Notes: generated by a model not told the origin, from the sequence alone. Positions 1 through 64,000 are shown, counted from the stretch's first letter. The stretch: 64,000 nt of DNA from an uncultured Pelagibacteraceae bacterium (GCA_902514745.1 CABXRX010000002.1:1-64000), one strand, 5' to 3'. A program made the numbers and translations.

Positions 1-33
1 TCGTTAATTCAAAAAATTTAGTAGGAATTGCGA

Positions 34-2466
34 ATGAAAACAAAAACTAAAGTTGTAGTAGTCGGTGGTGGAGTAGTAGGGGTTAGCGCACTTTATCATT
101 TAGCAAAAAAAGGTTGGTCAGATGTTGTTCTAGTTGAGCGAAAAGAATTAACCTCAGGTTCTACATGGCATGCTGCAGGTTTGTTACCATTATTTAACAT
201 GAGTTATTCGGTTGGACAACTTCATAAATATGCAGTGGATCTTTATAAAAAATTAGAGGAAGAAACTGGAAAAAATGTTGGCTTTAGTGTTGTATCAAAT
301 ATTCGATTAGCGAGTACGAAAGATAGAATGGATGAATACCATCAATACGCAGGTGTTGCTCAAACTATTGGTGTAGATGTAAAATTTTTAACACCAGATC
401 AAGTGAAAGAAATTTGGCCTTTATGTCATACAGATGATTTAGTTGGTGCAATCCAACACCCAGAAGATGGTTATATTCAACCTGCTGATTTAACGCAAGC
501 AATGGCAACTGGTGCAAGAAACATGGGCGCTGAGATTTATAGAAACACAACTGTACTTTCTATGAAACAAACTAAAGATGGCTGGGTAGTTGAAACTGAC
601 AAGGGATCAATAGAGTGTGAACATATTATTTCTTGCTCAGGAAATTTTGCAAGACAAACTGGAGAAATGGTTGGTTTAGATATTCCAGTTATCCCAGTTG
701 AACATCAATACATCGTTACAGAACCTCATCCTGAAATACAAAAAAGAAAAAAGGAAGGTTTACCTGAGATGGGAGTTTTGAGAGATAGTGATAGTAGATG
801 GTATATGAGAGAAGAGGCTGGTGGATTAATTTTAGGTCCGTATGAAGATGGTGCACCAGCATGTTATGTTGAAGGACCATCAAAAGAATCTGAATATGAA
901 TTATTTCAAGAAGATTTAGATAGACTTGCACCACATATTGAAGGCGCAATTCACCGAGTCCCTGCTTTTGGTGAGGTGGGAGTAAAAAAAGTTTACAACG
1001 GAGCAATCTGTTATACACCAGATGGTAACCCAATAGTTGGACCAGCTTGGGGATTAAAAAATTTTTGGATTAATGAGGGACACAGTTTTGGTATAACAGC
1101 AGCGGGAGGTGCTGGTTGGCAATTAGCCGAGTGGATTGTAGATGGTGAACCAACAATCGATATGTTAGGAGTTGAGCCAAGACGTTACGGAAATTATGCA
1201 ACTAAATCTTATTTAAAAGCAAAAAATGAGGAAGCATATAGCCATGTGTTTATTGTTCATTATCCAGATGAAGAAAGACCAGCTGCAAGACCTTTAAGGA
1301 CAGCCCCATGTTATGAAAGAATGAAAAATCTTGGTGCAGTTTTTGGTCAAAAATTTGGCTGGGAAAGACCAAATTTTTTTGCAACTGATGGTATGGAGCA
1401 AAAAGATGATTGGTCATTTAGAAGGTCAAAATGGTTTGAAGCCATCAAGAAAGAATGTCAAAATGTAAAAGAAAACGTTGGTCTTTTAGATATGACTGCA
1501 TTTGCAAAATGCAGAATTAGAGGACCTAAAGCTGAGGAATTTTTAGATTATTTAGTAGCCAATAAACTTCCAAAAAAAATTGGAAGAATAAATTTATGTC
1601 ATGCACTAAATACAAAAGGTGGAGTGCATTCTGAGTTTACAATTATGAAAGAAGCAGAAAATAGTTATTATTTAGTTTCTGCAGGTGCAAATTTAAGACT
1701 TGATCATGATTGGATTCAGAAATGGATGCCAACAGACGGGTCTGTTATTTTTGAAGATTTAACTAATAGCAATGGGGTTTTAGTTGTTGCTGGTCCTAAG
1801 GCAAGACAGCTAATGCAAAAAGTTTCAACTGATGATTTTTCTAATGAAAACTTCAAATGGTTGACAGCTAAAAATGTAAATGTTGGATATGCACCAGTAA
1901 ATGCTATGAGAGTTAATTTTGTTGGAGAACTAGGATGGGAATTGCATCATCCAATTGAATATCAAAATCATATTTTTGATAAGTTAATGGAAGCCGGAAA
2001 AGAACTTGGAATTAAACCCTTCGGTATCAGAGCAATGAATAGTTTGAGAGTAGAAAAATCGTACAAGCTAGTAGGGACAGAGCTTTCAATAGAGTACTCC
2101 CCTTATGAGTCTGGATTAGATAGATTTGTTCATCCTAACAAAGGGAATTTTATAGGTCTAGAAGCATTAAATAAATGGAGAGAAAAAGGATTTGATAACA
2201 AATTAGTTACATTAGAAGTTCACAACACAAAAGATGCAGATGTATTAGGAAATAACCCTATATACAAAGATAACAAAGTTGTAGGCAGAGCAACAGGTGG
2301 AGAGTTTGGTTTCAGATTAGATAAATCAATAGCTTTAGCAATGGTAAAACCAGACTTTTCAAATGTGGGCGACAAATTACAAGTTGATATTTTAGGAGAA
2401 ATGTACGACGCTACCGTCATTGAAGAGAGTCCATATGATTCTGAAAATAATTTATTAAGAGCTTAA
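34..2466 (+). CDS. Dimethylglycine/sarcosine dehydrogenase-type flavoprotein (FAD + GcvT domains)
   Basis: Predicted to oxidatively demethylate a methylated glycine such as dimethylglycine or sarcosine, giving electrons to ETF and the one-carbon unit to tetrahydrofolate. An N-terminal Rossmann FAD motif (VVVGGGVVG) is followed by STWHAAG, whose His46 matches the covalent-FAD histidine of dimethylglycine dehydrogenases. The C-terminal half (about residues 430-805) is a GcvT-like aminomethyltransferase domain. About 810 aa is normal for the family. The track starts at TTG 28; I prefer ATG 34 because AGGA sits 7 nt upstream. Its stop overlaps the etfB start by 1 nt, so it heads a unit with its own electron acceptors. 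The exact substrate cannot be told from sequence. Confidence 0.88.
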
Positions 2467-3215
2467 TGAAAATTTTAGTCGCTGTAAAAAGAGTTATCGA
2501 TTATAATGTACAAATAAGAGTCAAGGAAGATGGCTCAGGAATTGTTACTGAAAATGTTAAGATGTCAACAAATCCACCAGACGATAATGCTATAGAAGAG
2601 GCAGTAAAAATTAAAGAAGCTGGAAAGGCTACAGAAGTTATCGCTATAACTGTTGGTGAGGAAAAATCACAAGAAACTGTAAGAAAAGCATTAGCCGTTG
2701 GAGCTGATAGAGGAATTCATGTAAAGGCTGATGGGATTATTGAGCCGTTGGCTGTTTCGAAAATATTACAAAAAATTGTCGAAAAAGAAAAACCTGATTT
2801 AGTATTTATGGGAAAACAAGCTATTGATGATGATTGCAATCAAACAGGACAGATGTTAAGTGCGTTGTTAGATTGGCCACAAGCAACATTTGCATCAAAG
2901 ATAGATGTAAAAGATGGAAAACTTGAAGTGACCAGAGAAATTGATGAGGGATTAGAAACAATCGAAGTTAATACTCCAGCAATTGTTACATGTGATTTAA
3001 GACTAAACGAACCGAGATATGCCTCACTTCCAAATATTATGAAGGCAAAGAAAAAACCAATTGAGCAAATTAATGCATCAGATTTAGGTGTTGATATATC
3101 ATCAAAAATTCAACAGATAAAAGTTGAAGAACCTCCTAAAAGACAAGCTGGAATAAAAGTCTCAAGTGTTGCAGAATTGGTTCAAAAACTTAAAAATGAG
3201 GCAAAGGTTATATAA
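2466..3215 (+). CDS. etfB: Electron transfer flavoprotein beta subunit
   Basis: Small subunit of the ETF heterodimer, which carries electrons from flavin dehydrogenases to ETF-quinone oxidoreductase; it binds AMP. The 249-aa length and the N-terminus [20 protein letters not shown] are typical of EtfB. Further family blocks are [20 protein letters not shown] and [20 protein letters not shown]. The start codon overlaps the upstream dehydrogenase stop by 1 nt and the stop overlaps etfA by 1 nt, so translation of the three is probably coupled. The context makes the methylated-amine dehydrogenase the likely main donor, though ETF may serve other dehydrogenases too. Confidence 0.96.
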
Positions 3216-4168
3216 TGGCAGTACTATTAATTGTTGAGCATAATAATAAAGAGTTAAAAGCATTTACTCTTAATGCAGCAACAGCAGCTTCTCAAATAGA
3301 TGGTGAAGTTCATGCTTTAGTAATTGGAAATAATTGTACAGATGCTGCAAAAGCTGCATCAGAGTTACCAGTAGTAAAAAAAGTTATACAAGTTGAGGCA
3401 GCACATTATGAAAATTTCATTGCGGAAAATTTTGCGCCAGTAATATTAAAACTTGCTGAAAATTATTCTCATATAGTTTGTTCAGCAAATACATTTGGTA
3501 AAAATCTTATGCCAAGAATAGCTGCTAAGTTAGATACTTCACAAATTAGTGATATTATTAAAGTTGTATCTAAGGATACTTTTATTAGACCAATATATGC
3601 AGGAAATGCATTTGCTACAGTAAAAAGTAACGATGCAAAAAAATGTGTTACTATAAGACCTACATCTTTTGATCCTTGCGATAATTCTGGTGGATCAGCT
3701 CCAATAGAGAATGCTGATGCAGGTGATGAATTTACAACTACAAAATTTATTAAAAGAGAAGAAATTAAATCAGACAGACCCGAACTTGGTACAGCCAGAA
3801 TTGTTGTTTCAGGCGGAAGAGGAATGCAAAATGGAGATAATTTTAAATTAATTACTGCTGTCGCAGATAAATTAAATGCAGCAATAGGTGCATCAAGAGC
3901 TGCTGTAGATGCTGGTTATATTAGTAACGACCATCAAGTAGGCCAAACAGGTAAAGTTGTTGTTCCAGATTTATATATTGCAGTCGGAATATCAGGAGCA
4001 ATCCAACATTTAGCTGGCATGAAAGAAAGTAAAGTGATTGTAGCAATTAATAAAGATGGTGAAGCACCAATTTTTAGTGTCGCAGATTATGGTTTAGAGG
4101 CAGATTTATTCGAGGCTCTTCCTCAGTTTTTAGAAGAACTGAACAAATTAAACACTATACAAAAATAA
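3215..4168 (+). CDS. etfA: Electron transfer flavoprotein alpha subunit
   Basis: Large, FAD-binding subunit of ETF. The C-terminal FAD domain is visible from about residue 200 ([30 protein letters not shown], then [12 protein letters not shown]), which is the canonical EtfA signature order. At 317 aa the length is normal. The ATG overlaps the etfB stop. A 22-nt gap separates it from the ETF-quinone oxidoreductase gene, keeping the whole electron route in one unit. Confidence 0.96.
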
Positions 4169-4190
4169 TTCTTAAAGATAAAAATACCAA

Positions 4191-5810
4191 ATGGGTAGAG
4201 AGTCAATGGAGTATGACGTGGTTATTATTGGGGGTGGTCCCTCAGGTTTAGCCACAGCTATTAGATTAAAACAATTAGACTCAGAGTTAAATGTTTGCTT
4301 ACTCGAAAAAGCTTCTGAAATTGGAGCTCATATTCTTAGCGGCAATGTCTTTGAAACTAGAGCTTTAGATGAACTTCTTCCAAATTGGAAAGAGCTAAAT
4401 TCACCCATAAAAACAAAAGTGTCAAAAGAAAAATTTTTATTTTTAGGTAAAACTAAATCATTAAGTTGGCCTACTTGGTTGCTTCCAGCAGTCCAGCAAA
4501 ATCATAATAATTATATTATTAGTTTAGCAAATTTATGCAGATGGCTTGCAGAACAAGCAGAAGCGTTAGGTGTTGAAATTTTTCCAGGATTTCCTGCAAG
4601 TGAAATTTTATACAATGATGATGGTTCAGTTAAAGGTGTTGCAACTCAAGACATGGGAATAGATAAAGAGGGTAATCAAAAAGATAGTTATGAACCTGGG
4701 ATAGAATTATTAGGCAAGGTTACAGTGTTTGCTGAAGGATGTAGAGGTCATTTAGGAAAGCAATTAATTGAAAAATTTAATCTTTCAGACGGTAAAGATC
4801 CACAACAATACGGAATTGGCTTTAAAGAAATTTGGGAAGTAGAAGAAAAAAACCATGAAGAGGGAATGGTAATGCATACTGCTGGATGGCCTTTAGATAA
4901 TAATACTTATGGCGGAAGTTTTATGTATCATGCAGAAAATAAACAAGTTTTTCTAGGTTATGTAATTGGACTAGATTATAAAAATCCTCACCTTTCTCCA
5001 TTCGATGAATTTCAAAGATTTAAAACTCATCCAGCAATTAGAAAGATAATTTCTGGAGGAAAAAGAATATCATATGGTGCTAGAGCTTTAATTGAAGGGG
5101 GACTACAAAGTTTGCCTCAAATGTTTATGCCAGGTGCATTATTGGTTGGATGTGATGCCGGAACGTTAAATATGCCTAAGATAAAAGGTTCACATACTGC
5201 AATGAAAAGTGGAATGATTGCAGCTGAGACTATAATTGAAAACATTAAAGAAAATAAAGATTTATCTAATTATGAGGAAAAATTTAAAAATAGCTGGGTA
5301 TATAAAGAGCTTCATGCAGCACGAAATGTTAAACCAAGTTTCAGCTGGGGTTTAATTCTTGGTATTATATTTACAGGAATTGATCAAATTCTTTTCAAAG
5401 GAAAGCTGCCATTTACCCTAAAACATAAGCACGCAGATCACGAAACTTTAAAACCAGCAAACGAAATGCCAAAAATAGAATATCCAAAATATGATAATGT
5501 AATAACATTTGATAAAACAAGTTCAGTTTATCTAACTGGCACTAATCACGCAGAAAATCAGCCTGTTCATTTGAAACTTAAAGATCCCAATTTACCTATT
5601 AGTTATACTTTGGAGAAATTTGATGAACCTGCCCAAAGATATTGTCCTGCTGGTGTTTATGAGGTTCAAAAAGAAAATGATATAAATAAGTTTGTGATCA
5701 ATTCTCAAAATTGTATTCACTGTAAAACTTGCGATATCAAAGAACCATCTCAAAATATTACTTGGGTTACTCCAGAAGGCAGTGGTGGACCTAAATACGG
5801 AAATATGTAA
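4191..5810 (+). CDS. etfD: Electron transfer flavoprotein-ubiquinone oxidoreductase
   Basis: Takes electrons from reduced ETF and passes them to ubiquinone at the inner membrane. The N-terminal FAD motif VVIIGGGPSGL lies near residue 10. At the C-terminus, YCPAGVYEV and NCIHCKTCDIKEP supply the four cysteines of the single [4Fe-4S] cluster, and WVTPEGSGGPKYGNM is the usual family ending. At 539 aa it is full length. An in-frame ATG exists at 4206, but the longer MGRESMEYD start resembles the usual MxREsME beginning of proteobacterial homologues, so I keep 4191. It completes the dehydrogenase-etfBA unit and converges on the DUF2237 gene. Confidence 0.95.
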   Translation: MGRESMEYDVVIIGGGPSGLATAIRLKQLDSELNVCLLEKASEIGAHILSGNVFETRALDELLPNWKELNSPIKTKVSKEKFLFLGKTKSLSWPTWLLPAVQQNHNNYIISLANLCRWLAEQAEALGVEIFPGFPASEILYNDDGSVKGVATQDMGIDKEGNQKDSYEPGIELLGKVTVFAEGCRGHLGKQLIEKFNLSDGKDPQQYGIGFKEIWEVEEKNHEEGMVMHTAGWPLDNNTYGGSFMYHAENKQVFLGYVIGLDYKNPHLSPFDEFQRFKTHPAIRKIISGGKRISYGARALIEGGLQSLPQMFMPGALLVGCDAGTLNMPKIKGSHTAMKSGMIAAETIIENIKENKDLSNYEEKFKNSWVYKELHAARNVKPSFSWGLILGIIFTGIDQILFKGKLPFTLKHKHADHETLKPANEMPKIEYPKYDNVITFDKTSSVYLTGTNHAENQPVHLKLKDPNLPISYTLEKFDEPAQRYCPAGVYEVQKENDINKFVINSQNCIHCKTCDIKEPSQNITWVTPEGSGGPKYGNM

Positions 5811-5811
5811 T

Positions 5812-6186
5812 TTAAGATAAATCTATTGCAAACTTTTTTAGAGTTTCAATAGGTAAGTGTTTAAGAGTATTTTTATGAGTTCTCTTTAAAAATACAGGAC
5901 ATCCTTTTCCAGCTTCAACAGCTTTTGCATACCAACTTGCACAAACACACCATCCATCACCATCTTTTAAACCAGGAAATCCAAACTCAGGATGAGGTGT
6001 AATTAAATCATTACCTGCAATTTTTAACCATTCTAAAAATTCAGTTGTAACTTTTGCACAAACTGTATGAACACCATGATCATTTTCATCTGTGTTACAA
6101 CAACCATCACGATACCAACCTGTTAAAGGATTGTTAGAGCACTCTTCTAGATCTTCACCTAAAACATTTTTTTGTTTATCACTCAT
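5812..6186 (-). CDS. DUF2237 family protein
   Basis: A 124-aa soluble protein that I recognise as the DUF2237 family; its function is unknown. It is rich in conserved Cys and Trp: NPLTGWYRDGCC near the N-terminus, then HTVCAKVT and DGDGWCVCASWYAKAV, ending with the HLPIETLKKFA block. The cysteine spacing could suit metal binding, but that is inference. Its ATG overlaps the hisI stop (TAATG type), so it is probably translated with hisI, although no histidine-related role is known to me. Confidence 0.8.
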   Translation of the reverse strand: MSDKQKNVLGEDLEECSNNPLTGWYRDGCCNTDENDHGVHTVCAKVTTEFLEWLKIAGNDLITPHPEFGFPGLKDGDGWCVCASWYAKAVEAGKGCPVFLKRTHKNTLKHLPIETLKKFAIDLS

Positions 6187-6653
6187 TATATTTTTGTTGG
6201 ATTAGGCTGACCCTTATAAACTTCTTCTGGATCAAATTTTTTTTCTTTTTCTAAAAATTCCATTTCTATTTTACGGCCGTTATCAATGGGCCCCATTGTA
6301 ACTGATCTGTAAAAACAAGATCTATACCCTACATGGCAACTCGCACCATCTCCTATATCAACAGTCATCCATACAGAGTCTTGATCATCATCAATTCTTA
6401 ATTCTGTTACTTTCTGAGTGAATCCACTAGTTTTACCTTTGTGCCAAATAGCTTTTCTTGATCTACTAAAATAATGAGCTTCTTTTGTCTCGATAGTTTT
6501 TTTTAATGCTTCAACATTCATGTACCCGTGCATTAAAACATCTTTAGTTTTAGAACACATTGTAATTACAGGTATCAGACCATCATTATCAAACTTTGGA
6601 GAAAGAAGGTTTCCTTCCTCAATTTCCTTTACATTTTCTCTTTTTTTGAACAT
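6186..6653 (-). CDS. hisI: Phosphoribosyl-AMP cyclohydrolase
   Basis: Histidine biosynthesis step that opens the adenine ring of phosphoribosyl-AMP. Family motifs are present: VLMHGYMNVEAL, AHYFSRSRKAIWHKGKTSG, and the metal-binding segment DIGDGASCHVGYRSCFYRSV near residues 96-117. At 155 aa it is a stand-alone HisI with a short N-terminal extension, not a HisIE fusion, since no pyrophosphohydrolase domain follows. It is divergent from folE across 77 bp of very AT-rich DNA that holds a 14-bp palindrome (TATTTTTAAAAATA at 6692-6705). Confidence 0.93.
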   Translation of the reverse strand: MFKKRENVKEIEEGNLLSPKFDNDGLIPVITMCSKTKDVLMHGYMNVEALKKTIETKEAHYFSRSRKAIWHKGKTSGFTQKVTELRIDDDQDSVWMTVDIGDGASCHVGYRSCFYRSVTMGPIDNGRKIEMEFLEKEKKFDPEEVYKGQPNPTKI

Positions 6654-6730
6654 ATGGTGTGATTATTTAGCATATATTTTGATATATTAAATATTTTTAA
6701 AAATAAGGAATTACTGTATAAAAAGGCGCA

Positions 6731-7348
6731 ATGAAATTAGTAAAAGACACAGATGATAAAATATTAGAAACAAATAGTGTTTCTGATAAAGAAGCTGAGG
6801 AAGCATTTAAAACTATTTTAACTTGGTTGGGTGAAGATCCAAATAGAGAAGGATTATTAGAAACACCTAAAAGAGTTATGAAAGCCTATAAAGAATATTT
6901 TTCAGGTTACAAAGTTGATCCAAATAAGATCTTAGATAAAACTTTTGGAGATGTAGATGGATATGATGACATGGTAATACAAAAAAATATTTCTGTTCAA
7001 AGTCATTGTGAACATCATATGGCACCAATTATTGGTAAAGCTCATGTTGCATATATTCCTAAAGAAAGAGTTGTGGGTTTAAGTAAACTTGCAAGAGTTG
7101 TTGAAGTATTTTCAAAAAGATTGCAAACTCAAGAGAGACTTACAATGCAAGTAGCTAAGACTTTAATGGAATCTTTAGATGCTAAAGGTGTAGCTGTAAC
7201 AATTGACTCAACTCATCAATGTATGACTATGAGAGGAATAAAAAAAGAACAAGCATCAACTGTTACAAATTACTACTTAGGTCAATTTAAAGAAGACCTT
7301 AGTTTTCAAAATAGATATTTAAGGTTTATAAGTATCGCAAAAGATTAA
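6731..7348 (+). CDS. folE: GTP cyclohydrolase I (FolE type IA)
   Basis: Converts GTP to dihydroneopterin triphosphate, the first step of tetrahydrofolate synthesis. SHCEHHMAPI near residue 96 carries the zinc Cys/His ligands, and STHQCMTMRGIKK near residue 160 carries the second Cys. The 205-aa length is usual. The gene starts an apparent plus-strand unit with the AcuI-like reductase only 1 nt downstream. Folate supply suits the folate-dependent demethylase at the window start and the pab genes near 38-41 kb. Confidence 0.95.
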   Translation: MKLVKDTDDKILETNSVSDKEAEEAFKTILTWLGEDPNREGLLETPKRVMKAYKEYFSGYKVDPNKILDKTFGDVDGYDDMVIQKNISVQSHCEHHMAPIIGKAHVAYIPKERVVGLSKLARVVEVFSKRLQTQERLTMQVAKTLMESLDAKGVAVTIDSTHQCMTMRGIKKEQASTVTNYYLGQFKEDLSFQNRYLRFISIAKD

Positions 7349-7349
7349 A

Positions 7350-8354
7350 GTGCCAGATCAATTCAAAGCATTAATTATCAATCAAGAGGGTGATAATTTT
7401 ACTAGAGAAGTAAAATCAATTGATAAAAGTTTTCTTAAACATGGGGATGTAACTGTAAAAGTTGAATATTCAGGCCTAAATTATAAAGATGCTTTAATTT
7501 TAAAAAATGGGGCTAGACTAGTAAAAGAATTTCCTCATATACCAGGTATTGATTTTTCAGGAATTGTTGAAGAGAGTTCTAATGAAAAGTTTAAACCAGG
7601 AGATGAAGTTATTTTAACTGGTTGGAGAGTAGGTGAAATTTATTTTGGTGGCTACTCTCAATACGCAAAAGTAAAGGGTGAATTTCTAGTAAAAAAACCA
7701 AAAAATTTATCTTTAAAACAAGCAATGATAATGGGTACAGCTGGTTTTACTGCATTACAAAGTTCATTTACTACCAAAACAACTAGAGAAGAATTGTTAT
7801 TAGGTGAAAAAGTTGAGAATGTAATTGTAAGTGGAGCCTCAGGTGGAGTTGGTAGTATGAGTGTAATGATACTAAATAAACTTGGCTGTAATGTAACTGC
7901 CGTTACAGGAAAAGATAATAATGCTGACTATTTAAAATCAATAGGTGCAAAAAACGTTATAAATACTAGCGAATTAACTAAAGAAGCAAGACCATTAGAT
8001 AAAGGATTATGGGATGGAGCAGTAGACACTGTTGGAGGCAATGTTTTAGAAAATATTTTATCTCAAACAAAAGATGGTGGAATAGTTTCTGCATGTGGAA
8101 ATGCTGCTGGAATTAAATTAAATACAACTGTCATGCCATTTATTATTAGGGGTGTTAAATTATGGGGAATAAATTCTGTAACTGCATCATTACCTAGAAG
8201 ACAATTTTTATGGAATGAGGCATCAAAATTAATAGATTTTGAATTGTTGGAAAAATCAGTTAAAGAAATCGGCTTAGATGACCTAAATGAAATCTATGAT
8301 AAAATGTTAAAGGGTGAAACTTCAGGTAGATATATTATCAACCTGAGCAAGTAA
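7350..8354 (+). CDS. acuI: Quinone oxidoreductase-like MDR protein, AcuI/YhdH (acryloyl-CoA reductase) type
   Basis: Medium-chain dehydrogenase/reductase without the zinc-binding cysteines of alcohol dehydrogenases. The characterised AcuI/YhdH subgroup reduces acryloyl-CoA with NADPH, detoxifying acrylate formed from DMSP. Supporting motifs are YSGLNYKDALIL at about residue 40, IPGIDFSGIVE, and the nucleotide-binding segment VSGASGGVGSM near 160. The 334-aa length fits. The start is GTG, 1 nt after the folE stop. The stop overlaps the LysR start by 1 nt, so the regulator is co-transcribed. The MDR call is firm; the AcuI reaction rests on subgroup resemblance and the known use of DMSP by SAR11. 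Confidence 0.75.
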   Translation: MPDQFKALIINQEGDNFTREVKSIDKSFLKHGDVTVKVEYSGLNYKDALILKNGARLVKEFPHIPGIDFSGIVEESSNEKFKPGDEVILTGWRVGEIYFGGYSQYAKVKGEFLVKKPKNLSLKQAMIMGTAGFTALQSSFTTKTTREELLLGEKVENVIVSGASGGVGSMSVMILNKLGCNVTAVTGKDNNADYLKSIGAKNVINTSELTKEARPLDKGLWDGAVDTVGGNVLENILSQTKDGGIVSACGNAAGIKLNTTVMPFIIRGVKLWGINSVTASLPRRQFLWNEASKLIDFELLEKSVKEIGLDDLNEIYDKMLKGETSGRYIINLSK

Positions 8355-9241
8355 TGGATTGGGATAAATTAAAAATTTTTCATGCGGTTGCTGAAGCAGG
8401 CAGTTTTACTAATGCAACAGTCAATTTAAATTTAAGTCAATCTGCAATAAGTAGACAGATTCAATCTTTAGAACAAGATTTAAAAGTGCAACTTTTTGAA
8501 AGACATGCAAGAGGATTAACTCTCACTGAAAATGGTGAGTATGTTTTTAAAACTGCGCATGAGGTAATTAGTAAATTAAAAGAAGTTGAAACATCGTTAG
8601 GAGATCAAAAAAATAAACCAACTGGAAAACTAACAATTACGACCGTAAGAAGTTTTGGAACACACTGGTTAACACCAAGAATTCAAGAGTTTATGAGATT
8701 AAATCCAGAAATTGAAATTGAATTAGTTTTTGATGATAAAGAACTAGACTTAAGTACACGTCAAGCTGACATTGGTATTTTTATGAGAAGACCTAAACAA
8801 TTAAATTATATCCAAAAAAAATTAATAGATATTAAATACTATGTTTATGGATCTAATAAATATTTAGAAAAATTTGGAATGCCAAAAACGATCGCTGATT
8901 TAAATAAACATAAGTTTATTTCTTTTGGAAAAGGCGCTCCTTCTCCAGTTTATAATCCTGATTGGGCTTTAAAACTTGGAATGTATGACGGTAAAAAAAG
9001 AAAAACAGTAATGAAAGTAAATAGTGTTATGGGTTTACTATTAGCCGTAGAATCCGGAGTGGGTTTAGCTGCCTTACCGGAGTATTTAGTATCTAATTCC
9101 AGTAATGTGATTAAAGTATTACCTAAATCAGAAGGGCCTATTACAGAAGCTCACTTTGTTTATCCTCAGTCTTTAAAAAATACTGCTAGAGTTCAAGCTT
9201 TTAGAAACTTCTTATTCAGTAAAATAGGCGACTGGAAATAA
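8354..9241 (+). CDS. LysR family transcriptional regulator
   Basis: One-component DNA-binding regulator. The N-terminal winged HTH spans about residues 1-60 (AEAGSFTNATVNLNLSQSAI, SRQIQSLEQDL, LFERHARGLTLT). A substrate-binding-like effector domain follows from about residue 90 (GKLTITTVRSFGTHWL). The 295-aa length is typical. LysR regulators usually control a neighbouring divergent gene, but this one sits downstream of and overlaps acuI on the same strand, so its target is uncertain and may be its own operon. It ends about 60 bp before the fbpA operator. Confidence 0.9.
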   Translation: MDWDKLKIFHAVAEAGSFTNATVNLNLSQSAISRQIQSLEQDLKVQLFERHARGLTLTENGEYVFKTAHEVISKLKEVETSLGDQKNKPTGKLTITTVRSFGTHWLTPRIQEFMRLNPEIEIELVFDDKELDLSTRQADIGIFMRRPKQLNYIQKKLIDIKYYVYGSNKYLEKFGMPKTIADLNKHKFISFGKGAPSPVYNPDWALKLGMYDGKKRKTVMKVNSVMGLLLAVESGVGLAALPEYLVSNSSNVIKVLPKSEGPITEAHFVYPQSLKNTARVQAFRNFLFSKIGDWK

Positions 9242-9301
9242 AATTTCCCCAAAAATTTAGCTCAAATCCATTATTTACGACTTTACAACTGCGTCAATAT
9301 A

Positions 9302-9338
9302 TGCGATTGATAATCATTCGCAATGAGAATAATTCTCA
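9302..9338. promoter_or_regulatory. Tandem Fur-type iron box upstream of fbpA
   Basis: Two adjacent inverted repeats. TGAGAATAATTCTCA at 9324-9338 is a perfect 7-1-7 palindrome that reads like a classical Fur box. Immediately upstream, TGCGATTGATAATCATTCGCA at 9302-9322 is a near-perfect 21-bp palindrome containing TGATAAT. They lie 32 nt before the corrected fbpA start, where a repressor would block transcription. Fur-family control of iron uptake is established generally; which SAR11 regulator (Fur, Mur or Irr type) binds here is unknown. Confidence 0.85.
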
Positions 9339-9369
9339 ACCGCAAATTAACGTTAATAACAAGGTAATT

Positions 9370-10398
9370 ATGAAAAAAATATCGATTGTAACATTGATAA
9401 TGTCTTTATTTGTATCAGCTTTTGCTGTTGCAGCTGAAGTAAACATTTTTAATGCAAGACACTATAAAGCTGATGCTGAAATGTATGATAATTTTACAGC
9501 AGCTACAGGAATTAAAGTAAATTTAATTAATGGTAAATCAGGAGCTTTAGAAAAAAGAATAGCAGAAGAGGGCGTAGATTCTTCAGCTGATCTTTATATC
9601 ACTGCTGATGCTGGAAGATGTGGAGCAATGGACGCTAAAGGTTTGCTTCAAGGCGGTTTATCATCTGAAACAATAAGAGCATCTGTACCTAAAAACTTTA
9701 GAACTAATAAGTGGGTTGGAGTAGCAAAAAGAGCAAGAATTATTTACTACTCACCTGAAAGAGTAAGTGGTGCAGAACTGTCTGGTTTAACTTATGAAGG
9801 TTTAGCTGATCCAAAATGGAAAGGCAGAATAGTAATAAGAAAATCAAGCAACATTTATAACAAATCACTAGTAGCTTCATTAATTGAAAATAATGGAAAA
9901 AAAGCTACTGCTGAATGGGCAAAAGGTGTTGTTGCAAATATGGCTAGAGATTCTAAAGGTAACGATAGAGCTCAAATAATGGCTGTAGCTGCTGGAGAAG
10001 CAGATATAGCTGTAGCAAACACTTATTATCTAGCACTTATGTTATCAGGAAATAAAGGTGCAGAACAACAAGCAGCAGCAAAAAAAGTTAAGGCTTTTTT
10101 CCCTAACCAACAAGGCAGAGGAACACACATGAACATCAGTTGTGCTGCTTTAGTTAAAGGAGCGCCTAACAAAGCAAATGCAATTGCACTTGTTGACTTT
10201 TTATTATCACCAGAATCTCAGGAACACTTTACTAATAATACGTTTGAGTTTCCAATGATAGGTGGTGTTTCTCCAAGTCCATTGGTAGTAAATAATTTAG
10301 GGTTAGATTTTAAACAAGATCTATCAACTAAAGTTTCTAGTTATGGAAAAAATCAAGCAGCTGCATTAGAGGTAATGACAGCCGCAGGTTGGAAATAA
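9370..10398 (+). CDS. fbpA: Periplasmic iron(III)-binding protein of an ABC transporter
   Basis: Solute-binding protein that captures ferric iron in the periplasm for FbpBC. From ATG 9370 it begins with a clear Sec signal (MKKISIVTLIMSLFVSAFAVAA, cleaved near AEV). Mature-domain blocks include EVNIFNARHYKADAEMYDNF, a YITADAGRCGAMDAKG segment and an AVANTYYLALML stretch typical of FbpA/FutA proteins, whose iron is held largely by tyrosines. The track start at 9301 is wrong: it would translate the Fur box, and AAGG sits 5 nt before 9370. The length is 342 aa. The permease and ATPase genes follow after two intervening genes. Confidence 0.93.
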   Translation: MKKISIVTLIMSLFVSAFAVAAEVNIFNARHYKADAEMYDNFTAATGIKVNLINGKSGALEKRIAEEGVDSSADLYITADAGRCGAMDAKGLLQGGLSSETIRASVPKNFRTNKWVGVAKRARIIYYSPERVSGAELSGLTYEGLADPKWKGRIVIRKSSNIYNKSLVASLIENNGKKATAEWAKGVVANMARDSKGNDRAQIMAVAAGEADIAVANTYYLALMLSGNKGAEQQAAAKKVKAFFPNQQGRGTHMNISCAALVKGAPNKANAIALVDFLLSPESQEHFTNNTFEFPMIGGVSPSPLVVNNLGLDFKQDLSTKVSSYGKNQAAALEVMTAAGWK

Positions 10399-10405
10399 AA
10401 GAAAC

Positions 10406-10594
10406 GTGAAAAAGAATTTATTTAACTTTAATTTAAGTAATTCTTCTAATGAGAGTGGTTCACTTGAGGGTCAGATAACATGTGAGCCATGCTCATCAGA
10501 GTGTGAAAAAATGAAAAGTAAAATAAATAATAGAAAATTATCCGATATAAAAGACGAAGAGGTTTTAAGTATCCTTACCCCGTTTAAATATTGA
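10406..10594 (+). CDS. Small Cys-motif protein between fbpA and a peroxiredoxin gene
   Basis: A 62-aa hydrophilic protein starting at GTG, 7 nt after fbpA. No family recognised. Three cysteines are clustered as C26-x2-C29-x3-C33 (ITCEPCSSECEKM), with no signal peptide or membrane segment. The C-terminus (LSDIKDEEVLSILTPFKY) looks helical. Cytosolic metal or [Fe-S] binding, or a redox role, would fit the iron operon, but that is inference. There is no in-frame ATG ahead of the Cys motif, so the coding claim depends on the GTG start, and the ribosome site is weak. Confidence 0.55.
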   Translation: MKKNLFNFNLSNSSNESGSLEGQITCEPCSSECEKMKSKINNRKLSDIKDEEVLSILTPFKY

Positions 10595-10616
10595 TATATT
10601 TTTCTTTTTAATGATT

Positions 10617-10673
10617 GTGCTCAAATCTTTCTCCTAGGATCTTTACCCTTTCCTAATAATTAGTTTTGGGCAC
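10617..10673 (+). ncRNA. Possible structured leader RNA upstream of the peroxiredoxin gene
   Basis: Within the 100-bp gap between the 62-aa gene and the peroxiredoxin gene, GTGCTCAAA (10617-10625) can pair with TTTGGGCAC (10665-10673) over 9 bp with one G-U. Inside this arm, TAGGA (10635-10639) can pair with TCCTA (10651-10655). The structure is followed by seven A residues rather than a T tract, so it is not a normal plus-strand terminator. It may be a cis-acting RNA, a processing site or chance. Confidence 0.35.
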
Positions 10674-10694
10674 AAAAAAATATAACAATTAATT

Positions 10695-11240
10695 ATGATT
10701 AAAGGATTTAAAATACCAAAAGTAATTTTTAGAGTAAGAGAGGGTGATACCTCTAATGATGAAGAAATTTGCGCTATTGGCGGAAAATGGACAGATAAAT
10801 CTACAGATGATTATTTTAAAGGTAAAAGAGTAATTTTATTTAGTTTACCTGGAGCATTCACACCGACATGCTCTTCTCAACAATTACCAGGGTTTGAGAA
10901 AAATGCAGCTAAATTAAAAAATTTAGGGATTGATGATATATACTGCTGCTCAGTTAATGACTCTTATGTGATGAATGCTTGGGCAAAAAAAATGAATATT
11001 TCTAATGTAAAAGTGATTCCAGATGGGTCTGGACTTTTTACAAAATATATGGGGATGTTAATTTCTAAAGATCATGATGGTTTTGGCCAAAGAAGTTGGC
11101 GATACATGGCTATAATTAATGACGGAGTGGTCGAAAAATGGTGGCAAGAACCAGGTATAAATAATTCAGGTTCTGATGACGATCCATATGTAGAGACAAC
11201 ACCTGAAAACTCAATTAGTTATCTTACTGAAAAAAAGTAA
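10695..11240 (+). CDS. Peroxiredoxin, Prx5-like (redoxin family)
   Basis: Thiol peroxidase expected to reduce hydrogen or organic peroxides. The active-site block FSLPGAFTPTCSSQQLPGFE puts the peroxidatic cysteine at residue 59, and the Prx5-type conserved Arg region (FGQRSWRYMAII) is present. At 181 aa it is typical of bacterial Prx5 without a fused glutaredoxin. Its place between fbpA and fbpB in an iron-regulated cluster suggests that peroxide defence is coupled to ferric iron import. The resolving thiol is unclear; other cysteines occur at C26 and in the YCCSVNDS segment. Confidence 0.9.
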   Translation: MIKGFKIPKVIFRVREGDTSNDEEICAIGGKWTDKSTDDYFKGKRVILFSLPGAFTPTCSSQQLPGFEKNAAKLKNLGIDDIYCCSVNDSYVMNAWAKKMNISNVKVIPDGSGLFTKYMGMLISKDHDGFGQRSWRYMAIINDGVVEKWWQEPGINNSGSDDDPYVETTPENSISYLTEKK

Positions 11241-11269
11241 ATTTATATTAAATAAGTAAATTTATATTA
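11235..11269. repeat. Short direct repeat between prx5 and fbpB
   Basis: AAGTAAATTTATATTA occurs twice (11235-11250 and 11254-11269) with a 19-nt period, spanning the peroxiredoxin stop codon and the short gap before fbpB. It may be a local tandem duplication. No clear regulatory function is visible. Confidence 0.7.
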
Positions 11270-11281
11270 TAAGACCAAGTT

Positions 11282-12901
11282 ATGTTTAAGAACTTTAATA
11301 TTTGGTTTGCATCATCTTTAATCGTATCCATAGGTGTATTGATACCTATCATTACTGTATCTTTAAGTTTTTTTGAAGATACTTCAAATTATTACCAAAT
11401 TTTAAAAGATACTTTTTTATTAGAATATATTTTTAATTCATTAATTTTGCTGGTCAGCGTTTTAATTTTAACTTTTTTGATTGGTACTACTTGTGCTTAT
11501 TTGGTTTCTTTTTATAGATTTCCGTTTAGTAATTTTTTTAAATGGGCTCTAATACTTTCTTTTGCAGTTCCACCTTATATATACGCATATTCATTGACAG
11601 CTTTTTTTGAAAACTATGGGACAGCATTTACAATATTAACAAATTTATTTGGAGAAGGATCCTATAACAAACATATTCCAAAATTTGATGGAGTTTTTGG
11701 TTCAATTCTTTCAATGTCTTTTTCTTTATATGCTTACGTTTATATTTTATCAAGAGCTTCGTTTTTATATCAATCTCAAAATTTAATCGATCTAGGAAAA
11801 AGTCTTGGGTTTTCAAAATTTAAGGCATTGTATTCTTTGATTATACCAGCGGCTAGACCTGCAATAGTTGCGGGTTTATCACTTGTTGCAATGGAAACTT
11901 TGGCAGAATTTGGAGCAGTAGATTTCTTTTCAATAAATACTTTGACCACAGGCATTTATAATTCCTGGATATCATTTGATGATTTAGCATTTTCAAATCG
12001 ATTATCTTTTTTCTTATTATTATTTATATTTGCATTATTTATAATTGAAAATTTTTCTAGAAAAAAAGCTAAATATCATTTTAATAGTAGAGGTGGATTT
12101 AAACAAAAAGAAAAAATCCAACTTTCAGGAAAGAATTCGTTTTTTGCATTTTTATTTTGTTTTTTAATATTTTTTCTAAGTTTTTTATTTCCTTTAAGCC
12201 AAATGCTATATTGGACAATAAAATTTCCGGAAAATTTATTTGATTTGGATGTTGTAACATTGACTTTAAATACCTTATATCTTGTTACTTTATCAAGTTT
12301 TGTTCTAATTGTGTTTTCTCTTGTTTCAAATTATGGAAATAGAGTTTCAAAAAATAAAACTCTAAATTTATTATCAACTTTATCTATATCAGGATATGCA
12401 ATACCAGGTGTTATTTTAGCAGTAGCATTCATAACTTTCATAGCTTGGTTCGATGAAAATATAGTTAAGGCTTTAGGTTTTTTATCAATCAAAAAGATTT
12501 TCATAGGCACTGTTTTAGGCTTGGTTTTAGTATATTTTGTCAGATTTTATTCATTAGCTTTCAATGGTATCAAATCAGGTTATGAAAAAATAAATATCTC
12601 TGTAGATGAGAGTGCATATTTACTTGGATATTCAAAACAAAAGACTTTTACTAATATACATGTCCCCTTTTTAAGAAACTCACTTTTATTTGTAGGCATA
12701 TTAGTGTCTCTGGAGATAGTAAGAGAATTACCAATTACATTAATTTTAAGACCATTTAATTTTGAAACATTTGCAACAACTGCTTACATATCTGCATCAG
12801 AAGACCTATTAGAAGCTGCCGCTGTTCCATCTTTATTTTTAATTTTAATGGCAACAATATTTATAATGTTTACATCTAAATATATTTTAAGGGAAAAATG
12901 A
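11282..12901 (+). CDS. fbpB: Iron(III) ABC transporter permease (duplicated BPD-transport domain)
   Basis: Inner-membrane channel for ferric iron. The 539-aa protein has two homologous permease halves with about 12 hydrophobic segments, as in FbpB/ThiP-type permeases. Each half has an EAA-like cytoplasmic loop: LGKSLGFSKFKALYSLIIPAARPAI near residue 180 and ESAYLLGYSKQKTFTNIHVPF near residue 450. Its stop overlaps the fbpC start by 4 nt. The substrate call relies on fbpA upstream. Confidence 0.92.
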   Translation: MFKNFNIWFASSLIVSIGVLIPIITVSLSFFEDTSNYYQILKDTFLLEYIFNSLILLVSVLILTFLIGTTCAYLVSFYRFPFSNFFKWALILSFAVPPYIYAYSLTAFFENYGTAFTILTNLFGEGSYNKHIPKFDGVFGSILSMSFSLYAYVYILSRASFLYQSQNLIDLGKSLGFSKFKALYSLIIPAARPAIVAGLSLVAMETLAEFGAVDFFSINTLTTGIYNSWISFDDLAFSNRLSFFLLLFIFALFIIENFSRKKAKYHFNSRGGFKQKEKIQLSGKNSFFAFLFCFLIFFLSFLFPLSQMLYWTIKFPENLFDLDVVTLTLNTLYLVTLSSFVLIVFSLVSNYGNRVSKNKTLNLLSTLSISGYAIPGVILAVAFITFIAWFDENIVKALGFLSIKKIFIGTVLGLVLVYFVRFYSLAFNGIKSGYEKINISVDESAYLLGYSKQKTFTNIHVPFLRNSLLFVGILVSLEIVRELPITLILRPFNFETFATTAYISASEDLLEAAAVPSLFLILMATIFIMFTSKYILREK

Positions 12902-13959
12902 GTACTAATTTTTTAGAGGTAAAGAATGTCGATTTTAAAATTGGTGGAAAAACTAAGGTAAAAAATGTTTCTTTCTCAATTGAAAATAAAGGTGAAACTA
13001 TATGCCTTCTGGGGCCATCTGGAATAGGAAAAACAACAATATTACGAACTATTGCTGGATTAGAAAAAATTGAGAAGGGTTCTATAAAATTAAATGGTAA
13101 GTTGTTATCTTCGAACGAAAAAAATGTAGAACCAGAAGATAGAAATGTATCATTAGCTTTTCAGGAAAACAGTTTATTTCCTCATTATACTGTAGAAAAA
13201 AATATATTATTAGGGGCAGAAAAAAATAAAGGCAGAAAAAAAAATAAATTAAGCTTTAAAGAGATAATTAAATTATTAGATATTTCTAAAATATTAAAAA
13301 AATTTCCACACGAAATAAGTGCTGGCGAAGCACAGAGAGCATCACTTGCAAGATCTTTATTAACACAACCTGATCTTTTATTGTTAGATGAACCGTTATC
13401 TAATGTTGATCAAAGTTTTAAAGAGGAAATACAAGTTAGGCTTAAAAAAATACTTAATAAACTTAAGATTACAACAATAATAGTAACACATGATTCTTAT
13501 GAGGCTTTTTATTTAGGATCAAAATGTGGAATTATTTTAAAACAAAAACTTAGACAGTTTGATGATCCTTATAAAGTTTACCATTTCCCAAACTCTATTG
13601 AAGTAGTTAATTTTTTAAATAGAGGAATTTTGATTCCTGCAAAAGTAACTAGTCAAACCACTTTAGAAAATGATGATTTAGGTTTAATTGAGGGACGTTT
13701 CATAAAAAATTATCCTATAGGAGCAAATGTTCAATTATTACTTCAGCCTGAGGACTTGGAACACGACGATAATAGCAATCTAAAATTAGAGGTTGTTGAT
13801 AGGAAATTTAGAGGAACAAATTTTATATATACTCTTAAAACTTTAAGTGAGAAACTAATTCCAGTTCTTGTTAACACTCATCATCATGAAATTCATGAAA
13901 TACACGATAAGTTTGGAATAAAAAGACCTATTCGACTTGAGCATATAGTTTGCTTTTAG
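12898..13959 (+). CDS. fbpC: Iron(III) ABC transporter ATP-binding protein
   Basis: Powers FbpB. Walker A is GPSGIGKTT near residue 41. The signature is ISAGEAQRASLARSLL, a variant of LSGGQ, and Walker B is LLLLDEPLSNVD, followed by the H-loop VTHDSYEA. The C-terminal 120 residues form a TOBE-like regulatory domain (LLQPEDLEHDD). The 353-aa length matches FbpC. The ATG overlaps the fbpB stop (ATGA). The tail contains THHHEIHEIHDKFG, a local histidine cluster that might sense metal, though this is speculation. Confidence 0.93.
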   Translation: MSTNFLEVKNVDFKIGGKTKVKNVSFSIENKGETICLLGPSGIGKTTILRTIAGLEKIEKGSIKLNGKLLSSNEKNVEPEDRNVSLAFQENSLFPHYTVEKNILLGAEKNKGRKKNKLSFKEIIKLLDISKILKKFPHEISAGEAQRASLARSLLTQPDLLLLDEPLSNVDQSFKEEIQVRLKKILNKLKITTIIVTHDSYEAFYLGSKCGIILKQKLRQFDDPYKVYHFPNSIEVVNFLNRGILIPAKVTSQTTLENDDLGLIEGRFIKNYPIGANVQLLLQPEDLEHDDNSNLKLEVVDRKFRGTNFIYTLKTLSEKLIPVLVNTHHHEIHEIHDKFGIKRPIRLEHIVCF

Positions 13960-13973
13960 TAAAAGTGAAATAA

Positions 13974-14660
13974 ATGTTATCAAAAAAACAATTATTTATC
14001 AAGGGGATGATAGACATTTCCCCACATATGTTATCTGTAATTCCATTTGGAATTATCTGTGGAGCAATTGGTGTTGAACTGGGTTTTAATCCATATTTAG
14101 TTTATGCAATGTCTTTCATTATATTTGGAGGTGCATCACAAATTGTATTCTTACAACTGCTTTCTGGAGGTGCTTCAAGCTTAGTGGCTGTTACATCTGT
14201 AGGAATTATTAATTCAAGACATTTATTATATGGAGCTGTTTTATCAGAATATTTAGAAAAATTATCTTTTATCAAAAAATTACTAATTTCTTATTTCGTT
14301 GTAGACCAGGGTTTTGCTGAATCTAATAAATTTTTTAAAAAAAACAAAAATGAACAAAACTTGCATTACCATTTAATTGGAACAGGTTGTACTATGTGGG
14401 TTTTTTGGCAAATTTCAACACTATCAGGCATTATTCTAGGCTCATTCGTTCCAGAAGAACTTGGATTGAAATTTGCAATTCCCCTTACTTTTATTGCTAT
14501 TGTTGTTCAAGATTTAAAAAAAATGGATCATGTAATTATTATGATTACTTGTGGTTTAAGTTCTTTATTATTTTTTGATGCTCCATTTAAATCTTACATA
14601 ATAATTTCACCAGTTATCGCTTTATTTGTTGCTTCATTAATTTTGAGGTTAAAAAAATGA
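13974..14660 (+). CDS. azlC: Branched-chain amino acid exporter large subunit, AzlC family
   Basis: Membrane protein of the AzlC/YgaZ family that exports branched-chain amino acids together with AzlD. The 228-aa protein has five to six membrane segments and the family block SVIPFGIICGAIGVELGFNP, then FGGASQIVFLQLL and INSRHLLYGA. It starts 14 nt after fbpC, so it may ride on the iron operon transcript. It overlaps azlD by 4 nt (ATGA), which supports the two-subunit unit. Substrate is inferred from the family. Confidence 0.9.
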   Translation: MLSKKQLFIKGMIDISPHMLSVIPFGIICGAIGVELGFNPYLVYAMSFIIFGGASQIVFLQLLSGGASSLVAVTSVGIINSRHLLYGAVLSEYLEKLSFIKKLLISYFVVDQGFAESNKFFKKNKNEQNLHYHLIGTGCTMWVFWQISTLSGIILGSFVPEELGLKFAIPLTFIAIVVQDLKKMDHVIIMITCGLSSLLFFDAPFKSYIIISPVIALFVASLILRLKK

Positions 14661-14974
14661 CCTGGTTATCAATCATCGTTGCAGGCATATTAACTTATTT
14701 TACTAGAATGACTATGATTGCTTTAATTGATAGAGAAATGCTTGGAGATAAAATTAAATCTGTATTAGAATATGTTCCTTCAGCAGTATTTCCTGCAATA
14801 ATATTTCCTGCAATTTTTATCAATGATTATGGATCATTTGTTGAAATAAATGACCCTAAAATTTTTGGAGCTATAGTTGCAGTTTTTGTTGGATATTTTT
14901 CAAAAAATATTATTGCAACTATTTTATCTGGATTAATTTCTTATTGGTTTTTAATTTTTGTTATAACTAATTAG
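14657..14974 (+). CDS. azlD: Branched-chain amino acid exporter small subunit, AzlD family
   Basis: A 105-aa partner of AzlC with about four membrane segments and the family motif ILTYFTRMTMIALI near the N-terminus, followed by LEYVPSAVFPAIIFPAIF. Coupled to azlC by a 4-nt overlap. Its 3' end overlaps the end of the convergent MBL-fold gene by 8 nt, so no terminator is visible between the two transcripts. Confidence 0.88.
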   Translation: MTWLSIIVAGILTYFTRMTMIALIDREMLGDKIKSVLEYVPSAVFPAIIFPAIFINDYGSFVEINDPKIFGAIVAVFVGYFSKNIIATILSGLISYWFLIFVITN

Positions 14975-15650
14975 AACCTAATTTAATATTTCTACTAACG
15001 TTAGACTCTATCATTTTAGGTTTAGATAAATTTAAGTTCGACATAATATCTACATATTCATCTATGCTGTTTACCTGTAATCTAGGATTAAACTTTTTTT
15101 CAGTTCCAATCGTACTTACTTTTTTCCCATTATAATCATGACCTGGATAAACAAAAGTTTCTTCAGGTAATTTCAAAATTTTATTGAATAAAGAATTGTA
15201 AGCAGATTTTGAACACCCATTTTGAAAATCTGTTCTACCAGTTCCATTTATTAGAAGAGTATCACCTGTAAAAAGATGATTATTCATTAAAAAACTATAG
15301 CTATCTGAAGTGTGTCCGGGAGTATATAACGCTCTAATTTTTAGATTATCTACATCTATATACTCGTCATCTTTTACTTTTATTTCTACCAACTCCGCAG
15401 GCGTATGAGCACCCATTATTGTTGAGCATTTTGTAATATTTTTAAGTTCAGAAGCTCCTGTTACGTGATCAGCATGAATGTGAGTATCAATTACTTTTAC
15501 TAATTTTAAATCTAATTCCTCAAGTAAACTAATATATTCGTTTACATTTTCTATAACTGGATCAATGATCAGCGCCTCTCTACTTTTTCCTGAAGAAATT
15601 AAATAAGTATAAGTTGAAGATTTAGTATCAAATAATTGCTTAAAAATCAT
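14967..15650 (-). CDS. MBL-fold persulfide dioxygenase-like protein (ETHE1 type)
   Basis: Metallo-beta-lactamase fold hydrolase/dioxygenase. The metal motif DTHIHADHVTG lies near residue 55, with later ligands in TPGHTSDSY and YPGHDYNG. GTGRTDFQNGC is diagnostic of the ETHE1/persulfide dioxygenase branch rather than glyoxalase II. ETHE1 enzymes oxidise glutathione persulfide to sulfite with O2 using one non-haem iron. The 227-aa length fits, with no rhodanese fusion; a separate rhodanese lies at 30.2 kb. Sulfite made here could feed the AprMBA system. It diverges from the cupredoxin gene. Confidence 0.8.
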   Translation of the reverse strand: MIFKQLFDTKSSTYTYLISSGKSREALIIDPVIENVNEYISLLEELDLKLVKVIDTHIHADHVTGASELKNITKCSTIMGAHTPAELVEIKVKDDEYIDVDNLKIRALYTPGHTSDSYSFLMNNHLFTGDTLLINGTGRTDFQNGCSKSAYNSLFNKILKLPEETFVYPGHDYNGKKVSTIGTEKKFNPRLQVNSIDEYVDIMSNLNLSKPKMIESNVSRNIKLGSN

Positions 15651-15719
15651 TTATTTATATTAACATATAAGTACAAATTGACCCATTGTTAAAAGATATC
15701 TAATTAATATTTGTATACT

Positions 15720-16223
15720 ATGAAAATTATAAAAATCTTACTTATATTAACGTGTTTAAATTCATTAGCTTATGCTGATGAAAACATGAAAATAGGTTCT
15801 AAAGGAAATGAGAACGATATATTTCGAGTAATAAAAGTTATCATGTATGACAATTATTATGAGCCAAATTCATTTCAAATAAATGCAGGCGAGACTATAA
15901 AATTTGAAGTAGAAAATGCAGGTGAGCTTGTTCATGAGTTTAATATAGCGAACAAAATGATGCATATAAAACACCAGCCTGAAATGGAAAAAATGGTAGA
16001 GAATGAGATTCTTTTAGCTGACTCAATTGATAAAAATAAAATGAAGATGATGGCAAAAATAGATAAGTCTATGAGTCATTCACACAGTAATAGTGTTTTG
16101 TTAGAACCAAAGCAAAAAGGAAATATCATTTGGAAATTTGAAAACGCAGTTAACATTGAAGTAGCTTGTAATGTTCCTGGTCATTATCAAGCTGGAATGA
16201 TAGCCAAAGTTAATATAAAATAA
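15720..16223 (+). CDS. Secreted cupredoxin-domain protein
   Basis: Periplasmic type 1 copper protein. A Sec signal (MKIIKILLILTCLNSLAYA) precedes a plastocyanin-like fold. Ligands are visible as His72 (LVHEFNI), then Cys150, His155 and Met160 in ACNVPGHYQAGM. A Met/His-rich insertion between them (KMMHIKHQPEMEKM, MKMMAKIDKSMSHSHS) could bind extra Cu(I). The track begins at TTG 15711; ATG 15720 gives a clean signal peptide and is preferred. A DUF4396 membrane protein follows 4 nt later. A copper-handling or electron-carrier role is inferred. Confidence 0.85.
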   Translation: MKIIKILLILTCLNSLAYADENMKIGSKGNENDIFRVIKVIMYDNYYEPNSFQINAGETIKFEVENAGELVHEFNIANKMMHIKHQPEMEKMVENEILLADSIDKNKMKMMAKIDKSMSHSHSNSVLLEPKQKGNIIWKFENAVNIEVACNVPGHYQAGMIAKVNIK

Positions 16224-16227
16224 CCAA

Positions 16228-16674
16228 ATGGACAATATTGTTGCTAACAATTTTAATTGGTCATGTAAACATACTTGGAAAAGAAGTGCTAAAAATACTG
16301 CTTGGTGTTTACTAGGCTGTGCTATTGGCGATTTTGGAACAATTTTATTTTTTCAATTAACTAAAATCCCTTTCCCAGTTTTGGGAATTATGACACTAGC
16401 CATTATCAATGGTTTAATTACTAGTATTATTTTGGAAACATTCATTTTAATGAAACAAAATTTAGATTTTTCAAAAGCTTTCAAAACAGCAATGGGAATG
16501 AGCTTAATTTCAATGATAAGTATGGAAATCATGATGAATTTAACTGATTATATTTTTACTGGTGGAGCCATTTTAACATGGTGGGTTATACCAATAATGT
16601 TAATTGTGGGTTTTTTAACTCCTTGGCCTTATAATTATTGGCGATTAAAAAAATTTGGAATTTCTTGTCATTAA
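16228..16674 (+). CDS. DUF4396 membrane protein
   Basis: A 148-aa integral membrane protein that I recognise as DUF4396; function unknown. It has about four membrane segments (AKNTAWCLLGCAIGDFGTIL, GIMTLAIINGLITSIILETF, then two more) and a striking run of methionines (MGMSLISMISMEIMMN) in the third. NWSCKHTWKRSA near the N-terminus and a terminal ISCH supply Cys and His. It starts 4 nt after the cupredoxin gene. The Met/Cys/His content with a copper protein partner suggests copper transport or trafficking, which is inference. Confidence 0.75.
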   Translation: MDNIVANNFNWSCKHTWKRSAKNTAWCLLGCAIGDFGTILFFQLTKIPFPVLGIMTLAIINGLITSIILETFILMKQNLDFSKAFKTAMGMSLISMISMEIMMNLTDYIFTGGAILTWWVIPIMLIVGFLTPWPYNYWRLKKFGISCH

Positions 16675-16750
16675 TTTAATAACTAATTAAAATTTAGTCA
16701 TTTAATTTTATCTAGATTTAAATAAATTTTCTAATGAATTAAACATATAT

Positions 16751-17470
16751 ATGAAACCATTAAAAAATTGGGATAACAATACTTGGCTTTCATCAAGAAA
16801 ATATATTCACTCATTCAATAGTTTTGTATTAAAGCAAGTTAAGCTAGATAGAAATTCTAGAATTTTAGACATTGGTTGTGGTAGAGGTAAAATTTTAGAA
16901 AATTTATCTATTAAATTAAAATTATTAAATAAACCTATTGGTATAGATATAGAAAATCATAAAGATAAGAGTAAAAAAATAATTTTTAAAAAGACAGATG
17001 CGACATCTTTTATTTTAAAAAATAATATTAATTTTGATTTAATCTTAATCAAACAGACAATTCATCTATTAAAAAAAAAACAAGCACTTAAACTTTTGTC
17101 AATTTGTAAAAATAATCTAAATCCAGATGGAAAAATTATCATTTTAAGTTTAGATCCTCAAAAAAATGAAATACCAACATTTTTAATAATGAAAAAAAAA
17201 TTAGAGATTTCATTAAATAAAGATAAAAAATTATTTAAATTCATCTTTAAAAATAGGGTTAAAATAGTTACTAAAAAATTTGTTTATGATGTGCAAATAA
17301 AAAAAACAAAATATCTTCAAATGATTAGAAATAGATATATTTCTACTTTATTAAATTTCACTGATGAGCAAATAAAAAAAGGGTTAAATGAAATTAGAAA
17401 TAATTATGGAAATATATTAAAATTTAAAGATAGATTAATTTGCTTTATTATTAAAAATAATGATTCCTAA
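16751..17470 (+). CDS. Class I SAM-dependent methyltransferase, substrate unknown
   Basis: The Rossmann methyltransferase motif I is ILDIGCGRGKILENL at about residue 38. An acidic post-I strand (IGIDIENH) and FDLILIKQTIHLL (motif IV region) follow. The 239-aa C-terminal half is unusually Lys/Ile-rich and I cannot place it. It overlaps the next gene by 11 nt, so the pair is probably co-expressed. No neighbouring gene identifies the substrate. Confidence 0.75.
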   Translation: MKPLKNWDNNTWLSSRKYIHSFNSFVLKQVKLDRNSRILDIGCGRGKILENLSIKLKLLNKPIGIDIENHKDKSKKIIFKKTDATSFILKNNINFDLILIKQTIHLLKKKQALKLLSICKNNLNPDGKIIILSLDPQKNEIPTFLIMKKKLEISLNKDKKLFKFIFKNRVKIVTKKFVYDVQIKKTKYLQMIRNRYISTLLNFTDEQIKKGLNEIRNNYGNILKFKDRLICFIIKNNDS

Positions 17471-17984
17471 TAAAATTAAAGAATACTTAGATAATTATAT
17501 ACACCAAGAAGTCTATATTCAAATAGCAGTCATAAAAGGTAAGGAAAAAATATCCACTAAAGCAGCAGTAAATAGTTATTTAAACTCAAATCATTTTAAA
17601 GATTTATCTGTAGGAAAACCTTACAATCATTTTATAGATGGATTGAATGACAAGTGTTTAATTAAATTAATCAATTCACCTATGAAAGATAAAGAAACAG
17701 ATGATGAGGTAATCAAAGAACTTCAAAAAAAACTTAAAGAATTAAGTAATGAAGAGCTAAAAAATACTTTTTGGGAAATAGAAACTGGAGAATTTGTAAA
17801 CAACGATCAAATCAAAGAACTTAAACAAGAGAGAGATAAAATGATCAAAAGTTTAGATCTAAAGAATAAAGAAATTGTCCATCAGACTCTAATTGATTTT
17901 TGCAAAAAATATGAGGAATTATGTATTGTTAAATACCCTGATGCGCCACTTCCATTGGAGATATTGAAATCTATTGGTTCCTAA
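17460..17984 (+). CDS. Hypothetical protein, 174 aa
   Basis: Family not recognised. It is soluble, with no signal peptide. The central region (about residues 80-130: IKELQKKLKELSNEELKNTF and NDQIKELKQERDKMIKSLDL) is charged, Leu-spaced and probably coiled coil. The C-terminus contains CKKYEELCIVKYPDAPLPLE. Translation overlaps the methyltransferase by 11 nt at the start and the convergent ybbP end by 14 nt. Length and overlap with a real gene support coding, but no role can be assigned. Confidence 0.7.
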   Translation: MIPNKIKEYLDNYIHQEVYIQIAVIKGKEKISTKAAVNSYLNSNHFKDLSVGKPYNHFIDGLNDKCLIKLINSPMKDKETDDEVIKELQKKLKELSNEELKNTFWEIETGEFVNNDQIKELKQERDKMIKSLDLKNKEIVHQTLIDFCKKYEELCIVKYPDAPLPLEILKSIGS

Positions 17985-20508
17985 TTAACGGATAAACTTT
18001 AGGACTTAGATATTTTAGGTTCGTAATCATTATTAAAGCAAGAGTTACTAAGCCAATACTTAATCCTAGGTTAAATAAGACTTTAAAATCAAAAGCCCAA
18101 ACTAATTCAAAGATATTTTCTATAATAAATTTAGAAGCAATTACCGCAAAAAAGATCGAAATCAATATCACTGATTTAAAGATTATTATAAATTCTATTA
18201 ATGAGGAAAAAATAACTTCTTTTTTTGAAAATCCTAAAATTTTAAATACTAAGTTTTGATATTCTTTCACTTTTCCTTGCACCATAATGGCGCTAGAAAT
18301 TACAATTAAACCAATAATAATAGTGACCGCTGAAATAAGTGTTACAGCTATAAAAACTTTATTTAAAACATCTGTTACTTTATTTAAATAATCTGCAATC
18401 TTAATCATGGATAAACTTGGTAATACGTCTAGCATTGAAGTTTCATCAAACTTTTCAATCGTTTCAAATTTAGCAGTTGCTAAATATTCATGAGGTATTT
18501 TATTTGCAAATTGAGGATTAAATAGCATAGCAAAATTAATACTAAGATCACGGTAATCAACTGCTCTAAAATTAACTATCTCACCATCGATTTCTCTACC
18601 ATAAATATTAAGTGTGAATATATCACCTAATTTAATATCTAAATTTTTTGCAACTTCAGCATCTAAGGAAATTTGAAGTTGGTCAGGCTTGGTAAGGTCC
18701 CACCATTTACCTTTAGTTAATGGATTATCTTTTGGAACTTTGTCTACCCATGAAGATCTTCTATCACTACCAATTACCCAGTAGCTATCATTATCAGATT
18801 GAATATAAGTATTTGGATTAACTCCGTTAATTTTAATAATTCCAGATGATACCATTGGTACTACCTCAATCTTTGCATTAGCATCCATATTTAATATATT
18901 TTTTTCAAATATTTCTTTTTCTCCTTTTTGAATACCAACAAAAAAATAATCAGGAGCAATATCAGGTATGGATTTTGCAATTTCTCTTTGAAAATTAGTG
19001 CCAACTAATGCCAGTGTTAAAAGCAAAGTAACTCCTAGACCCAAAGACATAATTGTAATTGGAGTAATACTTTTTGTTTGTGTTATGTTTTTAATCGATA
19101 CCTTTAAAGATATATTTGAAGTAGACTTAAATTTTTTTAAGAAATAAATGATTATTTTTGAAAGTAGAAAAAATACAATCAAACAGACAAAAAAAGCCAA
19201 AAAATATCCAATACTATAAATGGGTCTTTCAGACTCATAACTAAATAATAATACCAAAATAGATAATAAGATTAGACTTAAAGTTGTTGATTTTTTTGAA
19301 TAATAAAATTCTAAATTTTGAAATACATTTCTAAATAAATTTGATGCCTTTACTTGATCGATAGAACTAATGGTTGGAATTGAAAAAATAATAAGAACTA
19401 ATAATCCAACTAAAAATATTTTACTAAAATTTATAATTGAAAACACTGGAGAAACGTTTAGTCCCAATCCATCAGATAAATACTGATCTACAACAGGAAC
19501 TATTAAAAAACTTGAGCCATATGCAAAGGTAGTGATTACTAAAAGTAAGATCAATAATTGAAGATAATAGAGTGTTTTGATATTTCCTGAGTAAAATCCT
19601 ACTGCTTTTCTAACGGCAATAGACATATTGTTTTGATTGATAAAAGAAAGAAGAGTATTAGCAATTCCAATTCCTGCTATTAGCATTGCGCTAATAGAAA
19701 CTAATGATAAAAACTGTGAAAAATTGTTGATAATTCTCTTTAATCCACTCGCAGAATTTTCAGGATACCGAAGTTTAACTTTTTGGTCATCTTTAAATAT
19801 ATTTTCTATTTTTTTTTCTATTTTTCTAGCATTATCTGCTTCGTTAAATTTTACTTTGTATTCATAGTTTAAAAAACTACCAATTCCATTGAGTTTTAAA
19901 ATTTCTAATGTTTGATCACCTGCAAGCGCCCAATCACCAAATGCAACAAACCCACTTACATCAGGGACAGATTTCACAATTCCTATAATTGTAAATAATT
20001 GATTTTGAACTTTAATTTTTTCATTTATTTTAAGATCTAAATTTTTGGATAAACTTTCATTTATTAGTAAAGTATTTGGCTCGTTATGCATTCTATTAAA
20101 TGCACCAGCTGGTTCATAATCAATCTCACCATATAGTGGATATTTACTATCTACAGTTTTTATCCTAGTAAAAAGAGATTTGTTTTTATCTCTACCAATT
20201 GTTGAGACCATTGTACTGAACTCAATCATCTGAGAAATAGTTGCAAACTCTTTTACTTGATTGACTAGTTCAAGATTTCCTTCATTGCGATTATAGTCAA
20301 TCTCAAGATCTCCTCCCAATAAAGATTTAGCATTATCGTTAAGTTCTTTTTTTAAACTGTCTTCAATTGTAAAGATGGCACTTAAAATGAAAAGGCTAAT
20401 AAAAAGTGTTATTATAATACTAGATAATTTTTTATAATTTCTGCTTAAGTCTTTTAAAGCATACTTAATAATTAGATTAAATTCAGATGAATTATTTGAT
20501 TTTTCCAT
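17971..20508 (-). CDS. ABC transporter permease, FtsX/YbbP type
   Basis: Large permease of the MacB/FtsX-type exporter class. The 845-aa protein has an N-terminal membrane segment (residues 21-46) and a periplasmic domain. A three-segment FtsX core at about 265-385 contains the block AVRKAVGFYSGNIKTLYYL. A middle pair of segments, a second periplasmic domain and a second FtsX core from about 715 follow. This matches YbbP architecture. Its start overlaps the ATPase gene by 17 nt. The pair lies beside tesA as in many proteobacteria, suggesting a lipid or cell-envelope role; the substrate is unknown. Confidence 0.9.
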   Translation of the reverse strand: MEKSNNSSEFNLIIKYALKDLSRNYKKLSSIIITLFISLFILSAIFTIEDSLKKELNDNAKSLLGGDLEIDYNRNEGNLELVNQVKEFATISQMIEFSTMVSTIGRDKNKSLFTRIKTVDSKYPLYGEIDYEPAGAFNRMHNEPNTLLINESLSKNLDLKINEKIKVQNQLFTIIGIVKSVPDVSGFVAFGDWALAGDQTLEILKLNGIGSFLNYEYKVKFNEADNARKIEKKIENIFKDDQKVKLRYPENSASGLKRIINNFSQFLSLVSISAMLIAGIGIANTLLSFINQNNMSIAVRKAVGFYSGNIKTLYYLQLLILLLVITTFAYGSSFLIVPVVDQYLSDGLGLNVSPVFSIINFSKIFLVGLLVLIIFSIPTISSIDQVKASNLFRNVFQNLEFYYSKKSTTLSLILLSILVLLFSYESERPIYSIGYFLAFFVCLIVFFLLSKIIIYFLKKFKSTSNISLKVSIKNITQTKSITPITIMSLGLGVTLLLTLALVGTNFQREIAKSIPDIAPDYFFVGIQKGEKEIFEKNILNMDANAKIEVVPMVSSGIIKINGVNPNTYIQSDNDSYWVIGSDRRSSWVDKVPKDNPLTKGKWWDLTKPDQLQISLDAEVAKNLDIKLGDIFTLNIYGREIDGEIVNFRAVDYRDLSINFAMLFNPQFANKIPHEYLATAKFETIEKFDETSMLDVLPSLSMIKIADYLNKVTDVLNKVFIAVTLISAVTIIIGLIVISSAIMVQGKVKEYQNLVFKILGFSKKEVIFSSLIEFIIIFKSVILISIFFAVIASKFIIENIFELVWAFDFKVLFNLGLSIGLVTLALIMITNLKYLSPKVYPLIRNQ

Positions 20509-21157
20509 CTTTAATTTTTATTTTTCGTTTTGCTTTATTAGCTAATTTTGGATCATGAGTTACCATAATTAGTGAGGAACCTTCTTCTTTTACATAATTA
20601 AATAATATATCAGAAATCATTACTGAATTTTCAGTATCTAGATTTCCAGTAGGCTCATCAGCTAGGATTAATTCTGGTTTCATTGCAATGGCTCGAGCTA
20701 TAGCAACTCTTTGTTGTTCTCCACCTGATAGTTGGCTTGGTAAATTATTAAATCGATGACTAAGTCCAAATCTATCTAATAATTGTTTTGCTTCTTTTTC
20801 TGGGTTTTTGAATTTATTTAATTCGAGAGTTAATGCCACATTTTCAACTGCAGTATAATTTGGAATTAAATAAAATGACTGAAATATAATTCCGATATTT
20901 TTTCTTCTTATTTCTGAGACCTCATCTTCGCTTAATTTTGTGATTTGATGATTTTGAAAAAAAATTTTTCCAGAAGTGGCTTTTTCCAAACCTCCTATCA
21001 ACATTATTAGACTAGTCTTTCCTGAACCACTTTCTCCAACAACAGAAATTGTCTCTTTTTTCTTGGTAGTTAAGTTAATATCTTTTAAAACTCTAATATT
21101 ATCTTTACCAGTTTGGTATTTGAGATTTACTTTATTTAATTTAAGAAGAATGCTCAT
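20492..21157 (-). CDS. ABC transporter ATP-binding protein, YbbA/LolD type
   Basis: ATPase partner of the downstream FtsX-type permease. It has Walker [11 protein letters not shown]-loop [12 protein letters not shown], signature [14 protein letters not shown], Walker [13 protein letters not shown] and H-loop MVTHDPKL. The track starts at 21205, but [15 protein letters not shown] at 21157 is the family-like N-terminus (221 aa). The longer version would add a hydrophobic stretch not found in these ATPases. The preferred ATG shares two bases with the divergent tesA ATG (CATG at 21155-21158). Confidence 0.92.
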
Positions 21158-21764
21158 GAATAAAAGTTTTATTATTAAAATAATCGTGCTCTGTCTAGTC
21201 ACCATAAAGGTGAGTGCAATAGAAAAAGTGATATTGTTTGGAGATAGTTTGATGGCAGGCTATGGATTGCCTAAAGAGCAACATTTATCAGTAGTTTTGC
21301 AAAAAAGCTTAAAGATAGATGGTTATAATATCGAAATTGTTAATGGTAGTATTTCAGGTAGTACTTCAGCAGGTGGATTAAATATAGCTGAGTGGACTTT
21401 ATCAGAAAATAATATCGATCTTATGATCTTGTGTCTTGGAGCTAATGATATGCTTAGAGGTATTAATCCTAAGGAGACAAAAAATAACTTAGAAGAAATA
21501 ATTAAAATTGCAAAAAATAAAAATATAAAAGTGATTATTGCAGGAATGATTGCACCAACATCTTATGGTTTTGGTTACAAAAAATCGTTTGATAAAATTT
21601 TTTCTGATTTGTCAAAAAAATATAAATTACAATTAATTCCATTTCTACTTGAGGGTGTGGCACAAAATCCTAAATTAAATTTAAAAGATGGCATGCATCC
21701 AAATGACCAAGGCACAGTTATCATTGGTAATACTCTAAAAAAAGCTATCTTAGAAAATCTATAA
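21156..21764 (+). CDS. tesA: SGNH/GDSL esterase, TesA type (acyl-CoA thioesterase/lysophospholipase L1)
   Basis: Periplasmic SGNH hydrolase. A signal peptide ([21 protein letters not shown]) precedes the blocks: ILFGDSLMAGYGL with the catalytic Ser, the Gly of NGSISGSTSAGG, the Asn of CLGANDMLRG, and DGMHPNDQG with the Asp-His pair. The track begins at 20976, inside ybbA on the other strand, and its first 60 residues are antisense to that gene. ATG 21156 gives a proper signal peptide with AAGAAG upstream. The length is 202 aa. TesA-YbbAP divergence is a conserved arrangement. Confidence 0.92.
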   Translation: MNKSFIIKIIVLCLVTIKVSAIEKVILFGDSLMAGYGLPKEQHLSVVLQKSLKIDGYNIEIVNGSISGSTSAGGLNIAEWTLSENNIDLMILCLGANDMLRGINPKETKNNLEEIIKIAKNKNIKVIIAGMIAPTSYGFGYKKSFDKIFSDLSKKYKLQLIPFLLEGVAQNPKLNLKDGMHPNDQGTVIIGNTLKKAILENL

Positions 21765-21798
21765 AGACTAAATATTAATTTTTTGCTATCATTTTTAT

Positions 21799-22344
21799 AT
21801 GAAGAGGATTCTAACAATTATTATTTTATTTTTTTCTACTACAACTTTAATTGCAAATGAAAGAGATGTTGAGCTTGAAAATTTATTTTCAGAATTAAAA
21901 AAAAATAATCCTACTGTATCAAAAAATATTGAACAAAAAATTTGGACCCTATGGAGCACACATCCTTCTGATGATGAACTAACATCAATTTTAAATGAAG
22001 GCTCCAGATTAATGCAAGATCAAAAGTTATCAAGAGCTATTTCAGTTTTCACAGAAGTAATAGAAATGGATCCAACTTGGGCTGAAGCTTGGAACAAAAG
22101 AGCTACGGTATATTATATGATTGGTGAATTTGAAAAATCACAGAATGATATTGATAAAGTTCTTAATTTAGAAGAAAGACACTTTGGTGCTTTAGCTGGC
22201 CAAGGTTTAGTAAATATTCAACTTAAAAATTATGAAAAAGCAATTCTTAGTTATAAAATGGCTGAAAAAATCTATCCCTCAATGAGATCTCCAAAAATTA
22301 TGATTAAACAAATACTAGATTTGATAAAAAGAGACTCAATTTAA
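21799..22344 (+). CDS. TPR-repeat protein, exported
   Basis: A 181-aa protein with a signal peptide (MKRILTIIILFFSTTTLIAN) and at least two tetratricopeptide repeats. One is around LSRAISVFTEVIEMDPTWAEAWNKRA, continuing through YMIGEFEKSQNDIDKVLNLE; another is around KNYEKAILSYKMAEKIYPS. TPRs mediate protein-protein contacts, so it is probably a periplasmic scaffold; the partner is unknown. It abuts the SRAP gene with no gap. A role near TesA or the Ybb exporter is only positional. Confidence 0.85.
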   Translation: MKRILTIIILFFSTTTLIANERDVELENLFSELKKNNPTVSKNIEQKIWTLWSTHPSDDELTSILNEGSRLMQDQKLSRAISVFTEVIEMDPTWAEAWNKRATVYYMIGEFEKSQNDIDKVLNLEERHFGALAGQGLVNIQLKNYEKAILSYKMAEKIYPSMRSPKIMIKQILDLIKRDSI

Positions 22345-22965
22345 ATGTGTGGACGTTATGTTGTTAAAAATCCTGTAACTAAAACAAGTAAATTAGTTAA
22401 ATCAGCTATTCAGGTTGATGATAGTGAAAACTATAACGCGCATCCCTATCAAAAACTTCCAGTTATTAAAAAATATAAAAATGGAAATACATTAGAGTCA
22501 CTTAAATGGGGTTTAATTCCAGGCTGGGCTAAAGATAAAGATTTTAAAGCCCTAATTAATGCAAGATTAGAGACTATCGATGAGAAAGTTTCATTTAAAA
22601 AACTAATTAAAAATAATAGATGTGTTGCTGTGGCAGATGGTTTTTATGAGTGGAAAAGGGAGGAAAAGGAAAAAACTCCACATTATTTTACAAGAAAAGA
22701 TGGAAATTCAATATTCTTTGCTGGTATTTTTGAAGACGATCAATTTTGTCTAATTACTGAAGAAGCTAAAGAAAATATAAGTGAAATTCATCATAGACAA
22801 CCAGTGATAATTAATCAAACAGATGTTAATAGATATTTAAATTTAGAATTACAGGGTTCTACTTTCTTAAATGAATGTAATAAACCAGATCTTGTATTTC
22901 ATAAGGTGTCAAAGGATGTGAATAAACCTACAAATAATAGCGTATCTTTAGTTCAAAAAGTTTAG
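22345..22965 (+). CDS. SRAP/HMCES-YedK family abasic-site protein
   Basis: Forms a protective thiazolidine crosslink with abasic sites in single-stranded DNA through its N-terminal cysteine. MCGRYVV gives Cys2 after Met removal. Other family sites are INARLETI (Asn), VADGFYEWKR (Glu) and IHHRQPVII (His), although the usual HHRMPVIL carries Gln here. The 206-aa length is normal. The ATG immediately follows the TPR stop, with no obvious separate ribosome site. Confidence 0.93.
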   Translation: MCGRYVVKNPVTKTSKLVKSAIQVDDSENYNAHPYQKLPVIKKYKNGNTLESLKWGLIPGWAKDKDFKALINARLETIDEKVSFKKLIKNNRCVAVADGFYEWKREEKEKTPHYFTRKDGNSIFFAGIFEDDQFCLITEEAKENISEIHHRQPVIINQTDVNRYLNLELQGSTFLNECNKPDLVFHKVSKDVNKPTNNSVSLVQKV

Positions 22966-23005
22966 TTCAATAGACACTTGATTTAAGTTTAGTTATCATA
23001 AAAAA

Positions 23006-24352
23006 ATGAAAAATATTTATCATTCAGATATTTATAAATTTGATACACCAGTCAATAGTTATTGGGAAGATCATTCGCAAGAAAATTTATATTTAGAAAA
23101 ATTAACAAAAGATTTAAATTCTGAAATCATTGTAATCGGTGGTGGTTATACTGGTTTATTATGTGCAATTAATTTAGTTGAAAATCATAGTCTAGATGTA
23201 ATTTTAGTTGAAGCTGGAAAAATTGGATGGGGGGCTTCATCACGTAATGCAGGTTTTAACTGTTTGCCACCCAGCAAAATGTCTTTTAAAAAGATGCAAT
23301 CTATTTTTGGAAAAGAAGAGACAAAGAAGTTTTTTAAAAATTCAGTTGAAGGTTCTAATTATACAAAAGATATTATAAAAGAATATAATATTGATTGTGA
23401 TGTAACAGGAGATAATAATTTTGTCGTTGCCCATCATAAAAACAAATTTGAAAAAATTAAAGAACAAGCTGAAACTTATAAATCTGAGTTTGGTATTGAA
23501 ACCAAAATTTACTCAAAAGAAGAATTTAATGAAGTTGGTCATGGAGGAACTGAACAATTTGGAGCATTTTCATATAAGCCTGGTTTTGCAATCAATCCTC
23601 TTAAATTTGTTAATGGGATTGCAAAATATGCTTTATCTAAAAAATTAAAGATATTTGAACATACAAAAGTAAATCAAATCAATAAAGAAAATGGTTCTTA
23701 TTTTTTAAAAACCAAAGAAGGATCTATACGATCAAAAAAGATAGTAGTTGCAACTAATGGTTTTTATCAAGAAGGGTTAATTCCCCAAATAGATGGAAGG
23801 ATACTGCCTGTTATATCAAATGTAATTGTAACTAGAAAACTTAATGAAGATGAACTTAATGCTCATAACTTTAAAACATTTTCACCCATCGCCAATACAA
23901 AAAACCTCTTATATTATTATAGAAAGTTACCAGATAACCGAATTTTGTTTGGAACTAGAGGAGATCTAACTGGAAGCGACCAGTCAAATTTAGACATGTC
24001 TAAAAAAATGGAAAAATTTTTAAAAGATATTTTTCCTAATTGGTCAAATGTTTCAATTGATTATAATTGGCGTGGATTAATAGCTTTATCTCAAAAGCTA
24101 ACACCATCTATTGGTAAAATTGATAATGAGGAGATTTATTATGGATTTGGCTACAATGGAGTAGGTGTTAGTGCCGCTCCTTGGGCTGGAAAACAGTTAT
24201 CTAAGTTAGTTTTTTCATCAAATAGCAAAGATCTGGATATTTCAAATATTTATAAAGGATTACCTAAAAAGTTTATTTTTCCTCAATTAAGAAATTTTTA
24301 TTTTAGATTAGCTGTGTGGTTTTATACAATTAAAGATAAGTTAAATATTTGA
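23006..24352 (+). CDS. FAD-dependent amine/amino-acid oxidoreductase (DAO fold)
   Basis: Rossmann FAD motif IVIGGGYTGLLCAINL near residue 43, then GWGASSRNAGFN, typical of PuuB-like gamma-glutamylputrescine oxidases and other secondary-amine oxidases. The C-terminal FAD segment is YGFGYNGVGVSAAPWAGKQL. The 448-aa length is normal. It is a distant paralogue in form of the gene at 50.8 kb. It stands alone, so the substrate (a polyamine derivative, N-methyl amino acid or similar) cannot be inferred from neighbours. Confidence 0.85.
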   Translation: MKNIYHSDIYKFDTPVNSYWEDHSQENLYLEKLTKDLNSEIIVIGGGYTGLLCAINLVENHSLDVILVEAGKIGWGASSRNAGFNCLPPSKMSFKKMQSIFGKEETKKFFKNSVEGSNYTKDIIKEYNIDCDVTGDNNFVVAHHKNKFEKIKEQAETYKSEFGIETKIYSKEEFNEVGHGGTEQFGAFSYKPGFAINPLKFVNGIAKYALSKKLKIFEHTKVNQINKENGSYFLKTKEGSIRSKKIVVATNGFYQEGLIPQIDGRILPVISNVIVTRKLNEDELNAHNFKTFSPIANTKNLLYYYRKLPDNRILFGTRGDLTGSDQSNLDMSKKMEKFLKDIFPNWSNVSIDYNWRGLIALSQKLTPSIGKIDNEEIYYGFGYNGVGVSAAPWAGKQLSKLVFSSNSKDLDISNIYKGLPKKFIFPQLRNFYFRLAVWFYTIKDKLNI

Positions 24353-24416
24353 TATGTTATTTAATATATTAATAAATATTTTTTAATAAAGATAATTAAC
24401 AATAAACAGGAGCAAA

Positions 24417-24863
24417 ATGTTAAAAGTATATTTAGCAGGCGAAATTCACAGTAATTGGCGAGAGGAAATTATTGAGTCATGTAAAAAAGAAAAACTTGAT
24501 GTACAATTTTTGTTTCCAGTAACTGATCATGAATCTTCTGATAATTGTGGTGTAGAAATTTTGGGAGAAGAGGAAAAAAATTTTTGGAAAGATAGAAAAG
24601 GAGCCAATATTAATTCAATTAGAACTAAAAAATCTATTCAAAAAAGTGATGTAATTATTGTTAAATTTGGAGAAAAATACAAACAATGGAACGCAGCTTT
24701 TGATGCTGGATATGCTGCTGCTTTAAATAAATCAATTATTGTTATTCATAATGATGATCATCAGCATGCTTTAAAAGAAGTAGATGCTGCTGCCTCTGCT
24801 GTTGCAACAGATCAAAAACAAGCTGTTCGTATATTAAAATATGTTTTAAAAGGTTCATTATAA
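24417..24863 (+). CDS. YtoQ family protein
   Basis: A 148-aa soluble protein that I recognise as YtoQ; function is not established. The N-terminus MLKVYLAGEIHSNWREEI and the block FDAGYAAALNKSIIVIHND recall nucleoside 2-deoxyribosyltransferase-like Rossmann folds, a structural inference. A good ribosome site (AACAGGAGC) precedes the ATG. It lies 6 nt before rseP and is probably co-transcribed with it. Confidence 0.82.
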   Translation: MLKVYLAGEIHSNWREEIIESCKKEKLDVQFLFPVTDHESSDNCGVEILGEEEKNFWKDRKGANINSIRTKKSIQKSDVIIVKFGEKYKQWNAAFDAGYAAALNKSIIVIHNDDHQHALKEVDAAASAVATDQKQAVRILKYVLKGSL

Positions 24864-24869
24864 CAAATT

Positions 24870-25982
24870 ATGCTTACATACATTATTCCTTTCATTATAT
24901 TAATTCTAGTAGTTGTATTTATTCATGAATATGGTCACTATTATTTCGCAAGAAAATATGGAGTTGGTGTCACTGATTTTTCTATAGGATTTGGCAAAGA
25001 AATATTTGGTTGGAATGATAAGTCAGGTACTAGATGGAAGATATGTTGGATCCCACTTGGAGGTTATGTTAAATTTTTTGGAGATAGAAATGTTTTTTCA
25101 CAATCAGATCATGAAAAAATTTTAAAACAATATAATAAAGAAGATCAAGAAAAATTATTTGTAATTAAGCCGTTATATCAAAGGACACTAATTGTATTTG
25201 GTGGACCCTTAGCTAACTTTTTATTAGCTATAGCTATTTTTTTTTCAATATATACTTTTATAGGAAAAGATTTTACCCCCGCAGTTATTAATGAAGTTCA
25301 AAATGATAGTCCTGCAATGATTGGAGGGCTTAAAGATAATGATATTATTTTAGAAATTGATGGTAACAAAGTTGAAAGTATCATGGATGTTTCAAAATTT
25401 ATTACTACATCAACAGGAGAAGTTATTAATTTTAAAGTTGAAAGATCCAATCAAGAGTACATTCTTAAAATAAAACCAAATATAGTTTTGAGCGATGATA
25501 ATCTGGGTAATAAAATCAATAAAAGAATGGTCGGCATTAAACTTGGTGCTTACAATAATGAAATTAACCATGTTAAATTAGGACCCGCTCAAGCATTAAT
25601 TCACTCAGTCAAAGAAGTATATTTTGTAAGTACATCTTCACTCAAATATATAGGAACTATGTTGAGAGGAACTGGTGATAGTTCTCAATTAGGAGGACCA
25701 ATTAGAATTGCAAAAATAACTGGTCAAGTGGCAGAAATAGGCATTTTACCATTTGTTTCAATAATGGCTTATATTTCAATAAGTCTCGGATTAATTAACT
25801 TATTTCCAATACCAATGTTGGATGGTGGGCATTTAATGTTTTATGCATTTGAGAAAATTTTAGGTCGTCCATTATCTCAAAAAGTTCAAGAGGGTTTTTT
25901 TCGAATCGGAATGTTTTTGTTGCTATCATTGATGTTTTTTACAACCTTTAACGACTTAAAAGATCTTGGTTTGTTCAATTAA
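24870..25982 (+). CDS. rseP: Site-2 intramembrane metalloprotease, RseP family
   Basis: Zinc protease that cleaves membrane-anchored anti-sigma factors or signal-peptide remnants within the inner membrane. The active site VVFIHEYGHYYFARKYG is in the first membrane segment near residue 20. A single PDZ domain lies at about 120-200 (AMIGGLKDNDIILEIDGNKV). The third zinc ligand is in FPIPMLDGGHLMFY near 310. The 370-aa length is typical. No sigma-E or bamA partner is adjacent here. Confidence 0.94.
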   Translation: MLTYIIPFIILILVVVFIHEYGHYYFARKYGVGVTDFSIGFGKEIFGWNDKSGTRWKICWIPLGGYVKFFGDRNVFSQSDHEKILKQYNKEDQEKLFVIKPLYQRTLIVFGGPLANFLLAIAIFFSIYTFIGKDFTPAVINEVQNDSPAMIGGLKDNDIILEIDGNKVESIMDVSKFITTSTGEVINFKVERSNQEYILKIKPNIVLSDDNLGNKINKRMVGIKLGAYNNEINHVKLGPAQALIHSVKEVYFVSTSSLKYIGTMLRGTGDSSQLGGPIRIAKITGQVAEIGILPFVSIMAYISISLGLINLFPIPMLDGGHLMFYAFEKILGRPLSQKVQEGFFRIGMFLLLSLMFFTTFNDLKDLGLFN

Positions 25983-26081
25983 TTTCTTTTTTAAAATGAA
26001 TAAAAGATTAGTAAAATCAATACTTATTTAACTTACCACCAGATATTGTATCTAAAAAAAATTTAGGCACTAAAAAAAAGC

Positions 26082-26112
26082 TTGATTTATCAACGTTTAT
26101 GGCAAGTATGAT
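26082..26112 (+). promoter_or_regulatory. Possible sigma-70-type promoter for the HU gene
   Basis: TTGATT (26082-26087) and TATGAT (26107-26112) lie 19 bp apart, 27 nt before the HU start. The hexamers are reasonable but the spacer is longer than the ideal 17 bp. GGAG at 26130-26133 serves as the ribosome site. Confidence 0.35.
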
Positions 26113-26138
26113 AATTAACCAACTAAACCGGAGCTAAA

Positions 26139-26414
26139 ATGAACAAAAAACAACTAATTGCACAGCTTTCAGGCTCTTTAAGTTTGAGCAAAGCCGATGC
26201 TGAAAGAACATTTGATACAATTACCAACACTATTTTAGATGCATTAAAAGGTGATGATTCAGTAAAAATCGCTGGATTTGGTACTTACAAAGTAGCAAAA
26301 AGAAAAGCTAGAGTTGGAAGAAACCCGAGAACAGGTGAACAAATACAAATAGCTGCTTCTCAAAAAGTAAAATTCTTACCAGCAAAAGCTTTAAAAGAAG
26401 TTTTTAATAAATAA
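26139..26414 (+). CDS. hupB: HU-family nucleoid DNA-binding protein
   Basis: Histone-like protein that bends and compacts DNA. At 91 aa it carries the full HU pattern: MNKKQLIAQLSGSLSLSKAD, VKIAGFGTYKVAKRKAR near residue 45, and the signature GRNPRTGEQIQIAASQKVKF with the DNA-intercalating Pro. A strong intrinsic terminator follows. HU and not IHF is suggested by the N-terminus and the AASQKVKF ending. A single gene suggests a homodimer, if no second HU exists elsewhere. Confidence 0.95.
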   Translation: MNKKQLIAQLSGSLSLSKADAERTFDTITNTILDALKGDDSVKIAGFGTYKVAKRKARVGRNPRTGEQIQIAASQKVKFLPAKALKEVFNK

Positions 26415-26425
26415 TTATTTTTTTA

Positions 26426-26464
26426 ACAGCCCTAGCGTTTTCAAAACACGTTCAGGGCTGTTTC
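26426..26464 (+). terminator. Rho-independent terminator after the HU gene
   Basis: ACAGCCCT (26426-26433) pairs perfectly with AGGGCTGT (26454-26461), followed by a short T run. The loop has extra self-complementary bases (GTTTT/AAAAC). It starts 12 nt after the HU stop. Confidence 0.88.
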
Positions 26465-26465
26465 T

Positions 26466-26484
26466 ATATGCAAAAATTGCATAT
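26466..26484. promoter_or_regulatory. Perfect 19-bp palindrome upstream of amtB
   Basis: ATATGCAA-AAA-TTGCATAT is a perfect 8-3-8 inverted repeat 72 nt before the amtB start. It does not overlap the HU terminator stem. Symmetry, spacing and position suggest an operator for nitrogen or another regulator. The TGCA-N5-TGCA core is reminiscent of NtrC-type half-sites and also of alphaproteobacterial Fur/Mur boxes, so the factor is undecided. Confidence 0.55.
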
Positions 26485-26555
26485 CCAATTTACCTAATCA
26501 ACGTTAGTTTTTTATTAAGACCAAATTATAAGTCAATTTATCAATAGGAGGTCTT

Positions 26556-27857
26556 ATGAGACAATTTAAAGAAATAATAAAAACAATTTTTCTGAGCTTT
26601 TTAATTTTATTTGGTTTTGGTGGATTAGTTAATGCAGAAACTACAATATCTGCAGAAGGTCAATATATCTTTAATACTTTAGCATTTTATATAGGAGCTG
26701 TTTTAGTAGCGTTAATGGCAGCAGGCTTTTGTATGCTAGAATGCGGTTTGGTTACTACGAAAAGTGTATCTACAATTGCAGCAAAAAATGTTGGTAAATT
26801 TGCAATTTGTTCAATAGTTTTTTTTTTATTTGGTTATAATTTAGCTTATGGAATACCTGAGGGTGGTTTTATTGGTTCATTTACAATTTGGGGAGATAAT
26901 TCAAGCATCGAAACAGGGTATTCAGATAGCTCTGACTGGTTTTTTCAAACAATGTTTGTTTGTGCAACAGTATCTATAGTATCAGGAGCAGTAGCAGAAA
27001 GAATTAAGATTTGGCCGTTTTTCATATTTGCAGTATTGATGGGTGGATTCATTTATCCAATTTCAATGGGTTGGCAGTGGGGTGGAGGCTGGTTAGCAGT
27101 TTCTGGCTTTTCTGACTTTGCAGGCTCAACTTTAGTTCACGCATGTGGTGGAGCAGCAGCTTTAGCTGGTGTAATTGTATTGGGACCTAGAGAAGGTAGA
27201 TTTGGAAGAAAAGGTGAACCAAAATCATTAGTACCTTTTGCTGCATCAAGTATTCCCCTGGTTACACTTGGAACATTCTTTTTATGGTTTGGCTGGTTTG
27301 GATTTAATGGATTTAGTCAACTCGCAATGGGAACATTTAATGATGTAACAGCGATAACAAAAATTGCAGTAAATACCCATTTAGCTGGTGCAGCTGGTGT
27401 AGTAACTGGTGCTGTAGTTACAAGGTTGCTTGATAGCAAAACGGATGTAGTGATGATGTTAAATGGAGCTTTAGCAGGTTTGGTTGCAATCACTGCCGAG
27501 CCTCTTAGTCCAACACCTGGTCTAGCAATTCTTATTGGATCTCTAGGTTCTTTGATTATGTATTTTGGTACTAAATTTTTAGAAAGAAGAGGTCTTGATG
27601 ATGTTGTTGGTGCTATTCCAGTCCATATGTTCGCAGGAATATTTGGCACACTTATAGTTCCATTTAGTAATACTGGCACTTCTTTTGGGACACAGTTTAC
27701 AGGCGTGCTAGCAATATGTTCTTTTAGTTTTGTACTTTCATTTATTATATTTAAAATTTTGAAAGTAACTGTTGGTTTACGTATTAGTAAAGAAGCTGAA
27801 AAACTTGGAACTGATGTAGCCGAAATTGGTGTAAGAGCTTACGCAATTAGAGATTAA
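26556..27857 (+). CDS. amtB: Ammonium transporter AmtB
   Basis: Trimeric inner-membrane channel for ammonium/ammonia. A signal peptide (FLILFGFGGLVNA) is followed by about 11 membrane segments. Family blocks are AAGFCMLECGLVTTKS, FAGSTLVHACGGAAALAGV (first pore His) and NTHLAGAAGVV (second pore His). The ribosome site AATAGGAGG is one of the strongest in the window, fitting high expression. The usual partner glnK is not adjacent. Length is 433 aa. A terminator follows, and the convergent bcp gene lies beyond. Confidence 0.96.
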   Translation: MRQFKEIIKTIFLSFLILFGFGGLVNAETTISAEGQYIFNTLAFYIGAVLVALMAAGFCMLECGLVTTKSVSTIAAKNVGKFAICSIVFFLFGYNLAYGIPEGGFIGSFTIWGDNSSIETGYSDSSDWFFQTMFVCATVSIVSGAVAERIKIWPFFIFAVLMGGFIYPISMGWQWGGGWLAVSGFSDFAGSTLVHACGGAAALAGVIVLGPREGRFGRKGEPKSLVPFAASSIPLVTLGTFFLWFGWFGFNGFSQLAMGTFNDVTAITKIAVNTHLAGAAGVVTGAVVTRLLDSKTDVVMMLNGALAGLVAITAEPLSPTPGLAILIGSLGSLIMYFGTKFLERRGLDDVVGAIPVHMFAGIFGTLIVPFSNTGTSFGTQFTGVLAICSFSFVLSFIIFKILKVTVGLRISKEAEKLGTDVAEIGVRAYAIRD

Positions 27858-27894
27858 TAATTAACTTAATATTCTCTCTCTTAAGTTTATAAAC

Positions 27895-27917
27895 AGGCCC
27901 CTTAATTGGGGCCTTTT
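27895..27917. terminator. Intrinsic terminator between convergent amtB and bcp
   Basis: AGGCCCC (27895-27901), loop TTAATT, GGGGCCT (27908-27914), then TTTTATTTAT on the plus strand. The 7-bp GC-rich stem is conspicuous in this AT-rich DNA. It lies just past the bcp stop and might also stop minus-strand transcripts, though that side lacks a good T run. Confidence 0.88.
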
Positions 27918-28368
27918 ATTTATGAATAGTTTTTAGGGTATTTAGTACCTCTTTAGCGTGATCTTTAACTTTAACATTCTCCCAAATTTTAATAATTTTG
28001 CCATTTTTATCTATTAAAAATGTAGTTCGATTGATACCCATAAATTCACGACCCATAAACTTTTTTTTACCCCAAACTTTATATTTCTTAAGAACTTTAA
28101 GTTTTTCGTCAGCCAATAAATTAAATTTTATCTTATATTTATCTCTAAATTTATCATGACTTTTTAAATTATCTTTGGAAATTCCTAAAACTTCACATTC
28201 TAATTTTTTGAATTTAGAAAGTAATTTATTAAAATCAATAGTTTCAATAGTACATCCGGGAGTATCATCTTTTGGATAAAAATATAAAACAACATACTTT
28301 CCTAAAGAATTTTTTAGAGAATAATTTTCATTATTTGTAGATGGTAAGGTAAAATTATATGCTTTCAT
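27916..28368 (-). CDS. bcp: Thioredoxin-dependent peroxiredoxin, Bcp/PrxQ type
   Basis: Reduces hydroperoxides using thioredoxin. FYPKDDTPGCTIETIDF puts the peroxidatic Cys at residue 39. In many PrxQ proteins a resolving Cys follows five residues later; here that position is Ile44, so this is either a 1-Cys form or uses another thiol (LECEVLGIS near residue 70). The 150-aa length is normal. The start lies 2 nt after the end of the upstream GT9 gene, so they may be co-transcribed. Confidence 0.92.
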   Translation of the reverse strand: MKAYNFTLPSTNNENYSLKNSLGKYVVLYFYPKDDTPGCTIETIDFNKLLSKFKKLECEVLGISKDNLKSHDKFRDKYKIKFNLLADEKLKVLKKYKVWGKKKFMGREFMGINRTTFLIDKNGKIIKIWENVKVKDHAKEVLNTLKTIHK

Positions 28369-28370
28369 AT

Positions 28371-29363
28371 TTATAGAGACATATTTTCTAAGAAATTAAT
28401 AACTTCTTGAGGTGTAAGTGTTTTCATATTTTTTCTATCCCGTATCCACGTATTATCTTTGTAGTTCGTTGGTGTTATAAAATTTATTTTACTATATTTA
28501 AGTTCGCTTATAGCATCATTTACTATTAAACCAAAAGATTCAACTCCAAGAGCTGCTGATAAATTTAAAGGGCCGGAATTATTTCCAATAAAAAATTGAG
28601 AATTTTTTATAGCTGTAATAACACCAGCAAGATCTTTATTTGAACAATCAATGAAATAATCTTTTTTGGATATATCTATAATTTTTTTTGCTATATATGA
28701 TTTATCTGGCCCACAAATAAGATAAATATAATCAAAAAATTTTTTATGATGAAGTAATTCAGCAAGCTTTACAAAATCTTCTTCATACCACATTTTATAA
28801 TCTTCAAAAGAATCTACACCAAATGCAATTTTTTTACCGTTATATAAAAGATCAGCATTATTTTTATTGAATTCATTTATATTAATATTTAATTTGGGAT
28901 ATGGGTCGCCTAAATTTATTTTATGTAACCTTAATAATTTTTTAGATTGTTCAGAATAATTTAGGTTCCAATCATCATCATTTAACACGATGTCCGTAGT
29001 AAGATATTTCTTTTGATTTCCTATTCCAGGGCCAATAATATTTTTTATACCAGATATTTTAGCAGCAATTGCTGGCTTGTTAACTTTATCCAATATGTAA
29101 ACATGACTGTATTTATTTTTATTATAAATTTTTATTAATTTCCAAACATCTATCCAATAATAAATTCCTTTTCTAAAATTGTTATAATTAATATTATTTA
29201 TAAATTTTTCATTTTTTAATATTTTTTTTGCTTGAGTTTTTTCTCTTAATATTAAATCTACACTCAGATTAAAGTGATCACTTATAGCTTTAATGTAGGG
29301 AAGTTGCCAAATAAGATCACCTAATTTGTGATGGGTATATACGATACAAATTTTTTTATTCAT
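28371..29363 (-). CDS. Glycosyltransferase family 9 (heptosyltransferase-like)
   Basis: A 330-aa GT-B fold protein resembling ADP-heptose:LPS heptosyltransferases. The N-terminal HHKLGDLIWQLPYIKAI matches the GDxxxxxP acceptor-side motif. The C-terminal donor-site segment is NSQFFIGNNSGPLNLSAALGV, with FGVDSFEDYKMW and YLICGPDKSY between. The likely role is adding sugars to LPS or another surface glycan; acceptor and sugar are unknown. It overlaps the upstream FkbM-like gene by 8 nt. Confidence 0.8.
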   Translation of the reverse strand: MNKKICIVYTHHKLGDLIWQLPYIKAISDHFNLSVDLILREKTQAKKILKNEKFINNINYNNFRKGIYYWIDVWKLIKIYNKNKYSHVYILDKVNKPAIAAKISGIKNIIGPGIGNQKKYLTTDIVLNDDDWNLNYSEQSKKLLRLHKINLGDPYPKLNININEFNKNNADLLYNGKKIAFGVDSFEDYKMWYEEDFVKLAELLHHKKFFDYIYLICGPDKSYIAKKIIDISKKDYFIDCSNKDLAGVITAIKNSQFFIGNNSGPLNLSAALGVESFGLIVNDAISELKYSKINFITPTNYKDNTWIRDRKNMKTLTPQEVINFLENMSL

Positions 29364-30135
29364 TAAATTTAATTTTTATTTCATCGTTTCTTTTAAAATT
29401 TTTAAAATCTAAATTTAATATAGGATATTGTTTTTTACTAAATACATTATTAACTTTAACCTCTTTTGTGTTTAATAAAGAAAGCTCTATAACTTTAGGG
29501 TTTTCATATTTATCAATACCACCATAGTTATTTGCGTGAATATGAATAATTTTTAAATCCAATTTATTTAAAAATCTTTTAATTTTTTCAATATTTTTAT
29601 GCAATGAATGAAACTCAATAACTAGAAAAATTATTTTTTTTGAGTTTTTTTTAATATCGTCTAAAATTTTATATTCATCACCTTCTATATCTACTTTTAA
29701 AAAAACTTTGTCGTAATTTTTTAAAATTTTAGGGATAGTTATTTCTTCATTATTTTTTTTTTTTAAAACAACTTTTTTTATGTAGTGTTTTCGATTTTCT
29801 CTAAAGAAAAGATAATAATTTATGAATTTGAATATATCTAATATTTTACTTATTCTTAATTTTTTCAATAATAAAAAATGTATTATATCTTTTTTAAATC
29901 TTTTTACCCAAAAGTCTTGATTAACTGTGTGATCAAATGTGATTATTTTTATAGCCGGTTTTTGTTCTAAAAAACTTTTTTCAAATTCCCAATCATCATT
30001 TAAACCACAAGTAATTAATATTTTTGTTTTATTTAAGACTCTTTTATCTATTACATAACCACCATCGGTTTTAGGACCAATTCTAATAAGATTTGATAAT
30101 TTGACATGATAAGGTTTAAGAAATTTAGGAAGCAC
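29356..30135 (-). CDS. FkbM-type methyltransferase-like protein
   Basis: A 259-aa protein with IGPKTDGGYVIDKRVL near residue 20, ILITCGLNDDWEFEKSFLE in the SAM motif I position, and VFLKVDIEGDEYKILDDI around residue 150, which is typical of FkbM-domain methyltransferases. The motif I equivalent is not a canonical GxGxG, so SAM binding should be treated with care. It is paired with a GT9 gene, suggesting modification of a surface sugar. Very AT-rich, Lys/Ile/Asn-dominated composition. Confidence 0.65.
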   Translation of the reverse strand: MLPKFLKPYHVKLSNLIRIGPKTDGGYVIDKRVLNKTKILITCGLNDDWEFEKSFLEQKPAIKIITFDHTVNQDFWVKRFKKDIIHFLLLKKLRISKILDIFKFINYYLFFRENRKHYIKKVVLKKKNNEEITIPKILKNYDKVFLKVDIEGDEYKILDDIKKNSKKIIFLVIEFHSLHKNIEKIKRFLNKLDLKIIHIHANNYGGIDKYENPKVIELSLLNTKEVKVNNVFSKKQYPILNLDFKNFKRNDEIKIKFNE

Positions 30136-30175
30136 AATTGTTTAATTTATTTCAAAATATCATATAATAATATTA

Positions 30176-30559
30176 ATGAATGTAAAATCTATTCAAACTT
30201 TAGTAGCAGAAGCTATGCAAGAAATCAAAACGATTAATGCAGATGAAGCCTATAAAATGGTCGATGAAAATAATTGTAATCTAATTGATATCAGAGACGC
30301 ACTTGAATTAAAAAATACTGGTAAAGTTGAAAATTCAGTTCATATAACGAGAGGAATGTTAGAAATTTATTTAGATCCTAATAGTGTTTTATTTCAGCAA
30401 GGTATTTTAGACAGTAATAAAGAAATGGTTCTATTTTGCGCTGGAGGTGTAAGATCTGCCCTCGCAGTCAAAGCACTAAAAAATATGGGATACAATAAAG
30501 TATCTCATATAGAAGGTGGTTTTGGTGCAATGAGTCAGAGTAAATTTAAAATTATATAA
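30176..30559 (+). CDS. Single-domain rhodanese-like protein
   Basis: A 127-aa rhodanese fold. NLIDIRDALELKNTGKVENS leads to the active loop LFCAGGVRSALAVKAL, with the persulfide-carrying Cys near residue 91, and IEGGFGAMSQ near the end. There is no signal peptide, so it is cytosolic. It may move sulfane sulfur or partner with the ETHE1-like enzyme at 15 kb; that link is functional inference, not operonic. It is divergent from the FkbM-like gene and converges on the HCCA isomerase-like gene with a 2-nt gap. Confidence 0.9.
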   Translation: MNVKSIQTLVAEAMQEIKTINADEAYKMVDENNCNLIDIRDALELKNTGKVENSVHITRGMLEIYLDPNSVLFQQGILDSNKEMVLFCAGGVRSALAVKALKNMGYNKVSHIEGGFGAMSQSKFKII

Positions 30560-30561
30560 GT

Positions 30562-31143
30562 TTAACTTAATTCTTCTAAAGCATATTCAAGACGATCTTG
30601 TCCCCAGAAAATTTTGCTGTTAACAATAAAAGTCGGAGCACCAAAAACTTCTTTTTTAAAAGCATCACTAGTTAGTTTTTTTAAATTGTCTTTTATTTTC
30701 TGAAGTTTAATTTCTTTAAAAAAAATTTCACTATTTATACTCAATTTTTTTAATAATTTTGAAACTTCATCTTCTGATGTTAGATCTAAATTATCTTTCC
30801 AATAAGCATTAAAAAAGATATTTAGATATTCTTCTTTTTGATCTTTATTTACATGTAAATATCCTCTCATTATTGATAGTGAGTTTATTGGAAAGTTTGA
30901 ATTCCAAATAAAAGAAATATTGTTTTTTTTTGATACTAACTCACAATCATTTTGCATATTTTTCATTTTATATTTATTAAAAGCAGGGGCACTTATGCCA
31001 GCTAAATTATGAAGGCCACCTAAAAACATAGGTTTATAATTAAATATAATTTTTTGGTTTTCTCTAATTTTTTGTATTTTTTTATGAGCTATGTATGAAT
31101 ATGGGCTAATTATATCAAAATAAAAATCGACATAATTATTCAT
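30562..31143 (-). CDS. DsbA-fold 2-hydroxychromene-2-carboxylate isomerase-like protein
   Basis: A 193-aa thioredoxin-fold protein of the DsbA/kappa-GST class. The N-terminal VDFYFDIISPYSYIAHKKI carries Ser in place of the CxxC, as in HCCA isomerases. GAPTFIVNSKIFWGQDRLEY at the C-terminus is the family ending. Likely a glutathione-dependent isomerase or transferase; true HCCA (naphthalene pathway) activity is unlikely without other aromatic genes. The start overlaps the ABA4-like gene by 8 nt. Confidence 0.85.
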   Translation of the reverse strand: MNNYVDFYFDIISPYSYIAHKKIQKIRENQKIIFNYKPMFLGGLHNLAGISAPAFNKYKMKNMQNDCELVSKKNNISFIWNSNFPINSLSIMRGYLHVNKDQKEEYLNIFFNAYWKDNLDLTSEDEVSKLLKKLSINSEIFFKEIKLQKIKDNLKKLTSDAFKKEVFGAPTFIVNSKIFWGQDRLEYALEELS

Positions 31144-31612
31144 ATAAGTTCATTCTTTTTGCATAAAAAATTCTAATGACCCAATAAACAATTAAACCAA
31201 TTGGACCTATCAAATATATAATTATTAGGGGTATAGATATTATTATTTTATTAATGTTAAATTTTTGAGAGTCTTTAACGATCCAACCTCCCGTAAATAA
31301 ATTAATTGCGATAAAATGTATCCAAAATAGCATTAAATAAAGATGATCTTCAAACAATCTAGAAAGCTCATCTAGACCTAAGTATAGAGAGAAATTACCT
31401 ATAAAGTCATAACCAATTAAATAAGATTTATATAAAACAAAAATATATGCTCCACTTAAAATTAACATTGGAAATATTGAGGCTACAAAAATTCTACTTA
31501 AGTGAGATTGAGGAAAAAAAATTAATATAAACCAAAATGGTAATACTCCTACATTTACCCACATATAAAGTGTCTCAATGACAAAATAAGCATAAATTTG
31601 TTCGATCATCAT
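31136..31612 (-). CDS. ABA4-like (DUF4281) membrane protein
   Basis: A 158-aa protein with four predicted membrane segments and the family feature DELSRLFEDHLYLMLFWIHFI in the middle, followed by GGWIVKDSQ and a final YLIGPIGLIVYW segment. The plant ABA4 protein is linked to neoxanthin synthesis; the bacterial role is unknown. The start is MMIEQ. It overlaps the downstream HCCA isomerase-like gene by 8 nt and is divergent from recX over about 23 bp. Confidence 0.78.
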   Translation of the reverse strand: MMIEQIYAYFVIETLYMWVNVGVLPFWFILIFFPQSHLSRIFVASIFPMLILSGAYIFVLYKSYLIGYDFIGNFSLYLGLDELSRLFEDHLYLMLFWIHFIAINLFTGGWIVKDSQKFNINKIIISIPLIIIYLIGPIGLIVYWVIRIFYAKRMNLYE

Positions 31613-31635
31613 TATATATTATATAAAATCTAACA

Positions 31636-32199
31636 ATGATTCCTATAAGAAATAAAAAAAAAACATTGCAAGTAACTGTTGAGGAGATGAGAAATTTTGC
31701 TTTTTCTTATGTCGAGAAATACGCACCTTCAAAACAGCAGTTAAAAACCTATTTACTTAAGAAATATATGAAACTTTCGTCTTCAGATATAAGAAAAAAG
31801 GATGTAAATAAATTGATTGATATTGTCTTATCTGATTTAGAAAAAAATAAATTTATTAATGATCAATTTTATTCTGAAAGTAAAGCGAAAAGCATGATCC
31901 AAAGAGGAAGCTCAATTAATAAAATTAGAAACTATTTAATAGGAAAAGGTATTCATGATGAATATATAAAGGATACGGTTGATAAAATTAAGGAAGATAA
32001 TTCAGATCAAGATTTTTTTTCAGCTATTAAAATTTGTAAAAAAAAAAGAATAGGACCAGCTAGAGCTGAAGATAATAGACCATTGTTTTATAAAAAAGAT
32101 ATTTCTTTACTAGCTAGAAATGGTTTTGATTTTGAAGTGTCCAAAAAAGTTATGGATATTGATAAAGAGGATTTCTTAAAAATAATTAATCATATTTAA
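31636..32199 (+). CDS. recX: Regulatory protein RecX
   Basis: Modulates RecA filament dynamics. The 187-aa protein shows the RecX three-helix repeats: FAFSYVEKYAPSKQQLKTYL near residue 20, LEKNKFINDQFYSESKAKSM near 70 (the conserved d-xF/Y-a block) and SINKIRNYLIGKGIHDEYI. The C-terminal part (RARAEDNRPLF-like PARAEDNRPLFYKKDISLLA) is also family-typical. recA is not adjacent here. Composition is Lys-rich. Confidence 0.85.
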   Translation: MIPIRNKKKTLQVTVEEMRNFAFSYVEKYAPSKQQLKTYLLKKYMKLSSSDIRKKDVNKLIDIVLSDLEKNKFINDQFYSESKAKSMIQRGSSINKIRNYLIGKGIHDEYIKDTVDKIKEDNSDQDFFSAIKICKKKRIGPARAEDNRPLFYKKDISLLARNGFDFEVSKKVMDIDKEDFLKIINHI

Positions 32200-32274
32200 T
32201 AATGGTTTATATTAATCATCATCATTCAAGAATTAAAGTAGACTTATTAATTAATGTTATTATAAAATTTATAA

Positions 32275-33687
32275 ATGTTAAAATTTAAATCTTATATTGT
32301 TTATGTTTTAGTTTTTACAGTGATTTTGATTTTATCAATCACGATAAAAAATGTAAAAAAAAATATTGATAATAAATCTGATCAAATCTTGTTTTTAGAA
32401 AAAAATTTAAAAAATAAAAAGAGTCAATTAAAAAATATTCATACAAAGTTACTAAATAAGAATATAAATATTGAAAATATAATATTTGAAGAGGGAATAA
32501 GTTTTAAAAATAAAAAAAAACTAACATTTAAATTAGATAATCAAGATTTTGATTTAATTGAATTTGCATCTGATGACCTTATTTTTGCAAAACATCCAGA
32601 GGCCTCTTCATCTGCATACATTGATTTTTATGATAAAAATATATTTTTAGTTACAGCAACTGGACAAATTACTTACTCTGAAATTACAAATTTAAATGAA
32701 AATAATTTTAAACTTGAGTCAATTAAATCTAACATACAAGAACTAATTAAATACTCAGAATTTTATAATAGTAGTGCTTTTGGAATAAAAGACATTCTTG
32801 TTAGAAACAATAAAATTTATGTTTCTTATATTGAAGAGCAATATAAAGATTGTTTTAGTACAAGTATTTTAGTTGGAAAATTAAACTATTCTTTCATCAA
32901 TTTTAAGGATTTTTATTCACCAAAAAATTGTATTGAAAAAAGTAGTGAATTTTTCAACCTTCACCCAAAGGATAAATTAGTAGCTCACCAATCTGGTGGA
33001 AGAATGATAATTATTGGTAATGATTTAATTTTTTCTACAGGGGAATATCGATATAGAACATTAGCACAAGAAATAGATAATGATTTTGGTAAAATAATTT
33101 CAATTAATTTAACAAATAATTCTAAAAAAATTATATCGATGGGTCATCGAAATCCACAAGGATTATATTTTAGCAATGATTTAAATATGCTTTTTTCAAC
33201 TGAGCATGGTCCCAGTGGAGGTGACGAGATAAATCTATTAGATTTTAATACTAATAATGGTGTAGCAAATTATGGTTGGCCAATAGCATCATATGGAAGA
33301 CATTATTTTGATAATGATGATGACAAAGATAAAAGGTATGAATTATCTCCACTAAAAAAATCTCATTCAAAAAATGGCTTTATTGAACCTATAGAATATT
33401 TTGATCCCTCAGTTGGAATAAGTCAAATTATAGGTGTTCCAAATAAATTTATCAAATCTGATAATAATAAATTTCTAGTTGGAACAATGGGTAATGCAAA
33501 AAAATTAAATAAAGGAATGATCAGTTTATTTTTCTTTGAATTTGATAAATTAAAGAAAAAAATTATCAAAAGTGAATTTATTCCTATAAAATCAAGAGTA
33601 AGAGATATGATCTACGTTAAAAATGAAAATTTAGTTTTACTTTATTTAGAAAATAGTAATGCTTTAGCAGTTTTAAAAGCAAAATAA
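32275..33687 (+). CDS. Membrane-anchored glucose/sorbosone dehydrogenase-like beta-propeller
   Basis: A 470-aa protein with an N-terminal membrane anchor (residues 7-26), a Lys-rich coiled coil to about residue 60, then a periplasmic propeller. The GSDH signature is clear: SGGRMIIIGNDLIFSTGEY, ISMGHRNPQGLYF, and STEHGPSGGDEINLLDFN near residue 315. Soluble PQQ sugar dehydrogenases use the His of GHRNPQG. No PQQ biosynthesis genes are visible in the window. The substrate is unknown, and the anchor plus coiled coil is an uncommon N-terminus. Confidence 0.82.
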   Translation: MLKFKSYIVYVLVFTVILILSITIKNVKKNIDNKSDQILFLEKNLKNKKSQLKNIHTKLLNKNINIENIIFEEGISFKNKKKLTFKLDNQDFDLIEFASDDLIFAKHPEASSSAYIDFYDKNIFLVTATGQITYSEITNLNENNFKLESIKSNIQELIKYSEFYNSSAFGIKDILVRNNKIYVSYIEEQYKDCFSTSILVGKLNYSFINFKDFYSPKNCIEKSSEFFNLHPKDKLVAHQSGGRMIIIGNDLIFSTGEYRYRTLAQEIDNDFGKIISINLTNNSKKIISMGHRNPQGLYFSNDLNMLFSTEHGPSGGDEINLLDFNTNNGVANYGWPIASYGRHYFDNDDDKDKRYELSPLKKSHSKNGFIEPIEYFDPSVGISQIIGVPNKFIKSDNNKFLVGTMGNAKKLNKGMISLFFFEFDKLKKKIIKSEFIPIKSRVRDMIYVKNENLVLLYLENSNALAVLKAK

Positions 33688-33695
33688 AATTATAA

Positions 33696-33848
33696 CTAAT
33701 TATTTTCTTTTTTTTTATTTTTTTTATCTTCCTCAACAAGAAAATTAATTTTATTTTTTAAATAGTTTTTTACAAATACGAAAACTAATAAGCCAAAAAT
33801 TGAAACTGAAACAATTATAATAAGTATAATTCTTAATTGTTCATCCAT
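33696..33848 (-). CDS. Small single-pass membrane protein downstream of cysQ (50 aa)
   Basis: Too short for the ORF track. Its ATG overlaps the cysQ stop by 1 nt (TAATG), so translation is likely coupled. The 50-aa sequence starts MDEQLRIILIIIVSVSIFG, has one membrane helix (about residues 7-26) and ends in a highly charged tail (VEEDKKNKKKENN). No family recognised. Coupling to cysQ and a clean hydrophobic-then-charged layout support coding. Confidence 0.6.
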   Translation of the reverse strand: MDEQLRIILIIIVSVSIFGLLVFVFVKNYLKNKINFLVEEDKKNKKKENN

Positions 33849-34612
33849 TATAAAATATTTTTACTTTTTAAAATTAAACTTGGATTCTTTAAATCTTTTT
33901 TCCCATATAATATCTCACTGCCATCAAAATCTGTAACTGTTCCACCTGCTGAGACTAATATTGCATGACCTGCAGCTATATCCCATTCATAAGCTCTTGG
34001 TTCAGCAACATAACCGTCATATTCACCGGCTGCCACCACACAAAACTTAAGTGAACTTTTCATTCTAACATTTTCAACCACACCAATGTCTTGATATATT
34101 TTTTGGATTTCTGGTTTGATTTTATTAGAATAAGAAATAAATTTTATTGGTCTATTAATTTTAGTGTTTTTACTACTTAAGTTAATAGTTTTTCCATCAC
34201 TTAACTCAAAAGCATTTCCTTCTCCATAAGAATAAAACATTCTTTTTTTTGCGGGAGCATTAATTAATCCAGCAACGGGTTTGTTATTGATAATTAATCC
34301 GGCATTTATCGTGAATTCTTCTAAGTTATTTATATAATCATAAGTTCCATCTATAGGATCAACTAACCAAAAATCTTTTAATTGATTATTATCTTTATTA
34401 TCAGATGTTTCTTCTGATACTATTGGGATATTAGGGGTTATTTCTGAAATTTTTTTAGTAATAAATTTATTTACTTCCAAGTCTCCATTACTTACAGGTG
34501 TGTTGTCTGATTTGATTTCTTTTGTTAATCCTTTATCTCTAAGATCAAGAGAAAGATCTCCCGCTGATATAAAAGCGTCTATCAAATTTTCTACAATTAA
34601 TTTTATATCCAT
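33848..34612 (-). CDS. cysQ: 3'(2'),5'-bisphosphate nucleotidase CysQ-like (inositol monophosphatase family)
   Basis: Mg-dependent phosphatase likely to remove the 3'-phosphate of PAP. Metal-site motifs are PIVSEETSD at about residue 60, WLVDPIDGTYDYINN near 80 and EPRAYEWDIAAGHAIL near 210. The 254-aa length fits CysQ better than SuhB. Flanked by a DUF3553 gene upstream (7 nt gap) and a small membrane protein overlapping its stop. It may matter for adenylated sulfur metabolism, but APS from AprBA is not its substrate. Confidence 0.85.
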   Translation of the reverse strand: MDIKLIVENLIDAFISAGDLSLDLRDKGLTKEIKSDNTPVSNGDLEVNKFITKKISEITPNIPIVSEETSDNKDNNQLKDFWLVDPIDGTYDYINNLEEFTINAGLIINNKPVAGLINAPAKKRMFYSYGEGNAFELSDGKTINLSSKNTKINRPIKFISYSNKIKPEIQKIYQDIGVVENVRMKSSLKFCVVAAGEYDGYVAEPRAYEWDIAAGHAILVSAGGTVTDFDGSEILYGKKDLKNPSLILKSKNIL

Positions 34613-34619
34613 CTAAAAT

Positions 34620-34787
34620 TTAGCTAACTCTTTCTAATTTTATATTTTTTGCATTAATTACTTTTTTTCCAGCATTTTCAAAATTTACTGTTACTTTATC
34701 ATTAATAATAGATTGAACTTGTCCAATACCCCAGTCTTTATTGTTTGGATTAGTGACTTTGTCGCCTGGTTCGTAATCTAAAATCAT
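34620..34787 (-). CDS. DUF3553 protein, 55 aa
   Basis: Not in the ORF track. Reading the minus strand gives [20 protein letters not shown], then [20 protein letters not shown], ending LERVS. The pattern GDxVxxPxxxDWGxGQVQS...VxVNFExAGKK is the DUF3553 family as I know it, a small SH3-like barrel found in alphaproteobacteria; function unknown. It lies 7 nt upstream of cysQ and is divergent from mnmA across 41 bp, so both promoters must fit in that short gap. Confidence 0.85.
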
Positions 34788-34828
34788 TTAATTTAACTTA
34801 TATTGTAAATAAGTATAAATACCACCTT

Positions 34829-35947
34829 ATGAATAAAGAATATAACTCTATTGGAATCAAAAAAAAGCCAGAGGATACTACGGTAGTAGTAGCTATGTCA
34901 GGCGGTGTAGATTCTTCTACCGTAGCCGGAATTATGAAAAATGAAGGTTATAAAGTTATAGGTATTACACTTAAACTTTATGATGAAGGAAAAGAAGTTG
35001 CTAAAGCAAAACAATGTTGTTCTGGACAAGATATAATGGATGCAAAACGTGTTGCTCATAAATTAGGTATAGAACATAAAATTTTATATTATCAAGATAA
35101 GTTCAAACAAGGTGTGATTGATAATTTTGTAGATAGTTATTTAAATGGAGAAACACCTATACCGTGTGTTCAATGTAATCAAACCGTAAAGTTTAAAGAT
35201 TTATTTGAAGTTTCAAAAGAACTTAATGCAGACGCTTTGGTAACAGGTCATTACGTAAAAAATATTACTACAAATAATACTAACAATATGTATAGAGCAA
35301 TTGATGAAAACCGAGATCAGAGTTACTTTTTATTTAATACAACAAGGGAGCAATTAGATTACTTAAGGTTTCCTCTTGGTGGAATGTTAAAAGATAAAAC
35401 AAGAGAGATTGCTAAAGAATTACATTTAAACGTTGCTGACAAACCTGATAGTCAAGATATTTGCTTTGTACCCAACGGAGACTATGCTTCCGTAATTAGA
35501 AAATTCAAACCAGACTCTTTTCAAAAAGGCAATATTAGAAATTTAGATGGAAAAGTTATTGGAGTTCATGAGGGCATTATAAATTTTACGATTGGTCAAA
35601 GAAAGGGAATTAAAATTTCAGACTCAGAACCTCTATATGTTCTAAAGATAAATTCTAATAATAATGAAATTGTAGTAGGTCCAAAAGAGCATCTTGGAAA
35701 AAAAGATATATCTCTTAAAGATTTAAATTTGCTAACAAATAAAAAAGATCTTGATAAAAATATATTTGTGAAAGTTAGATCTACTGGCAGTCTTCTTGAG
35801 GCAAAAGTTGATTTAAAAGATAATAATACCGCACATGTACATTTGTTAAATCCTGAAGATGGCATATCACCAGGCCAGGCGTGTGTGTTTTATAGCAAAG
35901 ACCAATTTGGTCATAGAGTTCTTGGTGGTGGTTGGATTAAAGAATAG
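34829..35947 (+). CDS. mnmA: tRNA-specific 2-thiouridylase MnmA
   Basis: Thiolates U34 of tRNA for Lys, Glu and Gln using persulfide sulfur and ATP. The N-terminal PP-loop is [18 protein letters not shown] near residue 20. Catalytic cysteines lie in [13 protein letters not shown] (about 110) and PDSQDICFV (about 210). C-terminal blocks FTIGQRKGI and [10 protein letters not shown] complete the family. 372 aa is usual. The adjacent minus-strand basic peptide ends 5 nt after the mnmA stop. Confidence 0.95.
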
Positions 35948-35952
35948 AGGAA

Positions 35953-36036
35953 TTATTTCTTCTTATTTTTTCTCTTAGCTCTTCTCTTTTTAGAGCCCTG
36001 TTTTCTTCTACCTCTATGTTTTTTCGGGTAACTCAT
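35953..36036 (-). CDS. 27-residue highly basic peptide
   Basis: Absent from the ORF track. The minus strand encodes MSYPKKHRGRRKQGSKKRRA followed by KRKNKKK, with 17 Lys/Arg of 27 residues. AGGA sits about 5 nt upstream of the ATG (AATAGGATTTAATG), one of the better ribosome sites here, which supports real translation. Composition resembles tiny ribosome-associated proteins, but I do not recognise it as bTHX or another named family. It occupies most of the gap between mnmA and the metC-like gene. Confidence 0.6.
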   Translation of the reverse strand: MSYPKKHRGRRKQGSKKRRAKRKNKKK

Positions 36037-36110
36037 TAAATCCTATTTATTAATTTATTGACGTTTTTTACGGGATATAGCATTCTCTTCTAAACATATC
36101 AAATTTTATT

Positions 36111-37286
36111 ATGAGCAATTCGTTTAAAACATTTTTAAAACATACTGCAAAAGATTTTCATAATCAGTCGGTTAATCCGCCAATAGTAAGAGCATCAACG
36201 ATTATTTTTAAATCAATGCAAGATATTAGAAAAACTCAAGATAAAGCAAAAAAAAACCCTACAGGTGGACATTTTGATTATGGACGTCAAGGAACATCTA
36301 CAACTCATATATTACAGCAAATTTTATCAAAACTAGAAGAGAGCTATTATACTTTTTTAACACCTACTGGTTTTGGATCTGTATTTCTTGCAATATTTAG
36401 TGTGACAAGACCTGGGGATGAAATTATTGTTGCTGATCCAGTTTATAGTCCTACAAGATTGCTATCTCAAGATTTTTTAAAAGAATTTAATATTAAAACA
36501 ACATTTTATGATCCACATAATCTTAAGACATTAGAAAAAGCTATAACAAAAAAAACTAAATTAATTTTCGTAGAAAACCCAGGAAGTAATACATTTGAAT
36601 TTCAAGATCTAAGTAAAGTTATTTCTATTGCAAAAAAGAATAAAATCTTAACTGCCATCGATAATACATGGGGAACTCCATATTTTTTAAAACCAATTAA
36701 GCTTGGTTTTGACATGTCTATTGTTTCAGCAACAAAATATTATTCTGGTCATTCTGATGTGATGGGAGGAAGTTTAGCTGTAAATAAAAAAGTTTTTTCA
36801 AAAGTAAAAACAACAGAAAGGATTACTGGTCTAAGACTGGGACCAGATGATGCTTATTTGATTACTAGAGGACTAAGGACTTTAGATGTAAGGTTAGATC
36901 GACATAGAGAAAATGCAAAAAAAGTTGCGGAGTTTTTATCTAAGTTTAAAAATATTAAGTTGTTGTACCCATATAAGAAAGATTCTCATAATTTTAGAAT
37001 GTGGAAAAAATATTATTCAGGAGCATCAGGTTTAATGGGTTTAAGAATTAAAACTAAAAGTGAAAAATCAGTTGTTAAATTCGTAAATAGTTTAAAACTT
37101 TTTGGTCATGGTTATAGTTGGGGTGGTTTTGAAAGTTTAGCTTTACATCAAAATATAAGAGAACAAGGAAATAGAAGTCATATGGAGTTGGCAAAAAACG
37201 AACATCTTGTTAGATTACATATTGGACTTGAAGATCCTAGCGACCTTATCGCTGATATAAAGCAATCACTTAAACATTTAAAGTAA
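36111..37286 (+). CDS. metC: Cystathionine beta-lyase / Cys-Met metabolism PLP enzyme
   Basis: Fold-type I PLP enzyme of the Cys/Met metabolism family, 391 aa. The PLP lysine is in SIVSATKYYSGHSDVMGGSL at about residue 204. The phosphate-binding Tyr/Arg segment is FDYGRQGTSTTH near 60, and TAIDNTWGTPYF precedes the lysine. It best resembles cystathionine beta-lyase (cystathionine to homocysteine, pyruvate and ammonia), but gamma-lyases and sulfhydrylases share these motifs. It is 7 nt upstream of an MFS transporter. Confidence 0.85.
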   Translation: MSNSFKTFLKHTAKDFHNQSVNPPIVRASTIIFKSMQDIRKTQDKAKKNPTGGHFDYGRQGTSTTHILQQILSKLEESYYTFLTPTGFGSVFLAIFSVTRPGDEIIVADPVYSPTRLLSQDFLKEFNIKTTFYDPHNLKTLEKAITKKTKLIFVENPGSNTFEFQDLSKVISIAKKNKILTAIDNTWGTPYFLKPIKLGFDMSIVSATKYYSGHSDVMGGSLAVNKKVFSKVKTTERITGLRLGPDDAYLITRGLRTLDVRLDRHRENAKKVAEFLSKFKNIKLLYPYKKDSHNFRMWKKYYSGASGLMGLRIKTKSEKSVVKFVNSLKLFGHGYSWGGFESLALHQNIREQGNRSHMELAKNEHLVRLHIGLEDPSDLIADIKQSLKHLK

Positions 37287-37293
37287 TTTTTAA

Positions 37294-38514
37294 ATGTCTT
37301 CTGAAAAATTTATTAAAAATAAAACAGTCTTAATCACTCTAGTTACAGCTTGTTTAATTGTCATAATTTCACTTGGTATTAGACAAACATTTGGAATGTT
37401 TTATTTTGATTTTTCAACTGATTTAGGAATAACCTTGTCACAGTTTGGTTTTGCTTTAGGGCTTCAAATGTTTTTGTGGGGTGCTTTTGCTCCTTGGTTT
37501 GGAGTAATCACGGATAAATATGGCGGTCACATAGCTGTATTCATAGGTTTTATTTTTTATTTACTTGGTATTTTGATGTTGGTTTCAGAATACAACACAG
37601 GACTTTATTTTGTTACTGGTATAGGTGTCTTAATAGGTATAGCCCTTGGAGGGACCGCAATTAGTATTCCTGTCTCTGTTGTGGCAAAACATTTTCCTCA
37701 ATCTAATAGAACAGCAGCTATTGGTATAGTTACTGCTGCTGGCTCATTTGGCTATTTTGTGTCTCCTGTATTTACAAGATATGCACTTATTGAATTCGGT
37801 TGGGAAAGTACACTTTTAATTTTTGCAGCTTTTATTTTTGCAGGTCTAATATTAGCTTTCTATTTAACTACTCCAAAAGATGTTGAAGGAGGAATAGTCG
37901 ATGATAAACAAACAGCAACTGAAGCTCTTCAAGAAGCTTTTAAAAGTAAAAGTTTTATATATTTAACTTTAGGTTTTTTTGTATGTGGATGGCACATCGC
38001 TTTAGTAGCAACACACATTCCAATTTATATCAATGACAGAGGTTTACCTGAGTGGTGCACTGTAACAATTTTATCAATGATAGGTTTGTTTAATATTGCT
38101 GGTACATTAACATCAGGATACTTGGCTCAAAAATTTAGTAAAAAATTAATTTTAAGCAGTATTTATTTAGCAAGAGGATTAGTGATAGCTATATTTATTT
38201 TTTTACCTCCAAATCCTATCATAGCTGTATTATTTGGTGTTACTTTTGGTTTTTTATGGCTTTCAACAGTACCACCGACTATGGGGTTAGTTGGTTTCAT
38301 TTTTGGAACTAAATACATTGGTTTATTGTACGGAATAGTTTTCTTAAGTCATCAAGTAGGGTCTTTTCTAGGAGCATATTTAGGTGGAGTGTTTCATGAT
38401 TTATATGGTTCGTATGATTATGCATGGTATATATCTATTGCTTTATCAATTTTTGCAGGTTTGATACATTTACCAATAATAGAAAAACAAGTTCCAAGAC
38501 TTCAAACAACTTAG
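37294..38514 (+). CDS. Major facilitator superfamily transporter
   Basis: A 406-aa protein with 12 hydrophobic segments in two halves. LITLVTACLIVIISLGIRQTFG begins the first helix, and the loop 2-3 motif appears as GVITDKYGGHIAVFIG. It is closest in feel to monocarboxylate/OFA-type transporters (RQTFGMFYFDFSTDLGITLS), so an organic acid substrate is possible. It starts 7 nt after the metC-like gene and may import or export a related compound. Substrate unknown. Confidence 0.85.
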   Translation: MSSEKFIKNKTVLITLVTACLIVIISLGIRQTFGMFYFDFSTDLGITLSQFGFALGLQMFLWGAFAPWFGVITDKYGGHIAVFIGFIFYLLGILMLVSEYNTGLYFVTGIGVLIGIALGGTAISIPVSVVAKHFPQSNRTAAIGIVTAAGSFGYFVSPVFTRYALIEFGWESTLLIFAAFIFAGLILAFYLTTPKDVEGGIVDDKQTATEALQEAFKSKSFIYLTLGFFVCGWHIALVATHIPIYINDRGLPEWCTVTILSMIGLFNIAGTLTSGYLAQKFSKKLILSSIYLARGLVIAIFIFLPPNPIIAVLFGVTFGFLWLSTVPPTMGLVGFIFGTKYIGLLYGIVFLSHQVGSFLGAYLGGVFHDLYGSYDYAWYISIALSIFAGLIHLPIIEKQVPRLQTT

Positions 38515-38518
38515 AAAA

Positions 38519-39682
38519 TTGAATAAAAAAAATTATTTAGACATCATAAACAATTCAAAGAAACCTTTTATAATATATAAAAAGGATAAAGGTTTTGATC
38601 TTTTCACCGATTTTTCAAATAAGATAATTTTAAACAATCAAAATATTAGAAAGTTTTTAAAACGAAAGTATAAATTAAAGAAAAAATATAAAAAAACAGA
38701 TTTGTTAATAGGTTTTTTTGGTTATGAATTATTAAATAATTTGATCGGAATAAAAATACCTAGGCAAAAAAATATTAATTTTCCAAAAGGAATTTTTTAT
38801 AAACCAGAAAAAAAAATCAATTTAAAAGAAAATTTAATTTATAATTTTAAATCAACTCAAAAAATAGATAGCAATTTTAAGATAAACATTGACCAGAAAT
38901 CTTATACAAAAATTTTTGATAAATTTAAAAAGAAAATAAAATCTGGCGAAACATATCAAATAAAAATCTGCACAAAATACAAAAACAAATCACAAATTGA
39001 TCCACTAGATTTTTTTTGCAGACTTACAAAAACTAATTTAGCTCCCGAGTCATTTATTATAAAAGATAAGAATTACTCCATAATAAGCTGTTCTCCTGAA
39101 AATTTAATTAATAAAAAAGGTTCACATATATCAACAAAACCAATAGCTGGAACTTTAAGAAAGACTAAAAAAATTAATAAAAGAAAAGCATTAAATTTTT
39201 TTAGGAAAAATCTTAAAGAAACTAAAGAGCACAATATGATTGTTGATATGGAAAGAAATGATCTTTCAAGAATTTGTATTCCTGGCAGTGTAAAGTTAAA
39301 AAAAGAAAAATCAGTTGAGGAATATAAAGATCTTTATCACTATGTAAGTTTAATTTCTGGTAAACTTAGAAAAAAGGTTGAAAATATAGATATTGTAAAA
39401 GCCATGATGCCAGGAGGTTCTGTAATTGGGTGTCCAAAAATAAGTACTCTTAACCTGTTAAATAACCAAGAAAAGGAAAATAGAAATATATACACAGGGA
39501 GCTTTGGTTATTTAAAATTTAATGGCGATATGAGATTTAATATTATTATTAGATCAATCTTAAATTATAAAAATATTTCTGAGATTTCTGTTGCATCGGG
39601 CGTTGTAATTGACAGCAATGCAAAACATGAATTTAATGAAAATTTTATCAAAGCAAAAGCATTAATAGATTTATATAAATGA
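38519..39682 (+). CDS. pabB: Chorismate-binding enzyme, aminodeoxychorismate synthase component I-like
   Basis: Combines chorismate with ammonia from PabA to give 4-amino-4-deoxychorismate for folate. Starts at TTG, 4 nt after the MFS gene. Chorismate-binding blocks are SGETYQIKICTKY near residue 143, SCSPENLI, KPIAGTLRKT, EHNMIVDMERNDLSRI and MMPGGSVIGCPKI. At 387 aa the N-terminal region is short. E. coli PabB has Lys in PIKGT; this protein has PIAGT, as in anthranilate synthase. The pabA and pabC-like neighbours favour the folate assignment. Confidence 0.8.
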   Translation: MNKKNYLDIINNSKKPFIIYKKDKGFDLFTDFSNKIILNNQNIRKFLKRKYKLKKKYKKTDLLIGFFGYELLNNLIGIKIPRQKNINFPKGIFYKPEKKINLKENLIYNFKSTQKIDSNFKINIDQKSYTKIFDKFKKKIKSGETYQIKICTKYKNKSQIDPLDFFCRLTKTNLAPESFIIKDKNYSIISCSPENLINKKGSHISTKPIAGTLRKTKKINKRKALNFFRKNLKETKEHNMIVDMERNDLSRICIPGSVKLKKEKSVEEYKDLYHYVSLISGKLRKKVENIDIVKAMMPGGSVIGCPKISTLNLLNNQEKENRNIYTGSFGYLKFNGDMRFNIIIRSILNYKNISEISVASGVVIDSNAKHEFNENFIKAKALIDLYK

Positions 39683-40236
39683 TATATGTAATTGACCATA
39701 AAGACTCCTTTACACACAACGTTGTTCACCAATTGTCATTATTTGATAATGTAGAGTGTGATAACTTTGGTGATATTGATAAATCAAAATTAAATAAAGC
39801 ATCTACAATCGTTTTTTCTCCAGGACCAGGTTCACCTAAAAACTATCCATTGACTTCAAAGATTTATAAAAAATTTAAAGGAAAAAAAAGAATATTAGGA
39901 GTTTGTCTTGGATTTCAGCAAATATTATTTAGCGAAGGCGCTGAAATAGTTCAACAAAATAAAATATATCATGGTTTTCAATCAGAAGTATTAGTAAATA
40001 AATCGAGTAAATTATTTAAAGTAGGAAGTAAATTTAAAGTTGGTCGTTATCATTCCTTGAAATTAAAAGAACCTTTTAAGGCAGAAAATTTTGACATAAC
40101 GATGAGATGTGTTATTTCAGGGGCCGCTATGTCATTTGAAAATAACATTGATAAAATTTATGGATTTCAATTTCACCCTGAGTCATTTTTAACTGTAAAT
40201 GGTAAACTACTTATTAAAAAAATCTTATCAGCTTAA
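39679..40236 (+). CDS. pabA: Glutamine amidotransferase component (aminodeoxychorismate synthase II)
   Basis: Class I glutaminase supplying ammonia to the chorismate-binding subunit. The nucleophile elbow is LGVCLGFQQILF (Cys near residue 75) and the His-Glu pair is FQFHPESF near 170. The N-terminal IYVIDHKDSFTHNVVHQL matches PabA/TrpG. The length is 185 aa. The ATG overlaps the pabB stop by 4 nt, and the gene overlaps the pabC-like start by 38 nt, an unusually long overlap. Confidence 0.9.
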   Translation: MIYVIDHKDSFTHNVVHQLSLFDNVECDNFGDIDKSKLNKASTIVFSPGPGSPKNYPLTSKIYKKFKGKKRILGVCLGFQQILFSEGAEIVQQNKIYHGFQSEVLVNKSSKLFKVGSKFKVGRYHSLKLKEPFKAENFDITMRCVISGAAMSFENNIDKIYGFQFHPESFLTVNGKLLIKKILSA

Positions 40237-40969
40237 AGACCTTAAAGAAATTAAATTTAAAGATCTTTGGGGAGATCACGGTGTATTCACAACAATGTGG
40301 ATATTTGATGATCAATCAAAAATTCTGTTTTTTAACGAACATATTAACAATCTAATTAAATCATCTAAAGCTTACTCTATATTTAAAAAATCTTTGAAAT
40401 CAGATATTCTAAATTTATTAAAAAATAATTTAAAATCTAAGATAAAATATAATCACTTATTAAGAATTGCTGTTAATAAAAAAATTTTATCAATTTCGGT
40501 AAGAAAACGTATTAAACCTAAATCAAATTTTGATTTAAAATTAGTAAAATTAAAAAGACAAAAACCTGAATTTAAAAATTTAAAATACAGAGAAATATTG
40601 AGGCATTTGACAAAACTTGATAATTCAAAAGCAGATATTGGATTATGTTCAAATAATAAAATTTTAGAAACTGGTACTTCTAATTTGTTTTTTATAAAAG
40701 ATAATAAAATTTTTTCACCAAAAAATAATTTTTATAAAGGAATCACTTATAAATTTTTTGAATCAAAAATAAAAAAAATAATTAAAAAGGATATTTTTGT
40801 ACATTCTTTAAAAGAGTTTGACGAAATTATTTTAATTGGGTCCGGTAAAGGAGTTACATCAGTAAAAACTATCAATCAGATAAAATGGAAAAGAAAAAGT
40901 TTAAAACATTACAATATTCTTTTAAAATATTATAAAACTGCCGTTAACAAGTGCCAAAGATTTATGTAA
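40199..40969 (+). CDS. pabC: Class IV PLP enzyme, aminodeoxychorismate lyase-like
   Basis: Expected to release pyruvate from aminodeoxychorismate to give 4-aminobenzoate. The 256-aa fold-type IV pattern is present: LWGDHGVFTTMWIFD near residue 24, REILRHLTKLDNSKADIGL with the PLP lysine near 140, LETGTSNLFFIKDNKI, and a terminal GSGKGVTSV cofactor loop. The overlap with pabA is 38 nt, and no ATG lies closer to the pabA stop without losing conserved residues. Divergence is high, so the call leans on the operon. Confidence 0.78.
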   Translation: MVNYLLKKSYQLKDLKEIKFKDLWGDHGVFTTMWIFDDQSKILFFNEHINNLIKSSKAYSIFKKSLKSDILNLLKNNLKSKIKYNHLLRIAVNKKILSISVRKRIKPKSNFDLKLVKLKRQKPEFKNLKYREILRHLTKLDNSKADIGLCSNNKILETGTSNLFFIKDNKIFSPKNNFYKGITYKFFESKIKKIIKKDIFVHSLKEFDEIILIGSGKGVTSVKTINQIKWKRKSLKHYNILLKYYKTAVNKCQRFM

Positions 40970-40974
40970 ATATT

Positions 40975-41370
40975 ATGAAAAATCCCAATAATCCATGTTT
41001 ATTTTGTAACTCTAAAATTAGTGGTATAGCTCATGAAAATGAACTTGCTTATGCTAGTTATGATTCTTATCCAGTATCTGAAAATCATTGTTTAATAATT
41101 CCTAAAAGACATGTTGCCGACTATTTTGATTTATCTAATGAAGAATTAATTGCATGTAACGATTTAATTAAGATAATAAAAAAAGAAGTTTTAGATAAAG
41201 ACAAAAGTGTTAAAGCATTTAACATTGGAAGTAATGCTGGTATAGAAGCTGGTCAATCAATAATGCACTGTCATATACATCTGATTCCTCGAAGAAAAGA
41301 TGATGTTGAAAATCCACAAGGAGGTGTGCGGTCTGTAATACCAAAAAAACAACATTACAAACGAAAATAA
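40975..41370 (+). CDS. HIT family nucleotide-binding protein
   Basis: Histidine-triad hydrolase or transferase acting on nucleotide phosphoramidates or dinucleotides. The triad is IMHCHIHLIPRRKDD near residue 98, with CLFCNSKI (possible zinc Cys pair) near the start and NHCLIIPKRHVADYFDL. The track starts at GTG 40951 inside pabC; ATG 40975 lies just past the pabC stop and gives MKNPNNPCLFC, a typical N-terminus (131 aa). Probably co-transcribed with the pab genes. Confidence 0.9.
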   Translation: MKNPNNPCLFCNSKISGIAHENELAYASYDSYPVSENHCLIIPKRHVADYFDLSNEELIACNDLIKIIKKEVLDKDKSVKAFNIGSNAGIEAGQSIMHCHIHLIPRRKDDVENPQGGVRSVIPKKQHYKRK

Positions 41371-41378
41371 TAATTTTT

Positions 41379-41427
41379 AATTGTTAGAAAAGACAATTTA
41401 ACCAATAGTTTTGGTTGATCTGATCAA
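41379..41427 (+). promoter_or_regulatory. Cluster of three inverted repeats in the aprM leader
   Basis: In the 113-bp gap before aprM, three perfect inverted repeats follow each other. AATTGT/ACAATT spans 41379-41398. AACCAA-TAGTT-TTGGTT spans 41400-41416. TTGATC-T-GATCAA (41415-41427) is a 13-bp palindrome. The last looks like a regulator site; the first two could be RNA hairpins. All lie 57 nt or more before the start codon. Confidence 0.5.
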
Positions 41428-41483
41428 TTATCTAGAATAGAAAACTTTAAAATTATTTAAAATAATTTAACATAAAGGGTAAA

Positions 41484-42278
41484 ATGTTAGAAACAAATCC
41501 ATTTTTAATTTTGTCAGAATCTGTTCCTGTAGCAGTTATGCAAGGATTTATAATTGCAATGGTTGTATTGATTGCATTTGGTACAATTATTCAAATGATA
41601 CATCATAAGAATATTACTTATTTTTTTAACAATGCAAAAAAAGCAAAACTTCAAGCAACTAGAGAAATAGGTGCTGGAGAAAAAGCTTCGATAATTGCAA
41701 AAACTGCAGTTGTCGACATTGGAACTACCTCTGAACTTGGATTTGGTAAAAGAAGACTTTCACATGTACTGGGCATGTATGGTACCATCATATTTTGGAT
41801 TTCATCTGCAATGCTTGTATTCTGTTATACTGGTGCAGATAAAACAACATCTTCTACATGGTCAATATTATGGCATGTCGGAGCAATACTAACTTGTATA
41901 GGTGGATATTGGTTTTGGTTTTTTTTAAGAGTTGATGTTTCTGCTGAGGCTCATCCTTGGTATAGAATTATTAAAGCAGATTTATTTGTTCTAGCATTAT
42001 TAGCGTGCTCGACATTTGGTTTAGCATGGTCATACACACAGTTTAATGGACAAATAGGTCTTTCATTTTTATTTTTAGCACTTTTTGTAGTTTCAAATTT
42101 AGTTTTATTTGGTGGTGTATATTGGTCTAAATTTGCTCATATGTTCTATAAACCAGGCGCAGCTATACAAAAAAATCTGGCTGAAGCTGATGGTTCTAGA
42201 GATAATTTACCTCCACCAGCTGAAGCACCTGAGCAATTTGGCCTAGGTATAAAAAGAGAAGAGCCAAAACATTATTAA
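41484..42278 (+). CDS. aprM: AprM-like membrane anchor of adenylylsulfate reductase
   Basis: Integral membrane protein expected to link AprBA to the quinone pool. The 264-aa protein has about six hydrophobic segments and scattered histidines (MIHHKNITYFF, RRLSHVLGMYG, LWHVGAILT, AEAHPWYRII) that could ligate haem b as in narG-gamma-like subunits. The C-terminus is soluble and Pro/Glu-rich. A good ribosome site (AAAGGGTAAA) precedes it. Position directly before aprB and aprA is the main argument; AprM is the known alternative anchor where QmoABC is absent. Confidence 0.85.
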   Translation: MLETNPFLILSESVPVAVMQGFIIAMVVLIAFGTIIQMIHHKNITYFFNNAKKAKLQATREIGAGEKASIIAKTAVVDIGTTSELGFGKRRLSHVLGMYGTIIFWISSAMLVFCYTGADKTTSSTWSILWHVGAILTCIGGYWFWFFLRVDVSAEAHPWYRIIKADLFVLALLACSTFGLAWSYTQFNGQIGLSFLFLALFVVSNLVLFGGVYWSKFAHMFYKPGAAIQKNLAEADGSRDNLPPPAEAPEQFGLGIKREEPKHY

Positions 42279-42314
42279 TATGTTAACTAACTAAAAAAGG
42301 AAAAAAATTAAATT

Positions 42315-42785
42315 ATGTCAACTTTTGTATATATGACTAGATGTGATGGCTGCGGTCATTGTGTAGATATTTGCCCTTCAGATATAATGCATATTGATGA
42401 AAATATCAGACGAGCTAAAAATATTGAGCCTAATTTTTGTTGGGAATGTTATTCATGTGTAAAAGCTTGCCCAAATCATGCTATTGATGTTAGAGGATAT
42501 GCTGACTTTGCTCCAATGGGGCACAGCGTCAGAGTAAGACGTGAAGAAGAAAAAGGCACAATTTCATGGAAAATAAAATTTAGAAATGGAACTACAAAAG
42601 ACTTTGTTTCGCCAATTACAACAAAGCCATGGGGAAAATTTATTCCTAAACTTGCTGATGGTGAAAAAGTAAATCAAGGAGAGCTTAATTCTCAGAGATT
42701 ATATACAGAGCCTGAGGGACTTAATATAGATGGAGAACTACCAGCTGTTCCTAAAGATTCGTTTAAAAAAGGAGTTTACTACTAA
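42315..42785 (+). CDS. aprB: Adenylylsulfate reductase beta subunit
   Basis: Iron-sulfur electron-transfer subunit. TRCDGCGHCVDICPSD near residue 8 and FCWECYSCVKACPNHAIDVRG near 45 give eight cysteines for two [4Fe-4S] clusters. The rest forms the beta-rich tail that embraces AprA (SWKIKFRNGTTKDF). At 156 aa it matches known AprB. It sits 36 nt after aprM and its stop overlaps the aprA ATG by 1 nt. In sulfur oxidisers this complex runs from sulfite plus AMP to APS. Confidence 0.95.
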   Translation: MSTFVYMTRCDGCGHCVDICPSDIMHIDENIRRAKNIEPNFCWECYSCVKACPNHAIDVRGYADFAPMGHSVRVRREEEKGTISWKIKFRNGTTKDFVSPITTKPWGKFIPKLADGEKVNQGELNSQRLYTEPEGLNIDGELPAVPKDSFKKGVYY

Positions 42786-44644
42786 TGGCTAAACATAAAA
42801 CACACTACGAGGATTGTGATGTTCTGGTTGTGGGTGGTGGTATGGCTGGTACTGGAGCTACTTTTGAAGCTAGGCACTGGGGGCGAGATAAGAAAATTAT
42901 TTGTGTTGAGAAAGCTAATATTGACAGAAGTGGAGCAGTTGCCCAAGGACTTTATGCAATCAATTGTTATATGGGTATGCAATGGGGTGAAAACCAACCT
43001 GAAGATCATGTTAGATATGCAAGGAACGATCTTATGGGAATGGTTAGAGAAGATTTAGGTTACGATATGGCTCGACACGTAGACTCAACAGTTCATATGT
43101 TTGATGAATGGGGTCTTCCAATGATGAAAAATGAAGAAACCGGAAGATACTTAAGAGAGGGAAAATGGCAAATAATGATTCATGGTGAAAGCTATAAACC
43201 TATCGTTGCGGAGGCAGCAAAGAAATCTGCTGATAAAATTTATAATAGAATAATGATTACTCACCTCTTAATGGACGAAAATAAAGAAAATAGAGTAGGT
43301 GGAGCTGTCGGATTTAATATGAGAACAGGCGACTTCCATGTATTTAGAGCTAAAGCTGTAATCGTTGCAGCCGGTGGGGCATCTCACATATTTAAACCCA
43401 GAGCTGTAGGTGAAGGAATGGGAAGAACTTGGTATGCTCCATGGAGTAATGGGTCAGCTTATGCATTGCCAATCGCTGCTGGAGCAAAAATGACTCAAAT
43501 GGAAAATAGAATTGTATTGTGTAGGTTTAAAGATGGATATGGACCAGTTGGAGCATATTTTTTACATTTAAAAACATATACACAAAATGCAAATGGTGAA
43601 AACTATGAAAAGAAATGGTATGAACAGACAAAAGAGTTAGTTGGAGAATATATCGATCATCATCCAACACCTACCTGTTTAAGAAATCATGCTTTTATCC
43701 AAGAAACTATGGCTGGTGGTGGACCAATTCACATGGTTACAACTGAAGCTTTCCAAGACCCACATTTAGAAACTGTTGGCTGGGAAAATTTCTTAGGTAT
43801 GACTGTTGGTCAAGCGGTTGTTTGGGCATCTCAGAACATTGATCCAAAATATACTAACCCAGAGTTAACTACATCAGAACCATATGTTATGGGCTCTCAT
43901 GCTACTTGTTCTGGTGCTTGGGTAAGTGGTCCAGAAGATTTATCTCCACCAGAATATTTCTGGGGATACAATAGAATGCTTACAATTGATGGGTTATTTG
44001 GAGCTGGTGATACAGTAGGTGGAAGTGCCCATAAATTTTCATCAGGTTCGTTTACAGAAGGTAGATTAGCCGCAAAAGCAGCAGTTAAATACATTGAGGA
44101 TAAAAAAGCTGAGGATTTAAAAGTAACTGATAAACAATGTGAAGATTTTAAAACTAAAGTTTATAAACCATTAGAAACATATACTGTTGCTCAAAATGAA
44201 ATTACTGGAGGAACCGTATCTCCTAGTTACATCTCTCCAATTCAAGGATTGCAGCGTTTACAGAGAATAATGGACGAATATGTTGGTGGAATTGCAACAA
44301 ATTATATGACTAATGCCAATATGTTAAAAAGAGGCTTAGAGCTATTAGCTTGGTTGGAGGAAGATCTTGAAAATGTTGGGGCTGAAGATTACCACCAACT
44401 AATGAGAGCATGGGAGCTAAAACACAGAGCTTTAACTTCTCAGTGCGTAACAGAGCACACTATGTTTAGAGAGGAAACTAGGTGGCCAGGCTACTATTAT
44501 AGAGGCGATCATATGAAACTTGATGATGACAACTGGCACTGTCTAACAGTTTCTAGAAGAGATCCTAAAACAGGTAAATTTAGTATGGAGAAAGTTCCTG
44601 TCTACCATATAGTGGATGAGAACGAGAAGAAAAAAGCTTCTTAA
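42785..44644 (+). CDS. aprA: Adenylylsulfate reductase alpha subunit
   Basis: FAD subunit that interconverts APS and sulfite plus AMP. FAD motif VLVVGGGMAGTGATFEAR lies near residue 14. Diagnostic AprA blocks are NHAFIQETMAGGGPIHM, GSHATCSGAWVSGPEDL (the catalytic His region) and GLFGAGDTVGGSAHKFSSGS. The length is 619 aa. The operon is aprM-aprB-aprA plus a small downstream gene. With suyAB and xsc nearby releasing sulfite, the oxidative direction is most sensible. ATP sulfurylase, needed to finish to sulfate, is not in the window. Confidence 0.96.
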   Translation: MAKHKTHYEDCDVLVVGGGMAGTGATFEARHWGRDKKIICVEKANIDRSGAVAQGLYAINCYMGMQWGENQPEDHVRYARNDLMGMVREDLGYDMARHVDSTVHMFDEWGLPMMKNEETGRYLREGKWQIMIHGESYKPIVAEAAKKSADKIYNRIMITHLLMDENKENRVGGAVGFNMRTGDFHVFRAKAVIVAAGGASHIFKPRAVGEGMGRTWYAPWSNGSAYALPIAAGAKMTQMENRIVLCRFKDGYGPVGAYFLHLKTYTQNANGENYEKKWYEQTKELVGEYIDHHPTPTCLRNHAFIQETMAGGGPIHMVTTEAFQDPHLETVGWENFLGMTVGQAVVWASQNIDPKYTNPELTTSEPYVMGSHATCSGAWVSGPEDLSPPEYFWGYNRMLTIDGLFGAGDTVGGSAHKFSSGSFTEGRLAAKAAVKYIEDKKAEDLKVTDKQCEDFKTKVYKPLETYTVAQNEITGGTVSPSYISPIQGLQRLQRIMDEYVGGIATNYMTNANMLKRGLELLAWLEEDLENVGAEDYHQLMRAWELKHRALTSQCVTEHTMFREETRWPGYYYRGDHMKLDDDNWHCLTVSRRDPKTGKFSMEKVPVYHIVDENEKKKAS

Positions 44645-44663
44645 TAAGTTTTAGGTAAACAGC

Positions 44664-45014
44664 ATGGATATATTGTCAAAAACAGACGATGAAGTTTATC
44701 AGATAGCTAAACCCATTTGGGATAATTTAGTTAAATCATCAAATCTAAGAGATTATGGTGGTTTTACTAAAGATTTTTCAACACAAATGTTGTTTGGAGC
44801 TAATGAAGTAGAACTTGGTAAGCAGTGGGCCAATAATAAGATAATCACAAATTTAGAGGAAACATTTGAACCATTTGGCTGTCTCAGAAGAGGTGTTCAC
44901 ATCACTGTCTTAATTAAACAAACAAATAAAGAAATTTCGGGAGAATTTCTTGGTCGGCTAGTTTTAGGTGAAGAAGACGGTGTAGTGAAAGTATTTGGAG
45001 CTACAATATATTAA
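44664..45014 (+). CDS. Uncharacterised 116-aa protein in the apr operon
   Basis: Starts 20 nt after aprA on the same strand. Family not recognised. The predicted layout is two or three N-terminal helices (DEVYQIAKPIWDNLVKSSNL) followed by strands (VHITVLIKQTN, SGEFLGRLVLGEED, VVKVFGATIY), which is reminiscent of small NTF2/cystatin-like folds. There is one cysteine (FGCLRRGVH). It has no signal peptide or membrane segment. It may be an assembly, activity-tuning or sulfite-relay factor for AprBA; this is inference from position. Confidence 0.75.
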   Translation: MDILSKTDDEVYQIAKPIWDNLVKSSNLRDYGGFTKDFSTQMLFGANEVELGKQWANNKIITNLEETFEPFGCLRRGVHITVLIKQTNKEISGEFLGRLVLGEEDGVVKVFGATIY

Positions 45015-45083
45015 GAAAAATAAATTATCTAAGTTTGAAATAATTGTTTGACAAATATTTCTGCGGGTGTATTGACGCAGTTA

Positions 45084-45218
45084 ATGCAACTTTCAAACAT
45101 AAAAATCATAAATAAAATTATAAATTTAAAAGCTGTTTTAATAAAAACAGGTTTATTTATGAGCCTTGCTGCTTATTGGGGTGTTATTTTAGTTGGAACT
45201 TTTATCACATTTAACTAA
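45084..45218 (+). CDS. 44-aa single-pass membrane peptide before tauE
   Basis: Not in the ORF track. ATG 45084 gives MQLSNIKIINKIINLKAVLI, continuing KTGLFMSLAAYWGVILVGTF and ending ITFN. The N-terminal half is basic and the C-terminal 22 residues form one membrane helix, so it would be inserted with the N-terminus inside. It fills most of the 233-bp gap between the apr operon and the TauE/SafE gene. No ribosome site is obvious and no family is recognised. An internal ATG at 45159 with CAGG upstream would leave only 19 aa. Confidence 0.45.
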   Translation: MQLSNIKIINKIINLKAVLIKTGLFMSLAAYWGVILVGTFITFN

Positions 45219-45247
45219 GTTGTTTTTACACAACTGTTAATTTTATT

Positions 45248-46327
45248 ATGGAAGTATTTTTACCTATAGCTCAAGTATTTGTTAACCCTATAGAAATACT
45301 TTTTTTAAGTGCAATAGTTGGAGTTTTATCAGGATTATTTGGAGTTGGTGGTGGTTTTTTAATGACACCTTTTTTAATTTTTTTAGGTGTTCCCCCTGCC
45401 TATGCAGTTGCAAATGAAGCAAATAATATTCTTGCAACATCTGTTTCAGGATCAACAACTCATTATTTAAAAAATACTTTAGATTACAAAATGGGTTTAA
45501 TGATTGTAATTGGTGGTACTATTGGAACATCAATTGGAATATACATATTTACATATTTCAAAGGCATTGGAAAAATAGATACAGTTATCTCTTTGGCTTA
45601 CATGTATATTTTAGCAATTATAGGTACATTAATGTTAGTTGAAAGCCTAGGTGAAATTGATAAAGCAAAAAAAAATCTTTTAATTAAGAAAAAATTACAT
45701 GTTCATTATTGGATTCATGGTCTTCCATTTAGAATGCGTTTTCCAAAGTCAAAACTATATGAGAGTGTTTTTACACCAATTATAATTGGTCTATTGGTTG
45801 GATTTATTGCTGCCATAATGGGAATAGGTGGAGCTTTTATTTTAGTACCAGCGATGATTTATATAATTAAGATGCCAACAAAATTAGTTCCTGGAACTTC
45901 TTTGTTTGTAACTATTTTTGTAAGTGTGATAGTTACTTTTTTACACTCATTTAACTATGGTTCTATAGATTTAATGTTGGTCTTTATGTTGGTAATAGGA
46001 TCTATCGTAGGTGTTCAAATCGGACAAAAGATTGGGGAAAAAATTGATAGTTCTGGTCTTAGAGCTTTGCTAGCTATTTTACTCTTAATTGTTGGTATAG
46101 CAATTGCTTATGATAGTTTCTTTGTGGAAGAAATTCAAAAAGAAACAACAACAGTTTTAAATACAGACTTAAATTTTTTCTCATTATTCATAAAACAATT
46201 TTCTGAAGAGATGCCGTTTTTCTATGGATTATTTTCAATTATGTTTGCTGTATTTTTGGGTGTTGCTGCAGCATTTATAAGACGTTTCATTTCAAATTTT
46301 AAAAAAAAAATCTTAATAAAATCTTAA
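45248..46327 (+). CDS. tauE: TauE/SafE family sulfite/anion exporter
   Basis: Membrane protein of the TauE/SafE family, whose members export sulfite, sulfoacetate or related anions. Two internally similar halves are visible: GVLSGLFGVGGGFLMTPFLI near residue 25 and GLLVGFIAAIMGIGGAFILVPA near 185, with about eight hydrophobic segments. A cytoplasmic loop at 140-175 is rich in Lys and His. Length is 359 aa. Its 3' end overlaps the convergent yeiH by 4 nt. With sulfonate lyases on both sides, sulfite export is the likely role. Confidence 0.88.
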   Translation: MEVFLPIAQVFVNPIEILFLSAIVGVLSGLFGVGGGFLMTPFLIFLGVPPAYAVANEANNILATSVSGSTTHYLKNTLDYKMGLMIVIGGTIGTSIGIYIFTYFKGIGKIDTVISLAYMYILAIIGTLMLVESLGEIDKAKKNLLIKKKLHVHYWIHGLPFRMRFPKSKLYESVFTPIIIGLLVGFIAAIMGIGGAFILVPAMIYIIKMPTKLVPGTSLFVTIFVSVIVTFLHSFNYGSIDLMLVFMLVIGSIVGVQIGQKIGEKIDSSGLRALLAILLLIVGIAIAYDSFFVEEIQKETTTVLNTDLNFFSLFIKQFSEEMPFFYGLFSIMFAVFLGVAAAFIRRFISNFKKKILIKS

Positions 46328-47421
46328 ATAAACTTATTTAGGGTTTCGATATATATTAAACTTATAATTCCCACTGTTACTGCGGCAATCAAACCAACAA
46401 TAAAAGGTTTGTAGCCCATTGATTTTAATTCACTTAAATTGATGGATATTCCAACCGCAGCCATAGCCATAGTTAAAAATACAGTTGCTAGTGTTTTTAA
46501 GTATTCAATTAAATTAATCCAAATTTCATAATTACTACTACCAATTGAAAAAAACTGATCGCCCAGATTTCTCACAATTATCATTCCAATAAAACCTAAT
46601 ACAAAATAAGGAAATATATTTAAGATTGAGTAGTTATGACCTTTTAATTCCCCTCTGTTGTATAAAAACGCAAATAAAGGGATTAAAATTACTAAAAAAG
46701 TGTTTCTGATAAGCTTTGTTACTGTTGCAACATTTAATGTTTCAGGGTTATTAAATTGTTGATCATAAATTAATCCAGCAGCTGCTACTTGAGAAGTCTC
46801 ATGAATAGAAGTTCCTAAAAATAGCCCAACATTTAAGGCTTCATTATTAAAATACCATTCAGCAAAATAAGGATAAATTAACATCGCAATTACACCAAAC
46901 AATGTAATATTAGCAATCGCATATGCTACTTCAGATTTTTTTGCATTTATAACTGGTGCAGTTGCTACAATTGCTGTTGCACCACACACACTTGTTCCGA
47001 TAGCGATCAAATAAGACATTTTGGAGGAAATAGGAACTTTCTTAATAAGTAATTTAACCAAAATTAAAACACCCAAAATACAAATTATAATCAATGGTAT
47101 TGCAATAGATCCAAATTTTATGAAATCAGCAAAACTTAATCTAATACCTAAAAATATTATTCCTAATTTTAAAATATATTGTTGAGTAAAATCTAATCCA
47201 ATCATCATCCCTGGTCTCGGAGTAAAAGCATTACCCATTAATATCCCGAGCAGGATTGCAATTAAGACAGTTGAAATAGGACTTTTTGGAGTACCAAAAA
47301 TTTCAATAGCTAATACATTATTTATTCCTTGAGAAAATAAACAAAATACTAATGCTAAAGCAACACCAGGAAAAATTGATTTAAGGTATTGAAGTTTAAT
47401 TAGCACAGAAATCTTATGCAC
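46324..47421 (-). CDS. YeiH family putative sulfate/sulfite exporter
   Basis: A 365-aa protein with about ten membrane segments. I recognise the YeiH (UPF0324) blocks [20 protein letters not shown]-like [53 protein letters not shown] and [19 protein letters not shown]. The family is annotated as sulfate exporters and often sits with sulfonate genes. Its start overlaps suyB by 8 nt, making suyA-suyB-yeiH a probable operon in which it would relieve the sulfite or sulfate released by SuyAB. Confidence 0.85.
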
Positions 47422-48580
47422 TTCTGTAGAGTTTAGTCATCACAAATTCTCTGTGACCTAAAGCTTCTGCACAAGTTAATCTTCCGTTTGCTACCCTTAA
47501 AGTTGTTTTTATTAGTTCATCTCCTGCTTCAGATAAATTCATTTCCCTTGAAAGAATTTTAGAAACATCACAGTCTATATGTTCACCCATTCCTTTAACA
47601 GTTAAAGGATTTGCTGTTAATTTAACAACAGGTTCTATTGGATTACCAATAATATTACCTTGGCCAGTTGGAAATAAATGAATGTTAAACCCTGCTGCTG
47701 CTTGAAGTGTAACACATTCTGCTGCAGCTGAAGATGTATCCATAAAGTATAAACCTTTACCTTTTGTTGGCTCCTCTGCAGGTTCTAAAACATCTATAAA
47801 TTTACAATTTCCAATTTTCTGAAAATTTCCAAAAGCTTTTTCTTCAATTGTGGTTAACCCACCTGCAATATTTCCTGCAGTTGGTTGACTTTCTGATAGA
47901 TCATCCGTTGCTTCTTTTAATATAAAATCATTATAACTATTCCAAGTTTTAATAAATTTATCAGAAGCTTCTTTAGTTGCTCCTCTTGTAGCACAAACTT
48001 GTTCAGCACCTGTTAATTCAGATGTTTCTCCAAAACATAAATGAACACCCATTGGTTCTAATTTTTCCATAAGATTACCAACTGTTGGGTTAGCAGCTAG
48101 TCCAGATGTAGTATCTGACTCGCCACATTTTACTGAAATCCAAAGATCACTTATTGGACACTCTTCTCTTTGTTTTTCAGAAGCCCACATTACAAACTCC
48201 TGAGCTTTTTTAGAGGCTTTCATTGTTGTGCCTATATCTCCAGTTCTTTCTATATGAAATCCCTCGACTGGTTTTCCTGTTTTAGCAATACCATCTACAA
48301 TTTTTTTAGTCCATTTTGGCTCAATACCTATAACGATTACTGCTGCAACATTGGGATTGCAGCCAGTTCCAATCATAGTTCGAAAATGAAGCTCTAAATC
48401 AGCTCCAAATTGAAGCCTACCATAAGAATGAGGTAGAGCTATCGTTCCTTTGATATTGTTTGCTACAGCTTCAGCACATGCATTTGAAATGTCATCTACA
48501 GGAAGAATAATTACATGATTTCTTGTACCAGCTCTTCCATTTTCTCTTTTATAACCTAAAAAACTTTTTGGAAATTCCAT
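47414..48580 (-). CDS. suyB: (2R)-sulfolactate sulfo-lyase beta subunit
   Basis: Large subunit of the enzyme that cleaves sulfolactate to pyruvate and sulfite. It belongs to the UxaA/altronate-dehydratase superfamily: [51 protein letters not shown], and [20 protein letters not shown] near residue 305. The separate 94-aa SAF-domain partner plus 388-aa core is the SuyAB arrangement; altronate hydrolase is usually a single longer chain. Context with yeiH, aprMBA, tauE and xsc strengthens the sulfonate assignment. Confidence 0.85.
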
Positions 48581-48584
48581 ATTA

Positions 48585-48869
48585 TTACCACTTCTTTGTT
48601 TTTACATTGTGAACATGCACGTGTTCACCTTTTTTAATAGATTTGACCACTTTACCTATATCATGACCATATTTAAGAATTGTGTCACCTTCATTAAGGT
48701 CAATCATTGCAATTTTATGCCCTAAGGGGATTTCATCTACTGATTGAATATTTGTTGAGCTGTCATCTTCCATTATCCAGCAAGCACAGTCTTGTTTTGG
48801 AGTTATTTTTTCAATAACAACAACTCCCACGTTATCTTTTTTATCGTGAATTATTATATCTGTTGCCAT
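48585..48869 (-). CDS. suyA: (2R)-sulfolactate sulfo-lyase alpha subunit
   Basis: A 94-aa SAF-domain protein partnering SuyB, 4 nt upstream of it. Family signs are [20 protein letters not shown], then [20 protein letters not shown] near the C-terminus; the GEHVHVHN ending is typical of the UxaA N-domain/SuyA family, where His and Cys bind iron. The N-terminal segment has a CACWIMEDD insertion. It is divergent from xsc across a 112-bp region that must hold both promoters. Confidence 0.85.
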
Positions 48870-48882
48870 ATCGTGTCGATTT

Positions 48883-48934
48883 GTTTGTTTGAAATTTGTA
48901 AATTCTTATATATTAATCGCAAAAATTAACAAAC
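48883..48934. promoter_or_regulatory. Spaced inverted repeat in the suyA-xsc divergent region
   Basis: GTTTGTT (48883-48889) and AACAAAC (48928-48934) are exact complements separated by 38 bp, inside the 112-bp region shared by suyA and xsc. Such paired half-sites could allow one regulator to control both directions. The motifs are simple and AT-rich, so chance is possible. No adjacent regulator gene exists. Confidence 0.35.
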
Positions 48935-48981
48935 GAATTTTAATAAATATTAAATTTACACTTTAGAGAGGTTCTAGTTTT

Positions 48982-50766
48982 ATGACAAAAATGACGACAG
49001 AAGAAGCTTTTGTAAAAGTTTTACAAATGCACGGAATTGAACATGCATTTGGAATTATTGGATCAGCATTTATGCCGATTTCAGATATTTTTCCTGATGC
49101 TGGAATTACTTTTTGGGATGTAGCTCATGAAACTAATGGTGGTTTAATTGCAGATGGATACACAAGAGCAACTGGTAAAATGTCAATGGTAATTGCACAA
49201 AATGGACCGGGTATAACTGGATTAGTTACGCCAATTAAAACTGCATATTGGAATCACACTCCCCTTTTATTAGTAACACCTCAAGCTGCAAATAAAACCA
49301 TGGGTCAAGGTGGTTTTCAAGAAGTTGAGCAAATGAACTTATTTAAAGATATGGTTTGTTATCAAGAAGAAGTTAGAGATCCATCAAGAATGGCGGAAGT
49401 TTTAAATAGAGTAATTGAAAAAGCAATTAGGGGTTCAGCGCCAGCACAAATCAATGTACCTAGAGATTATTGGACTCAAGTTATTGATATCGATCTTCCT
49501 CCAATTGTAAGACTAGAAAGACAAGCAGGAGGTGTAGATGCGATTAAAAAAGCTGCTGACTTATTATCTGATGCAAAATTTCCTGTAATACTATCAGGAG
49601 CAGGAGTTGTTATTGGTGGTGCTATTGAAGATTGCAAAAAATTAGCTGAAAAATTAGATGCACCAGTTTGTTCTGGTTATCAACATAACGATAGCTTTCC
49701 AGGAAGTCATCCTTTAGCTGCTGGACCGTTAGGCTACAATGGCTCAAAAGCCGGAATGGAATTAATTCAAAAAGCGGATGTTGTTTTAGCCTTAGGAACA
49801 AGACTTAACCCTTTTTCAACATTACCAGGTTATGGAATGGATTATTGGCCAAAAGAAGCAAGTATTATTCAAGTTGATATGAATTCAGATCGAATAGGTT
49901 TAACAAAAAAAGTTACAGTAGGAATCTGTGGTGATGCTAAATTAGTTGCCCAACAAATTCTTGCTCAACTTTCACCAACAGCTGGTGACACTGATAGGCA
50001 AAAAAGAAAAGATATTATTCATCAAACTAAATCAGCTTGGTTACAAAAATTATCAAGTCTTGATCATGAAGATGATGATAAAGGTACAGTCTGGAATGAG
50101 GAAGCAAGAAAAAGAGACTCTGACAGAATGTCACCAAGACAAGCATGGAGAGCAATTCAAGCAGGAATGCCTGATGATGTAATTATTTCAAGTGATATTG
50201 GTAACAATTGTGCAATTGGAAATGCTTATCCAACTTTTGAAAAAGGAAGAAAATATTTAGCGCCAGGTTTATTTGGTCCTTGTGGTTATGGATTTCCCTC
50301 AATTTTAGGAGCAAAAATTGGATGTCCTGATACTCCAGTTATAGGTTTTGCTGGTGATGGAGCCTTTGGTATTAGTATGAATGAAATGAGCTCATGTGCA
50401 AGAGAAGAATGGCCAGCTATAGCAATGGTTATCTTTAGAAATTATCAATGGGGTGCTGAAAAAAGAAATACAACTCTTTGGTTCGATGACAATTTTGTTG
50501 GAACAGAATTAGATCCAGAATTAAGCTACGCTAAAGTTGCGGATGCTTGTGGATTAAAAGGTGTAACTGTTAGGACAATGGAAGAGACTACATCAGCAAT
50601 TAAGCAATCTTGTGAAGATCAAAAGAGAGGAATTACAACATTTATAGAAGTAATTCTAAATCAAGAACTTGGTGAACCATTTAGAAGAGATGCGATGAAG
50701 AAACCAGTAAAAGTTGCTGGGATTAACAAAGCAGATATGAAGAAACAACCTTCGTTAAACTCTTAA
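48982..50766 (+). CDS. xsc: Sulfoacetaldehyde acetyltransferase
   Basis: TPP enzyme converting sulfoacetaldehyde plus phosphate into acetyl phosphate and sulfite. The 594-aa chain has the Xsc-specific N-terminus (MTTEEAFVKVLQMHGIEHAF, then GIIGSAFMPISDIFPDAGI) and ANGP-like IAQNGPGITGLVTPIKTAYW. The TPP-binding segment is VIGFAGDGAFGISMNEMSSC, then FRNYQWGAEKRNTTLWF. An AGAGG ribosome site precedes ATG. The next gene, 39 nt on, is an FAD amine oxidase. Substrate could come from taurine or isethionate. Confidence 0.93.
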   Translation: MTKMTTEEAFVKVLQMHGIEHAFGIIGSAFMPISDIFPDAGITFWDVAHETNGGLIADGYTRATGKMSMVIAQNGPGITGLVTPIKTAYWNHTPLLLVTPQAANKTMGQGGFQEVEQMNLFKDMVCYQEEVRDPSRMAEVLNRVIEKAIRGSAPAQINVPRDYWTQVIDIDLPPIVRLERQAGGVDAIKKAADLLSDAKFPVILSGAGVVIGGAIEDCKKLAEKLDAPVCSGYQHNDSFPGSHPLAAGPLGYNGSKAGMELIQKADVVLALGTRLNPFSTLPGYGMDYWPKEASIIQVDMNSDRIGLTKKVTVGICGDAKLVAQQILAQLSPTAGDTDRQKRKDIIHQTKSAWLQKLSSLDHEDDDKGTVWNEEARKRDSDRMSPRQAWRAIQAGMPDDVIISSDIGNNCAIGNAYPTFEKGRKYLAPGLFGPCGYGFPSILGAKIGCPDTPVIGFAGDGAFGISMNEMSSCAREEWPAIAMVIFRNYQWGAEKRNTTLWFDDNFVGTELDPELSYAKVADACGLKGVTVRTMEETTSAIKQSCEDQKRGITTFIEVILNQELGEPFRRDAMKKPVKVAGINKADMKKQPSLNS

Positions 50767-50805
50767 GATCTTTAAAATATTAAACAATTATCGTAAAGTT
50801 ACTTC

Positions 50806-52110
50806 ATGGAAGTGACTAACGATAATGCTTGTAGTTGGGTTAATGATTTAACACCAAGAACAAATGTTAAATCTATCCAGTCAAACGAAGATTGTGAATG
50901 GTTGATAATAGGTGCAGGATATACAGGGTTGTCTGCTGCGAGAAAATTAGCTGAGTTACATTATAATCAAAAAATAATATTAGTAGATGCCCAATTAGCA
51001 GGCGAGGGAGCAAGTAGCAGAAATTCAGGTTACTTAGTTGACACCACCTTAAATGACGGCTTCACTTCAAATAAAGAATTAGAAAATTATAGAAAAAAAT
51101 CTGCTATTTATAGTTTAGGAATAAAAATTGTAAAAAAATTTATTAACGAACATCAAGTAGATTGTGATTGGAATGAATGTGGTAAATTTTTTGCATCTTC
51201 AAAAGTAGAAGATGAAAAAATTTTACTAAATTTTTCCAGCACACTTTCTCAATTAGGTTTTGAACATAATTTATTGAAAAAAAAGGATTTATTTAAAAGA
51301 CTAGGTACAAATTTTTACAATATTGCTCTTCATACAAAAGGAGGAATTTTATTACATCCTGGTAAACTTGTCAGATCAATGATTGATGTGTTGCCTAGTA
51401 ATGTGTGTTTATATGAAAATTCATGTTTAATAAATTGGAATAAAAACAAAGATTTTATTTCATGTAATTTTAAAAATGGAAAAATAAATGCTAAGAAAAT
51501 TATCTTTGCTACTAATGGTTTTTTAAAATCTTTAGGGATTAAATCTAACTATAATTTTCCAATTACTTTAACTGCAAGTATGACAAGATCATTAACTGAT
51601 GAAGAATTTAAATCTATTGGAGAGCCAAAAGAATGGGGTGTGCTACCAGTAAGACCAATGGGTGCAACTATCAGAATGACTAAAGACAAAAGGATATTGG
51701 TTAGAAATACAGCCGAGATTCGTAATCCATTTAAAATGTCTAAATCAGACTTAAAGAAAAGATCTATTAATCAAAAAATTTCTATTAAAAAAAGATTTCC
51801 ACATCTGACTGATGATATCTTTCAATCGACATGGTCAGGAATTGTATCGAGGACAAGAAATAGTTCTCAAATATTTGAAAAAATTGATGATAATATTTTT
51901 GCTGCAGGCTGCTATAATGGTTCTGGTATAGGTGTAGGCACTTTATTTGGAGAACAAATTGCCATTAAAGCTAGTGATGAATATACAAAAGAAATTGAAA
52001 TAATTGAGGCAAGAAATAAACCAACAAGGTTGCCACCTCAACCCTTTCTAAATTTAGGTATTAAGGCAAGATTATTTTATGAGCGATTAAGAGCTAAATC
52101 GGAAATTTAA
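50806..52110 (+). CDS. FAD-dependent amine oxidoreductase (DAO fold) linked to xsc
   Basis: A 434-aa flavoprotein with WLIIGAGYTGLSAARKL near residue 33, AGEGASSRNSGYLVD near 70 and the C-terminal FAD segment FAAGCYNGSGIGVGTLFGEQ. It resembles PuuB-type amine oxidases. Being 39 nt downstream of xsc, it could deaminate taurine to sulfoacetaldehyde in the manner of the TauY subunit of taurine dehydrogenase. However, no TauX-like small subunit is visible, and the same fold oxidises many amines. The FAD oxidase call is firm and the taurine role is a hypothesis. Confidence 0.82.
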   Translation: MEVTNDNACSWVNDLTPRTNVKSIQSNEDCEWLIIGAGYTGLSAARKLAELHYNQKIILVDAQLAGEGASSRNSGYLVDTTLNDGFTSNKELENYRKKSAIYSLGIKIVKKFINEHQVDCDWNECGKFFASSKVEDEKILLNFSSTLSQLGFEHNLLKKKDLFKRLGTNFYNIALHTKGGILLHPGKLVRSMIDVLPSNVCLYENSCLINWNKNKDFISCNFKNGKINAKKIIFATNGFLKSLGIKSNYNFPITLTASMTRSLTDEEFKSIGEPKEWGVLPVRPMGATIRMTKDKRILVRNTAEIRNPFKMSKSDLKKRSINQKISIKKRFPHLTDDIFQSTWSGIVSRTRNSSQIFEKIDDNIFAAGCYNGSGIGVGTLFGEQIAIKASDEYTKEIEIIEARNKPTRLPPQPFLNLGIKARLFYERLRAKSEI

Positions 52111-52123
52111 CTTAGATAAAAAT

Positions 52124-53008
52124 CTAATTAGTTTTTATTTTTTGATTAATAACAAGAACAGCACCAATTAATAAAATAGGTAATCCAAAAATTAAATCTG
52201 TTTGCCATTCTAATTTCTCAAAAATTGTTGATATAATTAATGCAAGGACTGGCATAACAACACCAACATATCCAGCTCTACCAGGACCAACTTTTTCAAG
52301 TAATTTGAGATAAGAAACAAAAGCAAATATTGAACCAAAGATAGAAAGATAAAGTAAAGAACTTATATAACTTAAGCTATTTTCAAATAATAATTCTGCA
52401 CCACGAACTTGGGTGACTAAAAAAGTAACAATCGAACCATACAACATCGCATATGCAATTGTTTGAATTGGTGGAAAATTATTATTTAAATTTCTTTGAT
52501 GCACCATGTTACCTGTTGATGCACAAAATGTTCCAATTAAAGCTAAAAACAATCCTACATGAGTACCTTTTTGTAAATTAAAATTAAATATCTCATCATT
52601 AAAAATAATTATAATTCCAATCATTCCAATTGTTGCTCCAATTAATGTTTTTAAAGAAGGTTTTTTCTTAAAGTAAAATGTCTCTCCTAAAATATTCATT
52701 ATAACAACAGTTGAAAAAACAATCGCAGGGAATGCACTAATCAGGTAAGTATTCGATAGATAAAAGAAAACATAATTAATTGAATAAAGACAAGTTCCAA
52801 AAAATAAAAACCAATAATGATGATTAATAGAAAATTTTAATTTTTCATTTTTAATTACTAAATATATTAAAATAATTATTGCTGCGATTAAGAATCTATA
52901 AAAAACTGATACTAATGGATCTACATAACCTAATTGAAATTTAATCAAATACCAGGTAGGTGACCAGCAAAAGAGAGTTATCAAAAATAAAATATAATTA
53001 TTCATCAA
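52124..53008 (-). CDS. EamA/DMT superfamily transporter
   Basis: A 294-aa protein with ten hydrophobic segments in two EamA repeats (LFCWSPTWYLIKFQLGYVDP near the start; GTFCASTGNMVHQRNL opening the second half; GPGRAGYVGVVMPVLALIIS near residue 245). The family exports or imports amino acids and other metabolites. It ends a minus-strand series that begins with the GMC dehydrogenase, 45 nt after the M24 gene. Its tail faces the xsc-linked oxidase with a 13-nt gap. Substrate unknown. Confidence 0.85.
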   Translation of the reverse strand: MMNNYILFLITLFCWSPTWYLIKFQLGYVDPLVSVFYRFLIAAIIILIYLVIKNEKLKFSINHHYWFLFFGTCLYSINYVFFYLSNTYLISAFPAIVFSTVVIMNILGETFYFKKKPSLKTLIGATIGMIGIIIIFNDEIFNFNLQKGTHVGLFLALIGTFCASTGNMVHQRNLNNNFPPIQTIAYAMLYGSIVTFLVTQVRGAELLFENSLSYISSLLYLSIFGSIFAFVSYLKLLEKVGPGRAGYVGVVMPVLALIISTIFEKLEWQTDLIFGLPILLIGAVLVINQKIKTN

Positions 53009-53053
53009 TACTTATAATTTCTAATCCTTATTGTGTAACATGATAGGAATAAT

Positions 53054-54205
53054 TTATAGGACAACTAAATCTAATTTCTGCTTACCTAGCCTCTCATTAC
53101 CATTTTTTGTCACTAAATAGGTTTCACCTAAATTCATCGCTAAATTATTATCCGAATCCATTAAGATCATATGCATAAAAAAAATATTACCAGGTGTGAT
53201 TATGTAGGGATTACCAGTGTACAGCATTGGCCAGTCCATCCAATTAGGAGAAAATGTTGAACCTAATGAATACCCACAAGCATTCATTCTTGCTATATTA
53301 AAACCTAAATCATCAAAAGTTTTTGCATGAGCATCAAAAACGTTGCCTGCTGTTTTTCCTGGAATTAAATTTTTTACACAATTAGTTAAAGCCTCAATAC
53401 AAGCATCATACATCTTTATTTGTTTTGGATTAGCTTTTCCAACAAGTATTGTTCTAAACATTGCGGAGTGATAATGTTTATAGGTCCCAGCCCATTCTAA
53501 ACTTAATTGATCGTTATCAGACAAGCTTCTTTTTTCTGCCTGATATCTGCATAATAATGCATTAGATCCTGATCCAATGATATATTCATTTGCAGGATAA
53601 TCACCACCACCTTCAAGAACAGCTCTTTGCATTTCAGCTAAAATTTTTGCTTCACTTGCACCAGCTTTTGTAAATTTCCAAGCTTCATCAAGAGCTTTGT
53701 CAGCTAGTTCCGCAGCTTTTTTTACATATATCAATTCTTCATTAGATTTTACTACTCTTAACTTTGTAATTAATTCCGATTTATCTTCAACTTTACAATA
53801 ATTTTCTAGTGATTTATTTAATTTTAAAGCGTTACGACCTGTCATTCCATAAGCTTCATATTCAACACCAATATTTTTACCTTTTAAATCTAGTTCATTT
53901 AATATTTGCTTGAGATCATCAGTTGGGTTTATACCATCTTTATCAACCCAAATTCTTATATCCTCAATATTTGAGGTATTTTGAGCTTGCCTTAAATCTG
54001 GGGCACGAGTTAGAAGAATTGTATTTCCTTTTTGATCAAGTACAAGAGTTTGAAAAAAAACATATCCAAAAGTATCATACCCCGTCAGCCAATACATAGA
54101 CTCTTGTCTAAACATTAAAAGAGCATCTATATTTTGTTCTTTCAAACATTTTAAAACATTTGTTTTTCTATTTGAAAATTCTTCTTTGCTAAAATGGAGA
54201 GCCAT
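53054..54205 (-). CDS. M24 pita-bread hydrolase lacking the metal ligands (ectoine hydrolase/creatinase-like)
   Basis: A 383-aa creatinase/prolidase fold with an N-terminal creatinase domain (ALLMFRQESMYWLTGYDTFG) and C-terminal M24 domain. Aligning the motifs, four of five metal ligands are replaced: LSLEWAGTYKHYHSAMFRT has Glu and Ala where prolidases have two Asp, CGYSLGSTF has Tyr for His, NIFFMHMI has His for Glu; only the last Glu (NLGETYLVT) remains. Creatinase and the ectoine hydrolases DoeA/EutD also work without metal, and this protein shares an E-x-AG-x-YK-x-YH pattern I associate with DoeA. A peptidase role is therefore unlikely. Confidence 0.82.
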   Translation of the reverse strand: MALHFSKEEFSNRKTNVLKCLKEQNIDALLMFRQESMYWLTGYDTFGYVFFQTLVLDQKGNTILLTRAPDLRQAQNTSNIEDIRIWVDKDGINPTDDLKQILNELDLKGKNIGVEYEAYGMTGRNALKLNKSLENYCKVEDKSELITKLRVVKSNEELIYVKKAAELADKALDEAWKFTKAGASEAKILAEMQRAVLEGGGDYPANEYIIGSGSNALLCRYQAEKRSLSDNDQLSLEWAGTYKHYHSAMFRTILVGKANPKQIKMYDACIEALTNCVKNLIPGKTAGNVFDAHAKTFDDLGFNIARMNACGYSLGSTFSPNWMDWPMLYTGNPYIITPGNIFFMHMILMDSDNNLAMNLGETYLVTKNGNERLGKQKLDLVVL

Positions 54206-54214
54206 TATTTGTTA

Positions 54215-55018
54215 TTATTTTAATACAGACATAGGATCAAGTCTTGTTTGAAACCAGTTAATTCTAAAATCAAGATGAGGACCAGTTGATCTACCAGTTG
54301 AACCAACAGTTCCTATTATATCTCCTTGATTTATTTGATCACCAACCGAAACTAAGACATTTTCAATATGAGAGTAAATTGTTGAAATACCATGTCCATG
54401 GTCCATTATAATTGTTCCACCTGTATAATATAAATCATCTTCAGCCATAGTTACAATACCTGCTCCAGAAGATTTAATCATTGTTCCTTGTTTGGCTGCA
54501 ATATCGATCCCATAATGGGGCCATTTTGGTTTACCATTTAATATTCTTTGGCTGCCATAAACTCCACTAATAATACCTTCTACTGGCATTATAAATTTAT
54601 CTTTAAAGAAATTTAAGTTAGAATTTATTGCTCTTGCCTCGCCGATAGCATTATTTTCTTTTTTAATTCTTTTGTAAACAGACTCTGGTGGCGTTACCTT
54701 GCTTTCTTCAAGACCGTCAATTCTTTGAATATTATATTTTCTTTTTAAAACTTTTTTTATTATTTTAGATTGTTTTCCATTAATAATTTTAGTTAAAGTT
54801 AAATCAAATTTTCTATCTCTATCTATTCCAAAAACAAAAAAACCATTTTTTGATACTTTCACCTCTTTTTTATCAATAATAATTTTTGCATTAGGTTCTG
54901 TCTTACCTAAGATAAAATGACCTTGAATAAACTTTCCTTGAAATTCTACAGCTTTTACTTGTGAGGTTGTTAAAATTAATAATATTAAAAAAAATCTATA
55001 TATTACTGAGCTGTCCAT
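54215..55018 (-). CDS. M23 family metallopeptidase (LytM domain), exported
   Basis: Peptidoglycan endopeptidase-like protein. From ATG 55018 it begins with a signal peptide (MDSSVIYRFFLILLILTTSQVKA). The C-terminal LytM domain has HYGIDIAAKQGTMIKSSGAG and IIMDHGHGISTIYSHI, then GDIIGTVGSTGRSTGPHLDF, giving the His/Asp zinc ligands (H-x3-D and H-x-H/GPHLD). The N-terminal 130 residues hold a beta-rich stalk. The track start 55081 adds 21 residues antisense to nothing and lacks a signal; 55018 overlaps the SDR stop by 16 nt. Length is 267 aa. Confidence 0.88.
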   Translation of the reverse strand: MDSSVIYRFFLILLILTTSQVKAVEFQGKFIQGHFILGKTEPNAKIIIDKKEVKVSKNGFFVFGIDRDRKFDLTLTKIINGKQSKIIKKVLKRKYNIQRIDGLEESKVTPPESVYKRIKKENNAIGEARAINSNLNFFKDKFIMPVEGIISGVYGSQRILNGKPKWPHYGIDIAAKQGTMIKSSGAGIVTMAEDDLYYTGGTIIMDHGHGISTIYSHIENVLVSVGDQINQGDIIGTVGSTGRSTGPHLDFRINWFQTRLDPMSVLK

Positions 55019-55761
55019 CCACCATCTATAACTATTGAAGTTCCAGTGATCATCGAAGAGGCAGATGATGCTAAAAAACAAACTGTTGTAGCTATATCAC
55101 TTTCTGTCGCTAATTTTCCCATAGGAATATTTCCTAAAGCTAATTGCTTAAATTTTTTATTTTTAAAAAATTTTTTAACCATTGGTGTAGCGACGAATGT
55201 TGGCGCTACAGTATTAACTCTAATATTTTTTTTTGCCAACTCAACACCCATCCCTTTTGTTAAACCTTCAATACCAAATTTCGTCATATTATACACATTT
55301 CTACCGCTCATACCTACGTGACCTAGTTGTGATGACATATTTATTATAGAACCTCGTCTTTTTTTATTCTTTAACATTTTTTTAACGACAAGTTGAGCTA
55401 CGTTAAAGGCTGCCTTTAAATTAAGATCAACTAAATAATTCATACTTTTTTGTTTAATTTTTTCGAATGGCTCTGGAATATTTGTTCCTGCATTATTCAC
55501 CAGAACATCAATAATATTAATTTTATCAATTTTTTCTTTCAGATCTTGGTAGTTCATTACATCGCAAGAAATTTTAATAATTTTACCTTTATTTTTTTTT
55601 ATTTGCTTTTCTAATCTATTTAAATCCGATGAAGTTCTACTTAAAGCAATTACAGTTGCGCCTGCTTCTGCTAAAGCAATTGAACAAGCTTTACCTAATC
55701 CTTTTCCCGCACCTGTAACTAGAGCGTATTTATTTTTTAAGTTAATTTTTTGTAAATACAT
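55003..55761 (-). CDS. Short-chain dehydrogenase/reductase, substrate unknown
   Basis: A 252-aa classical SDR. Cofactor motif ALVTGAGKGLGKACSIAL is near residue 14, NNAGTNIPEPF near 90, catalytic Ser in INMSSQLGHVGMS, YNMTKFGIEGL with the YxxxK pair near 157, and the usual MITGTSIVIDGGWTAQ ending. The ATG overlaps the terC stop by 1 nt. In the operon it follows the GMC dehydrogenase and TerC, so it may reduce or oxidise a related alcohol/carbonyl; nothing in the sequence fixes the substrate. Confidence 0.92.
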   Translation of the reverse strand: MYLQKINLKNKYALVTGAGKGLGKACSIALAEAGATVIALSRTSSDLNRLEKQIKKNKGKIIKISCDVMNYQDLKEKIDKINIIDVLVNNAGTNIPEPFEKIKQKSMNYLVDLNLKAAFNVAQLVVKKMLKNKKRRGSIINMSSQLGHVGMSGRNVYNMTKFGIEGLTKGMGVELAKKNIRVNTVAPTFVATPMVKKFFKNKKFKQLALGNIPMGKLATESDIATTVCFLASSASSMITGTSIVIDGGWTAQ

Positions 55762-56354
55762 TATAGAAATAATATTTTAATATCTGTGTAAATCAACTCT
55801 ACAGCAACAACTAATATTGCTAGCAATCCTGCCCATGCAATCCACTTGTACTCTTTTATCCACCTTGAAATTAAATTTGCCGCTGTCGCCATTAAAATAA
55901 TAGACAAAACTAGTCCAAAAATTAGAAGAGTGTAATGATCACCAGCAGCTCCTGCTACTCCCAAAACATTGTCTAAACTCATGGTAAAATCTGCCAATAA
56001 TATTGTCCAAATTGCTCTAAAGAAGTTTGAGTTATCAACTTTAATATCTTCTTCGTATCCAGATCCCTTTATCACATCTACATAAAGCTTATAAATTATA
56101 TAAAGCAATAACAATCCTCCAATTAATCGAAGGCCTGTAATTTGCAAAAGATAAGCTGTAAGTAAAGTTAATATTATTCTTAATACTACCGCACCACCAA
56201 TTCCCCAAAAGATAATTTTTTTTCTTTGATCTGCTGGAAATTTTGATGCGACCATTCCAATGATAATTGCATTATCTCCTGCAAGTACAAGATCGATAAA
56301 TATAATTTGTCCTAAAATTGTTAATTGTTCTGGTGTAATTAGTTCTGCAAACAT
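55761..56354 (-). CDS. TerC/YjbE family membrane protein
   Basis: A 197-aa membrane protein with about six segments. The family signature is IDLVLAGDNAIIIGMVASKF near residue 20 and, in the second half, ILLADFTMSLDNVLGVAGAA; both Asp-Asn pairs lie within membrane segments. TerC proteins are linked to metal (notably manganese) handling at the membrane. The ATG is directly adjacent to the GMC stop and the stop overlaps the SDR start, so it is tightly embedded in this operon. Confidence 0.92.
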   Translation of the reverse strand: MFAELITPEQLTILGQIIFIDLVLAGDNAIIIGMVASKFPADQRKKIIFWGIGGAVVLRIILTLLTAYLLQITGLRLIGGLLLLYIIYKLYVDVIKGSGYEEDIKVDNSNFFRAIWTILLADFTMSLDNVLGVAGAAGDHYTLLIFGLVLSIILMATAANLISRWIKEYKWIAWAGLLAILVVAVELIYTDIKILFL

Positions 56355-57950
56355 TTATTGCTCTAGTATCATATCTGCACCTTTTTCTGCAATCATTATT
56401 GTCGGTGCATTAGTATTTCCAGAGGTTATATTAGGCATTATAGAAGCATCAATTACTCTAAGATTTTTTAATCCTTTAACTTTTAATTTTTCGTCAACTA
56501 CTGACATATCGTCTTGACCCATTTTACATGTTCCAACAGGATGAAAAATAGTTTGAGCATAATTAGAAGCTTCTTTAACCAGTTCCTCATCATCATTTAT
56601 GTTTATTCCTGGTCGATATTCTTCAGGGGTATATTTTTTAAAAGTTTCAGACTCTAAAATAATTTTTCTTGTTAACTTTAAACCTTTTGCTGCAACTATT
56701 CGATCATGATCTGTTGAAAGATAATTTTGTTTTATTTTTGCATATATTCTTGAGTCTTTATCTACAATACTAACATGACCTCTGCTTGTAGGTCTTATGT
56801 TTGATACGGTAGGAGTAAATGCATGAAAATCGTGATTTTTAGTTGCACCCAATGTATCCATACTCATTGGTTGAACATGCCACTGTAAATCAGGTAGTTC
56901 AAGTGAAGGATCACTTTTAGCAAACATACAGAGTTGACTTGCCCCCATTGTCATAGGACCTGATCTATTAAATATATATTCTAATCCGATCATTAAATTT
57001 CCAAACAAACTGTTAATTTTTTTATTTAAAGATTTTAATCCATTAATTTTATAGATAGGTCTTAACATTAGATGATCATGAAGATTTTCACCAACGCCAT
57101 TTAAATTTTGAACAATATCAATACCAAGATTTTTTAATTTTTCAGGATTTCCAATTCCAGATACTTGTAAAATTTGTGGAGATCCTATAGCACCGGATGA
57201 TAAAATTATTTCCTTATTTACTTGAACTTTTTTAAGATCATTTCCTTGCCAAAATTCTACTTCTTTTGCAGTTTTATTATCAAAATAAATTTTTTTTACA
57301 TGAGCATTAGTGATTATTTCTAAGTTTTTTCTTTTTTTTATAGGATTTAAATAGCCGACTGATGTACTGCATCTAAAACCGTCTTTTTCTGTTACCTGAA
57401 AATAACCACATCCATGATTATCACCTGTATTGAAATCTTTTGTTTTAGGTATTCCAAATTCTTCAGCTGCATTTTGAAATTCATCTAATAGAGGTAAATG
57501 TATTCTTTGATCTGAAACAGATAATGGTCCGCCTACACCATGAAATTCACTTTTTCCTCTCTCTTGATTTTCTGCTTTTATAAAATACGGCAAAACATCA
57601 TCCCATCCCCAACCGGTATTACCTGATTGTCTCCAAATATCGTAATCTCGGTGTTGTCCTCTAATATACAAAAGGCCATTAATAGATGAGCTTCCACCCA
57701 ATGTTTTTCCTCTAGGATATCTAATTGAAATATTATTCATAGTCTCATCTGGTTCTGTTTTGTAACACCAATCTGTCTTTGGATTATGCATTGTCTTAAA
57801 ATAACCAACTGGAATGTGTATCCAAGGGTAGTTGTCCTTGCCACCAGCTTCAATAAGTAGTACTTTATTTTTAGAATTTTCAGATAATCTATTTGCTAAA
57901 ACACAGCCAGCAGAACCTGCTCCAAGGATTATAAAATCAAAATTATTCAT
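56355..57950 (-). CDS. GMC-family FAD alcohol/choline dehydrogenase
   Basis: A 531-aa GMC oxidoreductase that oxidises an alcohol to an aldehyde. FAD motif FIILGAGSAGCVLANRL starts at residue 6, then PRGKTLGGSSSINGLLYIRG (GMC signature 1), LSSGAIGSPQILQVSGIG (signature 2), and the catalytic His/Asn of IFHPVGTCKMG and SGNTNAPTIMIAE. It heads the minus-strand operon and is divergent from the TRAP genes across 138 bp. Choline dehydrogenase is the generic annotation; isethionate dehydrogenase IseJ is also a GMC protein, and the xsc neighbourhood makes that worth testing. Confidence 0.9.
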   Translation of the reverse strand: MNNFDFIILGAGSAGCVLANRLSENSKNKVLLIEAGGKDNYPWIHIPVGYFKTMHNPKTDWCYKTEPDETMNNISIRYPRGKTLGGSSSINGLLYIRGQHRDYDIWRQSGNTGWGWDDVLPYFIKAENQERGKSEFHGVGGPLSVSDQRIHLPLLDEFQNAAEEFGIPKTKDFNTGDNHGCGYFQVTEKDGFRCSTSVGYLNPIKKRKNLEIITNAHVKKIYFDNKTAKEVEFWQGNDLKKVQVNKEIILSSGAIGSPQILQVSGIGNPEKLKNLGIDIVQNLNGVGENLHDHLMLRPIYKINGLKSLNKKINSLFGNLMIGLEYIFNRSGPMTMGASQLCMFAKSDPSLELPDLQWHVQPMSMDTLGATKNHDFHAFTPTVSNIRPTSRGHVSIVDKDSRIYAKIKQNYLSTDHDRIVAAKGLKLTRKIILESETFKKYTPEEYRPGININDDEELVKEASNYAQTIFHPVGTCKMGQDDMSVVDEKLKVKGLKNLRVIDASIMPNITSGNTNAPTIMIAEKGADMILEQ

Positions 57951-58088
57951 AAGTTAGAACTGTTATAAATTAAATTTTTTTATTTTGTAATATTTCTGTA
58001 AAAAATAAAAATAATTCAATATTAACACTTGTTTTAGAATACATTCTTTGACAAAGTTTCATTTTTAAAAAATAAATAAGGGGAAAAA

Positions 58089-59183
58089 ATGAAAAAAATC
58101 ATTTCAATGTTAATTGCAGCTACAATGGTATTTGGATTTATTTCAAATGCTAACGCTGCAAAAACACTAAAATGTCAGACAGTTCTTAATGCTAAAGGTG
58201 ACGAAGTAGTCATGCTTAAGGACTTTACTGATACAGTAACAAAACTAACTCAAGGTTCTTTAAAATTTGAGATTATGCCAGCAGGATCAGTTGTTGGTGT
58301 TAAAGAAACTTTAGACGCAGTTGACAAAGGTTTAATCGATTGTGGTTTTGCTTGGACACACTATTGGTCAGGTGAACACCCAGCAGCAATGTTATTTGGT
58401 TCTCCAGTAGCAGGTGCGGGAGTTGGTATTGATAATATAGCTTTCTTATCTTGGTTCTTATCAGGTGGAGGTGAGCAATTATATGATCAACTTTGGAAAG
58501 AGATGAACAGAAATATCAAAGGTTTCATGTTGCAACCTGTTGGACCAGAAGCTTTAGGATGGTTCCCAGAGCCAATCAAAAATATGGATGACTTCAGAAA
58601 ATTAAAATTTAGAACTCCTCCAGGAATTCCAGGACAAACATATAAAGATATTGGTATTGCATCTGTAGCAATGGGTGGTGGAGATATTCTTCCAGCTCTT
58701 GAAGCAGGTACAATCGATGCTGCAGAATGGTGTTGTCCAAAACCTGATATGGTATTTGGTTTCCAAAAAGTTCTAAAACATTATTACTTACAAGGTTTAC
58801 ACCAAGTAGTAGTAAATGCTGACTTTTACATTACTGGAACAACTTATGAGAAATTTTCAGAACATGAGAAAAACTCAATAAAAGTTGCAGCTGATGCATC
58901 ATTAATGAAATCTTTAGCAAGAAGAATTCTTGTTAATGGAGAAGCTTTACATGAGTTAACAACAAAACATGGTGTTCAACTTCATGATACTCCAAAAGAT
59001 TACTTTGTTGAATATATGGCAGCAGCAAATGCTACTTTAAATAAAAATGCAGAGAAAAATGCATTCTTTAAAAAAGTATGGGACTCTCAGAAAAAATTTG
59101 CTGATACAGCAGTTCCTTTCTGGTCTGGTGCTCAAATGTCAAATGCGCAGCTAGGAATGGCTCACGCAGCAACATTAAAGTAG
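58089..59183 (+). CDS. TRAP transporter solute-binding protein (DctP/TakP type)
   Basis: Periplasmic ligand receptor of the TRAP system. Signal peptide MKKIISMLIAATMVFGFISN ends at ANAA; the SD AAGGGG is strong. DctP landmarks are KFEIMPAGSVVGVKETLDAV, LKFRTPPGIPGQTYKDIGI (ligand-carboxylate Arg region) and GGDILPALEAGTIDAAEWCC, which is closest to TakP-like receptors. The length is 364 aa. An efficient hairpin-T tract follows before the permease genes, consistent with the receptor being made in excess. The ligand is an organic anion; which one is unknown. Confidence 0.92.
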   Translation: MKKIISMLIAATMVFGFISNANAAKTLKCQTVLNAKGDEVVMLKDFTDTVTKLTQGSLKFEIMPAGSVVGVKETLDAVDKGLIDCGFAWTHYWSGEHPAAMLFGSPVAGAGVGIDNIAFLSWFLSGGGEQLYDQLWKEMNRNIKGFMLQPVGPEALGWFPEPIKNMDDFRKLKFRTPPGIPGQTYKDIGIASVAMGGGDILPALEAGTIDAAEWCCPKPDMVFGFQKVLKHYYLQGLHQVVVNADFYITGTTYEKFSEHEKNSIKVAADASLMKSLARRILVNGEALHELTTKHGVQLHDTPKDYFVEYMAAANATLNKNAEKNAFFKKVWDSQKKFADTAVPFWSGAQMSNAQLGMAHAATLK

Positions 59184-59203
59184 TAGTTAGATAAAAATAA
59201 TAT

Positions 59204-59241
59204 AAACTAAAGCGGTCTTTAGATCGCTTTAGTTTTTTTTT
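59204..59241 (+). terminator. Intrinsic terminator/attenuator between dctP and dctQ
   Basis: AAACTAAAGCG (59204-59214) pairs perfectly over 11 bp with CGCTTTAGTTT (59225-59235), and nine T residues run through 59241. It begins 20 nt after the receptor stop and ends 12 nt before dctQ. As the permease genes have no other visible promoter, partial read-through would set the ratio of receptor to permease. Confidence 0.9.
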
Positions 59242-59253
59242 AAAGAATTTTAT

Positions 59254-59868
59254 ATGCCAAATGAACCTTCTAAATTAGATATTTCAGATGAAATGATTGC
59301 CGAAAGGCGAGGTGGTTCTGGTAAAATGCCTGACGACATGCCTAATTGGATGTCTTTGTTAATAACAAAAATAGATAAATTTAGTATGTGGGTTGGCAAC
59401 ATAGTTTGTTGGCTTACAGTTCCTTTGATTTTAGGTATGGTTTATGAGGTTTTAGCTAGAAAATTATTTCTTGCTCCCACCATATGGGCTTATGACATGA
59501 GCAGATTTTTATATGGAGCTTTGTTTATGTTAGGAGCAGGATATGCTTTGTCTAAAGGTGTACATATTAGAGCAGATTTTTTATACAGAAATTTCAAAAC
59601 AAAAACTCAAGGTGTGATTGATTTTTGGTTATATCTTTTATTTTATTTTCCAGGTCTAATTGTATTTTTATATATGACTTTTGGATTTGTTCAGGAGTCA
59701 ATTATGAGAGGTGAAAGAGGCATGGACACAACTTGGATGCCATTCATGTGGCCAATCAAATCTTGTTTGTTAATAGGTATAATATTTTTACTTATTCAAG
59801 GAATTTCGGAATTACTCAAAAGTTATTGGGCCTCAACCAAAGGTCAGTGGCCAGGAGAAGAAGAATAA
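59254..59868 (+). CDS. TRAP transporter small permease (DctQ)
   Basis: A 204-aa protein with four membrane segments; the family blocks LARKLFLAPTIWAYDMSRFL and ALSKGVHIRADFLYRNFK lie at about residues 69-115. The first 35 residues are a soluble, Met/Asp-rich extension (PNEPSKLDISDEMIAERRGG). The stop overlaps dctM by 1 nt. It joins the large permease and the receptor in sodium- or proton-driven uptake. Confidence 0.92.
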   Translation: MPNEPSKLDISDEMIAERRGGSGKMPDDMPNWMSLLITKIDKFSMWVGNIVCWLTVPLILGMVYEVLARKLFLAPTIWAYDMSRFLYGALFMLGAGYALSKGVHIRADFLYRNFKTKTQGVIDFWLYLLFYFPGLIVFLYMTFGFVQESIMRGERGMDTTWMPFMWPIKSCLLIGIIFLLIQGISELLKSYWASTKGQWPGEEE

Positions 59869-61202
59869 TGTTAGCAGAATTTATAGATCCTGCAATATTA
59901 GGCTTTATTTTGATTGGAGTAATGTTGTTTTCTATATTTGTTGGTTTTCCAATTTCCTTTACATTAATTTTTCTAGGATTTGTATTTGGTTATTTAGGCT
60001 TTGGTAAACTTGTTTTTTATTTAATGACCTTACAGTTCTCAATGGTAATGACGGAACAAACATTGGCTGCTGTCCCACTCTTTGTTTTTATGGGTATTAT
60101 GATGGAGCAAGCTGGTCTAATGGAAAGATTATTTTCTGCATTTCAGTTAATGCTAGCTAAAGTAAGAGGATCTTTATATTACGCAGTATTATTTGTTTCA
60201 GTTGTTTTTGCAGCAGCTACTGGAATTGTTGGAGCGTCAGTCACTATTTTAGGAATAATGGCAGCAAAATCTATGAACAAATCAGGATATAATGTTAGGC
60301 TAGCGGCAGGAACAATTACTGCTGGTGGTACTTTAGGAATTCTTATTCCACCAAGTATAATGCTAGTTGTAATGGGTCCAATTATGGAAATTCCAGTTAC
60401 AGATTTATTTGCTGCAGCAATTATTCCAGGTATTTTGTTAGCATCATTATATGCTGGCTACGTAACGATAAGATGTTGGATGGATCCAAGTCTTGGACCA
60501 GTTTTACCTCCTGAATTAAGAGCCACAAGTATGGTAGCGGTTTGGAAAGAATTTTTTATAGGACTAGTTCCACCTGCATTATTAGTTTTTGCAGCACTTG
60601 GTAGTATTCTATTTGGATTTGCAACACCAACTGAAGCAGCTGGTTGTGGAGCAATGGGATCGTTACTTTTAGCTTTAGGATACAGAAAATTGACTCTTAA
60701 AAAACTTCAAGATGCTTTAGTAAAAACTCTAGAAATTTCAGCTTTAATAATGGTATTAGTTGCTGCATCTAATTTTTTTGGAGCAGTATTTTCAAGACTA
60801 GGAACTCCTATGTTATTAACTGATTTTTTATTAGGTCTTGAAATGAACAAATATTTAATTCTAGCAATTATAATGGTAATGATTTTTTTATTAGGATGGC
60901 CTTTAGAGTGGGTTCCAATAGTGATGATTATAGTTCCAATAATTTTACCTTTAGTAGAGGCATTAGAATTTAATCTAACTTGGTTTGCAATTTTAGTAGC
61001 TGTAAATCTCCAGACAGCCTGGCTATCACCTCCAGTAGCTCTTTCTGCTTATTTTTTAAAAGGTGTTGTTCCAGAATGGGATTTAAAAGATATTTATTAT
61101 GGAATGATGCAATTTATGGTTATTCAGGTAATAGGGTTAGTTTTAATAATTTCATTTCCTAAAATCGCATTGTGGCTTCCGACCTATCTATATGGACAGT
61201 AG
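59868..61202 (+). CDS. TRAP transporter large permease (DctM)
   Basis: Transport channel with about twelve membrane segments. The N-terminus MLAEFIDPAILGFILIGVML is typical. Later blocks are ATGIVGASVTILGIMAAKSM, AAGTITAGGTLGILIPPSIM and FGFATPTEAAGCGAMGSLLL. The track start 59733 would overlap dctQ by 136 nt in another frame; ATG 59868 overlaps its stop by 1 nt (TAATG) and gives 444 aa, the family norm. Together with the receptor and DctQ it is a complete TRAP system. Confidence 0.94.
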   Translation: MLAEFIDPAILGFILIGVMLFSIFVGFPISFTLIFLGFVFGYLGFGKLVFYLMTLQFSMVMTEQTLAAVPLFVFMGIMMEQAGLMERLFSAFQLMLAKVRGSLYYAVLFVSVVFAAATGIVGASVTILGIMAAKSMNKSGYNVRLAAGTITAGGTLGILIPPSIMLVVMGPIMEIPVTDLFAAAIIPGILLASLYAGYVTIRCWMDPSLGPVLPPELRATSMVAVWKEFFIGLVPPALLVFAALGSILFGFATPTEAAGCGAMGSLLLALGYRKLTLKKLQDALVKTLEISALIMVLVAASNFFGAVFSRLGTPMLLTDFLLGLEMNKYLILAIIMVMIFLLGWPLEWVPIVMIIVPIILPLVEALEFNLTWFAILVAVNLQTAWLSPPVALSAYFLKGVVPEWDLKDIYYGMMQFMVIQVIGLVLIISFPKIALWLPTYLYGQ

Positions 61203-61228
61203 AAAATTTTAGTTTATTATAATCCTAA

Positions 61229-62686
61229 GTGAATCAGCCAAAAGTTAAATATTCTCTATCAAATTGGGACCTTGTAACGGTTAATCCAAATTATAAAACT
61301 TGGGATTGGAAAGATTTATTTTGTTTTTGGGGAGTTAATATTCAATCAATTATTGGATTTTCTCTAATAGCGTCACTGTATATAATGTATAGCTTAAACA
61401 CATTTGTTGTGTTCTTTGGTACGATACTTGGATCTTTTTTTGTTTATTTATTTTCAAATATAATTGGGAAACCTTCACAAAAATTTGGTTTACCATTTGC
61501 TGTGTTATTGAGATCATCTCTTGGATTTAATGGTGCCAAGTTCTTTGGGCTTATTAGAAGCTTAGTAGGAATTTTTTTGTTTGGTATTCAAACTTATTTT
61601 TTATCTAAAATATTTGTTTATTTAATAAGAATTTCGCTTTTTACAATTGATGAGTCTATATTGCAGGAAGATATTTTCATTTTTTACTACTTTGGCCTTA
61701 ATATTATTGATTGTTCCGCAATAGTAATTGCTATTATTTTTCAAACATTACTGTTTAGCGTTGGTATGCAGTATAACAAAAAATTAATTAATTTTTCAGC
61801 TATAACTGTTTATGTTGGAATGATTTGTTTTTTCTTTGTTGTACTTTTAAGTGATGTAAAAGTTACGACCAATGCTTTTACAAATATTTTAAAACTAAAT
61901 AATTTTATTGATATAAATAATTTAGCTCCTTTATTGACCGTAGCTGGAACTATATTTGCCTATTTCTCAATTTTGATTATTAGTTTTGGAGATTTTTCAA
62001 GATATGTAAAAAATAATGATGACTTAAAAAAAGGTAACTTAAGTTTGATTTTAAATTTAATTATATTTTCTTTTTTCTCAGTTTTTATAGTTATTGGCTC
62101 AGATGTATTTTTAAACCTTAAGTTTTCAGATATGGATAGAATTTTTACAAATCCGACCGATATAATTGGAAAGTTTAATAATATACAGATAACAATAATT
62201 GTTTTATTGTTTATTATAGTTGCTTCAGCATCAACAAATATGGTCGCAAATTTTATTCCTTCCCAGTATTCATTAATTAATTTTATACCTTCTAAATTAA
62301 ATTTAAAAAGCGCAAGTTATTTCATTTCTTTTTTTGGTTTGCTTATTGCATTTTTTTGGCTCACTATTTTAAGTCAAATTGGAATTTTATCTTTTATTGA
62401 TACCTTTGGAGCTTTTTTTGGTCCTTTATTTGGGGTAATGGTGGCTGATTACTACTTAATTCAAAAGGAAAATTTGAGTAATAAAGATTTATATTCGATC
62501 AATAAAGATAGTTCTTACTATTATTCCGGTGGTTGGCACATCAAGGGAGTATATTCTTTATTCATAGGTTTTATTTTCTCAGCTTCTACAATTTGGAATA
62601 CTAATTTAATGTTTTTACAGTCATATGCTTGGATAATAGGTGCATTTGTTTCTTGGATAACTTATTATCTGCTCGCAAAAAAATAA
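61229..62686 (+). CDS. NCS1 family nucleobase/cation symporter
   Basis: A 485-aa protein with twelve hydrophobic segments, starting at GTG. The N-terminal SNWDLVTVNPNYKTWDWKDL is the usual NCS1 pre-helix region. GLPFAVLLRSSLGFNGAKFF near residue 83 and FGAFFGPLFGVMVADYYLIQ near 395 are characteristic. Substrates in the family include cytosine, uracil, hydantoins, allantoin and thiamine; none is indicated here. It is 26 nt after dctM and 5 nt before the SDR, so the SDR may act on the imported compound. Confidence 0.88.
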   Translation: MNQPKVKYSLSNWDLVTVNPNYKTWDWKDLFCFWGVNIQSIIGFSLIASLYIMYSLNTFVVFFGTILGSFFVYLFSNIIGKPSQKFGLPFAVLLRSSLGFNGAKFFGLIRSLVGIFLFGIQTYFLSKIFVYLIRISLFTIDESILQEDIFIFYYFGLNIIDCSAIVIAIIFQTLLFSVGMQYNKKLINFSAITVYVGMICFFFVVLLSDVKVTTNAFTNILKLNNFIDINNLAPLLTVAGTIFAYFSILIISFGDFSRYVKNNDDLKKGNLSLILNLIIFSFFSVFIVIGSDVFLNLKFSDMDRIFTNPTDIIGKFNNIQITIIVLLFIIVASASTNMVANFIPSQYSLINFIPSKLNLKSASYFISFFGLLIAFFWLTILSQIGILSFIDTFGAFFGPLFGVMVADYYLIQKENLSNKDLYSINKDSSYYYSGGWHIKGVYSLFIGFIFSASTIWNTNLMFLQSYAWIIGAFVSWITYYLLAKK

Positions 62687-62691
62687 TTTCA

Positions 62692-63439
62692 ATGAATACA
62701 TTTGATTTTAAAAATAGAACAGCCGTAATTACTGGTGGAGCGCAAGGATTTGGCCTAGATATTGCGAAGAGATTTTTAGATTCAGGGGCTAAAGTTTTTA
62801 TATGGGATATTGATGAAAAACTTCTTAAGTCTGTTGTTGATGAGCTAAAAAACCCTAATTTATTTTATAATGCAGTTGATGTTTCAATTTATAATGATGT
62901 TGAAAAAAATGTTAATGACATAACTAAAAAAACAAACGTTGATATTTTAATTAATAATGCCGGGATAACAGGTCCAACGTCCCCTTTGTGGGAATATGAT
63001 GTAGATATGTGGTATAAAATAGTACAGATCAATTTATTAGGTACTTTTAATTGTTGTCGAGCAATAGTTCCAAATATGATCAAAAACAACTATGGAAGAA
63101 TTGTTAATGTAGCTTCTGTTGCCGGAAAAGATGGAAATGCGAATGCAAGCGCCTATAGCTCTGGAAAAGCTGGAGCAATTGGGCTCACAAAATCTTTAGG
63201 TAAAGAATTGGCCCACAAAGATATTGCTGTAAATGCTATCACACCCGCAGGTGCTAAAACCAGAATATTAGATCAAATGAGCAAAGAACATGTTCAAAGG
63301 ATGCTTTCCAAAGTGCCAAGAGGAAGGTTTCTTGAAATACATGAGTTTACTTCACTAGTTTGCTGGCTTTCTTCTCAGGAGAACACTTTTTCTACAGCTG
63401 CTGTTTTTTGATATTAGCGGCGGAAGATCAACTTATTAG
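62692..63439 (+). pseudogene. Short-chain dehydrogenase with a C-terminal one-base frameshift
   Basis: A classical SDR: TAVITGGAQGFGLDIAKRFL, NNAGITGPTSPLW, VASVAGKDG and the active YSSGKAGAIGL. The track frame stops at TGA 63409-63411, giving ...STAAVF. Removing one T from the six-T run at 63404-63409 continues as FDISGGRSTY and stops at TAG 63437-63439, which is the standard SDR ending (compare DxSGGRATY). ATG 62692 is preferred over 62629, which lies inside the NCS1 gene. The enzyme core is intact, so the shortened 239-aa form might still fold; a sequencing error is equally possible. Confidence 0.85.
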
Positions 63440-63562
63440 TTAAAATTTTGAAATTACTTTTAGGTTTGTATTTTGATTTTTAATTGAATTTTTGCCCATA
63501 ACAGGAACTGAAATCATTAACGACCAATAGATAAGAAGAATAAACATAGCAATAATTTTCAT
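63440..63562 (-). CDS. 40-aa peptide with hydrophobic N-terminus
   Basis: Not in the ORF track. Reads MKIIAMFILLIYWSLMISVP, then VMGKNSIKNQNTNLKVISKF. The first 22 residues could be a signal peptide or membrane anchor, leaving a short polar tail. Its stop (63440-63442) abuts the restored SDR stop with no gap. The ribosome site is weak and no family is recognised, so this is a tentative gene. Confidence 0.35.
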   Translation of the reverse strand: MKIIAMFILLIYWSLMISVPVMGKNSIKNQNTNLKVISKF

Positions 63563-63571
63563 AGAGCTCAA

Positions 63572-63587
63572 ATATATATATATATAT
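63572..63587. repeat. (AT)8 dinucleotide run
   Basis: Sixteen bases of perfect alternating AT lie between the 40-aa peptide start and the DUF3047 gene. It may be a flexible promoter-region element or a slippage-prone microsatellite. Confidence 0.85.
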
Positions 63588-63659
63588 CAATTTTGTATTT
63601 AGAGTGTTTAAATTATGACAAAATATTGTAATTAAAAAAAAAATAATTATAAAATATTT

Positions 63660-64000
63660 ATGTTTAAAATTTTAATTTTCTATATCTTTATTTTCTTTAC
63701 CCTCAATTCTGCTTATGCCGATAAAGTTTTAATTTTTGAATTTACGGAGAAAGAACTTTCAGAATTAGAAGTGAGAAAAGTAAGAGGGGCTCAAAATAAA
63801 ACAGTTTACTCTGTTAATTCAAATAAATATGGAAATTATTTAAAAGCAATCGCTGATAATGCTGCCTCTGGTCTAGGAAAAGAGGTTAAAATTGATTTAA
63901 ACAAAACTCCTTTCATTAATATTACCTGGAAAATTGAGATGGATCTTAAAGGTATTAAAGAAAACACGAAAAAAGGACACGATTATGCAGCTCGAGTTTT
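63660..64000 (+). CDS. DUF3047 family protein, exported (5' part only)
   Basis: Open to the window edge, hence absent from the ORF track. A signal peptide (MFKILIFYIFIFFTLNSAYA) is followed by a beta-rich region. The segment PFINITWKIEMDLKGI, then KKGHDYAARV, matches DUF3047 as I know it (fIniTWkv...dDyAARVyV). Function unknown. About 113 codons are visible of an expected 220-250. It is preceded by about 100 bp of very AT-rich DNA. Confidence 0.8.
   Translation, partial: MFKILIFYIFIFFTLNSAYADKVLIFEFTEKELSELEVRKVRGAQNKTVYSVNSNKYGNYLKAIADNAASGLGKEVKIDLNKTPFINITWKIEMDLKGIKENTKKGHDYAARV

Follow-up and report, generated by a model that had tools for sequence, protein, structure and literature searches.

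The window analysed here is a 64,000-nucleotide stretch of DNA from an uncultured Pelagibacteraceae bacterium (GCA_902514745.1 CABXRX010000002.1:1-64000). Between positions 41484 and 50766 it holds an island of sulfur genes that a sequence-only reading had listed as AprMBA, TauE, a YeiH-type protein, SuyBA and Xsc, and gene calls together with family profile matches bear this list out. The island opens on the plus strand with aprM (41484..42278), which has no family match and is recognized by its place before aprB, four hydrophobic segments in its product and conserved synteny. The beta and alpha subunits of APS reductase follow on the same strand as aprB (42315..42785; TIGR02060, 184 bits, cut-off 135.7) and aprA (42785..44644; TIGR02061, 991 bits, cut-off 642). 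A predicted sulfite exporter of the TauE/SafE family (45248..46327, plus strand; PF01925, 156 bits) then runs tail to tail into a putative sulfite/sulfate exporter of the YeiH/SuyZ type (46324..47421, minus strand; PF03601, 232 bits, over the cut-off), and the 4-nt overlap claimed for the two genes is found as shared bases 46324-46327. The YeiH-type protein misses the curated cut-off of TIGR00698 (160.7 bits versus 232.6). The minus strand also carries suyB (47414..48580) and suyA (48585..48869), assigned to the large and small subunits of (2R)-sulfolactate sulfo-lyase, and xsc, for a predicted sulfoacetaldehyde acetyltransferase, closes the island on the plus strand (48982..50766).

Two linked genes were absent from the sequence-only reading. 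Directly upstream of aprM lies a gene for a HIT-family protein (40975..41370, plus strand; PF01230, 68 bits, cut-off 21.5), whose histidine triad HxHxH reads HCHIH. Directly 3' of aprA, the apr operon includes a gene for a 116-aa protein (44664..45014, plus strand) that is kept after aprA in both SAR11 families; the predicted model of its product (pLDDT 89) matches NTF2-like structures. Further genes of the window were noted in passing. A DAO-family FAD oxidoreductase gene (50806-52110) lies directly 3' of xsc and has the same place in several relatives, and a CysQ-like phosphatase gene (33848-34612; TIGR01331, 199 bits versus a cut-off of 228.8) is found about 7 kb from the island. An MBL-fold protein (14967-15650) resembles the hydroxyacylglutathione hydrolase and sulfur dioxygenase families, below their cut-offs, and is a possible further source of sulfite.

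Among relatives of the host genus (g1), the gene order metC-MFS-pabBAC-HIT-aprM-aprB-aprA-116aa-TauE-(YeiH)-suyB-suyA-xsc recurs from locus to locus, which excludes a chance arrangement, and a complete genome of 1,308,759 bp contains the whole block. The YeiH-type gene varies: of the 27 loci covering its place, 11 carry it and all have TauE; a YeiH-type exporter also neighbours suyAB in Paracoccus and in strain SC52. Of the island, f2, which is a second family of the order, retains only aprM-aprB-aprA-116aa at the same place. In one g282 genome (G458, L249), aprMBA, suyAB and xsc are gone from the island's place, and the adenylyltransferase gene remains beside TauE.

SuyAB shares a Pfam family with altronate and galactarate dehydratases, and in public records it is often annotated as a UxaA family hydrolase or a D-galactarate dehydratase, the very identity that the sequence-only reading had named as fatal to its SuyAB claim. 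SuyB matches PF20629 (283 bits) and PF04295 (114 bits). When it was used in a protein search of plasmids, 13 listed records were 59.5-69.4% identical and the next were at 39% or less. The surroundings of this near group fit sulfolactate/DHPS metabolism: the Cupriavidus member lies beside annotated hpsN and hpsO; that of strain SC52 beside a hisD-like gene, oxidoreductases and a putative sulfate exporter; that of Methylobacterium beside TauE, an Ldh-family oxidoreductase and a sulfate exporter; and that of Paracoccus beside a tripartite transporter, dehydrogenases and a sulfate exporter. A tree that included UxaA and GarD of E. coli unites the SAR11 proteins and the SuyB proteins of sulfolactate/DHPS operons in a 100/100 clade away from these two outgroups, whose branches are long. 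The small subunit is encoded separately, by a 94-aa ORF directly before the large one, in the split layout of near relatives. Clade, identity gap and operon contexts led us to reject a dehydratase identity, which we regard as highly improbable; they support grouping SuyAB with sulfolactate sulfo-lyase, with a predicted activity on (2R)-sulfolactate. The Xsc assignment likewise held, at 963 bits against the TIGR03457 cut-off of 676. A phosphotransacetylase, which the sequence-only reading had advised seeking in the full genome, is represented by a PF01515 family gene in 60 of the 61 relatives, own genome included. Most of these matches fall in an ORF of about 760 aa, which we take for a malic enzyme fusion, and many genomes also have a separate ORF of about 300 aa.

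In an alignment with 2fja, AprA keeps the active-site residues N74, W234, R265 and H398 from the list named in PMC2211403, with D361 replaced by N. AprB is without the charged loop after Cys-B13, a loop tied to the Qmo complex (PMC2211403), and aprM precedes aprBA, as it always precedes aprB in SAR11 loci; compared with PMC2211403, these features place the enzyme in lineage I. That AprM-type lineage is one of sulfur oxidisers, P. ubique included, and AprM is defined as the assumed link of AprBA to the membrane electron chain (PMC2211403). The catalytic site of AprBA is identical in reducers and oxidisers (PMC2211403), which lends some weight to a reductive use, in which AprBA would reduce APS to sulfite for assimilation; the APS might then be produced from sulfate by the kinase-adenylyltransferase pair described below. 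We consider such a use improbable, as the AprBA is of the AprM-type lineage I and is co-located with two sulfite-releasing enzymes and with sulfite exporters, and sulfate reduction pathways are incomplete in Pelagibacteraceae according to PMC12636525. Membership in lineage I, together with aprM, favours the oxidative direction, short of proof.

The sequence-only reading also expected energy from sulfite oxidation and advised a search for ATP sulfurylase. A PF01747 search, with the CysDN type outside its scope, found no ATP sulfurylase in the own genome (55% complete) and detected the enzyme in 1 of 61 relatives and in 10 of the 197 genomes of the order, leaving 187 without a match; the same search was positive in 5 of 14 control genomes. 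The energy claim therefore stands in part: AprMBA could pass electrons to the membrane, but with ATP sulfurylase mostly absent, APS is left without its canonical exit and the pathway without the known form of its ATP-yielding step. According to PMC10356861, most SAR11 are without ATP sulfurylase, and sulfate excretion has not been demonstrated, cultured SAR11 included. We rejected the idea that SAR11 usually dispose of APS through canonical sat, in view of the rarity of this gene and of the one SAR11 sat locus examined (G515, L247:10631-13945), where a cysC-sat pair and a sulfotransferase-like gene are inserted downstream of xsc. Such an insert looks suited to sulfation and not to the oxidation of sulfite, which hints that canonical sat, rare as it is in SAR11, has another purpose there. 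In two other alphaproteobacteria, sat lies directly 3' of aprMBA (L118; L119).

APS is a substrate of some HIT proteins (Fhit, Hint4, DcpS); our literature search for HIT activity on APS returned tumour-suppressor papers only. The HIT gene is linked to the island in three different arrangements. It immediately precedes aprM in 25 of the 27 host-genus loci that cover this place, and in two g282 genomes (L241, L243) it directly follows suyB. The third arrangement is that of G298, an unrelated alphaproteobacterium, with the order sat ... aprB-aprA-x-HIT-xsc-pta (L104). We rejected the view that HIT is a mere member of the pab operon because the g282 stretch, with HIT after suyB, contains no pab genes, and the view that it strictly replaces sat because G298 carries both. 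Two of the 27 genus loci and f2 have no HIT gene at the place before aprM, and the gene also turns up in unrelated contexts. We propose the island HIT protein as a candidate APS hydrolase/phosphorylase.

The other candidate for the APS step is a gene pair that consists of an APS-kinase-family protein (PF01583, 29-45 bits, cut-off 21.1) and an HxGH adenylyltransferase of 124-131 aa. The kinase-like protein stays below NCBIfam TIGR00455, with 22.6 of 138.7 bits. The 131-aa adenylyltransferase of relatives is not a member of PF01747 (12.3 bits versus a cut-off of 24.3), and its motif is GRWQP, as in the NMN type, and not of the QTRNP type. By sequence it is closest to NMN adenylyltransferases, and its predicted fold, poorly modelled at residues 93-106, matches NMN and phosphopantetheine adenylyltransferases first, with ATP sulfurylases lower in the list. 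It may nevertheless work like an ATP sulfurylase.

The place of the pair differs between lineages. In f2 its two genes are convergent and lie directly behind aprMBA-116aa. In g282 the adenylyltransferase gene is directly upstream of aprM in six loci (L239-L243, L250), and match positions in all ten aprA-bearing genomes are consistent with this arrangement. In the host genus the pair is unlinked to the island, and in two loci it lies near a gene that best matches DMSP demethylase (below cut-off); the own genome, 55% complete, yielded no match to it, and the close relative G024 has the adenylyltransferase. Three SAR11 genomes, in which no aprA exceeds the cut-off, carry the pair fused into one ORF of 255-281 aa (L244:8384-9229, L245:4784-5557, L246:6492-7259), once beside a sulfotransferase-family gene (L245). 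The pair is widespread, occurring in SAR11, SAR86, other marine alphaproteobacteria and, commonly, marine viral contigs (L151-L189, L192-L230, L254-L333). It follows cysQ (TIGR01331, 289 bits, over the cut-off) downstream of xsc in other marine alphaproteobacteria, and 7 of 31 SAR86 loci have a sulfotransferase gene before it.

Counts of aprA and adenylyltransferase in f2 were 33 genomes with both, 2 with aprA only, none with adenylyltransferase only and 18 with neither, and in the other f1 genera 10, 0, 5 and 12, respectively; these figures are inflated, as they compare neighbouring genes in draft assemblies of related genomes. No such association exists in the host genus, where the genes are unlinked: the adenylyltransferase is present in 6 of 7 aprA-less genomes and absent from more than 10 nearly complete aprA-bearing genomes. 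The pair also occurs in 20 genomes of SAR86 and other alphaproteobacteria in which no aprA passes the cut-off, and its basic role is thus independent of AprBA. A literature search for adenylylsulfate kinase together with sulfotransferase in SAR11 found no papers. That the adenylyltransferase handles APS in SAR11 is possible, with doubt outweighing confidence. We are equally tentative about the fuller proposal, in which the pair would be a miniature ATP sulfurylase/PAPS synthase replacing Sat in a SAR11 sulfite-to-sulfate pathway and HIT would offer a second route.

We think it probable that SAR11 keep the island as a conserved module for using C2/C3 sulfonates and coping with the released sulfite, with APS passing to an enzyme other than Sat. 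From their family assignments, SuyAB would split (2R)-sulfolactate into pyruvate and sulfite, and Xsc would convert sulfoacetaldehyde and phosphate into acetyl phosphate and sulfite. Sulfite could leave the cell through TauE and, in some genomes, through the YeiH/SuyZ exporter. Alternatively, AprBA would join it to AMP to give APS, with the electrons passing through AprM to the membrane. Since most genomes have no ATP sulfurylase, APS is probably consumed by another enzyme, which may be HIT (releasing AMP or ADP and sulfate), the pair of relatives, or both. Several observations speak against this reading, namely the gaps in HIT occurrence and its coexistence with sat, and, for the pair, its presence without aprA, its NMN-like character and its lack of linkage in the host genus.

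The same genes might instead serve detoxification alone: TauE and YeiH would export most of the sulfite, AprMBA would turn the rest into APS, and APS would be hydrolysed with no gain of ATP, so that only the electrons yield energy. The exporters within the island and the absence of sat from most genomes agree with this, a HIT hydrolase would return AMP to AprBA, and sulfite removal is the published view (PMC12636525). Electrons delivered to the membrane would still give energy, however, and the adenylyltransferase that flanks aprMBA in two lineages could conserve it, and we judge pure detoxification rather unlikely.

SAR11 are among the most abundant cells of the ocean, and sulfonates are a major currency passed from phytoplankton to bacteria. 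Having kept APS reductase while mostly lacking ATP sulfurylase, SAR11 present a puzzle as to whether sulfonate sulfur becomes sulfate and with what energy gain. With the linked genes for HIT, the kinase and the adenylyltransferase as candidates, this gap narrows to a few enzyme assays. Should the pair prove to form or cleave APS, the source of PAPS in SAR86 and marine phages might be explained as well.

The core gene content and its role in sulfite removal have been published. In the accessible text of PMC12636525 (2025), aprAB, suyAB and xsc are core or near-core in Pelagibacteraceae and sulfite removal by aprAB is proposed, which matches our case in genes, family and hypothesis; that portion of the paper is silent on the exporters, on HIT and the 116-aa gene, on the kinase-adenylyltransferase pair and on the island arrangement. 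Our analysis adds the HIT and 116-aa genes, the variability of YeiH, two other arrangements that include the adenylyltransferase and a sat-bearing counterpart in another alphaproteobacterium; it also offers HIT and the pair as two linked candidates for the APS step, with putative reactions. In the taurine-to-sulfate pathway of 'Ca. Taurinisymbion ianthellae', Xsc frees sulfite and AprAB oxidises it to APS, as proposed here, but that organism has Sat and Qmo, whereas the window has AprM and most SAR11 are without Sat (PMC10356861). The sulfolactate/DHPS operons of Paracoccus, Methylobacterium and Cupriavidus share with the window the suyA-suyB pair and, in several, a nearby YeiH-type or TauE exporter. 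They combine suyAB with hps genes or hydroxyacid dehydrogenases and a suyZ-type exporter; the window, in contrast, has aprMBA and xsc beside suyAB in place of dehydrogenases or a dedicated transporter. Like the window, the G298 island (L104) brings APS reductase, HIT and Xsc together in a single block. It differs in an AprBA that is about 50% identical, in sat and a qmoA-like gene, in pta next to xsc and in showing no suyAB, and this block of qmoA-like gene, sat, aprBA, HIT, xsc and pta is built independently.
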